This document shows, piece after piece, positions 1 to 41,027 of a stretch of 41,027 nucleotides of DNA. The notes under the pieces are model-generated. The model saw only the letters and a list, made by a program, of their open reading frames with translations, did no database searches and was not told the origin of the DNA. Source of the DNA: Deltaproteobacteria bacterium (GTDB lineage Bacteria > Desulfobacterota > Syntrophobacteria > Syntrophobacterales > Syntrophobacteraceae). The translations under genes and the position numbers were made by a program. The stretch spans positions 1 through 41,027 of the forward strand of contig JAKAJS010000114.1 in the NCBI GenBank assembly GCA_021813685.1. The letters run 5' to 3'. The stretch's first letter is position 1. Every line of letters starts with the position of its first letter.

Positions 1-252
1 GTATTTTTTACACAGATCGACGAATTGATCGAAAAACCCCCTGGGGATCAGATAATTTCTGCCCTTCTGCTTAATGCAGCTGATCTGGGCCGGGATGTTG
101 CCGAGCCACTCGCCGCGGTTGTGCCGCATTTCATATTCGGGATTGGTAAAAACCAGCCGTTCGTGCAACTTTTTTTCAAGCACGGGCGGCAGCCCGTCCA
201 TAGGCAATTTGATCCACTCAGCAAGCAGGACATTGATATTTTTGGCGAACAT
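1..252 (-). CDS. Helicase-like protein, N-terminal fragment (runs off left edge)
   Basis: Only the first 84 residues lie in the window; the reading frame is still open at base 1. The start ATG (250-252) has a strong GGAGGG ribosome site about 8 bases upstream, which fixes it. The residues around LVFTNPEYEMRHNRGEW and the following IPRGF recall the N-terminus of a DEAD/DEAH-box helicase / restriction-helicase family, in which a FxNPxYxxxxRxGxWTGN-like segment precedes the ATPase core. No Walker motif is inside the window, so helicase activity is inferred from this N-terminal similarity, recalled from memory. It is divergent from the small gene at 608; about 355 bases separate them. Confidence 0.6.
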   Translation of the reverse strand, partial: MFAKNINVLLAEWIKLPMDGLPPVLEKKLHERLVFTNPEYEMRHNRGEWLGNIPAQISCIKQKGRNYLIPRGFFDQFVDLCKKY

Positions 253-505
253 CTCAGAAACCCTCCGCCAGGCGCCAAGCTACGCAGCCGCCCCCGGACA
301 GGAAATGCAGCAGTGACCAACACATTGGACCGAGCGCTATATCCGGAGCGCACAGTCCCCCAGACACCCTTCCCGGCAACCGGGAGAGATAAAAGAAGGA
401 GCCTGAACTCCGGAGCGGCGAAAAAACACCGCACCCGCAGCAAGCCCATTCCCTCTCGCCGCGGACCGGTCGTTTCGTTCTCGGTGAGCATGACTTTTTA
501 TAAAG

Positions 506-534
506 TTGTACTCTCCGGCATCGGCGCGGATAAT
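506..534 (+). promoter_or_regulatory. Candidate sigma-70 promoter for the gene at 608
   Basis: TTGTAC (506-511), a 17-base spacer and GATAAT (529-534). The predicted start of transcription is about 65 bases before the coding start at 608. The rest of the 253-607 gap between the two divergent genes shows no coding signal and no clear hairpin. Confidence 0.35.
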
Positions 535-607
535 ACCAGCAATTATACCGCACCCTCTGCGGAAAGTGTTATAACGGCCTACCTCAAAACTTCGAAAGGA
601 GCCTTCG

Positions 608-913
608 ATGAAGGATGATTCCCCGCAGATTCTGATTATAGAACAACTTAGCCGCGAATACGATGAAAAATATCGAAACCTGGAAAAACTTATCTCGGAC
701 ACCGACCCGGAAGAAGTCGCGCCGCAATTGATGGCGCTCGCCGAACGAGCCGCGGAGCGCTTTCGTTCGGCCCAGGCCGCGATCCTGTCACTGCCCGAAA
801 TAACCCAAAGCGATATCGGGGCACTTCCGGCAATGAGTGCGCTCTTCCGTACGTTTGACGAAATGCGTATTCTCTTTCATTTCCTCTATGAAATCTACCG
901 GCAGCGGGGATAA
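608..913 (+). CDS. Small helical protein of unknown function
   Basis: A 101-residue protein with a good ribosome site (AAAGGAG, about 5 bases before the ATG). The sequence is charged and probably mostly helical, with heptad-like Leu/Ile spacing through residues 8-60 (LIIEQLSREY, then a Leu/Ala/Glu-rich stretch) and a more hydrophobic C-terminus ending FHFLYEIYRQRG. There is no signal peptide, membrane segment or catalytic motif. I do not recognise the family. It stands alone, convergent with ahcY, with a hairpin between the two stop codons. The clean ribosome site and candidate promoter make a real gene likely. Confidence 0.6.
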   Translation: MKDDSPQILIIEQLSREYDEKYRNLEKLISDTDPEEVAPQLMALAERAAERFRSAQAAILSLPEITQSDIGALPAMSALFRTFDEMRILFHFLYEIYRQRG

Positions 914-1055
914 ATCGAAGGCACTCCTACTCCCTTCGAACAACCCTGACAAAAGTGCTCTCTATGCAGTCAAAGCCTGTCACTCTTTTTAAAACAGGCG
1001 AGACCTGTTTGCAATGGGGTTACAAACGGAAAACGAGAGATTCTCCCCAAACAAA

Positions 1056-1086
1056 GCCGGGAAGCCCCTTATCGGGGTTTCCCGGC
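1056..1086. terminator. Hairpin between convergent genes, possible bidirectional terminator
   Basis: A 13-bp stem (GCCGGGAAGCCCC against GGGGTTTCCCGGC, one G-T pair) with a 4-base loop sits between the stops of the 608 gene and ahcY. Neither side has a clean U-run, so efficient intrinsic termination is uncertain. Confidence 0.45.
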
Positions 1087-1139
1087 CAAATTGAGAAAAA
1101 CTGAATGCAGGCGGGGCAAAAGGCGAGCAAACTCCCCCG

Positions 1140-2396
<1,257 letters not shown>

Positions 2397-2418
2397 TCAC
2401 ACTCCCCGTTCATTGATT

Positions 2419-2448
2419 GTCGGGGGGGGCGCCCGGCACCCCCCCGAC
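2419..2448 (-). other. Perfect 10-bp hairpin between metK and ahcY
   Basis: GTC plus seven G pairs with seven C plus GAC around a 10-base loop, directly between the metK stop and the ahcY ribosome site. No U-run follows. It may be a processing, stability or partial-termination element that sets the ratio of the two operon products; that is inference. Confidence 0.5.
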
Positions 2449-2465
2449 CCACAGTCAGAAAATGT

Positions 2466-3662
2466 TCAGCATTTGCAGGTGCGGTCGCTGTGGTTCAGTC
2501 CCGTTCTTTCCCGGAGCGTATCGACCATATCGGTTTTTTCCCAGGTAAAATCGGGGTCGGTCCTGCCGAAATGTCCTCCGCAGGCGGTTTTTCTGAACAC
2601 CGGCCGCAGGAGCTTCAAATATTTGATCATATTCGCCGGCTTAAAGCTGAAGAGCTCGAGGACGAGCTCCTGGATCTTTTCGTCGGGAATGCGCCCCGTT
2701 CCGAAGGTGTCGATCATCAGCGAGACAGGGTCGGCCATACCGATGCTGTAGGCGACCTGGACCTCGACCCGGTCGGCAAGATCTGCGGCAACGATGTTTT
2801 TAGCCACATACCGGGCCATGTAGGAGGCGGTCCGATCGACCTTGGAGGGGTCTTTGCCCGAGAAACCTCCTCCGCCGTGACTTCCCTGCCCCCCGTAGGT
2901 ATCGGCGATGATTTTTCTTCCCGTAAGGCCGCAATCGCCCATGGGCCCCCCGACGACGAAACGCCCCGTCGTATTGATATAGAATTTCGTTTTCGCGTCG
3001 AGCAGGTTTTCCGGGATGACTTTTTTTACGACTTCCTCGATGATTGCTTCGCGCAAACATTCGTAGCTGACTTGCGGGGTATGCTGGGCCGCAACCACCA
3101 CCGTGTCCACCCGGAGGGGCTTGTGATCGAGGTACTCGACGGTGACCTGGCTTTTGCCGTCGGGCCGCAGGAAATCGAGCACGCCGTTTTTGCGCACTTC
3201 GGCCAGCTTTCTGGAAATCCGGTGTGCATAATAGATGGGCATCGGCATGAAAACCGGGGTCTCATTACAGGCGAAGCCGAACATCAGTCCCTGATCCCCG
3301 GCGCCCTGCTCTTCAAAAAGCCCCTCGCCCGCATTGACACCCATTGCGATATCGGGCGACTGCTTATCGATGCTGCTCACAACGGCGCAGGTCTCCCAAT
3401 CGAAGCCCATGGAGGAATCGTTGTAGCCGATATCCTTGATCGTATCTCTTACAATGCGGGGGATGTCGACATAGGTGGAGGTCGAAATCTCACCGGCTAC
3501 AAAGGCAAGCCCGGTAGTAACAAGCGTTTCGCAAGCCACGCGCGCTGTCTTGTCTTCGGCGATGATCGCATCCAGAACGGCATCCGAGATCTGATCGGCT
3601 ACCTTGTCGGGATGGCCCTCCGTCACGGATTCGGAAGTAAACAGATAACTTCTCATAGACAT
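2466..3662 (-). CDS. metK: S-adenosylmethionine synthetase (methionine adenosyltransferase)
   Basis: Makes S-adenosylmethionine from methionine and ATP. The 398-residue product has the usual family length and all signature segments: [20 protein letters not shown] at the N-terminus, the ATP-binding [12 protein letters not shown] near residue 120, and the phosphate-loop segment [17 protein letters not shown] near residue 260 (the first four Gly and the DRTA variant are mild departures from GGGAFSGKDxTKVDRSA). The start at 3662 was chosen because AAGGAG lies about 10 bases upstream. A second ATG two codons later is less well placed, and the longer frame upstream is low-complexity leader. First gene of the metK-ahcY unit, behind a long structured leader. 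Confidence 0.96.
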
Positions 3663-3919
3663 CTGCAGATATCTCCTTATTGGACTGATCGAAATCGGGA
3701 TAAGCGGCGATTCTTGCAAAAAACCAGGGCGTCCCCGCCTGCGAGGCGGGCGCCACCCTTCCCCACCACACCGGCAATCGCCTACGTATCGCACACTGCT
3801 TTGCCGGCATAGCTATCTTCCGGAAACCTCGACGACGCCCCCCTTCGCGAAAGGGGGGATCTAATCCAGTCCCCGACTGAATTAGGGTTTCCCGATGAAC
3901 ACTGGTATAAACCTTTGAA
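3663..3919 (-). promoter_or_regulatory. Long structured 5' leader of metK with attenuator-like hairpin
   Basis: About 250 bases between the candidate promoter and the metK start, holding four stem-loops in transcript order: 3861-3885 (CTAAT/CAGTC arms), 3838-3858 (six C:G pairs plus AA/TT), 3771-3807 (CCGGCAA/TTGCCGG) and 3728-3754 (CCCGCCT/AGGCGGG extended by GGCG/CGCC past a 2-base bulge). Six U (3718-3723) come four bases after the last stem, as in an intrinsic terminator, and about 55 bases before the start codon. Leaders of metK are often SAM- or methionine-responsive, but I could not match a known SAM or SAH riboswitch consensus. The last hairpin could instead be a fragment of the REP-like repeat. 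Confidence 0.4.
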
Positions 3920-3948
3920 AAGGTACAAAATAAAACCACGAGAGTCAA
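3920..3948 (-). promoter_or_regulatory. Candidate sigma-70 promoter for metK
   Basis: Read on the minus strand: TTGACT (3948-3943), a 17-base spacer and TACCTT (3925-3920). The -35 is good and the -10 is weak. It implies a leader of about 250 bases. Confidence 0.4.
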
Positions 3949-3958
3949 GCCCTATACG

Positions 3959-4000
3959 CGGCGGCGGCGAGCCGTCGCTGCCGGGTTGCCCGCCCGTTTG
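3959..4000 (+). repeat. REP-like GC-rich hairpin repeat, copy A (degenerate)
   Basis: Contains the core GTCGCTGCCGGGTTGCCCGC (3974-3993) shared with copies at about 24371 and 39108. The 3' half differs from the other copies. It lies in the gap between divergent metK and msbA. Confidence 0.5.
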
Positions 4001-4025
4001 CTTTTGGCTTTGGCGACAACGCCCC

Positions 4026-4046
4026 CGGGCAGTGCCCGATTTTTTC
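4026..4046 (+). terminator. Short hairpin plus T-run upstream of msbA
   Basis: CGGGC/GCCCG with a 3-base loop, then a run of T from 4040. The arrangement is terminator-like but the stem is only 5 bp. An extended -10 (TGGTATAAA, 3902-3910) lies upstream on this strand, so a short attenuated transcript before msbA is possible but unproven. Confidence 0.25.
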
Positions 4047-4128
4047 CTTCCCACCTTCACCTTCTCACTCTATACTCCGGCGGCAATTGGAGAAAGCGCT
4101 CGAAAAGCAATACCGAAAGGATTCGAAA

Positions 4129-5874
4129 GTGAAGGGTGTCTACGAAAGGCAGCTGAGGCTGGTCCTGCCCTACCGGGGCAAGATCGTGCTCGCAATGCTG
4201 TGCATGGCGATTGCTGCGGGTTGTGCGACGGCAGGCCTCTATCTCATCAGGCCCGTTTTCAATGAGCTGATCATAAGCAAAAACAGGCAGATGCTCGACC
4301 TGTTGTGCATCGCCGTACTCCTGGTCTACGCGGTAAAAGGCGCCAGCCTTTGCGGCAACGCCTACCTCATGAACTACGTCAGCCAAAAAATCATAACCGA
4401 CTTGCGCGAAAACGTTTACAAACACATACAGCACCTGCCCGTTCCCACCCTGGACAAAATGGAAACCGGCAATCTCATGTCCCGTATTTCCAATGACGTG
4501 GGTGCGGTGCAGAACACACTTTCCTCCTCGGTAACGGGAATGGTAAAGGAGTCCTTTACCTTCATCGGCTGCATAGGCATCATGTTTTACATGGACTGGC
4601 GGCTCGCAACCCTCTCGATGTTCATCGTCCCGCTCGCCGTTCTGCCGGTTGTCAAGGTGGGCAAGGTGCTTCGAAGGATCAGTTCCAGGACCCAACAGGC
4701 CATGGCCGACCTTTCGGTCATCATGCACGAGACGATCGTAGGAAACCGGATCGTAAAGGCCTTCGGGATGGAGACCCACGAGGAGGCAAGGTTTCGCGGC
4801 GAAAATGAAAAACTTTTGACCTTCGCCATGAGATCGGTGCTGGTAAACTCCGTAAACAGCGCAGGGATGGAGTTTCTGGGGGGAGTCGCAATAGTAGCCA
4901 TTATGCTGTATGGAGGCTACCGGATCATTGACGGACAAATGAATGCAGGCAGCCTTTTTTCCTTTCTGGCGGCCGCCATAAGCCTCTACACTCCCGTAAA
5001 ACGCCTTTCGTCCATTTATTCTTCGATCCAGCAAGGCCTGGCAGCCGCCGAAAGGGTCTACGACATTCTCGATCAGCCCGTGGAGATCGTCGATAAACCC
5101 GGAGCCAAGCATCTTGCGCCTATCAGGGAATGCATAGAGTTCAAGGATGTCTTTTTCGGCTACGGGGAAAAACCGGTCCTTTCGGGCATAAACTTCCGGG
5201 TGGAGGCGGGCCGGGTCATGGCGCTCGTCGGTATGAGCGGGGCGGGCAAGACCACCCTGATAAACCTTTTGCCCCGCTTCTATGAAATTACCGGGGGGGC
5301 TATCCTCATCGATGGGACCGACATCCGCGAGGTAACGCTTTCCTCGCTTCGTTCCCAGATCTCCGTTGTCACCCAGCAGTCCGTTCTTTTCAACGACACC
5401 TTCCGAAACAATATCGGATACGGCGACTTCCGAAAATCCGATGAGGAAATCATTGCCGCGGCAAAGGCCGCCAATGCCTACGATTTCATCATGAAGCTGC
5501 CCAAACAATTCGATACCAACGTCGGAGAACAGGGCGTCAGGCTTTCGGGGGGAGAACGCCAGAGGGTTTGTATAGCCCGCGCCCTTGTCAAAAATGCCCC
5601 GATCCTTATCCTCGACGAGGCTACCTCGTCTCTGGACTCCGACTCCGAACGCGAAGTCCAGAAGGCGCTCGAAAACCTCATGGAGGGCCGGACGACGCTC
5701 GTCATCGCCCATCGCCTCTCCACCATCCAGAATGCCGACTGCATCCTGGCCCTGGCGGACGGCAAGATCGTCGATCAGGGCCGTCACGCCGATCTTATGG
5801 CCTATGACGGCGAATACCGCAGGCTCTACCAGCTGCAATTCCACCAGTTTTCGGAAAGATTGGGAAGTAGGTGA
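4129..5874 (+). CDS. msbA: Lipid A / lipopolysaccharide-core flippase, ABC exporter MsbA
   Basis: A half-transporter that flips lipid A-core across the inner membrane, acting as a homodimer. An N-terminal transmembrane domain of about 320 residues (hydrophobic segments starting IVLAMLCMAIAAG) is fused to a nucleotide-binding domain. The latter has Walker A GMSGAGKTT, signature LSGGERQR, Walker B ILILDEATSSLDS and the switch His in VIAHRLSTIQNAD. I chose the GTG at 4129 (581 residues) because AAAGGA lies about 7 bases upstream and the product then begins like the family. A TTG at 4087 would add 14 residues. It leads the surface-polysaccharide region. The C-terminal codons run into the octamer repeat that follows. 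Confidence 0.88.
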   Translation: MKGVYERQLRLVLPYRGKIVLAMLCMAIAAGCATAGLYLIRPVFNELIISKNRQMLDLLCIAVLLVYAVKGASLCGNAYLMNYVSQKIITDLRENVYKHIQHLPVPTLDKMETGNLMSRISNDVGAVQNTLSSSVTGMVKESFTFIGCIGIMFYMDWRLATLSMFIVPLAVLPVVKVGKVLRRISSRTQQAMADLSVIMHETIVGNRIVKAFGMETHEEARFRGENEKLLTFAMRSVLVNSVNSAGMEFLGGVAIVAIMLYGGYRIIDGQMNAGSLFSFLAAAISLYTPVKRLSSIYSSIQQGLAAAERVYDILDQPVEIVDKPGAKHLAPIRECIEFKDVFFGYGEKPVLSGINFRVEAGRVMALVGMSGAGKTTLINLLPRFYEITGGAILIDGTDIREVTLSSLRSQISVVTQQSVLFNDTFRNNIGYGDFRKSDEEIIAAAKAANAYDFIMKLPKQFDTNVGEQGVRLSGGERQRVCIARALVKNAPILILDEATSSLDSDSEREVQKALENLMEGRTTLVIAHRLSTIQNADCILALADGKIVDQGRHADLMAYDGEYRRLYQLQFHQFSERLGSR

Positions 5875-5936
5875 ATGGGTGAATGGGAAAAACCAAATCC
5901 CTCTGCCCACTCACCGACCTACCGATTCACCGATTT
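5867..5936. repeat. Gene-end palindrome built of 8-bp tandem repeats
   Basis: Left arm GTAGGTGA, ATGGGTGA, ATGGG; right arm CTCACCGA, CCTACCGA, TTCACCGA. The arms are imperfect reverse complements. It fills the space between the convergent stops of msbA and the next glycosyltransferase and overlaps the msbA stop. It is the one 8-bp member of a family whose other four members have period 7. Confidence 0.6.
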
Positions 5937-6818
5937 TCATCCCTTTTCTCCGATTAACAAGTGACCTCCCAGCACTCTTTCCCTGAGCACCCACAGAAGC
6001 CTTCTGGCGTTTGCGGCCTGCCGCCCAAGGAACCTCCTGCGTCGGGACAGGCCCCACTTATAGCGATAGTAGGCGCGGTTTTCCGACTCGTAGGAAGTGT
6101 CCCCCTCGACCAGTCGAATATAATTTTGTGTAACCGAGCCGAAGTGATGAATAAAGGAGCGGCCGGTGATCGCGAGGCGAAACCCCGCCATTGCGGCCCG
6201 CCTGAAAAAATCGGTGTCTTCGAACTGCCCGATACGAAAATTTTCATCGAACCGGCCGATTTTTTCAAAGACTTTCCTGTGCACCATAAAACATATTCCG
6301 TCGGCCACCCCGTTTCTCGCGCAGTGTTTCATGCGGGCGACGAATTCTTCGGCATAGCGATCTATGTCGTATCGGCCCAGGCCTTCCCGAATGGCGGGGC
6401 TCACCACATCGGTGCGGTTTCGAACGGCAAATTCGAGCATTCCTTCAACCCAGCCCTCGGTCACAACGACATCGTTGTTTAAAAAGAGCACCCAGGGTGA
6501 GGCGGCGGCCTCAAGCCCATGATTCCATGCCGCAGCACAGCCGCGGTTTTCCCGGTTCCTCAGCACCCTCACACCCTGGAGTCCGGAAAGATATCGGGCC
6601 GTGCCGTCGGTGGAACCATTGTCGATGACAATGATTTCCTCGATGCCGCCTCCATGGGCCCGCAAGCTCCCCAGACACCTTTTGGTGTAGTCGAGTCTGT
6701 TATGAACAGGGATGATCACCGATGCCCCCGGCCCCGCGGAAGAAAGGCGGGCGGCAACGCGCCTCTTGCCGGTTGCTTTGCGGTGTACGCTCGCTTTCGA
6801 TCTCTGAACCCTTCCCAT
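5937..6818 (-). CDS. Family 2 glycosyltransferase
   Basis: A 293-residue GT-A fold enzyme of the rhamnosyltransferase-like group, expected to add a sugar to a surface glycan at the cytoplasmic face. The nucleotide-sugar site opens with SVIIPVHNRLDYTKRCLGSL, followed by IIVIDNGSTDGT and the metal-binding DXD equivalent in LFLNNDVVV. A later FRIGQFEDTDFFRR segment is the usual acceptor/catalytic-base region (ED). There is no transmembrane segment. The start at 6818 is set by GGTGGAGG 8 bases upstream; a GTG five codons earlier overlaps that ribosome site. A very basic N-terminal 30 residues precedes the domain. Probably co-transcribed with the GT2 gene upstream (39-base gap). The donor sugar cannot be told from sequence. 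Confidence 0.88.
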   Translation of the reverse strand: MGRVQRSKASVHRKATGKRRVAARLSSAGPGASVIIPVHNRLDYTKRCLGSLRAHGGGIEEIIVIDNGSTDGTARYLSGLQGVRVLRNRENRGCAAAWNHGLEAAASPWVLFLNNDVVVTEGWVEGMLEFAVRNRTDVVSPAIREGLGRYDIDRYAEEFVARMKHCARNGVADGICFMVHRKVFEKIGRFDENFRIGQFEDTDFFRRAAMAGFRLAITGRSFIHHFGSVTQNYIRLVEGDTSYESENRAYYRYKWGLSRRRRFLGRQAANARRLLWVLRERVLGGHLLIGEKG

Positions 6819-6856
6819 GCAAAAGACCTCCACCCTCCGACGCCGCCGGTCCGAAT

Positions 6857-7816
6857 CTAAAAAAAACCGTTCTCCATGCGGAGCAAAAGCTTGTTGAGAG
6901 GTTTTAGAAGCTTGTAGAGAGGATATCCCAAAAGAAATCGGCCCCAGCCGTACCCCGCAGCAATCCGGCCTTTGGCCTCGGCTCTACGGAGCATTTTCTG
7001 CCGGTGCAGCTTCCAGACCTGATAGCTGTAGTCGTAGACCAGGTACGCTTTGCGAAAACGGGACAACTGCAGGTGATGCCAGGCATCGTTGAGGACGTAT
7101 TGGGTCAGGAGGCGCTCGGTATCGTCCAGAAGAAGCGACGCATTTTTGCGATTCCGCGCGGTCTGCTGCACCTCATGGCGCCTGAAGGCTGCAAGGGGAC
7201 GGCTTATATAGGCCAATCCGCCCTTTTCCAGCAACCGGAACCAGAATTCCAGATCCACGATCTGCCTGAACTTCGGATCGAATCCCTCGGCGGCGAGACA
7301 TTTCCTGAACATGACCGCTGTCGGCTCGCCGATAAGGTTTTTCTGATGCCTCAGGCAACGACTGATTACCCGCCTGCCCTCAAGGCATCCCGAGTCGGGG
7401 AAATGGGACAGTACCGCGCCCGCTCTGCCCTGCGAATCGATGAGGCGCCGTGCCGAAGCGACCAGTGCAGCCGAAGGGTTACCCTCAAGCGCCTCGACCA
7501 TGAGCCCCAGAGCCTCCGGGGAGCAGAACAAATCGTCTCCGAACAGGTATTTGACGTACTCGCCCGCAGCCCTCCTCAGGCACAGATTCCAGTTTTGCAC
7601 CATTCCGAGATTGCGCGGGTTGACCCGGAAGGAGATTCTCGTATCCCGTTTGGCATATCCGGCGAGACTCCCGGCCGTTTCGTCCGTAGAGCGATCGTCG
7701 ATAATGAGCAGTTCAAAATCCGTATAGCTCTGCGACAGTACCGACTCGATCGCTTCGGGAAGGTATGCCGCATAGTTGTACGTTGGTATCAAAACGCTTA
7801 CTTTGGGAGCCATCAT
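6857..7816 (-). CDS. Family 2 glycosyltransferase
   Basis: A 319-residue GT2 enzyme. The N-terminus reads VSVLIPTYNYAAYLPEAIES, followed by LLIIDDRSTDET and the DXD-type KYLFGDDLF near residue 95. FRQIVDLEFWFRLLEKG near residue 188 is the region holding the usual catalytic base. The basic, aromatic C-terminus (GWGRFLLGYPLYKLLKPLNK) may sit on the membrane. The ribosome site is weak. Two adjacent ATG codons (7816 and 7813) make the exact start uncertain. First gene of a probable two-gene minus-strand unit with the GT2 that ends at 5937. Confidence 0.87.
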   Translation of the reverse strand: MMAPKVSVLIPTYNYAAYLPEAIESVLSQSYTDFELLIIDDRSTDETAGSLAGYAKRDTRISFRVNPRNLGMVQNWNLCLRRAAGEYVKYLFGDDLFCSPEALGLMVEALEGNPSAALVASARRLIDSQGRAGAVLSHFPDSGCLEGRRVISRCLRHQKNLIGEPTAVMFRKCLAAEGFDPKFRQIVDLEFWFRLLEKGGLAYISRPLAAFRRHEVQQTARNRKNASLLLDDTERLLTQYVLNDAWHHLQLSRFRKAYLVYDYSYQVWKLHRQKMLRRAEAKGRIAAGYGWGRFLLGYPLYKLLKPLNKLLLRMENGFF

Positions 7817-8398
7817 GCACCATCCAAGTTCGATTGGAACTCAAACAGGACATAGGCCCTCCCCTCACAACAGTTCCCAAACACGCCCCGCCGGCGCTAC
7901 GGATCATTTTTTCTTGTAACTTGCCCGCTGCTCCAGCCCCCCCCTCCCTGGCGACCGGCCGCACGCGGCTCTTGAAGACTCTTTCAGACAGGTCTTTGGC
8001 GACCTCTCCGAAATATGAGGTGGGTAATGACTGACGAACTAACGCAAAAAGCCTCTCACGAACGCATTTTCAGAAATACACATCTACCCGAACTAAAATC
8101 TAACACTATTCTGAAATCGTTTTGGGCAAAGTGGGACAAAATCTGGGACATAAAAGAGAAAAAATCGGGCAAAACCGAAACGGTTCCTGGTCGGACCCTT
8201 TGGAAAAATGATTGCGGATTTTAGTACAGGTAAGGTTGAAATTGCAATAGCCAATTTTGATTGGAATCCCGCATGCGATATAGTAGAGTTCAACCACTTT
8301 CGCGTGACGTGGGGCACACAAAATCTGCGGCGTGGTGCGAAAGAGGCAAAAGTTCTTGCTGGAGGAAGGCTCATTGGGGGGGAAGGAAGTAAACAAAG
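7817..8398. other. AT-richer intergenic gap, no gene seen
   Basis: 580 bases between divergent glycosyltransferase genes. The stretch 8030-8300 is visibly richer in A/T than the coding DNA on either side. Several short frames exist on both strands, but none has a ribosome site with a recognisable protein. It probably holds promoters for both flanking genes. Confidence 0.5.
8257..8284 (+). promoter_or_regulatory. Candidate promoter for the GT4 gene at 8399
   Basis: TTGATT (8257-8262), a 16-base spacer and TATAGT (8279-8284), about 115 bases before the start codon. Confidence 0.3.
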
Positions 8399-9724
8399 AT
8401 GGATAGTGCGGCAGGACGGGGGGGTCCTGAAACCTGGATGCTATTTTCCTACTTTTTCAATGTAGACGCCAAAGCCTGTTCGCAACACCTGGATTCTCGA
8501 ATTCCCTACATGGCCTCCTCGGGGATAAAGCCGGTGGTTTTGTCCGGTATCTGCGGGGAGCGGAGCAAAAGCGGAGAACACTACAGGGTCTCTTCCGTGG
8601 CTCCTTCGGGAGTCCGTTTCGAGTTGCGATATCTCAAGAGGAGAAACAGGTTTTTCAAGCTCGCGGCCGCTCCCCTGCTGGTTGCGATCCTGCCGCTCTA
8701 CCTGCTCGAAAAGATGCTCATCAACCTGGAAAGCGAGTGGTCCTGGTTTTTGCCCGCTTTCCTGCGCGGACTTTTATTGCACAGAAGATTTGGCTTCACC
8801 CTCATCTATTCGACGGGAGGCCCCCCCTGCGCCCACCTGGCCGCCGGCATTCTGGCCCGCTGCATCAAGAGGCCCTGGATCGCAGAGCTTCAGGACCCGA
8901 TCGTATTCACCGATTGGAACAGGAGCGGTAGGGCGCTCAAGATCCATGCATGGCTCGAACGATTCATCCTCAAAAACGCCTCGGCGGTCGTTTTTCTGAC
9001 CGAAGGAGCGCGGGAAAGGGCGCTTGCAAGAAACAAGGTCGACGGCCGCAAGGTCCACGTGATCTATCCCGGAGCCTGCGCCGCAGAGGCGCCCGAAGCC
9101 ACATACCGCAAAAAGGAGTTTTGCCGCTTTTCCCACTTCGGCTCCCTCGCCGGGTCGCGCAACCCGGAAAAATTTCTGGAAGCAATCTCCCTGTTGCTCG
9201 ATGAGCACCCGGATCTCGTCGAAAAAGTGCGGCTGGAATTTTACGGCGCGATGGACACACCTTCCCGGAAAGCGATCTCCCGGTTCAAATATCGCGACAT
9301 CGTCGCCGATCTGGGCAAGGTATCGTGGTCGGAGGCGCTGAAAGCGATGCGGGAAACAGACGTGCTCGTAGTGATCCAAAACAGGGACGAGCTGTCCTAT
9401 GAAACCATACCGTCGAAGTTTTATGAATATCTGCAGGCAAAAAGGCCGATCCTGGGAATCGTCTACAAAAATCCCCCCTTGCAAGAGATGCTTCTCAGCC
9501 AGGGCCACTTCGCAGCCGAGGCCGATTCCCCTTCCCAGATCAGCGAGCAGGCGGCACGAATACTGGAAGACTGGGGCAATTCCGCCACGCAAACTTTTCC
9601 CGAGTCACCCTACACCGTTTCGGAGGCGACTAAACAGTTGCTCGCTCTTTGCCGCGAGCGCGGGGAAATGACGCAGAGCACGCCGCGGAACTCCCCGTCG
9701 ATTGTGCCGCGGGGAGGCATATGA
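8399..9724 (+). CDS. Family 4-like glycosyltransferase
   Basis: A 441-residue GT-B type enzyme. The N-terminal acceptor domain has a hydrophobic patch LAAAPLLVAILPLYLLEKML (about residues 87-106) that probably anchors it to the membrane, then PWIAELQDP (the Asp-Pro seen in many GT4 N-domains) and VVFLTEGARERAL. The C-terminal donor domain has FSHFGSLAGSRNPEKFLEAI and a donor-binding ETIPSKFYEYLQAKRPILGI, where Glu and Lys normally contact the nucleotide sugar. The ATG at 8399 has AAGGA about 11 bases upstream; a later ATG (8438) has no ribosome site. The first 13 residues are atypical, so the start is moderately uncertain. It stands alone between oppositely oriented GT2 genes. Confidence 0.82.
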   Translation: MDSAAGRGGPETWMLFSYFFNVDAKACSQHLDSRIPYMASSGIKPVVLSGICGERSKSGEHYRVSSVAPSGVRFELRYLKRRNRFFKLAAAPLLVAILPLYLLEKMLINLESEWSWFLPAFLRGLLLHRRFGFTLIYSTGGPPCAHLAAGILARCIKRPWIAELQDPIVFTDWNRSGRALKIHAWLERFILKNASAVVFLTEGARERALARNKVDGRKVHVIYPGACAAEAPEATYRKKEFCRFSHFGSLAGSRNPEKFLEAISLLLDEHPDLVEKVRLEFYGAMDTPSRKAISRFKYRDIVADLGKVSWSEALKAMRETDVLVVIQNRDELSYETIPSKFYEYLQAKRPILGIVYKNPPLQEMLLSQGHFAAEADSPSQISEQAARILEDWGNSATQTFPESPYTVSEATKQLLALCRERGEMTQSTPRNSPSIVPRGGI

Positions 9725-9754
9725 GAGCAAAAGCGACCAGAGGGTCGAGACCTT

Positions 9755-10711
9755 TCAGGGCTCGTATCCATATTGCCGGAAGCGCACCTTGAGACGGTGA
9801 AGCCGTTGGCGAAAAGCCCATTTTTTAAATATCCCGCGCGGCATTCGCGACTCCATCTCCTTAAACCGGTTAGAGACCCTGAACTGAAGGTGGGGGGTAA
9901 AACCCTCACGGGATGCCTGCCGAAGATAGCCCTCCATCACCTGCAACTGCAGGTCCCTGGGATGGATTCGAGTGTGAGGAAGGTGTTTGGTCTCCAGTTT
10001 TCTGCGGTTATCCTTCATCATCTTTCGCGTACCCTGCGGCAGACGGCCAAAAGATCCCCCCCCGCAGTGATAGACGAATACGTCCTCGACGCATATCAGC
10101 CTATACCCGGCAAGACGCACGCGTATGCAATAATCGTCATCTTCGTAGAATCCGAGACCGAACCGCTCGTCCAGCACACCAACCCGGTCGAAAACATCCC
10201 TGCGCATCGCCACGCAGAAAAAGGAGAGCATGTCCGTATCGAAGCTGGCGCCATTGCTGTTTGAAACCCAGGCTAAGCCCTCCTCCATGATCTCCTCGCG
10301 AGTCGCCCCGCGTGTGAAGATCTTCTGCTCGTTTCCCACCGAGTTGGAAACCGGACCCGTAAGCCCGACGGCCGGGTCCTGCTGCAGGGGAGCGCGCAGC
10401 TTCTCTATCCAGTTCTTCGTTACGATGCAGTCGCTGTTTAAGAGAATCAACGTATCGCCGGACGCAATCCGCAGTCCGTCGTTGTTGCCGCCTGCAAATC
10501 CATGGTTTGCTTCGTTGAAAACCACCCGGAGTCTTGGCTCTTTTTTCATCATGGCGGCAAGGTAGGCGGCTGTGCCGTCGGAGGAACAATTGTCCACCAC
10601 AACGACCTCGAAATCGCTTTGCGCGCCGCAGGAGAAAATGGACTCCAGGCAAGGGGCGGTAGTTTCGTGCAACCCGTTATAGCTGACGATTATAATGGTT
10701 GTCTCAGGCAT
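9755..10711 (-). CDS. Family 2 glycosyltransferase (rhamnosyltransferase-like)
   Basis: A 318-residue GT2 enzyme. TTIIIVSYNGLHETTAPCLE opens the fold, then VVVVDNCSSDGTAAYL, NHGFAGGNNDGLR (the typical GGNN segment of WbbL-like rhamnosyltransferases) and the metal site LILLNSDCIV near residue 93. GLGFYEDDDYCIRVR near residue 190 supplies the acidic catalytic region. The C-terminal 60 residues are basic. The donor is possibly dTDP-L-rhamnose, which would fit rfbC/rfbD in this window, but this is inference. No strong ribosome site is visible before the ATG. A good promoter lies about 100 bases upstream. Confidence 0.88.
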   Translation of the reverse strand: MPETTIIIVSYNGLHETTAPCLESIFSCGAQSDFEVVVVDNCSSDGTAAYLAAMMKKEPRLRVVFNEANHGFAGGNNDGLRIASGDTLILLNSDCIVTKNWIEKLRAPLQQDPAVGLTGPVSNSVGNEQKIFTRGATREEIMEEGLAWVSNSNGASFDTDMLSFFCVAMRRDVFDRVGVLDERFGLGFYEDDDYCIRVRLAGYRLICVEDVFVYHCGGGSFGRLPQGTRKMMKDNRRKLETKHLPHTRIHPRDLQLQVMEGYLRQASREGFTPHLQFRVSNRFKEMESRMPRGIFKKWAFRQRLHRLKVRFRQYGYEP

Positions 10712-10816
10712 CGCAGTTCAAAGGAAACTTTAGGTTGATAAAAATGGGGCTGGCAAATTTTTCAGCGGGATCGCCCAGCCGGCAAGTTTTTGGCCATTCC
10801 ATCCGAAAATCGCTTA

Positions 10817-10846
10817 ATCTTATGTAGCCGCGGGCTTCAGTGTCAA
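10817..10846 (-). promoter_or_regulatory. Sigma-70 promoter candidate for the GT2 gene ending at 9755
   Basis: On the minus strand: perfect TTGACA (10846-10841), an 18-base spacer and TAAGAT (10822-10817). The start codon is about 105 bases downstream. The remainder of the 10712-11019 gap shows no coding signal, and I found no JUMPstart/ops sequence. Confidence 0.5.
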
Positions 10847-11019
10847 GCTCGAACATCTGGTTGAATTCGCTCTGAACGCGGACGGCCGGCAGAAAGCAAG
10901 GTCATTGCACAAATTGCGGGGAACCTTTCGAGAAAAGGCTTTCAAAGCCGCGACTCGTTGTGCTAGTTATCCTCCCTGAGGGGACCAGGAATCTCTTTGT
11001 TTTTCACAAAAGGAACGGT

Positions 11020-12159
11020 GTGCGTAAAATCCTCAGTATATTCGGGACTCGCCCGGAAGCCATCAAAATGGCTCCAGTCATAAAGGAGCTAGAGCGGCAC
11101 CCGGAAGATTTCACCAGCGTTGTCTGTGTTACGGCCCAGCACAGGGAAATGCTCGACCAGGTACTGTCCACCTTCGAAATAGCCCCTGACTACGACCTCG
11201 ATATCATGGAACACGGCCAGGATCCTTTGCAGGTGACCGGCGCCATATTGAACGGGTTGCGAAGTGTACTCGAGAAAACCCGGCCCGACCTGGTGCTCGT
11301 CCACGGAGACACCACCACCACGATGGCGGGGGCGCTCGCTTCCTTTTACCTTCACCGGAAGGTCGGGCATGTGGAAGCCGGTCTTAGAACAAGGAACAAG
11401 TTTTCCCCTTTCCCCGAAGAAATCAACCGGAGGCTAACGAGCGCCATTGCGGACCTCCATTTTGCACCGACTCCCGAGGCGCGCCAAAACCTGATTGCGG
11501 AAGGCGTTGCCCCAGAGAGCGTCCATGTTACAGGTAATACAGTCATTGATGCTCTCTTTGCCGCACTTGGCATTCTTGAAAAAAATCCGGAGATGGAGAG
11601 CCGACTGTCACAGCGCTTCTCTTACCTCGATCCGGGAAAGAAACTGATTCTGGTAACGGGCCACAGGCGGGAGAATTTCGGGGAAGGCCTGGAGAATATC
11701 TGCCGGGCGCTCGCCGAGGTCGCATCGAACCGCCCTGAGCAGGTGCAGGTTCTCTACCCGGTCCACCTCAATCCAAGCGTTAACGGCCCGGTGCGCAAGG
11801 CGCTGGGAAATGCCGGAAGCTCGAACATATTTTTGATCGAGCCGGTCGAGTATCTCGCATTCATCTATTTGATGAAGCGCGCCCATATGATCGTTACCGA
11901 TTCCGGAGGAATCCAGGAGGAGGCGCCCTCTTTGGGGATACCCGTTCTGGTCACCAGAGAGGTGACGGAGCGACCGGAAGGCGCGCGTGCGGGCGCGGTC
12001 AAGATCATCGGCGCTCGCACCGCCGAGATCCGCTCTTCCATCGAAACTCTTCTTACCGATGGGGGCGAGCATCAAAGCATGGCATCAGCCGGAAACCCGT
12101 ACGGTGACGGCCATGCAGCAGAGAGAATATGCGCGATCATTGGCACCCTTCTCCAGTGA
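11020..12159 (+). CDS. wecB: UDP-N-acetylglucosamine 2-epimerase (non-hydrolysing)
   Basis: Interconverts UDP-GlcNAc and UDP-ManNAc for surface polysaccharide. The 379 residues match the usual length. Family motifs are ILSIFGTRPEAIKMAPVI at the N-terminus, VTAQHREMLDQVL, VHGDTTTTMAGALA, VGHVEAGLRT, FPEEINRRL, VTGHRRENFGEGL and VTDSGGIQEEAP near residue 290. The GTG at 11020 was chosen because AAAGGA lies about 6 bases upstream and the product then starts at the conserved first strand. An upstream in-frame ATG at 10960 would add 20 unconserved residues. The dehydrogenase (wecC) that would make ManNAcA is not in the window, so the product may feed a ManNAc-containing glycan or a pathway completed elsewhere. 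Confidence 0.95.
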   Translation: MRKILSIFGTRPEAIKMAPVIKELERHPEDFTSVVCVTAQHREMLDQVLSTFEIAPDYDLDIMEHGQDPLQVTGAILNGLRSVLEKTRPDLVLVHGDTTTTMAGALASFYLHRKVGHVEAGLRTRNKFSPFPEEINRRLTSAIADLHFAPTPEARQNLIAEGVAPESVHVTGNTVIDALFAALGILEKNPEMESRLSQRFSYLDPGKKLILVTGHRRENFGEGLENICRALAEVASNRPEQVQVLYPVHLNPSVNGPVRKALGNAGSSNIFLIEPVEYLAFIYLMKRAHMIVTDSGGIQEEAPSLGIPVLVTREVTERPEGARAGAVKIIGARTAEIRSSIETLLTDGGEHQSMASAGNPYGDGHAAERICAIIGTLLQ

Positions 12160-12285
12160 GAGCACTTTTTTTTCGAACACCGGAGAGGATATGTTAGACC
12201 AAGCTCTGCGCGACTTGGAGAGCAACGGGAGAACGCCGCGCAGGGGCAACCGCTGCGAAATCCATCAGGTATAAAGAGAGATCAC

Positions 12286-13134
12286 GTGCCAGAGTCACCC
12301 TCTATATTGGCGGGGAAGCCTCGCGAGGCCGGCATTGACAGACCGGCCGCCGGCAGGAGGCCTCGCGTCTCGATCGTTTTTGTCGTTCTCAACGGCGGGG
12401 AAGCCGCACGAAAAACCCTGCAAAGCATCTTTTCCCAGACATATGCTGAAAAAGAACTGCTCGTCCTGGACGGAGGCTCCCGGGACGGTACGCTCGAGTT
12501 GATGCGGCAAAACGAGCAGCGTATCGACTACTGGGCGAGCGAACCGGACGAGGGGATCTACGACGCCTTTAACAAGGGTGTACGGCTTGCCCGGGGCGAC
12601 TGGATCTACTTCATGGGCGCAGGGGACTTCTTCGTTGACGATACAGTCCTCGAACAATTGTTAACGCCTGCCCCCGCGGGAAAACTGGTTTACGGCGACG
12701 TCGTCTGGGGAGATACCCAAAAGCTCTACGACGGGGTTTTCTCCAAATGGAAGTTGTGCAGACGAAACATCTGCCACCAGGCGATCCTTTATCACAAAGA
12801 CCTGTTTCACAAATGGGGCGGCTTCGATACCCGATACAGGCTCTGCGCCGACTGGGCATTCAACTTGAGATGTTTTGGGAGCCCTGACACTGCGCCTGAA
12901 TACAGGCATGTCGCCCTAGCTCACTTCGATTTGAACGGGGCCAGTGCGATATCGAGTGATGAGGCTTTCATGGCCGAGAAGACCCGACTTATCCGGACTT
13001 TTCTTGGCAGAAGATATGAGTGGCTCTATTTTTTCAAGAATTCAATCGTCAGACCGATTGAGAGGGGAGTGGAAGGGTTTTTAAAATCTCAGAAAAACAG
13101 GCTCACGTCGAAGCGAACTCATCGAGCAAAATGA
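12286..13134 (+). CDS. Family 2 glycosyltransferase (WcaE-like group)
   Basis: A 282-residue GT2 enzyme. The core starts at about residue 27 with RVSIVFVVLNGGEAARKTL, then LLVLDGGSRDGTLELM, the subgroup hallmark WASEPDEGIYDAFNKG, and the DXD-like MGAGDFF. CHQAILYHKDLF and YRLCADWAFNLR follow, as in enzymes related to colanic-acid WcaE. Lacks membrane segments. The start is a GTG at 12286 with a purine-rich AAGAGAGA upstream. It is 127 bases downstream of wecB on the same strand, so probably the same transcript. It converges with the sulfotransferase gene, with 7 bases between stop codons. Confidence 0.87.
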   Translation: MPESPSILAGKPREAGIDRPAAGRRPRVSIVFVVLNGGEAARKTLQSIFSQTYAEKELLVLDGGSRDGTLELMRQNEQRIDYWASEPDEGIYDAFNKGVRLARGDWIYFMGAGDFFVDDTVLEQLLTPAPAGKLVYGDVVWGDTQKLYDGVFSKWKLCRRNICHQAILYHKDLFHKWGGFDTRYRLCADWAFNLRCFGSPDTAPEYRHVALAHFDLNGASAISSDEAFMAEKTRLIRTFLGRRYEWLYFFKNSIVRPIERGVEGFLKSQKNRLTSKRTHRAK

Positions 13135-13141
13135 GGCTCGG

Positions 13142-13942
13142 CTAGCGGTCCTTCCTACCGGGCCAATCGATCCATTTTGGCCATTTCCGATCCCCCCGTT
13201 TTTCTCGCCGCGCTAAAACACCTTCACCCGAGTTCTGCCAGTTCAGGCTGCTTTCGTAGCCCAACCGAACCAGCGTCTTTCCGGCTATCTTCTTAAACGC
13301 CTTTTCATCGGCAGCCTTAAAGTGATTCACCCAATCGCCGGAGGTTGCTTTTCGTACGAAGGTGTTGTACTCAACAGTAGCATCCAGAGCGGCCTTGAAT
13401 CGCTCTTTCGTATTGTTCTCAATCGCGTATGATATTTGTGAGTCGGAGACATCAACCTTAAGCAGCTTTAGAATTTTTTTCAATGTATCGAATGGATTTA
13501 GAATAAAATCCTCGTATTTGTAGTAATCCCGCGTGGCATCCAACCATGAGGTGACATACGCGTCCCATTCGGCAGCAGCCTGAGTAACGAACTTCTGAAA
13601 AGGAACATCAAACCGGTGGCGAAGCCCATTGTTGACGCAAAAGTCTTTTTCGTAGAAATATCTCGATACTACAACGTCCCTGCCGTCCCTTACCAAATGA
13701 AGAAACACAGCCGGAAAGTCGATCAATTTCGAGTTCGGCAACTCGTGGCTCTTGATGACGCAGGATTCCGTCAGCCCAAGCCTCGTTTGACCTACATACC
13801 ATGGATGCTTTCGTATGTTGAAAGCCTTGTAGTCATCGCCTATATAAATATCTCGCTTAGGCAGGGACAGAGCGTCGCCCAACATGCTCGTAACCCAGCT
13901 GCCTCCAGATTTAGGGTATTCGGTTACCACAATACGAAGCAT
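13142..13942 (-). CDS. PAPS-dependent sulfotransferase
   Basis: A 266-residue member of the cytosolic-type sulfotransferase family, which transfers sulfate from PAPS to a hydroxyl or amine. The 5'-phosphosulfate loop is YPKSGGSWVTSML (residues 9-21). The 3'-phosphate site is LHLVRDGRDVVVSRYFYE (about residues 82-99). The C-terminal KATSGDWVNHF corresponds to the KGxxGDWKNxF signature. VIKSHELPNS holds the conserved KSH/KTH catalytic His region. The start has only a weak ribosome site. The position among glycosyltransferases suggests that it sulfates a surface glycan. The wider 3' gap and promoter at 14212-14240 suggest its own transcript. Confidence 0.88.
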   Translation of the reverse strand: MLRIVVTEYPKSGGSWVTSMLGDALSLPKRDIYIGDDYKAFNIRKHPWYVGQTRLGLTESCVIKSHELPNSKLIDFPAVFLHLVRDGRDVVVSRYFYEKDFCVNNGLRHRFDVPFQKFVTQAAAEWDAYVTSWLDATRDYYKYEDFILNPFDTLKKILKLLKVDVSDSQISYAIENNTKERFKAALDATVEYNTFVRKATSGDWVNHFKAADEKAFKKIAGKTLVRLGYESSLNWQNSGEGVLARREKRGDRKWPKWIDWPGRKDR

Positions 13943-14211
13943 TATTCAAAATCCGTGAGATTGGCAGGGAAAAGACCTTGCGAATCCTGTCCGTTTTATT
14001 GTCTACGCTTGCTGTCATTGAGCTGATCCAGAGCTACTGGAAACAGGGCCGACCCTCCAGGGGCTGCAACACAGGACCCCGGCGAAATAATGGCCTTTGG
14101 AAAACCGACGAAATCCAACGATTGGCATAATCGCCCGCAGGGGGCTCCTTATATAAATAGGCACCGACGTTAAAGCTGGAACACTCCCAAACGAAGTATT
14201 TTGGATACCTA

Positions 14212-14240
14212 TATATACCAGACGAGAAGAGCAAAGTCAA
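14212..14240 (-). promoter_or_regulatory. Strong sigma-70 promoter candidate toward the sulfotransferase
   Basis: On the minus strand: TTGACT (14240-14235), exactly 17 bases, then TATATA (14217-14212) preceded by an extended -10 TGG. The sulfotransferase start is about 265 bases downstream, so the leader would be long. Confidence 0.5.
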
Positions 14241-14534
14241 ATGAGTTGTGCAGGTTTTCTACTGTTCCCGATTTCCCCAATTAGAAGCGTTGCCGACAAA
14301 AGGGTTTGAAATCTTGCAAGCCCATAGTTGATGTTGGCGATTCGCCGAGAGTTCCCTATGGCATCTTCCCACGGTATCGTGCATATCAAGCAGGATACTC
14401 TGTCCTTGAACCACTTTCCATAGAAAACCAGCTCTGCAGACTGGTTGCTGTTTTCTTCCTTGTGATGGTTCTTTGGCAAAAGCGACATCAGGGGGAAAGC
14501 ACGCTGTTCTCTTTCGGGATTATTTACATAATTC

Positions 14535-14563
14535 TTGCCCGCAGGTCCTATTTTTGGTATTTA
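14535..14563 (+). promoter_or_regulatory. Candidate promoter for the five-gene overlap operon
   Basis: TTGCCC (14535-14540), a 17-base spacer and TATTTA (14558-14563) with TGG just before the -10. It lies about 220 bases before the first gene at 14787. Confidence 0.35.
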
Positions 14564-14786
14564 TTAAAATCTTCATTAAATTGCGAACATTGCGATCGGG
14601 TCGCGAAAAGAGAAAGCCCCCACAGCCGGAGGGTCCAAACTTCCCCCTTAACATCCGGGAGGGTATTCAGAGATGCAGCGAAACCGAAGAATCCACTATT
14701 GAGGAAGTTCTACCCGACGAGTTATCGGGCGGAGAAGTGAAACGAGCCGCTGATTCCATTTTTTCTCGCTAGACGGGAAGCCTTTC

Positions 14787-15635
14787 ATGTTTTTGCGCGA
14801 GGTTATGAAATCCTCTTTTGCCACATTCCGGCGAAAGCGTCTATTGAAGAGCTTTAGAAAGAGCGGCTCCAAGCCATGGACCCGAGGATATCAGCTTTAC
14901 AAGTGGGATAACATTGGGAGGGTGATCTCTTCCAGCGTTTCGTTTTACGATCTGCTGGGAGTTGAGCGATTCGGCTGGAGGATCGACGAGCGCATCGTGG
15001 AATATGGATGGTTTTTCGAAAAACTGCAACGCGAACCTGCCCTTATGCTCGATGCCGGCTCCGCGCTAAACCACGAAATTCTACTGGGCCATGAAAAACT
15101 CAGGAACAAGAAGTTGTTTATCAGTACTCTCGCCCCCGAGAGCACGGCGTTTTGGCAGCGCGGTATCTCTTATGTTTTTGAAGACCTGCGGACAACCTGT
15201 TTTCGCGAGATGATGTTCGACTGCATTTGCTGCATCTCGACGATTGAACACGTGGGCCTGGACAATACGATTCTTTACACCTGCGACCAGGGCAAAAAGG
15301 AGAACCGCCCTGAAGACTACTTGCCACTCGTCGAGGTGCTTCATTCGTTGTTGAAACCGGGGGGCTCCCTGTATCTGACGCTTCCTTTCGGAAAAGCCAA
15401 GAACCACGGCTGGTTCCAAGTTTTTGATTCCGAGATGGTGTCTTCGCTTGTGGATCGTTTTGGCCCCGGACGCCATACTGAGGAGATATTTCAATACAGC
15501 GGTGACTGCTGGCAACTCTCTTCGCGTCAGCAGGCAAAGCACGCAACATGTTTTGACATAAACGTTCAAAAAACCTACGATTCGGACTGCGCCGCATTTT
15601 CACGCGCAGTCGCGTGCCTGGAGCTTGTCCGATGA
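14787..15635 (+). CDS. SAM-dependent methyltransferase, class I
   Basis: A 282-residue protein. The SAM-binding core has motif I as [14 protein letters not shown] (about residue 90), an acidic/aromatic [15 protein letters not shown] segment at the motif IV position, and [15 protein letters not shown] at motif VI (about residue 188). The N-terminal 80 residues are basic and unlike common families, with YELL-like helices that may bind the acceptor. The [11 protein letters not shown]-like C-terminal half ([15 protein letters not shown]) and [10 protein letters not shown] resemble methyltransferases found in polysaccharide loci. First gene of a five-gene chain in which each junction overlaps by four bases. 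The substrate is unknown; an O-methylated sugar is the simplest guess. Confidence 0.75.
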
Positions 15636-16240
15636 GCGGCAGGGTACGCCGAATCATTAACTCTCTGTTTGGACCGTCACCCGATCGTCCCCGTCCCGCC
15701 GGCGATTGCCGCTGGTGCGTTTCCGGTGAAGGGACCCTATTGTACCCTCCCGGACAAATAAATAATGCCCTGGGCAACCCGGAAGCTATCAGGCTGGGCA
15801 GCCATACGCATGTACGGGGTGAGTTGCTGACTTTTGGCCACGGCGGAGCCATCAGCATAGGCGATTACTGCTACGTTGGGGAAGGGACGCGCATATGGTC
15901 TGCCCTGTCCATAGATATAGGCGACAGAGTGCTTATCTCGCACAGCGTGAGCATCTTCGACAACGATACTCACCCCATCGACGACCCTGCCGCACGGCAC
16001 CGGCAATTCGTCCAAATCATCACCACCGGCCAACCACGATCAATCTCCCTAAATGAGGCTGCTGTAATAATCAAAAACGATGTCCTGATCTGTTGCCAAA
16101 GCGTTATTTTGTCCGGCGTTACGGTAGGCGAGGGAGCGGTCATAGGCGCCGGGTCGGTTGTGACCCGCGACGTCCCGCCGTATACGGTTGTTGCCGGAAA
16201 CCCTGCACGCACTATCCGCATAATAAAGAATCCTGCATGA
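15632..16240 (+). CDS. Hexapeptide-repeat acyltransferase (O-acetyltransferase, left-handed beta-helix)
   Basis: A 202-residue protein of the LbH/maltose-acetyltransferase type. It has hexapeptide turns through [32 protein letters not shown], then the catalytic-His loop [10 protein letters not shown], then [37 protein letters not shown] and the closing [10 protein letters not shown]. It is expected to move an acetyl group from acetyl-CoA to a sugar. The turn ICCQSV replaces the usual IGAGAV, placing two Cys at an inner corner. The ATG overlaps the previous stop as ATGA, with GGAG about 9 bases upstream. Confidence 0.87.
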
Positions 16241-17064
16241 CGGTCTCGAACACGCAAAGATATCCCATGACTTGGGAGCAGGCTGTTGACTGGCTTAGAA
16301 AACAGCCTGATCGGGCACCTCTTGTCCGGGACTGTTTTTTTGACGATCCTCTCCTGGACGCTGCCAGACGGTATCATGCCGGCTCCGAATGGAGAGCGGT
16401 TCGCGAACTGCTCCCATCCCCGCCGGGAGCTGTACTTGACGTGGGCGCCGGTCGAGGCATAGCGTCCTACGCGCTCGCCGCCGACGGCTGGACCGTGACG
16501 GCTTTGGAACCCGACCATAGCCCGCTGGTCGGCGCGGAGGCAATCCGTGCGCTGGCCGCCGAAAGCGGGCAGCCAATCGCTGTAGTGACAGACTTTGGCG
16601 AAAAAATGCCATTCCCGGATGCCTCCTTTGATCTGGTACATGCGAGGCAGGTTCTCCACCACGCTCGCGACCTGGAATTCCTGTGCCTTGAATGCCGGAG
16701 GGTCCTCAAACCCGGCGGCACATTCATTGCCACGCGAGAACACGTAGTCGACAGCGAATCGGACCTTGCCAAGTTTCTCGACCTCCACCCCCTGCATCAT
16801 CTCTACGGCGGAGAGAATGCGTTCCCCCTGCCGCGCTACCTGAGCGCCTTCGCCGGTGCGGGGATCGAGATGACAGCCATCCTCTCACCCTGGGAATCAG
16901 ATATCAATCTCTTCCCCGAAACGCTCGGCGACAAGCGCTCGTCTTTGGCCCGCCGCTACCTGTTTCCGTTCCCGCGGCTCATACCCGCCCGGTTTGTCCA
17001 TTGGGCGGGCAGGCGGCTGACCACACCGGGAAGGCTCTACACCTTTGCGGGCAGACGCCCATGA
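16237..17064 (+). CDS. SAM-dependent methyltransferase, class I (Methyltransf_11 type)
   Basis: A 275-residue protein. The SAM motif I is [17 protein letters not shown] (about residue 66), the acidic residue after strand 2 lies in [13 protein letters not shown], and motifs IV-VI are [20 protein letters not shown] and [16 protein letters not shown]. The C-terminal 100 residues are specific to the protein and include [20 protein letters not shown], a basic/aromatic stretch that may bind a lipid-linked or glycan acceptor. It begins as ATGA over the acyltransferase stop. It differs from the first methyltransferase of the operon by having a canonical GxGxG loop. Confidence 0.85.
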
Positions 17065-17990
17065 AAGGGACCGCTTTTGTCACCGGGGCTTCCGGCTTTC
17101 TCGGGCGCAATGTTGCCCGATGCCTGGCTGAACATGGTTTTCACGTTTCGGGGATCGGTCATGACAATTGGCAAGGCCGTCCGCCATCCGAATGGGGAAT
17201 AGATTTCTGGAGAACGGCGGATGTCACCTTAGGTGTCCTTGAGGAACTCGCCCACAACGCCGGAGAACCTGCGGTCATTGCTCATTGCGTGGGCGGGGCG
17301 AGCGTAGCCTTTTCCCTGGACCACCCTCGCGAAGATTTTCACTCCACTGTGTCAACTGCCCTTGACGTGCTGGAATTTGCCCGCAGGCGGGCTCCCCGCG
17401 TGCGAGTGGTATACCCCTCGAGCGCCGCCGTCTATGGTCAGGCGAACGTTACCCCATTGCGCGAAACCGCGCCCTTGGCGCCCATATCCCCATACGGCCT
17501 GCATAAACGTATGGTCGAGGACCTCTTTATCTACTATTCTGCGCATTGGAAGGTGCCGGCCGCCGTGGTCCGTTTCTTCTCCCTCTACGGCGAAGAACTG
17601 CGAAAGCAGCTCCTCTGGGATGCCTGCAACAAAGCGCGTAACGGGAAGTTTAGTTTTTTTGGCACTGGTGACGAACTGCGTGACTGGCTCCATGTTTCCG
17701 ACGCAGCCCAACTATTATGCCTTGCTGTTGAGAATGCCTGTGTCCATTGCCCCATCCTCAACGGAGGCACGGGCAAGGGACTCACGATTAGGGAAGTCCT
17801 CACTCAATTAGGTCTGCTGTGGTCGCCACGGCTCGTTCCAGAGTTTTCCAAAATCTCCAAACTCGGCGATCCCTGCCATCTCGTCGCCGAAATTGGCCGA
17901 GCGCAATCCTGGGGATTTGTTCCCAAGGTCGAGCTCGCTTCCGGCCTGGCCGGCTACGTATCCTGGTTCAGAAAAGAGTTCCGCTTGTGA
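17061..17990 (+). CDS. NAD-dependent sugar-nucleotide epimerase/dehydratase (extended SDR)
   Basis: A 309-residue extended short-chain dehydrogenase. The N-terminal dinucleotide fold is AFVTGASGFLGRNVA (TGxxGxxG). The catalytic Ser/Tyr/Lys set is visible in VVYPSSAAVYG and SPYGLHKRMVED (YxxxK). VRFFSLYGEELR and GDELRDWLHVSDAAQ are the usual substrate-domain motifs of NDP-sugar epimerases and reductases. Overlaps the preceding methyltransferase as ATGA. The exact reaction (4-epimerase, 4,6-dehydratase or 4-reductase) cannot be assigned; the co-transcribed methyl-, acyl- and glycosyltransferases imply that it tailors the sugar used by this operon. Confidence 0.86.
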   Translation: MKGTAFVTGASGFLGRNVARCLAEHGFHVSGIGHDNWQGRPPSEWGIDFWRTADVTLGVLEELAHNAGEPAVIAHCVGGASVAFSLDHPREDFHSTVSTALDVLEFARRRAPRVRVVYPSSAAVYGQANVTPLRETAPLAPISPYGLHKRMVEDLFIYYSAHWKVPAAVVRFFSLYGEELRKQLLWDACNKARNGKFSFFGTGDELRDWLHVSDAAQLLCLAVENACVHCPILNGGTGKGLTIREVLTQLGLLWSPRLVPEFSKISKLGDPCHLVAEIGRAQSWGFVPKVELASGLAGYVSWFRKEFRL

Positions 17991-19150
17991 TCCGTATCGC
18001 CTGGAAACTCGTCGATTACTACCGGTGGACCGGGGGGGCCAATTATTTTCGCAACCTCGCGGAAGCCCTGTTTGCCCTTCCAGATCGAATCATTGACCCT
18101 GTGTTGATAGGGAATCCGGCAAATCCCCCCCCTCCCCTGAACAGGTGCACATTCATGCCCCTGCCTCAGCGTCCTCGCTTCTGGCCGGCAAAAATACGCG
18201 AGCGCATCGACCGCAAGATCATGCATAACGGGGGTTATTTCGCCGCATCGCTGCTGGCAAATGACATAAGACTCTTATCACACGACCAATGGCTGGGTCT
18301 GTCTTCCCCAGTCCCCGCGTTGTGCTGGATTCCCGATTTTCAACACAGGAGGCTTCCTCAATTCTTTTCCGCCAAGGAAATCAAGTCCCGGAATGCAACG
18401 TTCGCAGCCATGGCAGCCAATGCCCAAGCGATAGTACTTAGCAGCGAGGACGCCCGAAGGGACTTTATTTGCTTTTACCCGCAGGCAGCTCCAAAAACAT
18501 ACATTCTACCGTTCGTCGTTTCAGTTCCCGCAGCTGAAACGCTGCCGGCTGCCAATGCCTTGCTCGAACGGTACGGCATTGCTGAACCATTCTTTCACCT
18601 TCCGAACCAATTATGGGTCCATAAAAATCACGGCCTTGTCGTGGATGCCCTTCGTATCCTTGCGAGCCGAGGCCTCTGTCCCCTAGTGATAAGCACAGGC
18701 TTGACAGAAGATTATCGCAACCAGGGGTTCTTCGATTCGCTTTCAAAGCGCATAGCGCAAGCCGGGCTCGCCGACCGTTTTCGCTTTCTCGGGCTGGTCC
18801 CCTATCCCGATATGACGGGGATCATGCGCCGTTCGCTCGCGGTGATCAACCCCTCACTTTTCGAAGGTTGGAGCACCACCGTCGAGGAGGGCAAAAGCAT
18901 GGGCAAAACTCTCATTCTTTCGGACCTTGCCGTGCACCGGGAACAGGCGCCCGAAAGAGCGCTTTATTTCGATCCCCGTGACCCGGAAGCGCTCGCCTCT
19001 CACATGCTCGAAGTGATTGAATTCTTTGATCCCGACCTTGAAAAGCAAGAACTGGAACGTGCCTCAGCTTCCTTGCCCGGGCGTATCCAGCAGTTTGCCC
19101 TGACCTACCAGAATATGGTGCTGGACGTCATCGACCGCCATCGGAGGTGA
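17987..19150 (+). CDS. Family 4 glycosyltransferase
   Basis: A 387-residue GT-B enzyme. The N-terminal domain starts VIRIAWKLVDYYRWTGGANYFRN. ALCWIPDFQHRRLPQFF is typical of a GT4 group in O-antigen loci. The C-terminal donor domain has FHLPNQLWVHKNHGLVVDAL, RFRFLGLVPYPDMTGIM and NPSLFEGWSTTVEEGKSMGK, where the E-x7-E-like pair (FEGW...VEEG) forms the nucleotide-sugar site. The start is GTG, overlapping the epimerase stop as GTGA, with AAAGAG upstream. Last gene of the overlap operon; it converges with rfbD. Confidence 0.87.
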   Translation: MIRIAWKLVDYYRWTGGANYFRNLAEALFALPDRIIDPVLIGNPANPPPPLNRCTFMPLPQRPRFWPAKIRERIDRKIMHNGGYFAASLLANDIRLLSHDQWLGLSSPVPALCWIPDFQHRRLPQFFSAKEIKSRNATFAAMAANAQAIVLSSEDARRDFICFYPQAAPKTYILPFVVSVPAAETLPAANALLERYGIAEPFFHLPNQLWVHKNHGLVVDALRILASRGLCPLVISTGLTEDYRNQGFFDSLSKRIAQAGLADRFRFLGLVPYPDMTGIMRRSLAVINPSLFEGWSTTVEEGKSMGKTLILSDLAVHREQAPERALYFDPRDPEALASHMLEVIEFFDPDLEKQELERASASLPGRIQQFALTYQNMVLDVIDRHRR

Positions 19151-19211
19151 TGGAAATGCCCTCCGGGGCGCCCCCGACTGTCCGTTCCAGGCCATAGCGG
19201 CGATGAAGGCC

Positions 19212-20111
19212 TCACTCACTTTTCCTGTAGAATAGTTCGAGGAAACAGGCAAGACTCTGCTGCCAGGCAGGGGGCACCAGGCCAAAATTGGCCTCCATTT
19301 TGGAGCAGTCGAGCACCGAATAGACCGGCCGTGCGGCGGGGGTGGGAAAGTCGCTTGTCGAAACGGGAGTGAGCCTTGCGAGATTATCGGGTCGGATGCG
19401 CCGCGCCTCCGTTAGGATGGCCGCAGCGAACTCATACCAGGTCGTAGCCCCTTTTCCGCAGAAATGATAGGTGCCCCAATGCACGCTTTCGGGTGCGGAG
19501 AGAACGGCTTGAGATATCCGTACGAGGCAGCGCGCAAGATCGACGGACCAGGTGGGGCAGCCGTGCTGGTCGCAGACCACTCGCAGCTCCTCGCGCTCCC
19601 CGGCGAGTTTCAGGATCGTCTTTACGAAGTTTCGGCCCCTTAGGCCGTAGAGCCACGAGGTGCGCACGATGATGTGTTCGGAAAGTCCCGAGCGCACCGC
19701 CCCCTCGCCCTGCAGCTTGCTCAAACCGTAGACGTTTATGGGGTTTACCGGGTCCTCTTCCTTGTAAGGGCTTCGGGACGTACCGTCAAAGACATAGTCG
19801 GTCGAGATATGCAGGAGCGGGATTTGGAGCTTGCGGCACGCATCGGCAAGATGCGCCGGTCCGTCGCCATTTGCCGCATACGCGGCGTCGGGCTCCGACT
19901 CGGCTTTATCGACGGCGGTGTAGGCCGCGCAGTTTATGACCAGGCAGGGAGAAGCAACGCGATCCAGGGCGGACCGAACGGTTTCGGGCCTCGTTATGTC
20001 GAGCCCGGGCCGTGCAAGAGTCACGGCTTTAAGGCCGGCTTCTTCCAAAGCCTCCACGAGATCGGCACCCAGCATCCCGGAGCTTCCGATGACTACGATG
20101 TTGCGGTTCAT
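19212..20111 (-). CDS. rfbD: dTDP-4-dehydrorhamnose reductase
   Basis: Final step of dTDP-L-rhamnose synthesis: NAD(P)H reduction of dTDP-4-keto-rhamnose. The 299 residues match the family. The N-terminal dinucleotide motif is VVIGSSGMLGADLV, then INCAAYTAVDKAE, PLLHISTDYVFDGTSRSPYKEED (catalytic Thr and surrounding), NVYGLSKLQGE (YxxxK), IIVRTSWLYG and the substrate-domain HGCPTWSVDLA. The start was placed at 20111 because the conserved first strand begins there; the frame extends 69 codons upstream over rfbC in a different frame. The ribosome site is modest. 16 bases separate it from rfbC upstream. No rfbA or rfbB lies in the window. Confidence 0.93.
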   Translation of the reverse strand: MNRNIVVIGSSGMLGADLVEALEEAGLKAVTLARPGLDITRPETVRSALDRVASPCLVINCAAYTAVDKAESEPDAAYAANGDGPAHLADACRKLQIPLLHISTDYVFDGTSRSPYKEEDPVNPINVYGLSKLQGEGAVRSGLSEHIIVRTSWLYGLRGRNFVKTILKLAGEREELRVVCDQHGCPTWSVDLARCLVRISQAVLSAPESVHWGTYHFCGKGATTWYEFAAAILTEARRIRPDNLARLTPVSTSDFPTPAARPVYSVLDCSKMEANFGLVPPAWQQSLACFLELFYRKSE

Positions 20112-20127
20112 GGACACCACGCCTTCT

Positions 20128-20667
20128 TTACGGCAAATCGGCCTCGCGCAGAAAACTGCCTGCGGCGTCCTTGGCGGAAACGATCCTTTCGCCTTCCCCG
20201 GGCCAGTCGATGGCAAGATCGGGATCATCCCACCGAATACATCTCTCATGCTCCGGGGCATAGAAATCGCTCGCCTTGTAGAGCACCTCGGAGTTGTCCG
20301 AAAGGGCGAGGAAACCATGGCCGAAACCGGCGGGGATAAAGAGCTGAAGCTTGTTTGCAGCCGAAAGGGTAAGCCCGTACCAGCGTCCGAAGGTCGGAGA
20401 ACTTCTTCTCAGGTCGACCGCCACGTCGAAGATTTCCCCCCCCACCACGCGAACGAGCTTTGCCTGCTGACACTTCACCTGGTAATGAATGCCCCGCAAA
20501 ACGCCGCGACAGGACTGCGAGTGGTTGTCCTGAACAAACGGGATATCCACCCCAAGAGCTGCCAGGGTCCGACTATTATAGCTTTCAAAAAAAAATCCCC
20601 TCTCGTCGCAAAATACCCTCGGCTCCAAGACCACAATTCCCTCGATATTGGTGGAAGAAGCCTTCAC
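20128..20667 (-). CDS. rfbC: dTDP-4-dehydrorhamnose 3,5-epimerase
   Basis: Epimerises C3 and C5 of dTDP-4-keto-6-deoxyglucose on the way to dTDP-L-rhamnose. The 179-residue cupin-type product carries GIVVLEPRVFCDERGFFFESYN, the catalytic-base segment GVLRGIHYQ, AKLVRVVGGEIFDVAVDLR and FIPAGFGHGFLALSD. The start is the GTG at 20667, which overlaps the fcl stop as GTGA and has AGGGGG about 6 bases upstream; the longer frame reads back into fcl. Expression is therefore probably coupled to fcl. Confidence 0.94.
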   Translation of the reverse strand: MKASSTNIEGIVVLEPRVFCDERGFFFESYNSRTLAALGVDIPFVQDNHSQSCRGVLRGIHYQVKCQQAKLVRVVGGEIFDVAVDLRRSSPTFGRWYGLTLSAANKLQLFIPAGFGHGFLALSDNSEVLYKASDFYAPEHERCIRWDDPDLAIDWPGEGERIVSAKDAAGSFLREADLP

Positions 20668-21725
20668 CTGCACCCCCTGCTCAGTTTTGAGACGTAGTCC
20701 CGATAGGTAGCGCGAAGCCCATCTTCCAGGGAGATCCTGCTTTCCCACCCCAGTTCGCGCAGGCGGCTTACGTCGAGTAGTTTCCGGAGGATGCCGTCGG
20801 GCCTTGCGGGGTCCCAGGACACACGCCCCTCGAACCCGACCACCCTGGCCACCGTATGCGCCAGTTCGCGAATCGTTGTATCTCTGCCGGCACCGACGTT
20901 GAAAACGGGAGATGCCGCAAGACCCTCACGCTCTCTTTCAAAAAGTCCCTCGGCTCTTTCCATCAGGAACACGCAGGCATCGGCCATGTCGTCGGAGTGG
21001 AGCAACTCGCGCAGCGGGGCGCCGGTACCCCACAAGCGGACCTCCGGACCCTCATCCTTTTTCAGGCCTTCTAAAACGTCTCGCGGAATGGGACCGTAGC
21101 AGGACTCTTCCTGCCCGATGGCGGCAAAGTCTTTCTGCAGAGCGAGCTTTCCCAGATGGAACTTGCGGATAAGAGCCGGAATCAGGTGCGAATTTTCCAG
21201 ATCGTAGCGATCGTTTGGACCGTAGAGGTTGGTGGGCATTGCGCACAAAAAGCGCGTGCCGTGCTGACGGTTGAAGGCTCTACAAAGCTCGATACCGGCG
21301 ATTTTTGCGATTGCGTACGCCTGGTTGGTGGGCTCGAGAGGTCCGGTGAGAAGATAATCTTCCCGCAGCGGCTGGGGGGCCTCCTTGGGATAGATACAGG
21401 AGCTCCCCAGAAAAAGCAAACCCTTCACCGAGTTGCGAAAGGCCGCCTCGATCACATTGTTTTGTATTTTCAAATTCTCGAGCAGGAAATCGACCGGGTA
21501 GGTGTCATTGGCATGGATTCCCCCGACTTTGGCAGCACACAGAAAAACATACTCGGGCTTTTCTCGTGCGAAAAACGCCTCGACCTCCTGCCAGCGGCTC
21601 AAATCCAGCTGACTGTGGGAACGCACGATAAGGTTCCGGTAGCCCCCCGCTTCCAGTCGCCTGCAGATTGCTGAGCCCGCCAGGCCACTGTGGCCCGGGA
21701 TAAAAATCCTTGCATCCAACTCCAT
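20664..21725 (-). CDS. fcl: GDP-L-fucose synthase (GDP-4-keto-6-deoxymannose 3,5-epimerase-4-reductase)
   Basis: Bifunctional SDR that makes GDP-L-fucose from GDP-4-keto-6-deoxymannose. At the N-terminus is the NADP loop GHSGLAGSA (Gly 11, 14 and 17). The catalytic set is in LFLGSSCIYP (Ser108/109, Cys110) and YAIAK (Tyr137, Lys141), and MPTNLYGPND follows. At 353 residues it is about 30 longer than the E. coli enzyme. The extra residues lie around KDFAAIGQEESCYGPIPRD, before the conserved LWGTGAPLRELLHSDD. AGGA precedes the ATG by about 7 bases. The usual upstream partner gmd is not in the window. First gene of fcl-rfbC-rfbD. Confidence 0.92.
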   Translation of the reverse strand: MELDARIFIPGHSGLAGSAICRRLEAGGYRNLIVRSHSQLDLSRWQEVEAFFAREKPEYVFLCAAKVGGIHANDTYPVDFLLENLKIQNNVIEAAFRNSVKGLLFLGSSCIYPKEAPQPLREDYLLTGPLEPTNQAYAIAKIAGIELCRAFNRQHGTRFLCAMPTNLYGPNDRYDLENSHLIPALIRKFHLGKLALQKDFAAIGQEESCYGPIPRDVLEGLKKDEGPEVRLWGTGAPLRELLHSDDMADACVFLMERAEGLFEREREGLAASPVFNVGAGRDTTIRELAHTVARVVGFEGRVSWDPARPDGILRKLLDVSRLRELGWESRISLEDGLRATYRDYVSKLSRGCR

Positions 21726-21887
21726 GGGTCATCCTGAATAGAAAAAACTATCGGCTCCGAATAACAAAGCCCCTTCCGAGGCCAAGTTCCAGGGCCTGCA
21801 TGCCGCCGGAGCGCACTCCCGCCCGCACACTTCCGTGTATCATTTTCCATATCCGCTTGCAAGAAAAGGCGCAAGAACAGCCGGGGA

Positions 21888-21947
21888 AAAGCGCGGGGGC
21901 TTTCGCCCCCTGCCCCCCACGCCGCTACGCGGCTCAGTTGGCGCTTT
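21888..21947. other. Branched inverted-repeat element upstream of the sigma-54 regulator
   Basis: An outer stem AAAGCGC (21888-21894) / GCGCTTT (21941-21947) encloses two inner hairpins: GGGGGC-TTTC-GCCCCC (21895-21910) and GCCGC-TAC-GCGGC (21921-21933). This three-way-junction pattern lies in the 332-base gap between divergent fcl and the regulator at 22058. It may be a mobile REP-type repeat or a leader RNA; I cannot tell which. Confidence 0.4.
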
Positions 21948-22057
21948 CAACCGACACTTCTGAGCGCTCACTTGGAATTTTTATCCAATTCTTTCCCGAT
22001 CCCGTTTAGAATAGATTGAGTTCTATTGCTCACTGATTTTGGCCGGACGGGGGTATC

Positions 22058-23449
22058 ATGCGTGAAAAACACAAGATCCTGATAGTCGATGACGAGGCAC
22101 ACTTTCGCTCCGCCTTACGCCGCTTTCTTGAAAAGACCCACCGGGTCATCGAGGCCGACACCGGAGCGAGCGGCCTGCAGCTTGCCCAGAGCGAAGAACC
22201 CGACCTGGTTTTGCTCGACATCGGACTGCCCGACGCAAGCGGCTTGGATTTACTGCCCCGATTCAAGGAAATACGCCCCTCCCCCGCCGTGGTGATGATC
22301 ACCGCCTTCGACCGGGTAAAAGACGTGGTGCTGGCTATAAAACAGGGGGCGTTCGACTATCTGGTAAAACCCGTCGACCTCGATGAGTTCGAAGTGACGA
22401 TCCAGAACGCTCTGAAATACGCGGGCCTTAAAAACGAGGTCACCCGGCTGCGCCAGGAAGTCGAAAGGCTCCAGGGGGTGGGCCGGATGATCGGCAGGGA
22501 CCAGACCTTTGTCGAAGCGCAGATGCTTGCCGTAAAGAGCGCACAGAGCCGTGACGCCGGAGTCTTGATCCAGGGCGAAACCGGTGCCGGAAAAGAACTC
22601 TTCGCCCGACTCATACACACCAAGAGCCCCCGGGCACAGTACCCTTTCGTCGCTCTTAACTGCGCTGCTTTTTCCACCGAAATCATCGAAAGCGAACTGT
22701 TCGGATACGAAAAAGGAGCGTTTACCGGCGCAAAACTCGAAGGAAAAGAGGGGCTGCTCGAAGTAGCCGACGGGGGCACCCTCTTTTTAGACGAAGTGGT
22801 TGATCTGCATCCCGAGATCCAGGCCAAGCTGCTGCGCGTGCTGGAAGAAAAGGAATTTTTCCCCATCGGGGGCACGCGCAAAAAAAAGGTGGACATCCGC
22901 ATCGTTTCGGCCTGCAACCGGGACCTGTGGCAGGTGGCCGAGGAGGGCGGTTTTCGAAAAGACCTCTTTTTCCGGCTGTCTACGATCCGAATCAACCTGC
23001 CCGCCCTGCGCGAGCGGCGAGACGACATCCTGCCCCTTGCCCGGGTGTTCATGGAGGAGTTTAACGATAAGTACGGGAAAAAATTCCGGGGCTTTGCCCC
23101 CAAGGCCGAACAGCTCCTCTTGAGCCGTTCGTGGCCCGGCAACGTGCGCGAACTGCGAAACAGCATCGAACGTGTCGTGCTCTTGGAAAACGACGACACG
23201 ATCCTGGGGCGGCATCTCAGCTTTCTCGACCAGGACCCCGGCGAAAAGAGCCCGGACCCGTCGGAAAAATTGAATATCGTGCTCCCCGATGGAGGACTGG
23301 GCCTCGAGGAGCTCGAAAAACAGGTAATCCTCCAGGCGCGCGAAAAATGCGGGGCCAATAAGGCCAAAATGGCCCGCTTCCTCAAGCTCCCCCGCCACGT
23401 GCTCCTCTATCGCCTCAAAAAATATGGAATCGAGCTGGACGGCAAATGA
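22058..23449 (+). CDS. NtrC-family sigma-54-dependent response regulator
   Basis: A 463-residue transcription activator. Receiver domain, residues 1-120: acidic pair D11/D12, phospho-acceptor D54, T82, K104. AAA+ domain, about 142-380: Walker A GETGAGKE (173-180), the sigma-54-contacting loop GAFTGA (220-225), Walker B TLFLDE (241-246) and the RSWPGNVREL sensor segment. Fis-type helix-turn-helix, about 418-460: NKAKMARFLKLPRHVLLYRLKKYGI. It is intact at every functional motif. GGGGG lies 4-5 bases before the ATG. Directly downstream are three related 18-bp sites and a -24/-12 promoter, which makes the next gene its probable target. No cognate histidine kinase is adjacent; the soluble kinase at 26.2-27.3 kb is of the HisKA_3 type, which normally pairs with NarL-like regulators. 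Confidence 0.94.
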   Translation: MREKHKILIVDDEAHFRSALRRFLEKTHRVIEADTGASGLQLAQSEEPDLVLLDIGLPDASGLDLLPRFKEIRPSPAVVMITAFDRVKDVVLAIKQGAFDYLVKPVDLDEFEVTIQNALKYAGLKNEVTRLRQEVERLQGVGRMIGRDQTFVEAQMLAVKSAQSRDAGVLIQGETGAGKELFARLIHTKSPRAQYPFVALNCAAFSTEIIESELFGYEKGAFTGAKLEGKEGLLEVADGGTLFLDEVVDLHPEIQAKLLRVLEEKEFFPIGGTRKKKVDIRIVSACNRDLWQVAEEGGFRKDLFFRLSTIRINLPALRERRDDILPLARVFMEEFNDKYGKKFRGFAPKAEQLLLSRSWPGNVRELRNSIERVVLLENDDTILGRHLSFLDQDPGEKSPDPSEKLNIVLPDGGLGLEELEKQVILQAREKCGANKAKMARFLKLPRHVLLYRLKKYGIELDGK

Positions 23450-23474
23450 CAAACAAAGGAACCCAACCCCGCGA

Positions 23475-23492
23475 GTGAACAAAATCCTCCAC
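23475..23492 (+). promoter_or_regulatory. Upstream activator site 1
   Basis: GTGAACAAAATCCTCCAC. It shares the GTGAACA half and the final CCAC/GCAC with sites 2 and 3; its centre is 30 bp from that of site 2. It lies about 200 bp before the sigma-54 promoter. Confidence 0.5.
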
Positions 23493-23504
23493 TTCTCGGG
23501 TGAC

Positions 23505-23522
23505 ATGAACAATATCCTCCAC
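23505..23522 (+). promoter_or_regulatory. Upstream activator site 2
   Basis: ATGAACAATATCCTCCAC, 16 of 18 bases identical to site 1 and in direct orientation, three helical turns away. Probably bound by the Fis-type HTH of the regulator encoded just upstream; that is inference. Confidence 0.5.
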
Positions 23523-23588
23523 ATCGCACATAACCCATGGTAACAAAACGCCTTTTTCTTTCCGTTCCACCCTTGCACCTCTGCCGCA

Positions 23589-23606
23589 GTGCACAATATT
23601 GTTCAC
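23589..23606 (-). promoter_or_regulatory. Upstream activator site 3 (near-perfect palindrome)
   Basis: On the minus strand GTGAACAATATTGTGCAC; both halves fit GTGnACAAT. It is the best palindrome of the three sites and the closest to the promoter, about 90 bp upstream of the -24/-12 elements, a typical activator distance. Confidence 0.55.
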
Positions 23607-23681
23607 GATGCTTCCTCTTCACGCACGACGCCCGGGCTGCAAACCGATGCGCTGCGAGGCTTTTGCCCTTCGCGGGAGCTG

Positions 23682-23697
23682 TGGCACACCGCTTGCA
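23682..23697 (+). promoter_or_regulatory. Sigma-54 (RpoN) -24/-12 promoter
   Basis: TGGCAC (23682-23687), 5 bases, TTGCA (23693-23697). This matches the sigma-54 consensus TGGCAC-N5-TTGCW exactly, with GG and GC 12 bases apart. Transcription would start near 23709, leaving a leader of about 15 bases that carries the GGAGG of the receiver gene. Confidence 0.85.
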
Positions 23698-23723
23698 CCA
23701 AGAGAAAGCCAACGGAGGCGACA

Positions 23724-24140
23724 GTGCCAGTTGAAAATCTTGTGCTTCTTGTTGAAGACGATGCCCCGTTTAGACGCTCTTTGGAAAATTACCTCAATAC
23801 GGCCGGATATCCTTTTCGAAGCTGCTCAACCGCTGCTCAAGCTCTTGCTCTCGCTCAAAGTGCTGCTCCTCGTGTGGTTATTCTTGAATATCATCTTCCC
23901 GATGCGAACGGATGCTCCCTAGTCAAGCAACTCAATCACGTTGACCCTGGAATCAATGCGATCGTTCTTTCTGAATTCGACTTTCAAGTTGTAGCTGAGA
24001 CTCTGGATCGGGTGAAGATCCAAACGTTCCTGCAGAAACCCTTTGACCTCGTTGACTTTGAACTCGCTCTGCGCTCCGCCTGTTTGGAATCCGGCATAAC
24101 GAGGAGACTCGACTCTTGTTGCTCTGACATTTCCTGGTGA
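23724..24140 (+). CDS. Stand-alone receiver-domain protein with Glu at the phospho-acceptor position
   Basis: A 138-residue CheY-like protein with no output domain. LVLLVEDDAPFRRSL holds the acidic pair D12/D13. At the end of strand 3 the sequence is VVILEYHLPDANG: the aligned Asp is replaced by Glu55, while the rest of the D-x-x-x-P-x-x-x-G pattern is kept. The Ser/Thr switch (S83 in IVLSEFD) and Lys105 (FLQKPFD) are also kept. A Glu here commonly mimics the phosphorylated form, so the protein may be constitutively active or signal without phosphorylation. The start GTG has GGAGG 5 bases upstream, immediately after a sigma-54 promoter. Codon use leans to CTT/GTT/GCT more than in its neighbours. 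Partner unknown. Confidence 0.85.
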   Translation: MPVENLVLLVEDDAPFRRSLENYLNTAGYPFRSCSTAAQALALAQSAAPRVVILEYHLPDANGCSLVKQLNHVDPGINAIVLSEFDFQVVAETLDRVKIQTFLQKPFDLVDFELALRSACLESGITRRLDSCCSDISW

Positions 24141-24320
24141 AAACGGATGCTCAAGGAGAAAGCTGAAGATTGACTGCTGTTCCTGTTCACGCTCGTAACA
24201 ATTTCGACATCCCTTCGCCGCTCCCTCTCAAGCTCCCGTGAGAATCGATCCCGATGAGGGGTCACATTCACGCTGAATCGTTCCTGTTCCAATCGAATCG
24301 TCGTGAGTCTCCACAGTTAA
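24141..24320 (+). other. Long 3' untranslated segment of the receiver transcript
   Basis: About 180 bases from the receiver stop to the terminator with no convincing gene. TTCCTGTTC occurs twice (near 24178 and 24281), and a GTGAACA half-site lies on the minus strand near 24184-24190. It could be a plain 3' UTR or yield a small RNA. Confidence 0.35.
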
Positions 24321-24360
24321 GAAGGCCATAAGGAAATCCCTTATGGCCTTCACTTTTTTT
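24321..24360 (+). terminator. Rho-independent terminator
   Basis: A perfect 13-bp stem, GAAGGCCATAAGG / CCTTATGGCCTTC, with a short loop, followed by AC and seven T. The clearest intrinsic terminator in the window; it closes the sigma-54-driven receiver transcript. Confidence 0.92.
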
Positions 24361-24421
24361 GCGGCTGGGCGTCGCTGCCGGGTTGCCCGCCTGCTTCGCC
24401 GGCAGGCCAGACAACAGAGTG
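24361..24421 (+). repeat. REP-like GC-rich hairpin repeat, copy B
   Basis: GTCGCTGCCGGGTTGCCCGC, then CTGCTTCGCCGGCAGGCCAG and an ACAA-AGTG tail. It pairs closely with copy C at 39097 and shares its core with copy A. It sits directly after the terminator. Confidence 0.65.
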
Positions 24422-24513
24422 GCTTCCCCCACCTACTCGGCTCTTGCCTTCTTCGCCTCAATTATGCCATATTGTCCATTGCCCTTGAATTTTCCACCCT
24501 ACAGGAGCCCGAA

Positions 24514-24687
24514 ATGGAACAAAAACTGAAATTGATCGAGAAGATGGAAGAAAAAGGAATGAGCGTTGCGCAGGTCGCCGAAGCGATTTCTTTCGATCCG
24601 ATGGTGCTTGGCCTCTACCTGATAAAGGACGCCTATCCGGTTCCCAAAAGGATACTCGATAAGCTGGAAGGCGCCCTGGCCAACTGA
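24514..24687 (+). CDS. Small HTH-like protein, 57 residues
   Basis: MEQKLKLIEKMEEKGMSVAQ begins the protein. A compact helical pattern (MSVAQVAEAISFDPMVLGLYL) looks like a short helix-turn-helix of the phage-repressor / MerR-like size, followed by PVPKRILDKLEGALAN. AGGAG lies 7 bases before the ATG, so the short start is well supported even though the frame is open further upstream through the REP-like repeat. Function unknown; a DNA-binding or chaperone-like role is only a guess from the fold pattern. It is 155 bases upstream of der on the same strand, with a heptad palindrome between. Confidence 0.6.
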   Translation: MEQKLKLIEKMEEKGMSVAQVAEAISFDPMVLGLYLIKDAYPVPKRILDKLEGALAN

Positions 24688-24698
24688 GGCGATAGATC

Positions 24699-24780
24699 GG
24701 AGGGCGGATGTCGGATATCGGACGGCCCGGGGAAAAGCGGTCGCGTCATCCGATACCCGATATCCGGCGCCCGATACCCG
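24699..24780. repeat. Gene-end palindrome built of 7-bp tandem repeats (GGATATC type)
   Basis: Left arm GGAGGGC, GGATGTC, GGATATC, GGACGGC; right arm TCATCCG, ATACCCG, ATATCCG, GCGCCCG, ATACCCG. Strict 7-base period on both arms, and the arms are imperfect reverse complements. Between the 57-aa gene and der. Confidence 0.7.
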
Positions 24781-24842
24781 CACCTAAATCCCCCGTACAG
24801 CCCTCTTAGTGACGAGTCACCATTCAACAAGGTTAATCGTAC

Positions 24843-26165
24843 ATGGCGATAATCGCGATCATTGGAAGACCCAATGTGGGTAAATCGACTCTTTTCAACA
24901 GGATCAGCAAAAGCAGCCAGGCGCTGGTAGACGATCTGCCGGGGGTCACCCGGGACAGAAATTATGCGCGCGCCTCGTGGGATGAGAAGAGTTTTACCAT
25001 CGTCGATACGGGCGGGTTTGTAAGCGGGGAGGCCTCCATTTTCGACAAGGGGGCGCGGGAGCAGATCTTTAACGCCATTGAAGAAGCCGATATTCTTCTA
25101 TTCGTGGCCGACGGCAGGGCCGGGCTCCAACCCGAGGACTCCTCGCTTTTCGACATTCTGCGCCGCACCTCCAAGCCGACTTTCTTTTCGGTTAACAAGA
25201 TCGACGGACCGGAACAACAGGGGCGCCTGGCCGATTTTTACGCCCTGGGAGTCGAAGAGATGTATCCGGTGAGCGCAGCGCACGGCTTCGGGGTGGGGGA
25301 TCTTCTCTCCGATATGGTAGCGCTTCTGGACGAACCCGCAGAGCCCCCGGACGAGGAGACGCAGGAGACCCGCATATCCATCCTGGGCCGCCCCAACGTG
25401 GGTAAATCGACCCTGGTAAATCGAATCCTGGGAGAGCCGCGCGTCATCGTAACCCCCCTTGCCGGAACCACGCGCGATGCGGTCGACACCCCTTTCGAAC
25501 GGGATAACGGCAAATACGTACTGATAGACACCGCCGGGATACGAAGAAAGGGAAAGACCAGGGAAAAGCTCGAAAAAATAAGCATCATCAAGGCGCTTCA
25601 AAGCATAGACAAAAGCCACGTCTGCATACTGCTGATAGATGCCGTCGAGGGTCCTGCGGACCAGGACCTCCACATTGCGGGCTATATCCAGGACCGAACG
25701 CGCGCCTGCATCGTCGGGGTGAACAAATGGGATGCCTTCGACTCGAACCCCAAGTCCAGAAAGGACTTTTTGGAAGATCTCCAATACCGCTTCCGCTTTA
25801 TGCCCTTCGCCCCGATTCTCACCTTTTCGGCTCTTACAGGAAAAGGCACCCAGAAGGTGCTCCCGGCAGTGCGCGAGGTGTTCGCCCAGTACAACAGCCG
25901 AATCTCTACGGGCATCCTCAACCGGGGGCTGCGGGAAGCCATCGGCGCCCATGAACCGCCCATGGTGCGCGGCCGAAGGCTCAAATTCTTCTATGCGACC
26001 CAGGCGAGCACTCGCCCCCCGACCTTCGTTCTATTCTGCAATTCCCCCGAAAGCGTCCATTTTTCCTACCAGCGCTTTCTTACAAACAAATTCCGGGAGA
26101 GCTTCGGGCTCGATAAGACGCCCCTCAAGCTGGTATTCCGGGGCAGAAACCAGAGGGACAGCTGA
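24843..26165 (+). CDS. der: Ribosome-assembly GTPase Der (EngA)
   Basis: Double-GTPase needed for 50S ribosomal subunit maturation. The 440 residues match the family. G domain 1: IIGRPNVGKSTLFNRI, DLPGVTRDR, DTGG, NKID. G domain 2 (about residue 177): ILGRPNVGKSTLVNRI, PLAGTTRDAVDTPF, DTAGIRRKGK, NKWD. A C-terminal KH-like domain ends with FVLFCNSPESVHFSYQRFLTNKFRESFGLDKTPLKL, the conserved Der tail. The ribosome site is modest (AAGG). It is convergent with the histidine-kinase gene. Confidence 0.96.
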   Translation: MAIIAIIGRPNVGKSTLFNRISKSSQALVDDLPGVTRDRNYARASWDEKSFTIVDTGGFVSGEASIFDKGAREQIFNAIEEADILLFVADGRAGLQPEDSSLFDILRRTSKPTFFSVNKIDGPEQQGRLADFYALGVEEMYPVSAAHGFGVGDLLSDMVALLDEPAEPPDEETQETRISILGRPNVGKSTLVNRILGEPRVIVTPLAGTTRDAVDTPFERDNGKYVLIDTAGIRRKGKTREKLEKISIIKALQSIDKSHVCILLIDAVEGPADQDLHIAGYIQDRTRACIVGVNKWDAFDSNPKSRKDFLEDLQYRFRFMPFAPILTFSALTGKGTQKVLPAVREVFAQYNSRISTGILNRGLREAIGAHEPPMVRGRRLKFFYATQASTRPPTFVLFCNSPESVHFSYQRFLTNKFRESFGLDKTPLKLVFRGRNQRDS

Positions 26166-26247
26166 TAGTTGCTGGTTGTCGGTTGCTGGTTGTCGGCCAC
26201 CAATCATCAACCGAAAACTAGAAACTAGCAACTACCAACTACCCAAC
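26166..26247. repeat. Gene-end palindrome built of 7-bp tandem repeats (GGTTGTC type)
   Basis: Left arm TAGTTGC, TGGTTGT, CGGTTGC, TGGTTGT; right arm (minus strand) GTAGTTG, GTAGTTG, CTAGTTT, CTAGTTT, TCGGTTG. Starts at the der stop and runs 23 bases into the convergent kinase gene, supplying its last codons and stop. Confidence 0.72.
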
Positions 26248-27295
26248 AGGCCCTGACGGTGGTGCCCGAATCCCGGCTGGATTCGATCTCGAACTTTCCG
26301 CCCGACAACTCGGCACGTTCGCGCATGGAAGAAAGTCCAAATCCCCGGCGGCCTTCTGAGACAGTTCCGGAACGATCCAACCCGATCCCGTCATCGCTCA
26401 CGCACAAGACGATCGATCCGTTTTCGAAGGAGAGGTTCAGAGAAATTTTTGCCGCCCTGCTGTGCTTTGCCGCATTGTTCATCGCTTCCTGTATGATTCG
26501 GAAAATGATGATCTTGAGGTTTTCCGGAACCTGCGACTCTTCGATGCGCACGAGTTTTTCCACCCCGATGCCGGAGTAGATTTTTTCAAACTCCCGGGAA
26601 AACCAGCTTATGGTGGAAAGGATCCCGAGGTCATCGAGCATGGAAGGGCGAAGATCGCTCATGATGCGGCGGGCCTCGTCGATGGCCTGCTCCATGGCGC
26701 GCGAAAGCGTCAGGAGGGGGGCGCGAACCTCGGGGTTGTCGTCCAACCTGCAGGCCACGTTCTCAATACAAAACTTAACGGCACTTAGCGAGGAGCCGAT
26801 GGAGTCGTGCAACTCCATGGCGATCCGTTTTCTCTCATCTTCCTGAGCACGAAGGAGTTGGGAAGCGAGCAGCTTGAGCTCTTCTCTGGAGGCTTTGAGC
26901 TCTTCTTCGCTACGCTTGCTTGCTACGGCATAGCGGATGGAGCGCTCCAGAACGGGCGCCGTGAACTGGCCCTTGATGAGGTAATCGGAGGCCCCCGCCT
27001 CCATGGCCTTCAAATCGACCGCATAGTTTCCATGAGAGGTAAGGAAGATTACCGGCGCCCTGCACCCTGTTTCGACAACCCGTTCCAAAAGCTCAAGACC
27101 GTTATGGCGCCCCATGAAGTAATCGAGCAGATAGACATCGTGCCCCCGTCCGCAGATCGCCTCGAGTCCGGCTTCGTAGGTCTGGACCCAATCGAGTTTG
27201 AACCTGGTGTACTCGGCTTCCGAGAGCATCTGGGAGACAATGAGAAAATCATCCCGATCGTCATCGATCAGCAGCACCCGAGTTGGCTCCGTCAT
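26225..27295 (-). CDS. Soluble sensor histidine kinase with N-terminal receiver (REC-HisKA_3-HATPase)
   Basis: A 356-residue protein. Receiver at residues 1-125: DDD at 11-13, acceptor D58 in YLLDYFMG, T86, K109. A short coiled linker follows, then the HisKA_3 phosphorylation helix RKRIAMELHDSIGSSLSAVK with H163. The HATPase domain has an N-box EAMNNAAKHS and G-boxes DDGIG and GFGLSSMRERAE. This is the NarX/DegS-like kinase class that normally signals to LuxR-type regulators. No transmembrane segment, so a cytoplasmic kinase that is itself probably controlled by phosphorylation of its receiver. GGGGAG is 7 bases before the chosen ATG. The last six residues (WVVGSC) are encoded by the heptad repeat. 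No partner regulator is adjacent. Confidence 0.92.
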   Translation of the reverse strand: MTEPTRVLLIDDDRDDFLIVSQMLSEAEYTRFKLDWVQTYEAGLEAICGRGHDVYLLDYFMGRHNGLELLERVVETGCRAPVIFLTSHGNYAVDLKAMEAGASDYLIKGQFTAPVLERSIRYAVASKRSEEELKASREELKLLASQLLRAQEDERKRIAMELHDSIGSSLSAVKFCIENVACRLDDNPEVRAPLLTLSRAMEQAIDEARRIMSDLRPSMLDDLGILSTISWFSREFEKIYSGIGVEKLVRIEESQVPENLKIIIFRIIQEAMNNAAKHSRAAKISLNLSFENGSIVLCVSDDGIGLDRSGTVSEGRRGFGLSSMRERAELSGGKFEIESSRDSGTTVRACWVVGSC

Positions 27296-27438
27296 GGACA
27301 CTCCCCTACGCAAGACTTCCGACCTGATCTTAAAGTCCGCCAAATAGTGTCTGATTAGGATTTTAGGAAATTTAAAATTGATGCTCGCTTATATACTAAT
27401 TGATTCACGATTACAACCAGGCGATATCGACGGGCAAG

Positions 27439-28236
27439 CTATTCGAACCCGTAGAAACCATGGAAGTGATGGAGCGGTCCGGCCCCGCGCCCCAGAGGCA
27501 ACCCTTTGGCGATCGCCCCGTCAACAAATGTTTTGGCGCCGGAAACGGCCTCCTCCACCGATTGGCCGCGTGCGAGACAGGCCGCCACAGCCGAAGCGAA
27601 CGTGCATCCGGTACCATGCGTATGGCGGGTTTCATGGCGAACGCCGCGATATTCTCGAAACGTTCTGCCGTCATAGAGCAGGTCGACGGGATCTCCCGGA
27701 AGGTGGCCGCCTTTTAAAACCACGTAGCGGCACCCCAGGCACCAAAGCTTTACGGCCGCGCGCCTCATATCCTCTGCGCTCTCGACCCGCATATTCGTAA
27801 GCACTCCCGCTTCCTGCAGGTTGGGGGTAACCACCAGGGCCTCCGGGAACAATTCGGTGACGAGGGCCTCCACGGCGTCTTCATCGAGGAGGCGCGCCCC
27901 GCTCGTCGCAATCATCACCGGATCGACAACGAGGTTTTCGAGCCCCAGATCCCGCACATCGGAGGCGACCCGCGAAATGATGGCGGCATTACAGAGCATC
28001 CCCGTCTTGACGGCGTCGCCCCCGATGTCGAGAACCACCGAGCGGATCTGAGAGGAGACGAAATCGGGGTCTATCGGAAAAACCCCATCCACCCCGAGGG
28101 TATTTTGGGCCGTGAGGGCCGTAATGGCGCTCATCCCGTAGACGCCGAGCGCGGCAAAAGTCTTGAGGTCGGCCTGAATGCCTGCCCCCCCGCTCGAATC
28201 GGAGCCGGCAATCGTAAGAGCCCTTGGTATTCTCAC
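27439..28236 (-). CDS. thiD: Hydroxymethylpyrimidine (phosphate) kinase
   Basis: Phosphorylates HMP and HMP-phosphate to give HMP-PP for thiamine synthesis. The 265-residue ribokinase-fold protein carries ALTIAGSDSSGGAGIQADLKTF at the N-terminus, TALTAQNTLGV, VVDPVMIATSGARLL, VVTPNLQEAGVL, YVVLKGGHLPGD and the anion-hole/catalytic HTHGTGCTFASA. The GTG start at 28236 has GGGAG about 7 bases upstream and lies 2 bases after the thiL stop; the longer upstream frame overlaps thiL and is not used. Forms a two-gene thiamine unit with thiL. Confidence 0.95.
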   Translation of the reverse strand: MRIPRALTIAGSDSSGGAGIQADLKTFAALGVYGMSAITALTAQNTLGVDGVFPIDPDFVSSQIRSVVLDIGGDAVKTGMLCNAAIISRVASDVRDLGLENLVVDPVMIATSGARLLDEDAVEALVTELFPEALVVTPNLQEAGVLTNMRVESAEDMRRAAVKLWCLGCRYVVLKGGHLPGDPVDLLYDGRTFREYRGVRHETRHTHGTGCTFASAVAACLARGQSVEEAVSGAKTFVDGAIAKGLPLGRGAGPLHHFHGFYGFE

Positions 28237-28238
28237 AT

Positions 28239-29249
28239 CTATCTCCCGAAATGATCCCAGCCTTTGGCCGCGGGATCGAGCAGCGTTCCGTCGGCGAGGC
28301 GCAGCACGACACCGGCCCCGGTACAAATCACACCTATCTGCGTGCAGGCAGTTCCGGTGGCCTCCAGTACCATTTTTTTCAAAAATGGGACATCTTCGGG
28401 GGCGGCGGTAAACAACAATTCGTAATCCTCGCCGCCCGAAAGCGCCCATTCCAGAGGATCGGCCCCCGCGGCCAGGGCGGCCTCGGATAGCTCGGGGCTG
28501 ATAGAAAGGCTGGCAGTCTCGATTTCCGCCCCCTTGCCGCTCGCCTCGCAGATATGCAAAAGGTCTCCCACTACCCCGTCGCTTACGTCCATCATCGCAG
28601 TGACCAGACCGGAGTGAGCCAGGAGCCTGCCTTCGGCCAGACGCGGCTGCGGGCACAAATGCCTTTGAGTAAGCCTGCGCCGGACAGAGGAACTCAGCTT
28701 CATATCGGGGCGGCGAATCAGCTCAAGCCCCGCCCGGGACTCGCCGGCAGCCCCCGTGAGCAAAACGGCGTCGCCGGCGCGGGCCGTACTCCTCCGCACG
28801 AACCGCTCCGGGGCTACAACCCCGAGTAGTGTAAAATCCACCACCACCGCCGATTTCATCCCGCTCAGATTTCCCCCGACAACCGAGGCACCCGCAAGGG
28901 CGGTCTCTTCCCGCATTCCGCGATACAACTCCTCTACCCAGCCGACTTCGATATCCCCCGGAAGAGCGAGTGAGACGAGCGCCCAGCGCGGGTCGCCGCC
29001 CTTTGCGGCTATATCGCTCACATTGATCGCCGCCACCCTTCGCCCCAACTGGTAGGGCGTGATGGCCTCCCGCGTAAAATGAACTCCTTCGACCTGAATA
29101 TCGCAGGTGGCGAGCAGATACTCGGGCCCCGAGACGTCGAGGACCGCAACATCGTCGCCTATTCCTTCGATAACCCCGGCCGACCTCTTGGGCAGCATGG
29201 CCGCTATCCGCTCCAACAGTCCGAACTCTCCGATTTTGCCGACAAGCAC
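28239..29249 (-). CDS. thiL: Thiamine-monophosphate kinase
   Basis: Phosphorylates thiamine monophosphate to the active cofactor thiamine diphosphate. The 336 residues match the family. IGEFGLLERIAAML near the N-terminus, then VIEGIGDDVAVLD, LATCDIQVEGVHF, VAAINVSDIAAKGGDPRWALVSLALP, SVVGGNLSG, MMDVSDGVVGDLLHI and WALSGGEDYELLFTA are the successive AIR-synthase-type motifs. The GTG at 29249 was chosen because AGGGGAG lies about 6 bases upstream; another GTG 12 codons earlier is less well placed. No TPP riboswitch is visible in the 29250-29499 gap. Confidence 0.94.
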   Translation of the reverse strand: MLVGKIGEFGLLERIAAMLPKRSAGVIEGIGDDVAVLDVSGPEYLLATCDIQVEGVHFTREAITPYQLGRRVAAINVSDIAAKGGDPRWALVSLALPGDIEVGWVEELYRGMREETALAGASVVGGNLSGMKSAVVVDFTLLGVVAPERFVRRSTARAGDAVLLTGAAGESRAGLELIRRPDMKLSSSVRRRLTQRHLCPQPRLAEGRLLAHSGLVTAMMDVSDGVVGDLLHICEASGKGAEIETASLSISPELSEAALAAGADPLEWALSGGEDYELLFTAAPEDVPFLKKMVLEATGTACTQIGVICTGAGVVLRLADGTLLDPAAKGWDHFGR

Positions 29250-29499
29250 CTGTTTCTCCCCTCTCTTGCGTATTCTATTGCCCACAAAGCAAAATAAATA
29301 TAGAGGATCGCACCATTATTTCCACGCCAAAACCAGGAAAATCCTCCCACCGGTCCTGCTTTTCCGCAAATCTCGGATCTGCAATACAGCCTTATTGACT
29401 CCGGACCGCTTTCATGCGAGAAATGAAAAGTTGGAAAGCAAACTGGCCTCTTTTCAGAGTATATTTTATTTACGCAATCTTCCATTGAGGAGAATTTAG

Positions 29500-30489
29500 A
29501 TGAAGAAATTTTGGCTGACAACTTTTTCCATGCTCGCCTCCATCGCACTTCTGATCGGCTGCAGCTATTCGGTATCGCTCGCCGCACCCGCTGCGAACGG
29601 ACAGGCAGCCGCTACGGTGAACGGCAAACCGATTGCAATGTCCGCTTATACCGCGCGGGTAAACCGCATCATGAGTCAGCTTAGCCTGACGGGGCAAAAA
29701 ATTGATCCCAAACAGACCTCCACTCTGAAAACGAGAATCCTGGACAGCCTGATCGCCCGCGAACTTCTCAAACAGGAAGCGGAGAAGAAAGGCATCAAGG
29801 CGGACCCGGCCCAGGTCAAGGCCTCCATGGATGCCATCCAAAAATCCACCACCCCGCAAAACTTCGCGGCTTCCCTCAAGCAAATGGGCATGACCGAAAC
29901 CGATTTTCAAAATTACATGGCGACGGAACTGAGCATCAAGAAGCTGATCGACCAGGAACTGGGGTCCAAGGTAGCGGTTACGCCCCAGGAAGTGAAAGCG
30001 TTCTACGACAGTAATCCGAACCTGTTCAAGACGCCCGAAATGGTACGGGCCAGCCACATCCTGATAAAAGTGGACAAAAATGCCACCGCGAAGCAAAAGG
30101 CCGAGGCACTTGCCAAAATCAAGAAGATCCAAAAGCGCATCCTGAAAGGCGCGGATTTTGCCACCGTGGCAAAGCAGGTCTCCGAAGACCCGGGCTCGCG
30201 GGCAAACGGGGGAGATCTCAACTATTTCGCCAAAGATCAGATGGTGCCTTCCTTCGCCAATGCCGCCTTCGCACTCAAGCCGGGCCAGATGAGCGGCATC
30301 GTCAAAACCCGCTTTGGCTATCACCTGATCAAGGTTACCGCAGTCAAGCCGCCGGCAACGGTGCCTTTCGATAAAATCAAGGGCCAGATCGAAGAGCATC
30401 TGAAAGCCCAAAAGATGCAAAAAGCTCTGCCCGCGTACATAGACGGACTAAAATCGAAGGCAAAGATACAGATTTTTGTAAAGTCGTAA
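29500..30489 (+). CDS. Parvulin-type peptidyl-prolyl isomerase / foldase, probably exported lipoprotein
   Basis: A 329-residue SurA/PrsA-like protein that helps fold exported proteins. The signal peptide at residues 1-29 contains a possible lipobox LLIGC (Cys21), so it may be lipid-anchored; an alternative signal peptidase I site follows SLAAP. A SurA-N-like helical domain covers about 35-165 (TVNGKPIAMSAYTARVNRIM opens it). The parvulin domain covers about 178-275 with VRASHILIKV, KGADFATVAKQVSEDPGSRANGGDLNYF, GQMSGIVKTRFGYHLIKV. A long helical C-terminus follows. AGGAG precedes the ATG. A strong hairpin terminator follows the stop, so it is probably monocistronic. Confidence 0.9.
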   Translation: MKKFWLTTFSMLASIALLIGCSYSVSLAAPAANGQAAATVNGKPIAMSAYTARVNRIMSQLSLTGQKIDPKQTSTLKTRILDSLIARELLKQEAEKKGIKADPAQVKASMDAIQKSTTPQNFAASLKQMGMTETDFQNYMATELSIKKLIDQELGSKVAVTPQEVKAFYDSNPNLFKTPEMVRASHILIKVDKNATAKQKAEALAKIKKIQKRILKGADFATVAKQVSEDPGSRANGGDLNYFAKDQMVPSFANAAFALKPGQMSGIVKTRFGYHLIKVTAVKPPATVPFDKIKGQIEEHLKAQKMQKALPAYIDGLKSKAKIQIFVKS

Positions 30490-30496
30490 GACACAA

Positions 30497-30533
30497 ATCC
30501 CGGGGCGGCGGCTCGCCGCCGCCCTGGGATTTT
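30497..30533 (+). terminator. Rho-independent terminator of the foldase gene
   Basis: A 15-bp GC-rich stem (ATCCCGGGGCGGCGG against CCGCCGCCCTGGGAT, one mismatch) with a 3-base loop and TTTT directly after it. Confidence 0.8.
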
Positions 30534-30669
30534 CCCCAAGAGCGCGAATCAAAATCGACACTCGCCGCGAGCGTTCCGCGACACCCCGATCATGGCATGC
30601 ATCTTGCCTCTTTTCTCCCCGGATTGTGAAAGTCCATCGAGTCGATACCTTCGGGAGCATACCGGGACG

Positions 30670-31923
30670 GTGAAAGAACGCGCCAAATTTTTCGTTATCC
30701 AAATGGGCCGGATGGGTGATGTCGTGCAGAGCCTGCCGCTCCTGAAACGGCTCAGGGATGAAAAGTTCCCCTGTGAAATCACCCTTCTTTGCATCCGGGA
30801 GCCTGCCCAACTGCTGGGGAGCGTTGTCCCGGTCGACCGGTTCGTCTCCATCCCCTATGGCTATTATAAAAAACTGCGCTCGCGGGAAAATCCTTCCACC
30901 GGTTTGCGTTTCCTGCTCGAGATCGCCGAACTGCGGGAGAGCTACGACCTTGTCATTAATCTGACGCATGATCTTCTCGCCGCCTCTCTTTGCTACAACA
31001 TCCGAAGCCGGAAAAAATCGGGCCTGGTGCAAGATCGCGAAGGCCGCGTTTCGCTCGAGGGAGATTGGGGCAAGTACCTCTTTTCCGTCGCGACAGACAG
31101 AAATAACCGAGCGCAAAACCTCATCAACCTGGTCGACATTCATATAGGGATGGGCGGTCTGCGGCACCAGGCGATGGAGAAGTGGCTCGAAACCGGAGAA
31201 GAAGAAGAGCAAAGCGCCGAGGAACTCCTGGTCGAACATGGCTGGAAGCGGCGCGGCAAACTGGTCGCCTTTCAGATGGGCGCAAATCAGCCTCACCGGG
31301 CATGGCCCGTCGGCCATTTTGCACGCCTTGGAGAGACTTTGACGGACCATCCCGACGTGGAGACGGTTTTGCTCGGCGCCCCCGGGGAGTCCGGGTTGGG
31401 AGAGGAGTTTTTGCGTAAAGCCCCTATACCGGCAGTCAACCTGATCGGAAAATCCCGCGTGAGCGAGCTGCCCGCCATTCTCACAAAATGCGATCTGCTC
31501 GTAAGCAACGATACGGGAACCGCCCACATTGCCGCGGCGGTGGGAACGCGTGTCCTGGGGCTCTACTTTTCGACAGCCTTTTTCGGGGAAACCGCTCCCT
31601 TTGGCGGGGGCCACGTGGTTTTGCAGGTCGAAACCGAGTGCACGCCCTGCCTCAAAGACAGGTGTCAGGAGACCTGGTGCAGGGACTACCTGTGTGTAGA
31701 AGCGGTACAAGCGAGTGCGAAGAGGATGCTTTTCGGCCGCACCGAACCTCTTTCCGAGTTTCCAAACCTTTCGATCTACGAGTCGCGATTCCTTTCCAAC
31801 GGAACCCTCATCTACTTACCGGCGGCGGAAAAGATCTCCGAAAGATACCAGAACGCTTTTCTGAATCGAATACTCTGGGAGAACGCACTGGGGCTTGAAC
31901 ATGATGAAAAGTTTCTCGCCTGA
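30670..31923 (+). CDS. Family 9 glycosyltransferase (ADP-heptose:LPS heptosyltransferase-like)
   Basis: A 417-residue GT-B enzyme. FFVIQMGRMGDVVQSLPLLKRLR at the N-terminus is the GT9 acceptor-side start (normally RxGDhhxxxP). The C-terminal donor domain shows VAFQMGANQPHRAWPVGHFARLG and LVSNDTGTAHIAAAVGTRVLGLYFSTA, the GT9 signature that binds ADP-heptose. A Cys-rich stretch ECTPCLKDRCQETWCRDYLC follows (six Cys; a CxxC...C pattern is common in GT9 C-termini) and then an extra tail of about 60 residues. The GTG at 30670 was chosen because the conserved start lies just inside it. An in-frame ATG at 30592 would add 26 residues; neither has a strong ribosome site. Likely an LPS-core enzyme. Confidence 0.86.
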   Translation: MKERAKFFVIQMGRMGDVVQSLPLLKRLRDEKFPCEITLLCIREPAQLLGSVVPVDRFVSIPYGYYKKLRSRENPSTGLRFLLEIAELRESYDLVINLTHDLLAASLCYNIRSRKKSGLVQDREGRVSLEGDWGKYLFSVATDRNNRAQNLINLVDIHIGMGGLRHQAMEKWLETGEEEEQSAEELLVEHGWKRRGKLVAFQMGANQPHRAWPVGHFARLGETLTDHPDVETVLLGAPGESGLGEEFLRKAPIPAVNLIGKSRVSELPAILTKCDLLVSNDTGTAHIAAAVGTRVLGLYFSTAFFGETAPFGGGHVVLQVETECTPCLKDRCQETWCRDYLCVEAVQASAKRMLFGRTEPLSEFPNLSIYESRFLSNGTLIYLPAAEKISERYQNAFLNRILWENALGLEHDEKFLA

Positions 31924-31965
31924 TTCGGAGCGAAACTCCTTGCTCTGGAATCATTCAGATCGACA

Positions 31966-32277
31966 ATGGAAGCAGTCCGAACTGAATATGCATCTCTAAG
32001 CTCCCATTACCACGAGACCTTGAAAACACTTTACCAGGCCGCGCTCGCCGGCAACCTTCCGGACGCGGGAAAAATCGGTGCCAACGGATTCACGCGCAAC
32101 TCGCTTCTGCGCGCTTTCCATCGCTTCGAAATGATGGGTCTCGGGGGAGAAAACCCGCTGGAGGCGCATCGGGAACTTATCCAAAAGCATGCCAAACTCA
32201 ACAGCATGGTGAATGCTTCCCTGGGAATTTTGGAAGCCATGGCTTCGGAAGATTTCCCGGGCGATTTGCCACGTTGA
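31966..32277 (+). CDS. Small protein of unknown function
   Basis: 103 residues, predicted mostly helical: HYHETLKTLYQAALAGNLPD, LLRAFHRFEMMGLGGENP and a C-terminal Leu/Met-rich helix. No signal peptide or known motif. It follows the GT9 gene by 42 bases on the same strand and may share its transcript, but the ribosome site is poor. The amino-acid composition looks like a real soluble protein. I do not recognise the family. Confidence 0.5.
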   Translation: MEAVRTEYASLSSHYHETLKTLYQAALAGNLPDAGKIGANGFTRNSLLRAFHRFEMMGLGGENPLEAHRELIQKHAKLNSMVNASLGILEAMASEDFPGDLPR

Positions 32278-32318
32278 GTCGAAAAAAAAGACTGTTATTC
32301 AGGTGTGATAAATCTCTT

Positions 32319-32525
32319 TCAATCGACTATCCCCTCGTCAATCTCGGAAACCGCTTGTTCGAAAGGAATTGCCTCTGAGGGGTTCTGTCCGGCATCATCG
32401 TAGGCACGGATGTCCTCGAACTCTTCAAGAGCATCGAGAATCTGCTCCCATTCGGAAACGGAGATAACCACGGCTTTTCGTTTTCCATCCCTGTCCACAA
32501 GATATTCAGCATGAAGCCCTTTCAT
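32319..32525 (-). CDS. Phd/YefM-type antitoxin, apparently without toxin
   Basis: A 68-residue protein. LHAEYLVDRDGKRKAVVISV, then SEWEQILDALEEFEDIRAYD and PSEAIPFEQAVSEID, match a widespread small antitoxin type with an N-terminal DNA-binding beta/alpha unit and an acidic toxin-binding tail. GGAG lies about 5 bases before the ATG at 32525. In relatives the RelE/ParE-type toxin gene follows within a few bases. Here the next 350 bases on this strand contain no such gene, so it looks like an orphan or a decayed pair. Family recognised from memory. Confidence 0.7.
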   Translation of the reverse strand: MKGLHAEYLVDRDGKRKAVVISVSEWEQILDALEEFEDIRAYDDAGQNPSEAIPFEQAVSEIDEGIVD

Positions 32526-32627
32526 CGCTTCTCCATTCCGGCAGGTGTACATTCCATATTACAACGATTTAAGATTACTTCGGAGCCCCAAAGAGCAACA
32601 ATCAAAACCTCATCCAGAGGTCCAGTC

Positions 32628-33515
32628 TCAAGTCTTCATAAGCAATTGGATAAATGCCTGCATTTGGGGTCCCACTGCCTTTTCTTTTCTCATGACGAGA
32701 GCGAGAAACCCGGGTTTGAAAAGATGGCTCAGGGATAAAAACCGGAGATTTCGCGAAGCGAGCTGCGTCCCCCCTCTGACGATCGAAGCGCAGGCCACCC
32801 CGAGCCCCAGTTCGACGTAGACCGAGCTCAGTTCGACATTGGAAGACTCCATGATTACTCGGTACTCGATCCCCTCTTTGCGGAATTGCTCCTCCAGGAG
32901 CATGCGCCCGGCATGCTGCAGATGCTCCGGCGGCAGGATGAGGGGATATTTGGCGAGCTGCCTAAGACCCACCCGCTTCAGTGCACAGAGGGGATGTCCC
33001 GGGGGCGCCAGCACGACGGTTTCGACCGGTTTCCAACGCACCCCCGCAAGTTCCCCGGGCACCGCCTTCTCCAGGATCACGCCAAAATCGATGTCTCCGC
33101 GTCGAACCAGGTCGATCACAACGCTCTGGGGCCTGTCGAGCAAGGTGAGTTCCACCTCGGGAAATCTGCGTTTGAACTCCTGCACCGCCTCGGGGAGAAG
33201 ATGATAGAGCGTTGTATAGGGCGCAGCGAGTCTTAGCCTCCCCCGCCTGCCTTTCCTGAGGGTTTCGAGACTCTCATGAAAATTCTCACTGCCTCGCAAG
33301 GCCAGTTCAGCAAAGTGAAAGAAGAGTTCCCCCTCCGGGGTGAGACGCAGGTTTCGCTTGCCCGCACGTTCTATCAGACGGCACTCGAATTCTTCCTCGA
33401 GCGCCTTGATTTGCTGGCTAAGCGCCGACTGGCTCCTGAGAGTAGCTTCCGCAGCCTTGGTAAAGCTTTGCCGTTTTACAACGTGGTAGAAACCGACGAT
33501 CTGCTGCCACTCCAT
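32628..33515 (-). CDS. LysR-family transcriptional regulator (CysB/Cbl-like)
   Basis: A 295-residue protein. The N-terminal winged HTH is visible as FYHVVKRQSFTKAAEATLRSQSALSQQIKALEEEF (about residues 9-43). A linker helix is followed by the periplasmic-binding-protein-like effector domain (RGRLRLAAPYTTLYHLLPEA, then GDIDFGVI and VELGLGVACASIV). It usually controls the divergent gene, here the thioesterase at 33645; the 129-base AT-rich gap between them should carry its operator. AGGA lies about 9 bases before the ATG. The effector is unknown. Confidence 0.92.
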   Translation of the reverse strand: MEWQQIVGFYHVVKRQSFTKAAEATLRSQSALSQQIKALEEEFECRLIERAGKRNLRLTPEGELFFHFAELALRGSENFHESLETLRKGRRGRLRLAAPYTTLYHLLPEAVQEFKRRFPEVELTLLDRPQSVVIDLVRRGDIDFGVILEKAVPGELAGVRWKPVETVVLAPPGHPLCALKRVGLRQLAKYPLILPPEHLQHAGRMLLEEQFRKEGIEYRVIMESSNVELSSVYVELGLGVACASIVRGGTQLASRNLRFLSLSHLFKPGFLALVMRKEKAVGPQMQAFIQLLMKT

Positions 33516-33555
33516 ATTTATAAATCCTGCTAATGATTCTATAAGAAAAATTACT

Positions 33556-33585
33556 TTGACTTATTTTTTATCCATAGCATATGTT
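33556..33585 (+). promoter_or_regulatory. Candidate promoter of the thioesterase gene in the LysR intergenic region
   Basis: TTGACT (33556-33561), an 18-base spacer and TATGTT (33580-33585). It lies inside the short AT-rich gap between divergent genes, where LysR binding would overlap it. Confidence 0.45.
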
Positions 33586-33644
33586 CAAGACGCCTGTCCA
33601 GGAAGCAGGCTATTTTCGATCCCGCCGATAAAAGGAGATGTGCG

Positions 33645-34073
33645 ATGAAAGAAAGCCTTACACCCGGCCTCACGTTTCAGTTCAGCTTCCTCGTGTCGGA
33701 GGAAAAGACCGTACCGCGCCTGTATCCGGAATCCGAAGAGTTTCAATCGATGCCAAGGGTATTTGCGACAGGTTTCATGGTGGGTCTGCTCGAATGGGCC
33801 TGCATCAGGGCAGTAGCCCCACACATCGACTGGCCCCGGGAGCAGACAGTGGGGACGGCGATAAATGTGACTCATACGGCTGCGACGCCGCCGGGGCTGA
33901 CCGTGCAGATACGGGGAAGGCTCGAAAAAGTCGAAGGACGCAAGCTCACCTTCTTTCTCGAGGCCGATGACGGGATCGATAAGATCTGCGAGGGATACCA
34001 TGAAAGGTTTGTCATCGACGCGGCAAAGTTTACCGCCAGGGCAATGAAAAAGGCAGTGAGCAGTGAACCGTGA
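33645..34073 (+). CDS. Hotdog-fold acyl-CoA thioesterase (FlK-like)
   Basis: A 142-residue single-domain hotdog protein. MPRVFATGFMVGLLEWACIRAVAP and TVGTAINVTHTAATPPGLTVQI are the hallmark segments of the family that includes fluoroacetyl-CoA thioesterase FlK; the conserved Thr/Glu/His set is present (T in FATGF, E in LLEWA, H in VTHTAA). IRGRLEKVEGRKLTFFLEADD and ICEGYHERFVID follow. It probably hydrolyses a small acyl-CoA; the substrate is not predictable. AAAGGAG is 9 bases before the ATG. The last residues (AVSSEP) are encoded by the left arm of a heptad palindrome. Likely controlled by the divergent LysR gene. Confidence 0.87.
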   Translation: MKESLTPGLTFQFSFLVSEEKTVPRLYPESEEFQSMPRVFATGFMVGLLEWACIRAVAPHIDWPREQTVGTAINVTHTAATPPGLTVQIRGRLEKVEGRKLTFFLEADDGIDKICEGYHERFVIDAAKFTARAMKKAVSSEP

Positions 34074-34161
34074 GCAGTGAACAGAAAAAGCAGTTCGCCG
34101 ACCAAGGGTCCCACCGCTCACTGTTCACTGTTCACTGCTCACTGCCTCGCACTGTTCATTG
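34053..34161. repeat. Gene-end palindrome built of 7-bp tandem repeats (CAGTGAA type)
   Basis: Left arm GCAGTGA, GCAGTGA, ACCGTGA, GCAGTGA, ACAG; right arm CACTGTT, CACTGTT, CACTGCT, CACTGCC, then a shorter ACTGTTCATTG. Exact 7-base period; the arms are reverse complements. The left arm starts inside the thioesterase gene and supplies its last six codons and stop. Confidence 0.75.
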
Positions 34162-34255
34162 ACTTTATGCGTGCGGGGAGATATTTGGAAGCTGTCACGG
34201 CAAGATATGGAGAGGTAGAGGTGGACGGCACACAAAGAACCATTCAGGAGTTTCG

Positions 34256-35281
34256 ATGAAACAGGTGCGCGTGGAAGAAGCGGTAGGGATGGTGCTCTGT
34301 CACGATATCACCCGGATCGTTCCGGGCGAATTCAAGGGGCGGGCGTTTCGCAAAGGCCATCGGGTCCAGACCGAGGACATCCCCTTGCTGAAGAATCTGG
34401 GCAAAGAGCATTTGTATGTATTTGAATTGAAAGAGGGCTGGATTCATGAAGACGACGCTGCTTTGCGCATCGCCAGGGCGGCGGCGGGCCCCGGCATAGC
34501 GCTGAGCGATCCGGCCGAGGGCAGGGTAAACCTTTCGGCCGTGGACTCCGGGCTTTTGAAGGTGGAGGTTGAAGCCCTATTGCGCATCAATTCGATCGAG
34601 GAGATCGTTTTCTCCACTCTTCACACCAACCAGCAGGCAAGCGCGGGGCGCTGCGTAGCGGGTACGCGGATCATTCCGTTGATGACCCGGGAAGAAAAGA
34701 TCGAAGAGGTGGAAAAAATTTGCCGGGAGTCGGGTCCGGTGGTTTCGGTTCGCCCTTTCCGCCCGCTCCAGGTGGGCATTGTGACCACAGGCTCCGAAGT
34801 GTATTCGGGCAGGATCGAAGACAAATTCGGCCCCGTTTTGCGAACCAAATTTGCCGAACTGGGCTGTACGGTCATGGGACAGGTCCTGGTGGCCGATGAG
34901 GTGGAAAAGACGGTTGCCGCCATCCACGGATTTTTGGAAGGGGGGGCAGGCCTGGTAGCGGTCACGGGGGGCATGTCTGTGGACCCCGACGACCAGACCC
35001 CTACGGCCATCCGCTCCGCGGGAGGCGAGGTAGTGAGCTATGGTGCGCCTACGTTTCCGGGTGCCATGTTCATGCTGGCCTATATCCGGGGCGTCCCGGT
35101 AGTGGGGTTGCCCGGCTGTGTCATGTACTACCGCGCCAGTGTGTTCGACCTGACGGTCCCCCGGATCGTGGCCGGTGAGACCCTTACCCGGGCCGACATT
35201 GTGGCGATGGGACACGGAGGCTTGTGCGCAGGGTGCGCCGAGTGCCGCTACCCGATCTGCTCCTTTGGCAAAGGCTGTTGA
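34256..35281 (+). CDS. Molybdopterin-binding-domain protein with C-terminal Cys cluster
   Basis: A 341-residue protein. The middle-to-C-terminal part (about 170-310) is a MogA/MoeA-type domain: LQVGIVTTGSEVYSGRIEDKF, LVAVTGGMSVDPDDQTPTAI and VVGLPGCVMYYRASVFDLTVPRIVAGE. The N-terminal 165 residues are not the usual MoeA domain: the SAMDGYA motif is absent. The last 18 residues hold five Cys (324, 327, 330, 335, 341; C-x2-C-x2-C-x4-C-x5-C), which suggests a metal or Fe-S site. AGGAG lies 5 bases before the ATG. It is 50 bases upstream of xdhC, which supports a role in molybdenum-cofactor handling, perhaps loading a specific molybdoenzyme; that is inference. Confidence 0.82.
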   Translation: MKQVRVEEAVGMVLCHDITRIVPGEFKGRAFRKGHRVQTEDIPLLKNLGKEHLYVFELKEGWIHEDDAALRIARAAAGPGIALSDPAEGRVNLSAVDSGLLKVEVEALLRINSIEEIVFSTLHTNQQASAGRCVAGTRIIPLMTREEKIEEVEKICRESGPVVSVRPFRPLQVGIVTTGSEVYSGRIEDKFGPVLRTKFAELGCTVMGQVLVADEVEKTVAAIHGFLEGGAGLVAVTGGMSVDPDDQTPTAIRSAGGEVVSYGAPTFPGAMFMLAYIRGVPVVGLPGCVMYYRASVFDLTVPRIVAGETLTRADIVAMGHGGLCAGCAECRYPICSFGKGC

Positions 35282-35331
35282 ATCCTGCAGCAGTGGCGCT
35301 CTAATCGATACAAGGAGAAAGGTTTACGGCG

Positions 35332-36378
35332 ATGAAACGGATCGAACGGGATATTTTGGAACTGCTTGGACGGGGCGAGGATTTGGTGCTGGCAACCATT
35401 CTCACCAACCAGGGCTCTACCCCGCGATCGATGGGCGCGCAGATGGTAATTCGTCCCGACGGTCGGATCCGGGGCACGATCGGCGGCGGTAAGGTGGAAG
35501 CGGCAGTCATCCAGACGGCCGAAGAGATCCGGACAAAATCGGGGGCGATGGTGCGCGACTACGATTTGACGGGAAGCGCCGGGGCGGATATGGATCTTAT
35601 CTGCGGCGGCCGGCTTTCGGTGCTTATCGAGCACCTCGCGCTCACCCCCGGAGCGGCGGCTCGCTACGAAGCCGTGGTGGAAGAAATGGAGGCGGGCAGG
35701 CGCATTCTTTCGGTGGCGCTTCTGCCGGAGTCAAATCCCTCGGGGCCTTTGAAGCGCTTCGTTCTTCGGCAGGATGGCTCGGCCATTGGCGACACCGAAG
35801 CCGCCGCCCCCGTTGCCAGGCGCATCGCAAGCGCCTTTGGAGAAAATCGCTCGACCGCTATCCTCCCCCTGGACGGCAAACGCTACCTGGTTGAAGCCAT
35901 GTGTGCCAGGGGGTCCGTTTTCATCTTCGGCGCCGGGCACGTCTCCCGGGAACTGGCCCGACTCACCTCACGCATGGAATTTCGCACCATTGTGCTCGAT
36001 GACAGGGGCGAATTCGCCAATCGGGAACGCTTCCCGACAGCTGACGAAGTGCGCGTGACCGCCGGATTCGACAATGTGTTGCAAGCTTTACCGATCGGGC
36101 CCGAGAGCTACCTGGTGATTGTCACCCGCGGCCACAGCCACGACAAGACCGTTCTCGCGCAGGCGATTCGAACGAACGCGGCCTATATCGGGATGATCGG
36201 AAGCCGCCGAAAACGCACCAGTGTCTATGCAGCGTTGCGTTCCGAGGGCGTTAGCCAGGAGAGCCTCGAACGGGTAAGATGCCCGATCGGGCTGGAGATA
36301 GGCGCCGAGACTCCAGAGGAGATCGCAGTCAGCATCGCGGCCGAGCTTATCCGGACACGCTCGGAAAAAAATGGATAG
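35332..36378 (+). CDS. xdhC: XdhC/CoxI-family molybdenum-cofactor maturation factor
   Basis: A 348-residue protein. XdhC proteins bind molybdenum cofactor and help insert or sulfurate it in xanthine-dehydrogenase-type enzymes. The N-terminal domain has LATILTNQGSTPRSMGAQMV and TIGGGKVEAAVI (about residues 20-60), with the conserved CGG in DLICGGRLSVLIE. The C-terminal Rossmann domain starts FIFGAGHVSRELARL (about residue 199) and contains YLVIVTRGHSHDKTVLAQAI and YIGMIGSRRKR. AAGGAGAAAGG precedes the ATG. No xanthine-dehydrogenase subunits are in the window. It ends at the start of a heptad repeat; the stop TAG is its first bases. Confidence 0.9.
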   Translation: MKRIERDILELLGRGEDLVLATILTNQGSTPRSMGAQMVIRPDGRIRGTIGGGKVEAAVIQTAEEIRTKSGAMVRDYDLTGSAGADMDLICGGRLSVLIEHLALTPGAAARYEAVVEEMEAGRRILSVALLPESNPSGPLKRFVLRQDGSAIGDTEAAAPVARRIASAFGENRSTAILPLDGKRYLVEAMCARGSVFIFGAGHVSRELARLTSRMEFRTIVLDDRGEFANRERFPTADEVRVTAGFDNVLQALPIGPESYLVIVTRGHSHDKTVLAQAIRTNAAYIGMIGSRRKRTSVYAALRSEGVSQESLERVRCPIGLEIGAETPEEIAVSIAAELIRTRSEKNG

Positions 36379-36440
36379 TCGTCGATCTCCGGTTGCCGCT
36401 TGTCAGATACCAGCAACCAAAAACTGACAACTAAACACCA
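36376..36440. repeat. Gene-end palindrome built of 7-bp repeats (GGTTGCC/CAACxxx type)
   Basis: TAGTCGT, CGATCTC, CGGTTGC, CGCTTGT, CAGATAC, CAGCAAC, CAAAAAC, TGACAAC, TAAACAC: a 7-base period throughout, with GGTTGC and CTTGTCAG pairing with GCAACC and CTGACAA. It fills the whole gap between the convergent stops of xdhC and mreB. Confidence 0.65.
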
Positions 36441-37463
36441 TCAGTTCAAAAAGACGTCGCGGTAATGATCGAAATGCTCGGTTACCGATCCGGCGCCGCG
36501 AATCACGGCCCGAAGGGGGTCTTCGGTCTGGATCACATCGAGTCCCACGGCCTGGTTGATGAGTGCGCGAAGCCCTTTTAAGAGCGCCCCTCCCCCGGCC
36601 AGCCAGATGCCGTTTTCGGCCACATCGGCCGCCAGATCGGGCGAAGCCTTTTCCAGCACACGGCGAACCGCTTCAATGATCGCCAGAGTAGGCTCACGCA
36701 TCGCCTGTCTTACGTCGGCATCGGTGATGGATATGACTTTCGGCATCCCGCTGGCGAGGTCTTTGCCCCGAAGCTTTATCTCGAGTGATTTCTTCAAGGG
36801 CACGGCGGAACCGATTTTCATCTTGATGACTTCGGCCATCATTTCGCTTATCGACACACTGTGTTTCTGCCGGATATAGTTGCAGATGGCATCGTTTGCT
36901 TCATCGCCGGCCACCCGGAGCGACTCGCTGCAGGAGACGGCAAACTTGGAGATTATGGCGACCTCGGTAGTCCCCCCGCCGATATCGACCACCATCTGCC
37001 CCGCGGGTTGATCGATGGGAAGCCCCGCGCCGATTGCAGCGGCCATCGGCTCTTCGATGAGGTACACCTTTCCGGCGCCGGCCATATCGGCGGCCTCGAT
37101 CACCGCGCGCTTCTCCACGGAAGTGATTCCCACGGGAACGGCTACGACCAACTTGGGTTTGGAGAGCGGGAAACGCCGGAATACTTTTCCCAGAAAGGAG
37201 CGGACCATGAAAGAAGCCAACTCGAAGTCGTAGATCACTCCGTCGCGCATCGGCCGGGTGATAACCGTTCCGCGCGTGTGCCGACCTGCCAGGTTTTTCG
37301 CTTCCCGCCCGATAGCGATCACCTCGCCGGAATTTTTCGTCGTGGCTACCATGGATGGTTCGTCAAGAACAACACCCTTTCCCTTGACATATATGAGGGT
37401 ATTCGCCGTACCCAAATCCATTGCCATGTCTTTGGCGAGAAAATCCATCATCCGGCCGAACAT
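36441..37463 (-). CDS. mreB: Rod-shape-determining actin homologue MreB
   Basis: Membrane-associated actin-like filament protein that guides lateral peptidoglycan synthesis. The 340 residues match the family. Phosphate 1 MAMDLGTANTLIYVKGKGVV, connect 1, VVAVPVGITSVEKRAVIEAADMAGA, phosphate 2 MVVDIGGGTTEVAIIS, ESLRVAGDEAND and the adenosine motif IWLAGGGALLKGL are all visible. The FGRMMDF segment at the N-terminus is the amphipathic membrane helix region. GGGGAG lies about 6 bases before the ATG at 37463; the upstream in-frame ATG (37517) has no ribosome site. mreC does not follow; instead xdhC is convergent, so it is a single-gene mreB locus. Confidence 0.96.
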   Translation of the reverse strand: MFGRMMDFLAKDMAMDLGTANTLIYVKGKGVVLDEPSMVATTKNSGEVIAIGREAKNLAGRHTRGTVITRPMRDGVIYDFELASFMVRSFLGKVFRRFPLSKPKLVVAVPVGITSVEKRAVIEAADMAGAGKVYLIEEPMAAAIGAGLPIDQPAGQMVVDIGGGTTEVAIISKFAVSCSESLRVAGDEANDAICNYIRQKHSVSISEMMAEVIKMKIGSAVPLKKSLEIKLRGKDLASGMPKVISITDADVRQAMREPTLAIIEAVRRVLEKASPDLAADVAENGIWLAGGGALLKGLRALINQAVGLDVIQTEDPLRAVIRGAGSVTEHFDHYRDVFLN

Positions 37464-37507
37464 TTCGCGCTCCCCTTTCACTCCCGGTTTATCCAGAGAT
37501 GGCGAAG

Positions 37508-37537
37508 TATATATCAAAAGAAGGGTTCTTTATGCAA
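37508..37537 (-). promoter_or_regulatory. Candidate promoter for mreB
   Basis: On the minus strand: TTGCAT (37537-37532), an 18-base spacer and TATATA (37513-37508). The leader would be about 40 bases. Confidence 0.45.
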
Positions 37538-37604
37538 AAGGAAGTTTCCCAAAATAAAATTATTCTCTGCATCGACTTTTAGATGGAAAATCGGGTAATT
37601 TCGG

Positions 37605-37634
37605 TTGACAAAAAGTCGCTACCTCTCCATAGAT
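37605..37634 (+). promoter_or_regulatory. Candidate promoter for the carboxypeptidase gene
   Basis: A perfect TTGACA at 37605-37610; the best -10-like hexamers lie at 37627-37634 (CATAGA/TAGATA) and are weak. No other good candidate is seen in the 37538-37746 gap. Confidence 0.35.
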
Positions 37635-37746
37635 ACACAATCTTCGGATCTCGCGAAGGGGGGTCTCGGGGGCAAAGAGTTGGGAGTCACAGTAACGCGT
37701 TGGCCTCATTCTCGAGGTCGGAAACAACAAAAGAGGAGAGGTTCAG

Positions 37747-39096
37747 ATGCGGGGCAAGGGGCAGTTCGTATGGTTTTTTATGCTGTTTTCTTTCTGCTCG
37801 TTTCTTCCAACCATTTCACATGCCGAATTTCAACGGGTCAACGCCCGTTCGGCCATCGTCTATGACATGGCGTCGGGTAAGGTGCTCTACGAGCAAAACG
37901 CCGACGAGCTAATCCCACCGGCTTCTCTTACTAAGATTGTTACCCTCTACCTGACCTGGGAAGCCATAGAGTCCGGACAGATCAGCCTTTCCGACAGGGT
38001 CCGAGTCAGCCGGTATGCCGCCTCCATGCCCAATGTCCGGATGGGACTGCGAGCAGGCGATGTAGTCACCGTCTCGCAACTGATCCACGGAATGGCCATA
38101 GAATCGGGAAATGACGCCGCAGTGGCCATGGCCGAATACCTCGGCGGAACGGTGCCGCATTTCGTCGCCATGATGAATGCCAAGGCGCGCGAGTTGGGAA
38201 TGACCCATACTCATTTCGTGACGCCCAACGGACTGCCCGCCCAGGGGCAGCTCACTACCGCACGAGACATCATGAAGGCCTCTATCGCCTATATTCGCCG
38301 CTTCCCCGAGGCGCTCGCGATCAGTTCCAAGCGATCATTTACCTACAAGGGCAAAACGGATCACAACCCTAACAACCTTCTGGGCGTCTGCCCCGGGGTA
38401 GATGGTCTGAAGACCGGCTTTGTCTGCGCCTCGGGCTTCAATATCTCTGCGACCGCCATGCGGGACAACACCAGAATGATTGCCGTGGTTTTGGGCGCTC
38501 AAAGCCCGGGGATCCGACGCGTGGATGTCGAAAGCCTCATTGAAAATGCCTACCGGGAAGTCGGAGGCCCCTGCTACGCAGTGGGTCGCTATCCACGAGC
38601 GCCTGGCGCCCGGATGTGCAGGGTCGCCCATCGAAAGATCCAGCCGATGCGCATGGTCCGGCAAGCGCCAACCGGGCGCTCGCGACGGGTCGCCCGCAGG
38701 CAGGTTCTCAGAGCGAGAACCGTGGCCGCTTCCCGGAATCGGCTGAGAGCTTTGGCCCACGGCAGGCGCATAGCACCAACCAGGCTGGCTTTGAGCGAAA
38801 GAAAAGCGCAGAGCCACCATGGCGTGAAGCATCGGGTCGTAAGCAGAACCGCGGCACATGCGGCCAGGCGCCGAACCGTTATGTCCAAACACGCCCTCGA
38901 AAAGGGGAAAAAACTTGCGACCCTCCGCAGAAAAGCGGTCCACGCAAAAGCGGTAAAGGCCTCGCACAAGGCCCAGCGAATGCGCGAAAAGAAGCGGAAG
39001 CTCGCCGTCCACAGCCGCGCCAGGGTCAAAACGGCCGTGAAGAAAAGGCACAGCAGCGCACGCCGCGCCAAGATCGGACACAGGCATGTAGGTTAG
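37747..39096 (+). CDS. D-alanyl-D-alanine carboxypeptidase (low-mass PBP) with long polycationic C-terminal tail
   Basis: Trims the terminal D-Ala of peptidoglycan in the periplasm. The signal peptide is residues 1-26 (cleavage after SHA). The serine-peptidase S11 domain, about 30-275, has the active-site S60-L-T-K63, the S120-G-N122 motif and K222-T-G224. The usual C-terminal PBP5-like beta domain and amphipathic anchor are absent. Instead residues about 280-449 form a tail extremely rich in Arg, Lys, His and Ala (for example RSRRVARRQVLRARTVAASR and HKAQRMREKKRKLAVHSRAR), low in acidic residues and reminiscent of histone H1. GAGGAGAGG precedes the ATG. The tail frame stays open for 500 bases, and an overlapping +1 frame is open too, as expected for GC-rich low-complexity DNA. 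Confidence 0.88.
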   Translation: MRGKGQFVWFFMLFSFCSFLPTISHAEFQRVNARSAIVYDMASGKVLYEQNADELIPPASLTKIVTLYLTWEAIESGQISLSDRVRVSRYAASMPNVRMGLRAGDVVTVSQLIHGMAIESGNDAAVAMAEYLGGTVPHFVAMMNAKARELGMTHTHFVTPNGLPAQGQLTTARDIMKASIAYIRRFPEALAISSKRSFTYKGKTDHNPNNLLGVCPGVDGLKTGFVCASGFNISATAMRDNTRMIAVVLGAQSPGIRRVDVESLIENAYREVGGPCYAVGRYPRAPGARMCRVAHRKIQPMRMVRQAPTGRSRRVARRQVLRARTVAASRNRLRALAHGRRIAPTRLALSERKAQSHHGVKHRVVSRTAAHAARRRTVMSKHALEKGKKLATLRRKAVHAKAVKASHKAQRMREKKRKLAVHSRARVKTAVKKRHSSARRAKIGHRHVG

Positions 39097-39161
39097 GCGG
39101 GCGGCGGGTCGCCGCTGCCGGGCTGCCCGCTTGCTTCGCGGGCGGGCAAGACAAAAGTGCC
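39097..39161 (+). repeat. REP-like GC-rich hairpin repeat, copy C
   Basis: CGGGTCGCCGCTGCCGGGCT, then GCCCGCTTGCTTCGCGGGCG and GGCAAGACAAAAGTGCC. The GCCCGC-TTGCTTC-GCGGGC stem is the centre. It is very similar to copy B at 24361 and sits right after a stop codon. Confidence 0.7.
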
Positions 39162-39262
39162 TTCCCTACCCTTTTGGGGCAACAGGGGAATCATTCAGAC
39201 CTTACGCGACACAAATCGAAATGGTGAGGGTTGACAGGCTGAAATCTCTTTCCGCCGGGCCA

Positions 39263-39291
39263 TTGAGGAATCCCGCGGGGGTGGATATAAT
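39263..39291 (+). promoter_or_regulatory. Sigma-70 promoter for the DUF4177-like gene
   Basis: TTGAGG (39263-39268), exactly 17 bases, perfect TATAAT (39286-39291). It lies about 95 bases before the start codon. Confidence 0.6.
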
Positions 39292-39385
39292 CCTCGAGTC
39301 GAGGGGAGTCGAGGTGTCCGGCATGAAACGGTGTTCCCCCTTGCCGTTTCCAGCTTCCGAGGGAAATGATTCCAGGAGAACAGTA

Positions 39386-39613
39386 ATGAGCAATTATGAA
39401 TATAAGGTTACCCTCCATCCGGCAGAAGCGTTCCGGGAAATCGTTCTGTTTTGTTCCCGGGATGGAAGCTGCAGTGCGGAAATGGTTCCTTCCGAGCAGA
39501 TAAGGAAGATGGAGAGTCTTCTAAACGAAGGCGGGCTGGAGGGTTGGGAGTTGGTGCAGGCGAGCTTCGGAAAAGAGGGGCTGCTCGTTTTCTGGAAAAG
39601 GCAACTCGTCTAG
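39386..39613 (+). CDS. DUF4177-like small protein
   Basis: A 75-residue protein. It begins MSNYEYKVTLHPAEAFREIV and ends with LLNEGGLEGWELVQASFGKE followed by GLLVFWKRQLV. The YEYKV start, the LNxxGxxGWELV centre and the FWKR end are the hallmark of the DUF4177 family, a small alpha/beta domain of unknown role. AGGAG is 7 bases before the ATG, and a clear promoter lies upstream. An insertion relative to typical members (residues about 20-45) contains two Cys. Convergent with hisF. Confidence 0.75.
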   Translation: MSNYEYKVTLHPAEAFREIVLFCSRDGSCSAEMVPSEQIRKMESLLNEGGLEGWELVQASFGKEGLLVFWKRQLV

Positions 39614-39629
39614 GTCGACGAATTGCCTT

Positions 39630-40409
39630 TTACCACGAACCTCGAACCCCTATCCCTTTTTGCGACAGAAATTCTTTTATCCCTCCGATGGTATAGGTAC
39701 CGTAGTGAACCATAGAGGCGATGAGCGCGGCGTCGGCGCAGCCCTGCTCGAAAACGTCCAGAAGGTGCTGCGGCTCCCCGGCCCCGCCCGATGCGATGAC
39801 CGGTATGCGAACGGAGGTGGAAATCAGCCGCGTCAGTTCGAGCTCGTAACCGGTCCGGGTGCCGTCGGCGTCTATCGAGTTGAGACAGATCTCTCCGGCT
39901 CCGAGTCGTTCGGCTTCCCTGGCCCACCACAGGGCATCGATTCCCATGTGGGTTCGGCCTCCGTTTATGACGATTTCATACCCGGAGGGAATCTTCCCCG
40001 AAGCCCCGACCTTCTTCACATCCATGCCCAAAACTATGCACTGGTTTCCGAAAGCTTCGGCCCCCTGCCGAATGATGTCCGGATTTTGCACGGCCGAGGA
40101 GTTTACCGAAACTTTTTCCGCACCGGCAAGCAGAACCTCGCGCATGTCTTCCAGAGTGCGAATGCCCCCCCCGACCGAAAACGGGATAAAGATGGTCTCC
40201 GCCACCCGGCGAACCACATCGAGCATGATGGGACGCCGGTCGCTCGATGCGGTAATGTCATAGAACACGATTTCATCGGCGCCCTGCTCGTAGTAGAAAC
40301 GTCCCATTTCCACCGGGTCGCCGATATCGACATTTTCCTTGAATTTGATCCCCTTGGTCGTTCTGCCGTCGCGAACGTCCAGGCAGGGTATGATGCGTTT
40401 GCTGAGCAT
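39630..40409 (-). CDS. hisF: Imidazole glycerol phosphate synthase, cyclase subunit
   Basis: With HisH, converts PRFAR plus ammonia to imidazole glycerol phosphate and AICAR in histidine synthesis. The 259-residue TIM barrel has [20 protein letters not shown] (catalytic D11), [35 protein letters not shown] (second catalytic Asp, about 129), [21 protein letters not shown] and [14 protein letters not shown]. It is 14 bases downstream of hisH on the same strand, as in many his operons. The ring after the second Asp has an [13 protein letters not shown] variant but keeps the fold. Confidence 0.95.
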
Positions 40410-40423
40410 TGCAGATCCAGTTT

Positions 40424-41027
40424 CTAGGAAAGGCCGCCCCAGCGGCAGAAGTTGTCAAGGAGCTTTAGCCCCGGTTTTCCGCTCTTTTCGGGATGGAATT
40501 GAACGGCGACAAGGTTTTGGAGCGCAACGGCGGAGGTGAACGTTATTCCGTATTCTGTCGTGCCAAAGCAGATATCCTCACTCCCTGGCCGGGCATAATA
40601 GCTGTGGACAAAATAAAATTCGCTCCCCGCAGGGATCCCCTGCACGACGGGGTGGTCCTGGCGAAATTTCACCTCGTTCCAGCCCATGTGCGGTATTTTG
40701 AGAAAATCCCCTCTTTCGGAAACCATTTTCTCCGGAAACCTTCGCACCTCACCCGGCAAAATCCCAAGACACCGGGTCTGGTTCTCCTCGCTCAGATCGA
40801 AGAGCACCTGGAGCCCCACGCAGATGCACAAAAGAGGGACCCGGGCCAAAAAAAGCTCTTTTATGAGGGTATCCAGACCCAACTGCCCCAGGTTTTCCAT
40901 CGACTTCCCGGCCGCCCCCACCCCCGGAAACACCACCCTGTCCGCCCGACGGATCTCGTCCGGGGAGTTTGTGATGCGGCACGAATACCCCAGATGATCC
41001 AGAGCCCGCTTTACGCTGGTAAGGTTT
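40424..41027 (-). CDS. hisH: Imidazole glycerol phosphate synthase, glutaminase subunit (5' end outside window)
   Basis: Supplies ammonia to HisF from glutamine. The reading frame is open through the right edge (first complete codon AAC at 41026-41024), so about 201 C-terminal residues are present. [15 protein letters not shown] and [16 protein letters not shown] form the start of the class-I amidotransferase fold. The nucleophile Cys is in [12 protein letters not shown], where most relatives have GxCLGMQ. The His-x-Glu of the triad is in [21 protein letters not shown]. Upstream his genes would lie beyond the window. Confidence 0.94.

Follow-up and report, generated by a model that had tools for sequence, protein, structure and literature searches.

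A conserved two-component sigma-54 circuit of Syntrophobacterales with a hexamer-patterned regulatory RNA as its proposed core output

What does an NtrC-type activator control when a sigma-54 promoter beside it precedes the gene of a lone receiver domain, and is that receiver the output of the circuit? The window analysed here, a stretch of 41,027 nucleotides, carries on its plus strand an activator gene (22058–23449), identified by domain matches and orthologues, whose product joins a receiver domain (REC) with an intact Asp to an AAA+ domain with an intact GAFTGA motif and a Fis helix-turn-helix (HTH), as in NtrC-family sigma-54 response regulators. None of the 25 named equivalog families listed (AtoC, NtrC, ZraR and others) reached its cut-off, the best being AtoC with 392.7 against 714 bits. 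Downstream lie two predicted tandem activator sites, at 23475–23492 (plus strand, 0 mismatches, centre ~198 bp 5′ of the promoter TGG) and 23505–23522 (plus strand, 1 mismatch, 30 bp from site 1), and a predicted third at 23589–23606 (minus strand), a near-perfect palindrome with 0 mismatches on the minus strand and 1 on the plus, centred 84 bp 5′ of the promoter TGG; the site starts are spaced 30 bp (1 to 2) and 84 bp (2 to 3). The −24/−12 promoter TGGCACACCGCTTGCA (TGGCAC-ACCGC-TTGCA; 23682–23697, plus strand), which is conserved across the loci examined, is followed on the same strand by a ribosome-binding sequence GGAGG (23714–23718), the receiver gene (23724–24140, GTG start) and an intrinsic terminator (24321–24360; stem 24321–24351, then T's). 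An earlier note had named these elements, and all of them are found in the sequence. Its interpretation held in part: the sigma-54 circuit with its own activator is supported, and the relay, the self-containment and the receiver as essential target are not.

All 34 genomes from families f1 and f2 of the Syntrophobacterales have the activator/receiver pair, although in G018 and G023 the activator runs off its contig, and the three sites and the −24/−12 promoter were found in all 33 f1/f2 loci examined; these genomes are related by descent, so that neither these counts nor those below are independent. Isolates of Desulforhabdus, Desulfoferrobacter suflitae and Desulfacinum are among the carriers. 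The recurrence in relatives for which the earlier note proposed to look is real, and the loss of sites that could have spoken against it was not seen. The promoter matches TGGCAY-N5-TTGCW with at most 1 mismatch in 33 of 33 loci, 23 of them with none, and is the best match among the 90 bp 5′ of the receiver in these loci. The sites are better described by the imperfect palindrome TTGAACAATATTCTCCAA. With up to 2 mismatches the 18-bp pattern has 52 matches in this genome, compared with 18 for the reversed pattern, and among the matches listed, those at different positions less than 200 bp apart occur at this locus only.

A tandem-site model was built from 30 rows, comprising 28 main loci and one second locus each from G024 and G014, which therefore match it by construction. 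It gave a single match in this genome, at this locus (E 1.8e-9; the locus is 1 of the 30 training rows), and the check for a motif common throughout the genome did not refute the earlier proposal. Five main loci were left out of the model, of which G026 (0.001), G011 (0.003) and G023 (0.023) were recovered and G036 and G037 were not; the second locus of G022 and the G043 locus, both outside the training rows, were found (6.4e-7 and 3.3e-4). Across 59 genomes, the tandem site occurs almost exclusively ahead of hexamer-RNA-type transcripts; a further scan of 55 genomes covers a subset of the 59 and is not independent. The matrix for single sites was trained on these same loci, and one site fits weakly in G011, G023, G026, G036 and G037. 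Site spacings show helical phasing at 10.5 bp, with R values of 0.55, 0.59 and 0.75 over 34 loci and of 0.49, 0.56 and 0.69 (p 0.019, 0.003 and 0.0004) over 17 lineages grouped by hand by site distances, excluding G011 and G022 (sites displaced to ~369 and ~340) and G023. The sites keep with the promoter where the activator sits 1.5 kb off (G009) or is inverted (G010). Conserved autoregulation of the activator was considered and rejected: upstream sites scored only in G001, G003, G005, G007, G012 and G015, with none above threshold in the present genome (G000).

The phospho-acceptor position of the receiver is occupied by Glu (Glu55) in all 34 aligned orthologues, and the Asp expected at the end of β3 of a phosphorylatable single-domain response regulator occurs in none of them. 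The active-site Lys and Ser are kept, and the acidic pair after β1 is mostly kept (E11 in 12/12, D12 in 9/12 with Ser in the other 3). In 10 of 10 close receiver pairs, changes are most frequent at third codon positions, a pattern indicating that this reading frame is under selection at the protein level. Duplication of the activator's own receiver was not upheld as the origin of the protein, which, in a small tree that also held 12 activator receivers and 20 sequences from the 51 more distant receiver loci, forms its own clade (0.987) and falls together with other receivers (0.894). FixT (PMC7078487) and Osp (PMC9430884) are single-domain receiver-like proteins that, in the available text of those papers, were not seen phosphorylated and are induced by the pathway they inhibit; the present pseudo-receiver, with Glu55 and with activator sites ahead of its gene, may be of this kind, and inhibition would be assigned to it by analogy. 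The acidic pair is absent from FixT and Osp, according to the available part of PMC9430884, whereas loss of both residues was not found in the 12 sequences here; Osp is described there as retaining its Asp, which is replaced by Glu here.

The feature extends past the receiver gene, and a 3′ RNA region is part of it. The predicted transcript runs from the receiver into a noncoding region (24141–24320, plus strand) with a 6-nt period. Autocorrelation gave z values of 15.0 at 6 nt and 9.3 at 12 nt, and the gain of a hidden Markov model was 731 nats for period 6, periods 3 and 7 reaching 277 and 119. All 23 held-out sequences show the degenerate GYKSAW period, with z above 6 in 11/11 of set g1, 7/7 of f2 and 5/5 loci lacking a receiver (see below); z was 9.2 in this genome and ranged from 6 to 30 over the noncoding regions. 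The receiver codons carry the hexamer too, in register with the reading frame and beyond what synonymous permutation yields (34/34 positive; activator controls ~0). The pattern is strand-specific, and both parts have an elevated T content. Of the 34 stretches fetched, 33 (all but G032) have their top hexamer window within the transcript. One relative, sampled over 400 kb, had a single comparable window, which is a second locus of sites, promoter and RNA. A short hexamer pattern used as a genome probe gave forward counts close to reversed controls in many genomes (37 versus 41 here). The 3′ region was also considered as a hidden reading frame and this was discarded, excess open length being seen in 0 of 34.

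Structure prediction indicates that the 3′ region folds less than shuffled sequences; the antisense strand is likewise less structured (25/30), so low structure alone does not establish a cause at the RNA level. A predicted long-range closing helix, P1, pairs GGAGACUCG (24103–24111, plus strand), within the last codons of the receiver, with UGAGUCUCC (24304–24312, plus strand; p 0.02 in this genome). It is individually significant (p < 0.05) in 20 of 34 main loci and not in the other 14; of the 5 receiver-less loci, 3 lack significance for it when taken singly, and it was not recovered by RNAalifold. The 3′ regions align poorly, with a mean column identity of 37%. The terminator stem shows paired double changes across relatives, with at least one in 10 of 15 pairs (24 aligned sequences; position set by hand in G002). 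No Rfam match at gathering score was found in the window or in seven loci, and with E up to 10 there were two chance-level matches only.

Is the receiver indispensable to the circuit? Five loci in three other contexts carry the same sites and promoter, no detectable receiver and a putative hexamer-patterned RNA of ~355–380 nt, so the reading of the receiver as the essential target is not supported. They lie in G014 (L220) and G022, which share a context, in G041 (L272) and G043, which share another, and in G024. Two of the five belong to a third family, in which no receiver orthologue was found. The G043 locus lies 4 kb downstream of the activator and is the only case seen on the activator's contig. 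The G024 locus was found through the hexamer score itself and has no DNA homologues in the other 58 genomes. L220 was the one such locus in 20 stretches fetched around site matches, L272 the one in 14 fetched weak matches to the tandem-site model, and two stretches fetched from G045 (family f6) contained none. The G022 locus may be a decayed copy, since it contains a weak receiver-like stretch (22% over ~104 aa, E 0.004 for a 440-nt subject and 35 queries); in the other four, receiver similarity reached only E 0.02 or weaker.

We searched the genomes for proteins that such an RNA might engage. Hfq exceeded its cut-off in 0 of 59 genomes, with one weak match below cut-off in G037 and positive controls such as E. 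coli, and the Hfq required for a CrcZ-type sponge was not found in these genomes. CsrA had no match in eight carriers (G000, the present genome, G012, G014, G015, G016, G018, G022 and G023), of which G015 is a one-contig genome, and was found in the other carriers; a CsrB-type sponge would need it in all. A gene for a 57-aa Cro/C1 HTH-like protein (24514–24687, plus strand) has same-strand counterparts downstream of the RNA at 30 of the 35 loci; its Pfam matches are below cut-off, and synteny makes it a candidate member of the system and a candidate RNA partner. In most other f1/f2 genera a [NiFe] hydrogenase operon lies downstream of the locus, which makes hydrogen metabolism the natural start of a search for targets. 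The hydrogenase was rejected as a direct target: between receiver and hydrogenase, no promoter with at most 1 mismatch and no tandem sites were found in the 14 loci with a recognised small-subunit motif (in f2 this motif was found only in G037), the sole matches being one weak single site (G015) and one promoter-like match with 2 mismatches each in G019 and G021. The likely kinase gene lies elsewhere in this genome, so the proposal of a self-contained circuit is not supported; among the families compared closely, it adjoins the activator only in f2 and f6.

How, then, should the locus be read? The relay suggested earlier, in which the product switched on by the activator is another signalling protein open to phosphorylation, draws on the receiver fold with its kept Lys and mostly kept acidic pair, but with Glu at the phospho-acceptor position throughout, a phosphorelay through this protein is unlikely, and we regard the relay reading as highly improbable. 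Purely protein-based negative feedback, in which a FixT- or Osp-like pseudo-receiver inhibits kinase or activator, with an incidental 3′ region and with decay behind the receiver-less loci, gains from those precedents, the invariant Glu55 with its Lys and Ser, the protein-level selection and the weak receiver-like stretch in G022. Against it, the five loci without a detectable receiver retain the RNA signature, two of them where the family has no receiver orthologue found, and decay would erase periodicity as strong as that of the noncoding regions; we consider it unlikely.

A regulatory RNA that pairs with mRNAs in the manner of Qrr or GlmY would be served by the accessibility of a weakly structured molecule, and activators of this class are described as driving small RNAs elsewhere. 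A fixed seed, however, would not need a 6-nt period kept through regions that align so poorly, and Hfq is not over cut-off in any genome, so base-pairing is improbable too, if slightly less so than feedback by protein alone. The hexamer could also reflect a DNA-level, mutational or codon-use effect devoid of RNA function, given its register with the receiver codons, the raised T content of both parts and the weak structure of the antisense strand; its strand specificity, its presence in a noncoding region that shows no reading-frame excess, the position of its best window inside the transcript in nearly all stretches, and the lack of any comparable window but a second such locus in the 400-kb sample of the relative make this quite improbable. 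The best explanation as a whole, to which we give somewhat better than even chances, is a two-component sigma-54 circuit with a regulatory RNA as core output and, in two families, a pseudo-receiver besides.

Circuits leading from such an activator to a noncoding RNA are in general already known. Of the regulatory RNAs that have been well studied in bacteria, most are linked to Hfq, ProQ or CsrA; CrcZ and CsrB titrate RNA-binding proteins, CrcZ acting on Hfq/Crc via A-rich motifs, and GlmY and Qrr are base-pairing or decoy small RNAs with no known embedded protein. On the descriptions available, CbrA/CbrB-CrcZ/CrcY of Pseudomonas is alike in that a two-component sigma-54 activator drives an RNA in which protein-binding units recur, sometimes in several copies, and QseF-GlmY and LuxO-Qrr in that sigma-54 activators drive small RNAs; unlike CrcZ, the present RNA has GYKSAW every 6 nt as its unit and occurs where Hfq is not over cut-off. 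In Desulfovibrio vulgaris, DVU0679 (and DVU0653) is a two-component sigma-54 activator with a sigma-54-dependent noncoding RNA just downstream, and the function of the DVU0679 RNA is stated as unknown in the available text of these papers (PMC3333781, PMC4641369). That text names DVU0679 orthologues in Desulfovibrio species, Desulfotomaculum acetoxidans and Symbiobacterium, does not name Syntrophobacter and mentions no pseudo-receiver. The likeness, an activator of this type with a noncoding target downstream of its own gene, is one of description; with sites and a −24/−12 promoter ahead of a noncoding transcript, the receiver-less loci would fit the DVU0679 type. A literature search whose scope excluded most subscription papers found no description of the activator/receiver pair or of the hexamer RNA.

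In the proposed RNA-centred circuit, the activator is probably phosphorylated by a GAF-domain histidine kinase whose gene lies elsewhere in this genome; once phosphorylated, the activator would bind the two tandem sites and the third site, loop on one helix face and switch on the single sigma-54 promoter. One transcript would give two products, RNA and, in f1 and f2, protein. The more widespread product would be a long RNA of little structure that offers a binding unit at each six-base step and ends in the terminator, its two ends being joined by a helix in many loci; as a sponge, it would most likely titrate an RNA-binding protein, as CrcZ and CsrB do with other proteins. In f1 and f2, the first ~400 nt encode the Glu-bearing pseudo-receiver, which most likely binds kinase or activator without phosphorylation and so provides feedback in the way of FixT and Osp. 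Going further, we tentatively suggest, as a possibility with the odds against it, a new class of unstructured RNAs of ~170–400 nt with six-base protein-binding units and an end-to-end helix closing the loop, produced when needed, in bacteria lacking detectable Hfq, through a dedicated two-component sigma-54 activator and titrating an RNA-binding protein, perhaps the 57-aa protein, two families having embedded a pseudo-receiver whose codons keep the pattern.

If that class exists, one molecule would bear both effector RNA and feedback protein, the receiver codons being chosen to keep the RNA pattern. The synonymous positions of a coding sequence here follow an RNA-level pattern. A conserved, apparently inducible RNA in bacteria without detected Hfq has a sequence rule of degenerate six-base period, little structure and closed ends. 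This rule corresponds to no family in Rfam and leads one to expect a protein whose footprint spans six bases, for which the RNA could serve as direct bait. For syntrophic and sulfate-reducing bacteria, the locus points to a candidate control circuit beside the [NiFe] hydrogenase genes in most genera.

In the window, part of an assembly of 5.06 Mb in 285 contigs, the sigma-54 circuit spans positions 22058–24360, where the activator, three sites, -24/-12 promoter, ribosome-binding site, receiver and terminator named in the earlier note were each confirmed in place. Its site consensus held in part: all three sites are present, but site 2 departs from it at one position and the best fit for site 3 is to the minus strand. 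The activator-receiver pair, which the note had proposed seeking in relatives, was found in all 26 genomes of family f1 (which includes the window's genus) and all eight of family f2 among 59 genomes compared; these 34 carriers include G018 and G023, whose activators are truncated by contig ends. Other carriers of the system include Desulforhabdus, Desulfoferrobacter suflitae and Desulfacinum. Activator and receiver lie on the same strand with less than 450 bp between matches in 31 of the 34, the exceptions being G009 (1.5 kb apart), G010 (opposite strands) and G018 (separate contigs). One gene sits between the activator and the sites in G009 (stretch L056), and in both G009 and G010 (L057) the sites stay with the promoter. 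In G018, a separate set of three sites and a promoter accompanies a second copy of the receiver type (L082); the examined stretch around it shows no hydrogenase motif. In the five f3 and three f6 genomes, the receiver query gave general receiver-level matches only (E 1e-12 or weaker). G048 of family f5 (L084) shows a different pairing, in which a distant activator orthologue precedes a receiver-cyclase-like gene, with a two-mismatch promoter-like sequence between them.

The promoter is at most one mismatch from TGGCAY-N5-TTGCW in 33 of 33 loci examined (exact in 23), a set that omits G018a (contig start), G038 (near-identical to G026) and the non-orthologous G048. The sites were likewise placed in 33 fitted loci, as a tandem pair and a third site at kept distances from the promoter; in 19 of 33, site 1 precedes the promoter TGG by 203–210 bp, and the median distances, excluding G022, are 208, 178 and 84.5 bp (198, 168 and 84 bp in the window). 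The fit is weak at one site in G011, G023, G026, G036 and G037, and the tandem pair of the G022 main locus is shifted to about 369 and 340 bp. G022 aside, most differences in spacing between loci are of about 10 or 20 bp. Helical phasing at 10.5 bp gave R values of 0.55/0.59/0.75 over 34 loci and 0.49/0.56/0.69 over 17 hand-grouped lineages (p = 0.019/0.003/0.0004), with best-fitting periods of 10.3, 9.9 and 11.2 bp. With a matrix learned from the same loci that it scores, the tandem pair had a mean fitted score of 26.9, and eight column-permuted matrices gave -13 to -5. A tandem-site model trained on 30 rows from these loci had a single match in the window's genome (1.8e-9), and its matches at 0.003 or below across the 59 genomes were the main loci plus four others, in G014, G024, G022 and G043; the second loci of G014 and G024 were training rows, and those of G022 and G043 were not. 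In four stretches from the window's genus (L048, L050, L052 and L054), a lone site-like palindrome precedes the activator start by about 80 bp, and in the window it scores below threshold.

The product of the controlled gene is, judged from its residues, a pseudo-receiver. The phospho-acceptor position is Glu in 34 of 34 aligned orthologues. The receiver Lys and Ser do not vary, nor does Glu11 of the acidic pair, whose second residue, Asp12, is retained in most. When 12 pseudo-receivers were placed in a tree alongside 12 receivers from activators and 20 further receivers, they formed a separate clade (0.987); all 12 have Glu at the phospho-acceptor position and all 32 others have Asp. The ORF looks protein-coding and under selection, because in all ten pairs of close relatives compared, changes are most frequent at third codon positions, which account for over half of them in nine pairs.

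Between the receiver stop and the terminator lies a noncoding region of 171 to 397 nt, with an ORF excess in none of 34 loci. Double changes occur in 10 of the 15 pairs of the terminator hairpin. In 33 of 34 loci the interior shows less structure than its dinucleotide shuffles do; in a 30-locus comparison, low structure was found for the 3' region in 28 and its antisense in 25, for two receiver CDS windows in 27 and 26, and for the controls in 12, 14 and 13 (activator windows) and 11 (site region). A closing helix between the receiver gene end and the bases before the terminator reached p < 0.05 alone against 2-mer block shuffles in 20 of 34 loci, with sequences that vary by locus (e.g. GGAGACUCG/UGAGUCUCC, CUCUCAGA/UCUGAGAG and GAGGGGACUCUC/GAGAGUCCUUUU). 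Run on 24 sequences aligned with MAFFT, RNAalifold recovered the terminator only, and not the closing helix.

The region has a six-base period, with autocorrelation peaks at 6, 12 and 18 (z = 15.0, 9.3 and 7.7) and none at 3 or 9. The gain of a periodic HMM was 731 nats at period 6 and 742 at its double, 12, compared with 277, 309 and 119 at periods 3, 9 and 7, and the period-6 profile reads G-Y-(T/G)-(C/G)-A-W. A held-out HMM trained on 16 f1 3' regions, none from the window's genus, scored above dinucleotide shuffles by z > 6 in all 11 loci of that genus (window, z = 9.2), 7 of 7 f2 loci and 5 of 5 receiver-less loci; the main loci of G014, G022 and G024 were in training, and their receiver-less loci were scored as held-out. 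The reverse strand gave a negative mean gain in all three groups. The signal extends into the receiver CDS beyond synonymous-codon permutation in 34 of 34 loci (mean z 3.2, 27 above 2), and activator controls showed no such codon signal (REC positive in 15 of 31, AAA+ segments in 18 of 31). The window's two top 192-nt hexamer stretches (28.4 and 18.9) both lie in the receiver-RNA transcript, the third (1.8) overlaps its start, and the best elsewhere scores 0.3; the top stretch is inside the transcript in 33 of 34 fetched stretches, G032 being the exception. In G016, the stretch with the separate histidine kinase gene (L291) reaches a hexamer score of 14.5 on its minus strand near 3126, with no sites or promoter.

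The RNA is more widespread than the receiver, since loci with no detectable receiver keep its features. Within 400 kb sampled from G024, a single hexamer window stood out (34.9 versus 13.5 for the next); it lies behind a -24/-12 promoter and its sites, which are 208, 178 and 85 bp from that promoter. The corresponding distances are 208/178/85 bp in G014, 209/179/85 in G022 and, in the third family f6, 200/169/92 in G043 (L268) and 199/168/91 in G041 (L272). These five loci represent three contexts: the same acyltransferase-like gene follows in G014 and G022, and those of G043 and G041 lie directly behind the same zinc-type ABC transporter genes. A malic-enzyme-like gene follows the RNA in G043. 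Thirty-five receiver queries against these transcripts gave best matches of E 0.02 or weaker, except in G022, where a 22% receiver-like stretch (E 0.004) could be a decayed receiver. The RNAs run about 355 to 380 nt up to the terminator. All five have weakly structured interiors (z 1.35 to 3.29), their period-6 autocorrelation gives a z of 7.3, and a closing helix reaches p < 0.05 in two of them.

Among candidate partners, a GAF-histidine kinase adjoins the activator in 8 of 8 f2 and 3 of 3 f6 genomes; in f1, a near full-length match lies away from the activator in 23 of 26 (contig C169 in the window's genome), with none in G002, G004 and G023. Hfq scored above cut-off in none of the 59 genomes, and CsrA had no match in the window's genome and seven other carriers. 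A gene for a 57-aa Cro/C1 HTH-like protein, with no Pfam family at its cut-off, follows the RNA on the same strand (24514–24687 in the window) in 30 of 35 loci; it was not found there in G008, G010, G037, the second G018 copy and G004 (little sequence there), nor in the sequence retrieved around the five receiver-less loci. Of the 35 loci, 18 have a [NiFe] hydrogenase large-subunit motif downstream, same-strand and no more than 2.8 kb away; within the sequence examined, none of the 11 from the window's genus does. G002 (L049) and G005 (L052), both of that genus, encode a distinct [NiFe] hydrogenase-type large subunit downstream, on the opposite strand.

Family knowledge and the conserved geometry suggest that a kinase would act on the activator, which would start sigma-54 transcription through looping. 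The kind of circuit is already known, because in Desulfovibrio vulgaris the sigma-54 response regulators DVU0679 and DVU0653 have an ncRNA just downstream (PMC3333781, PMC4641369); searches with the window and with seven loci gave no Rfam family for the RNA here. FixT (PMC7078487) and Osp (PMC9430884) are known examples of receiver-like proteins that feed back on a kinase and are not themselves phosphorylated. By analogy, the pseudo-receiver may feed back and the RNA may act as a protein sponge. All evidence for the circuit and its RNA is sequence-based, and on this evidence the receiver-less loci and the held-out periodicity support the RNA as a probable output of the circuit.
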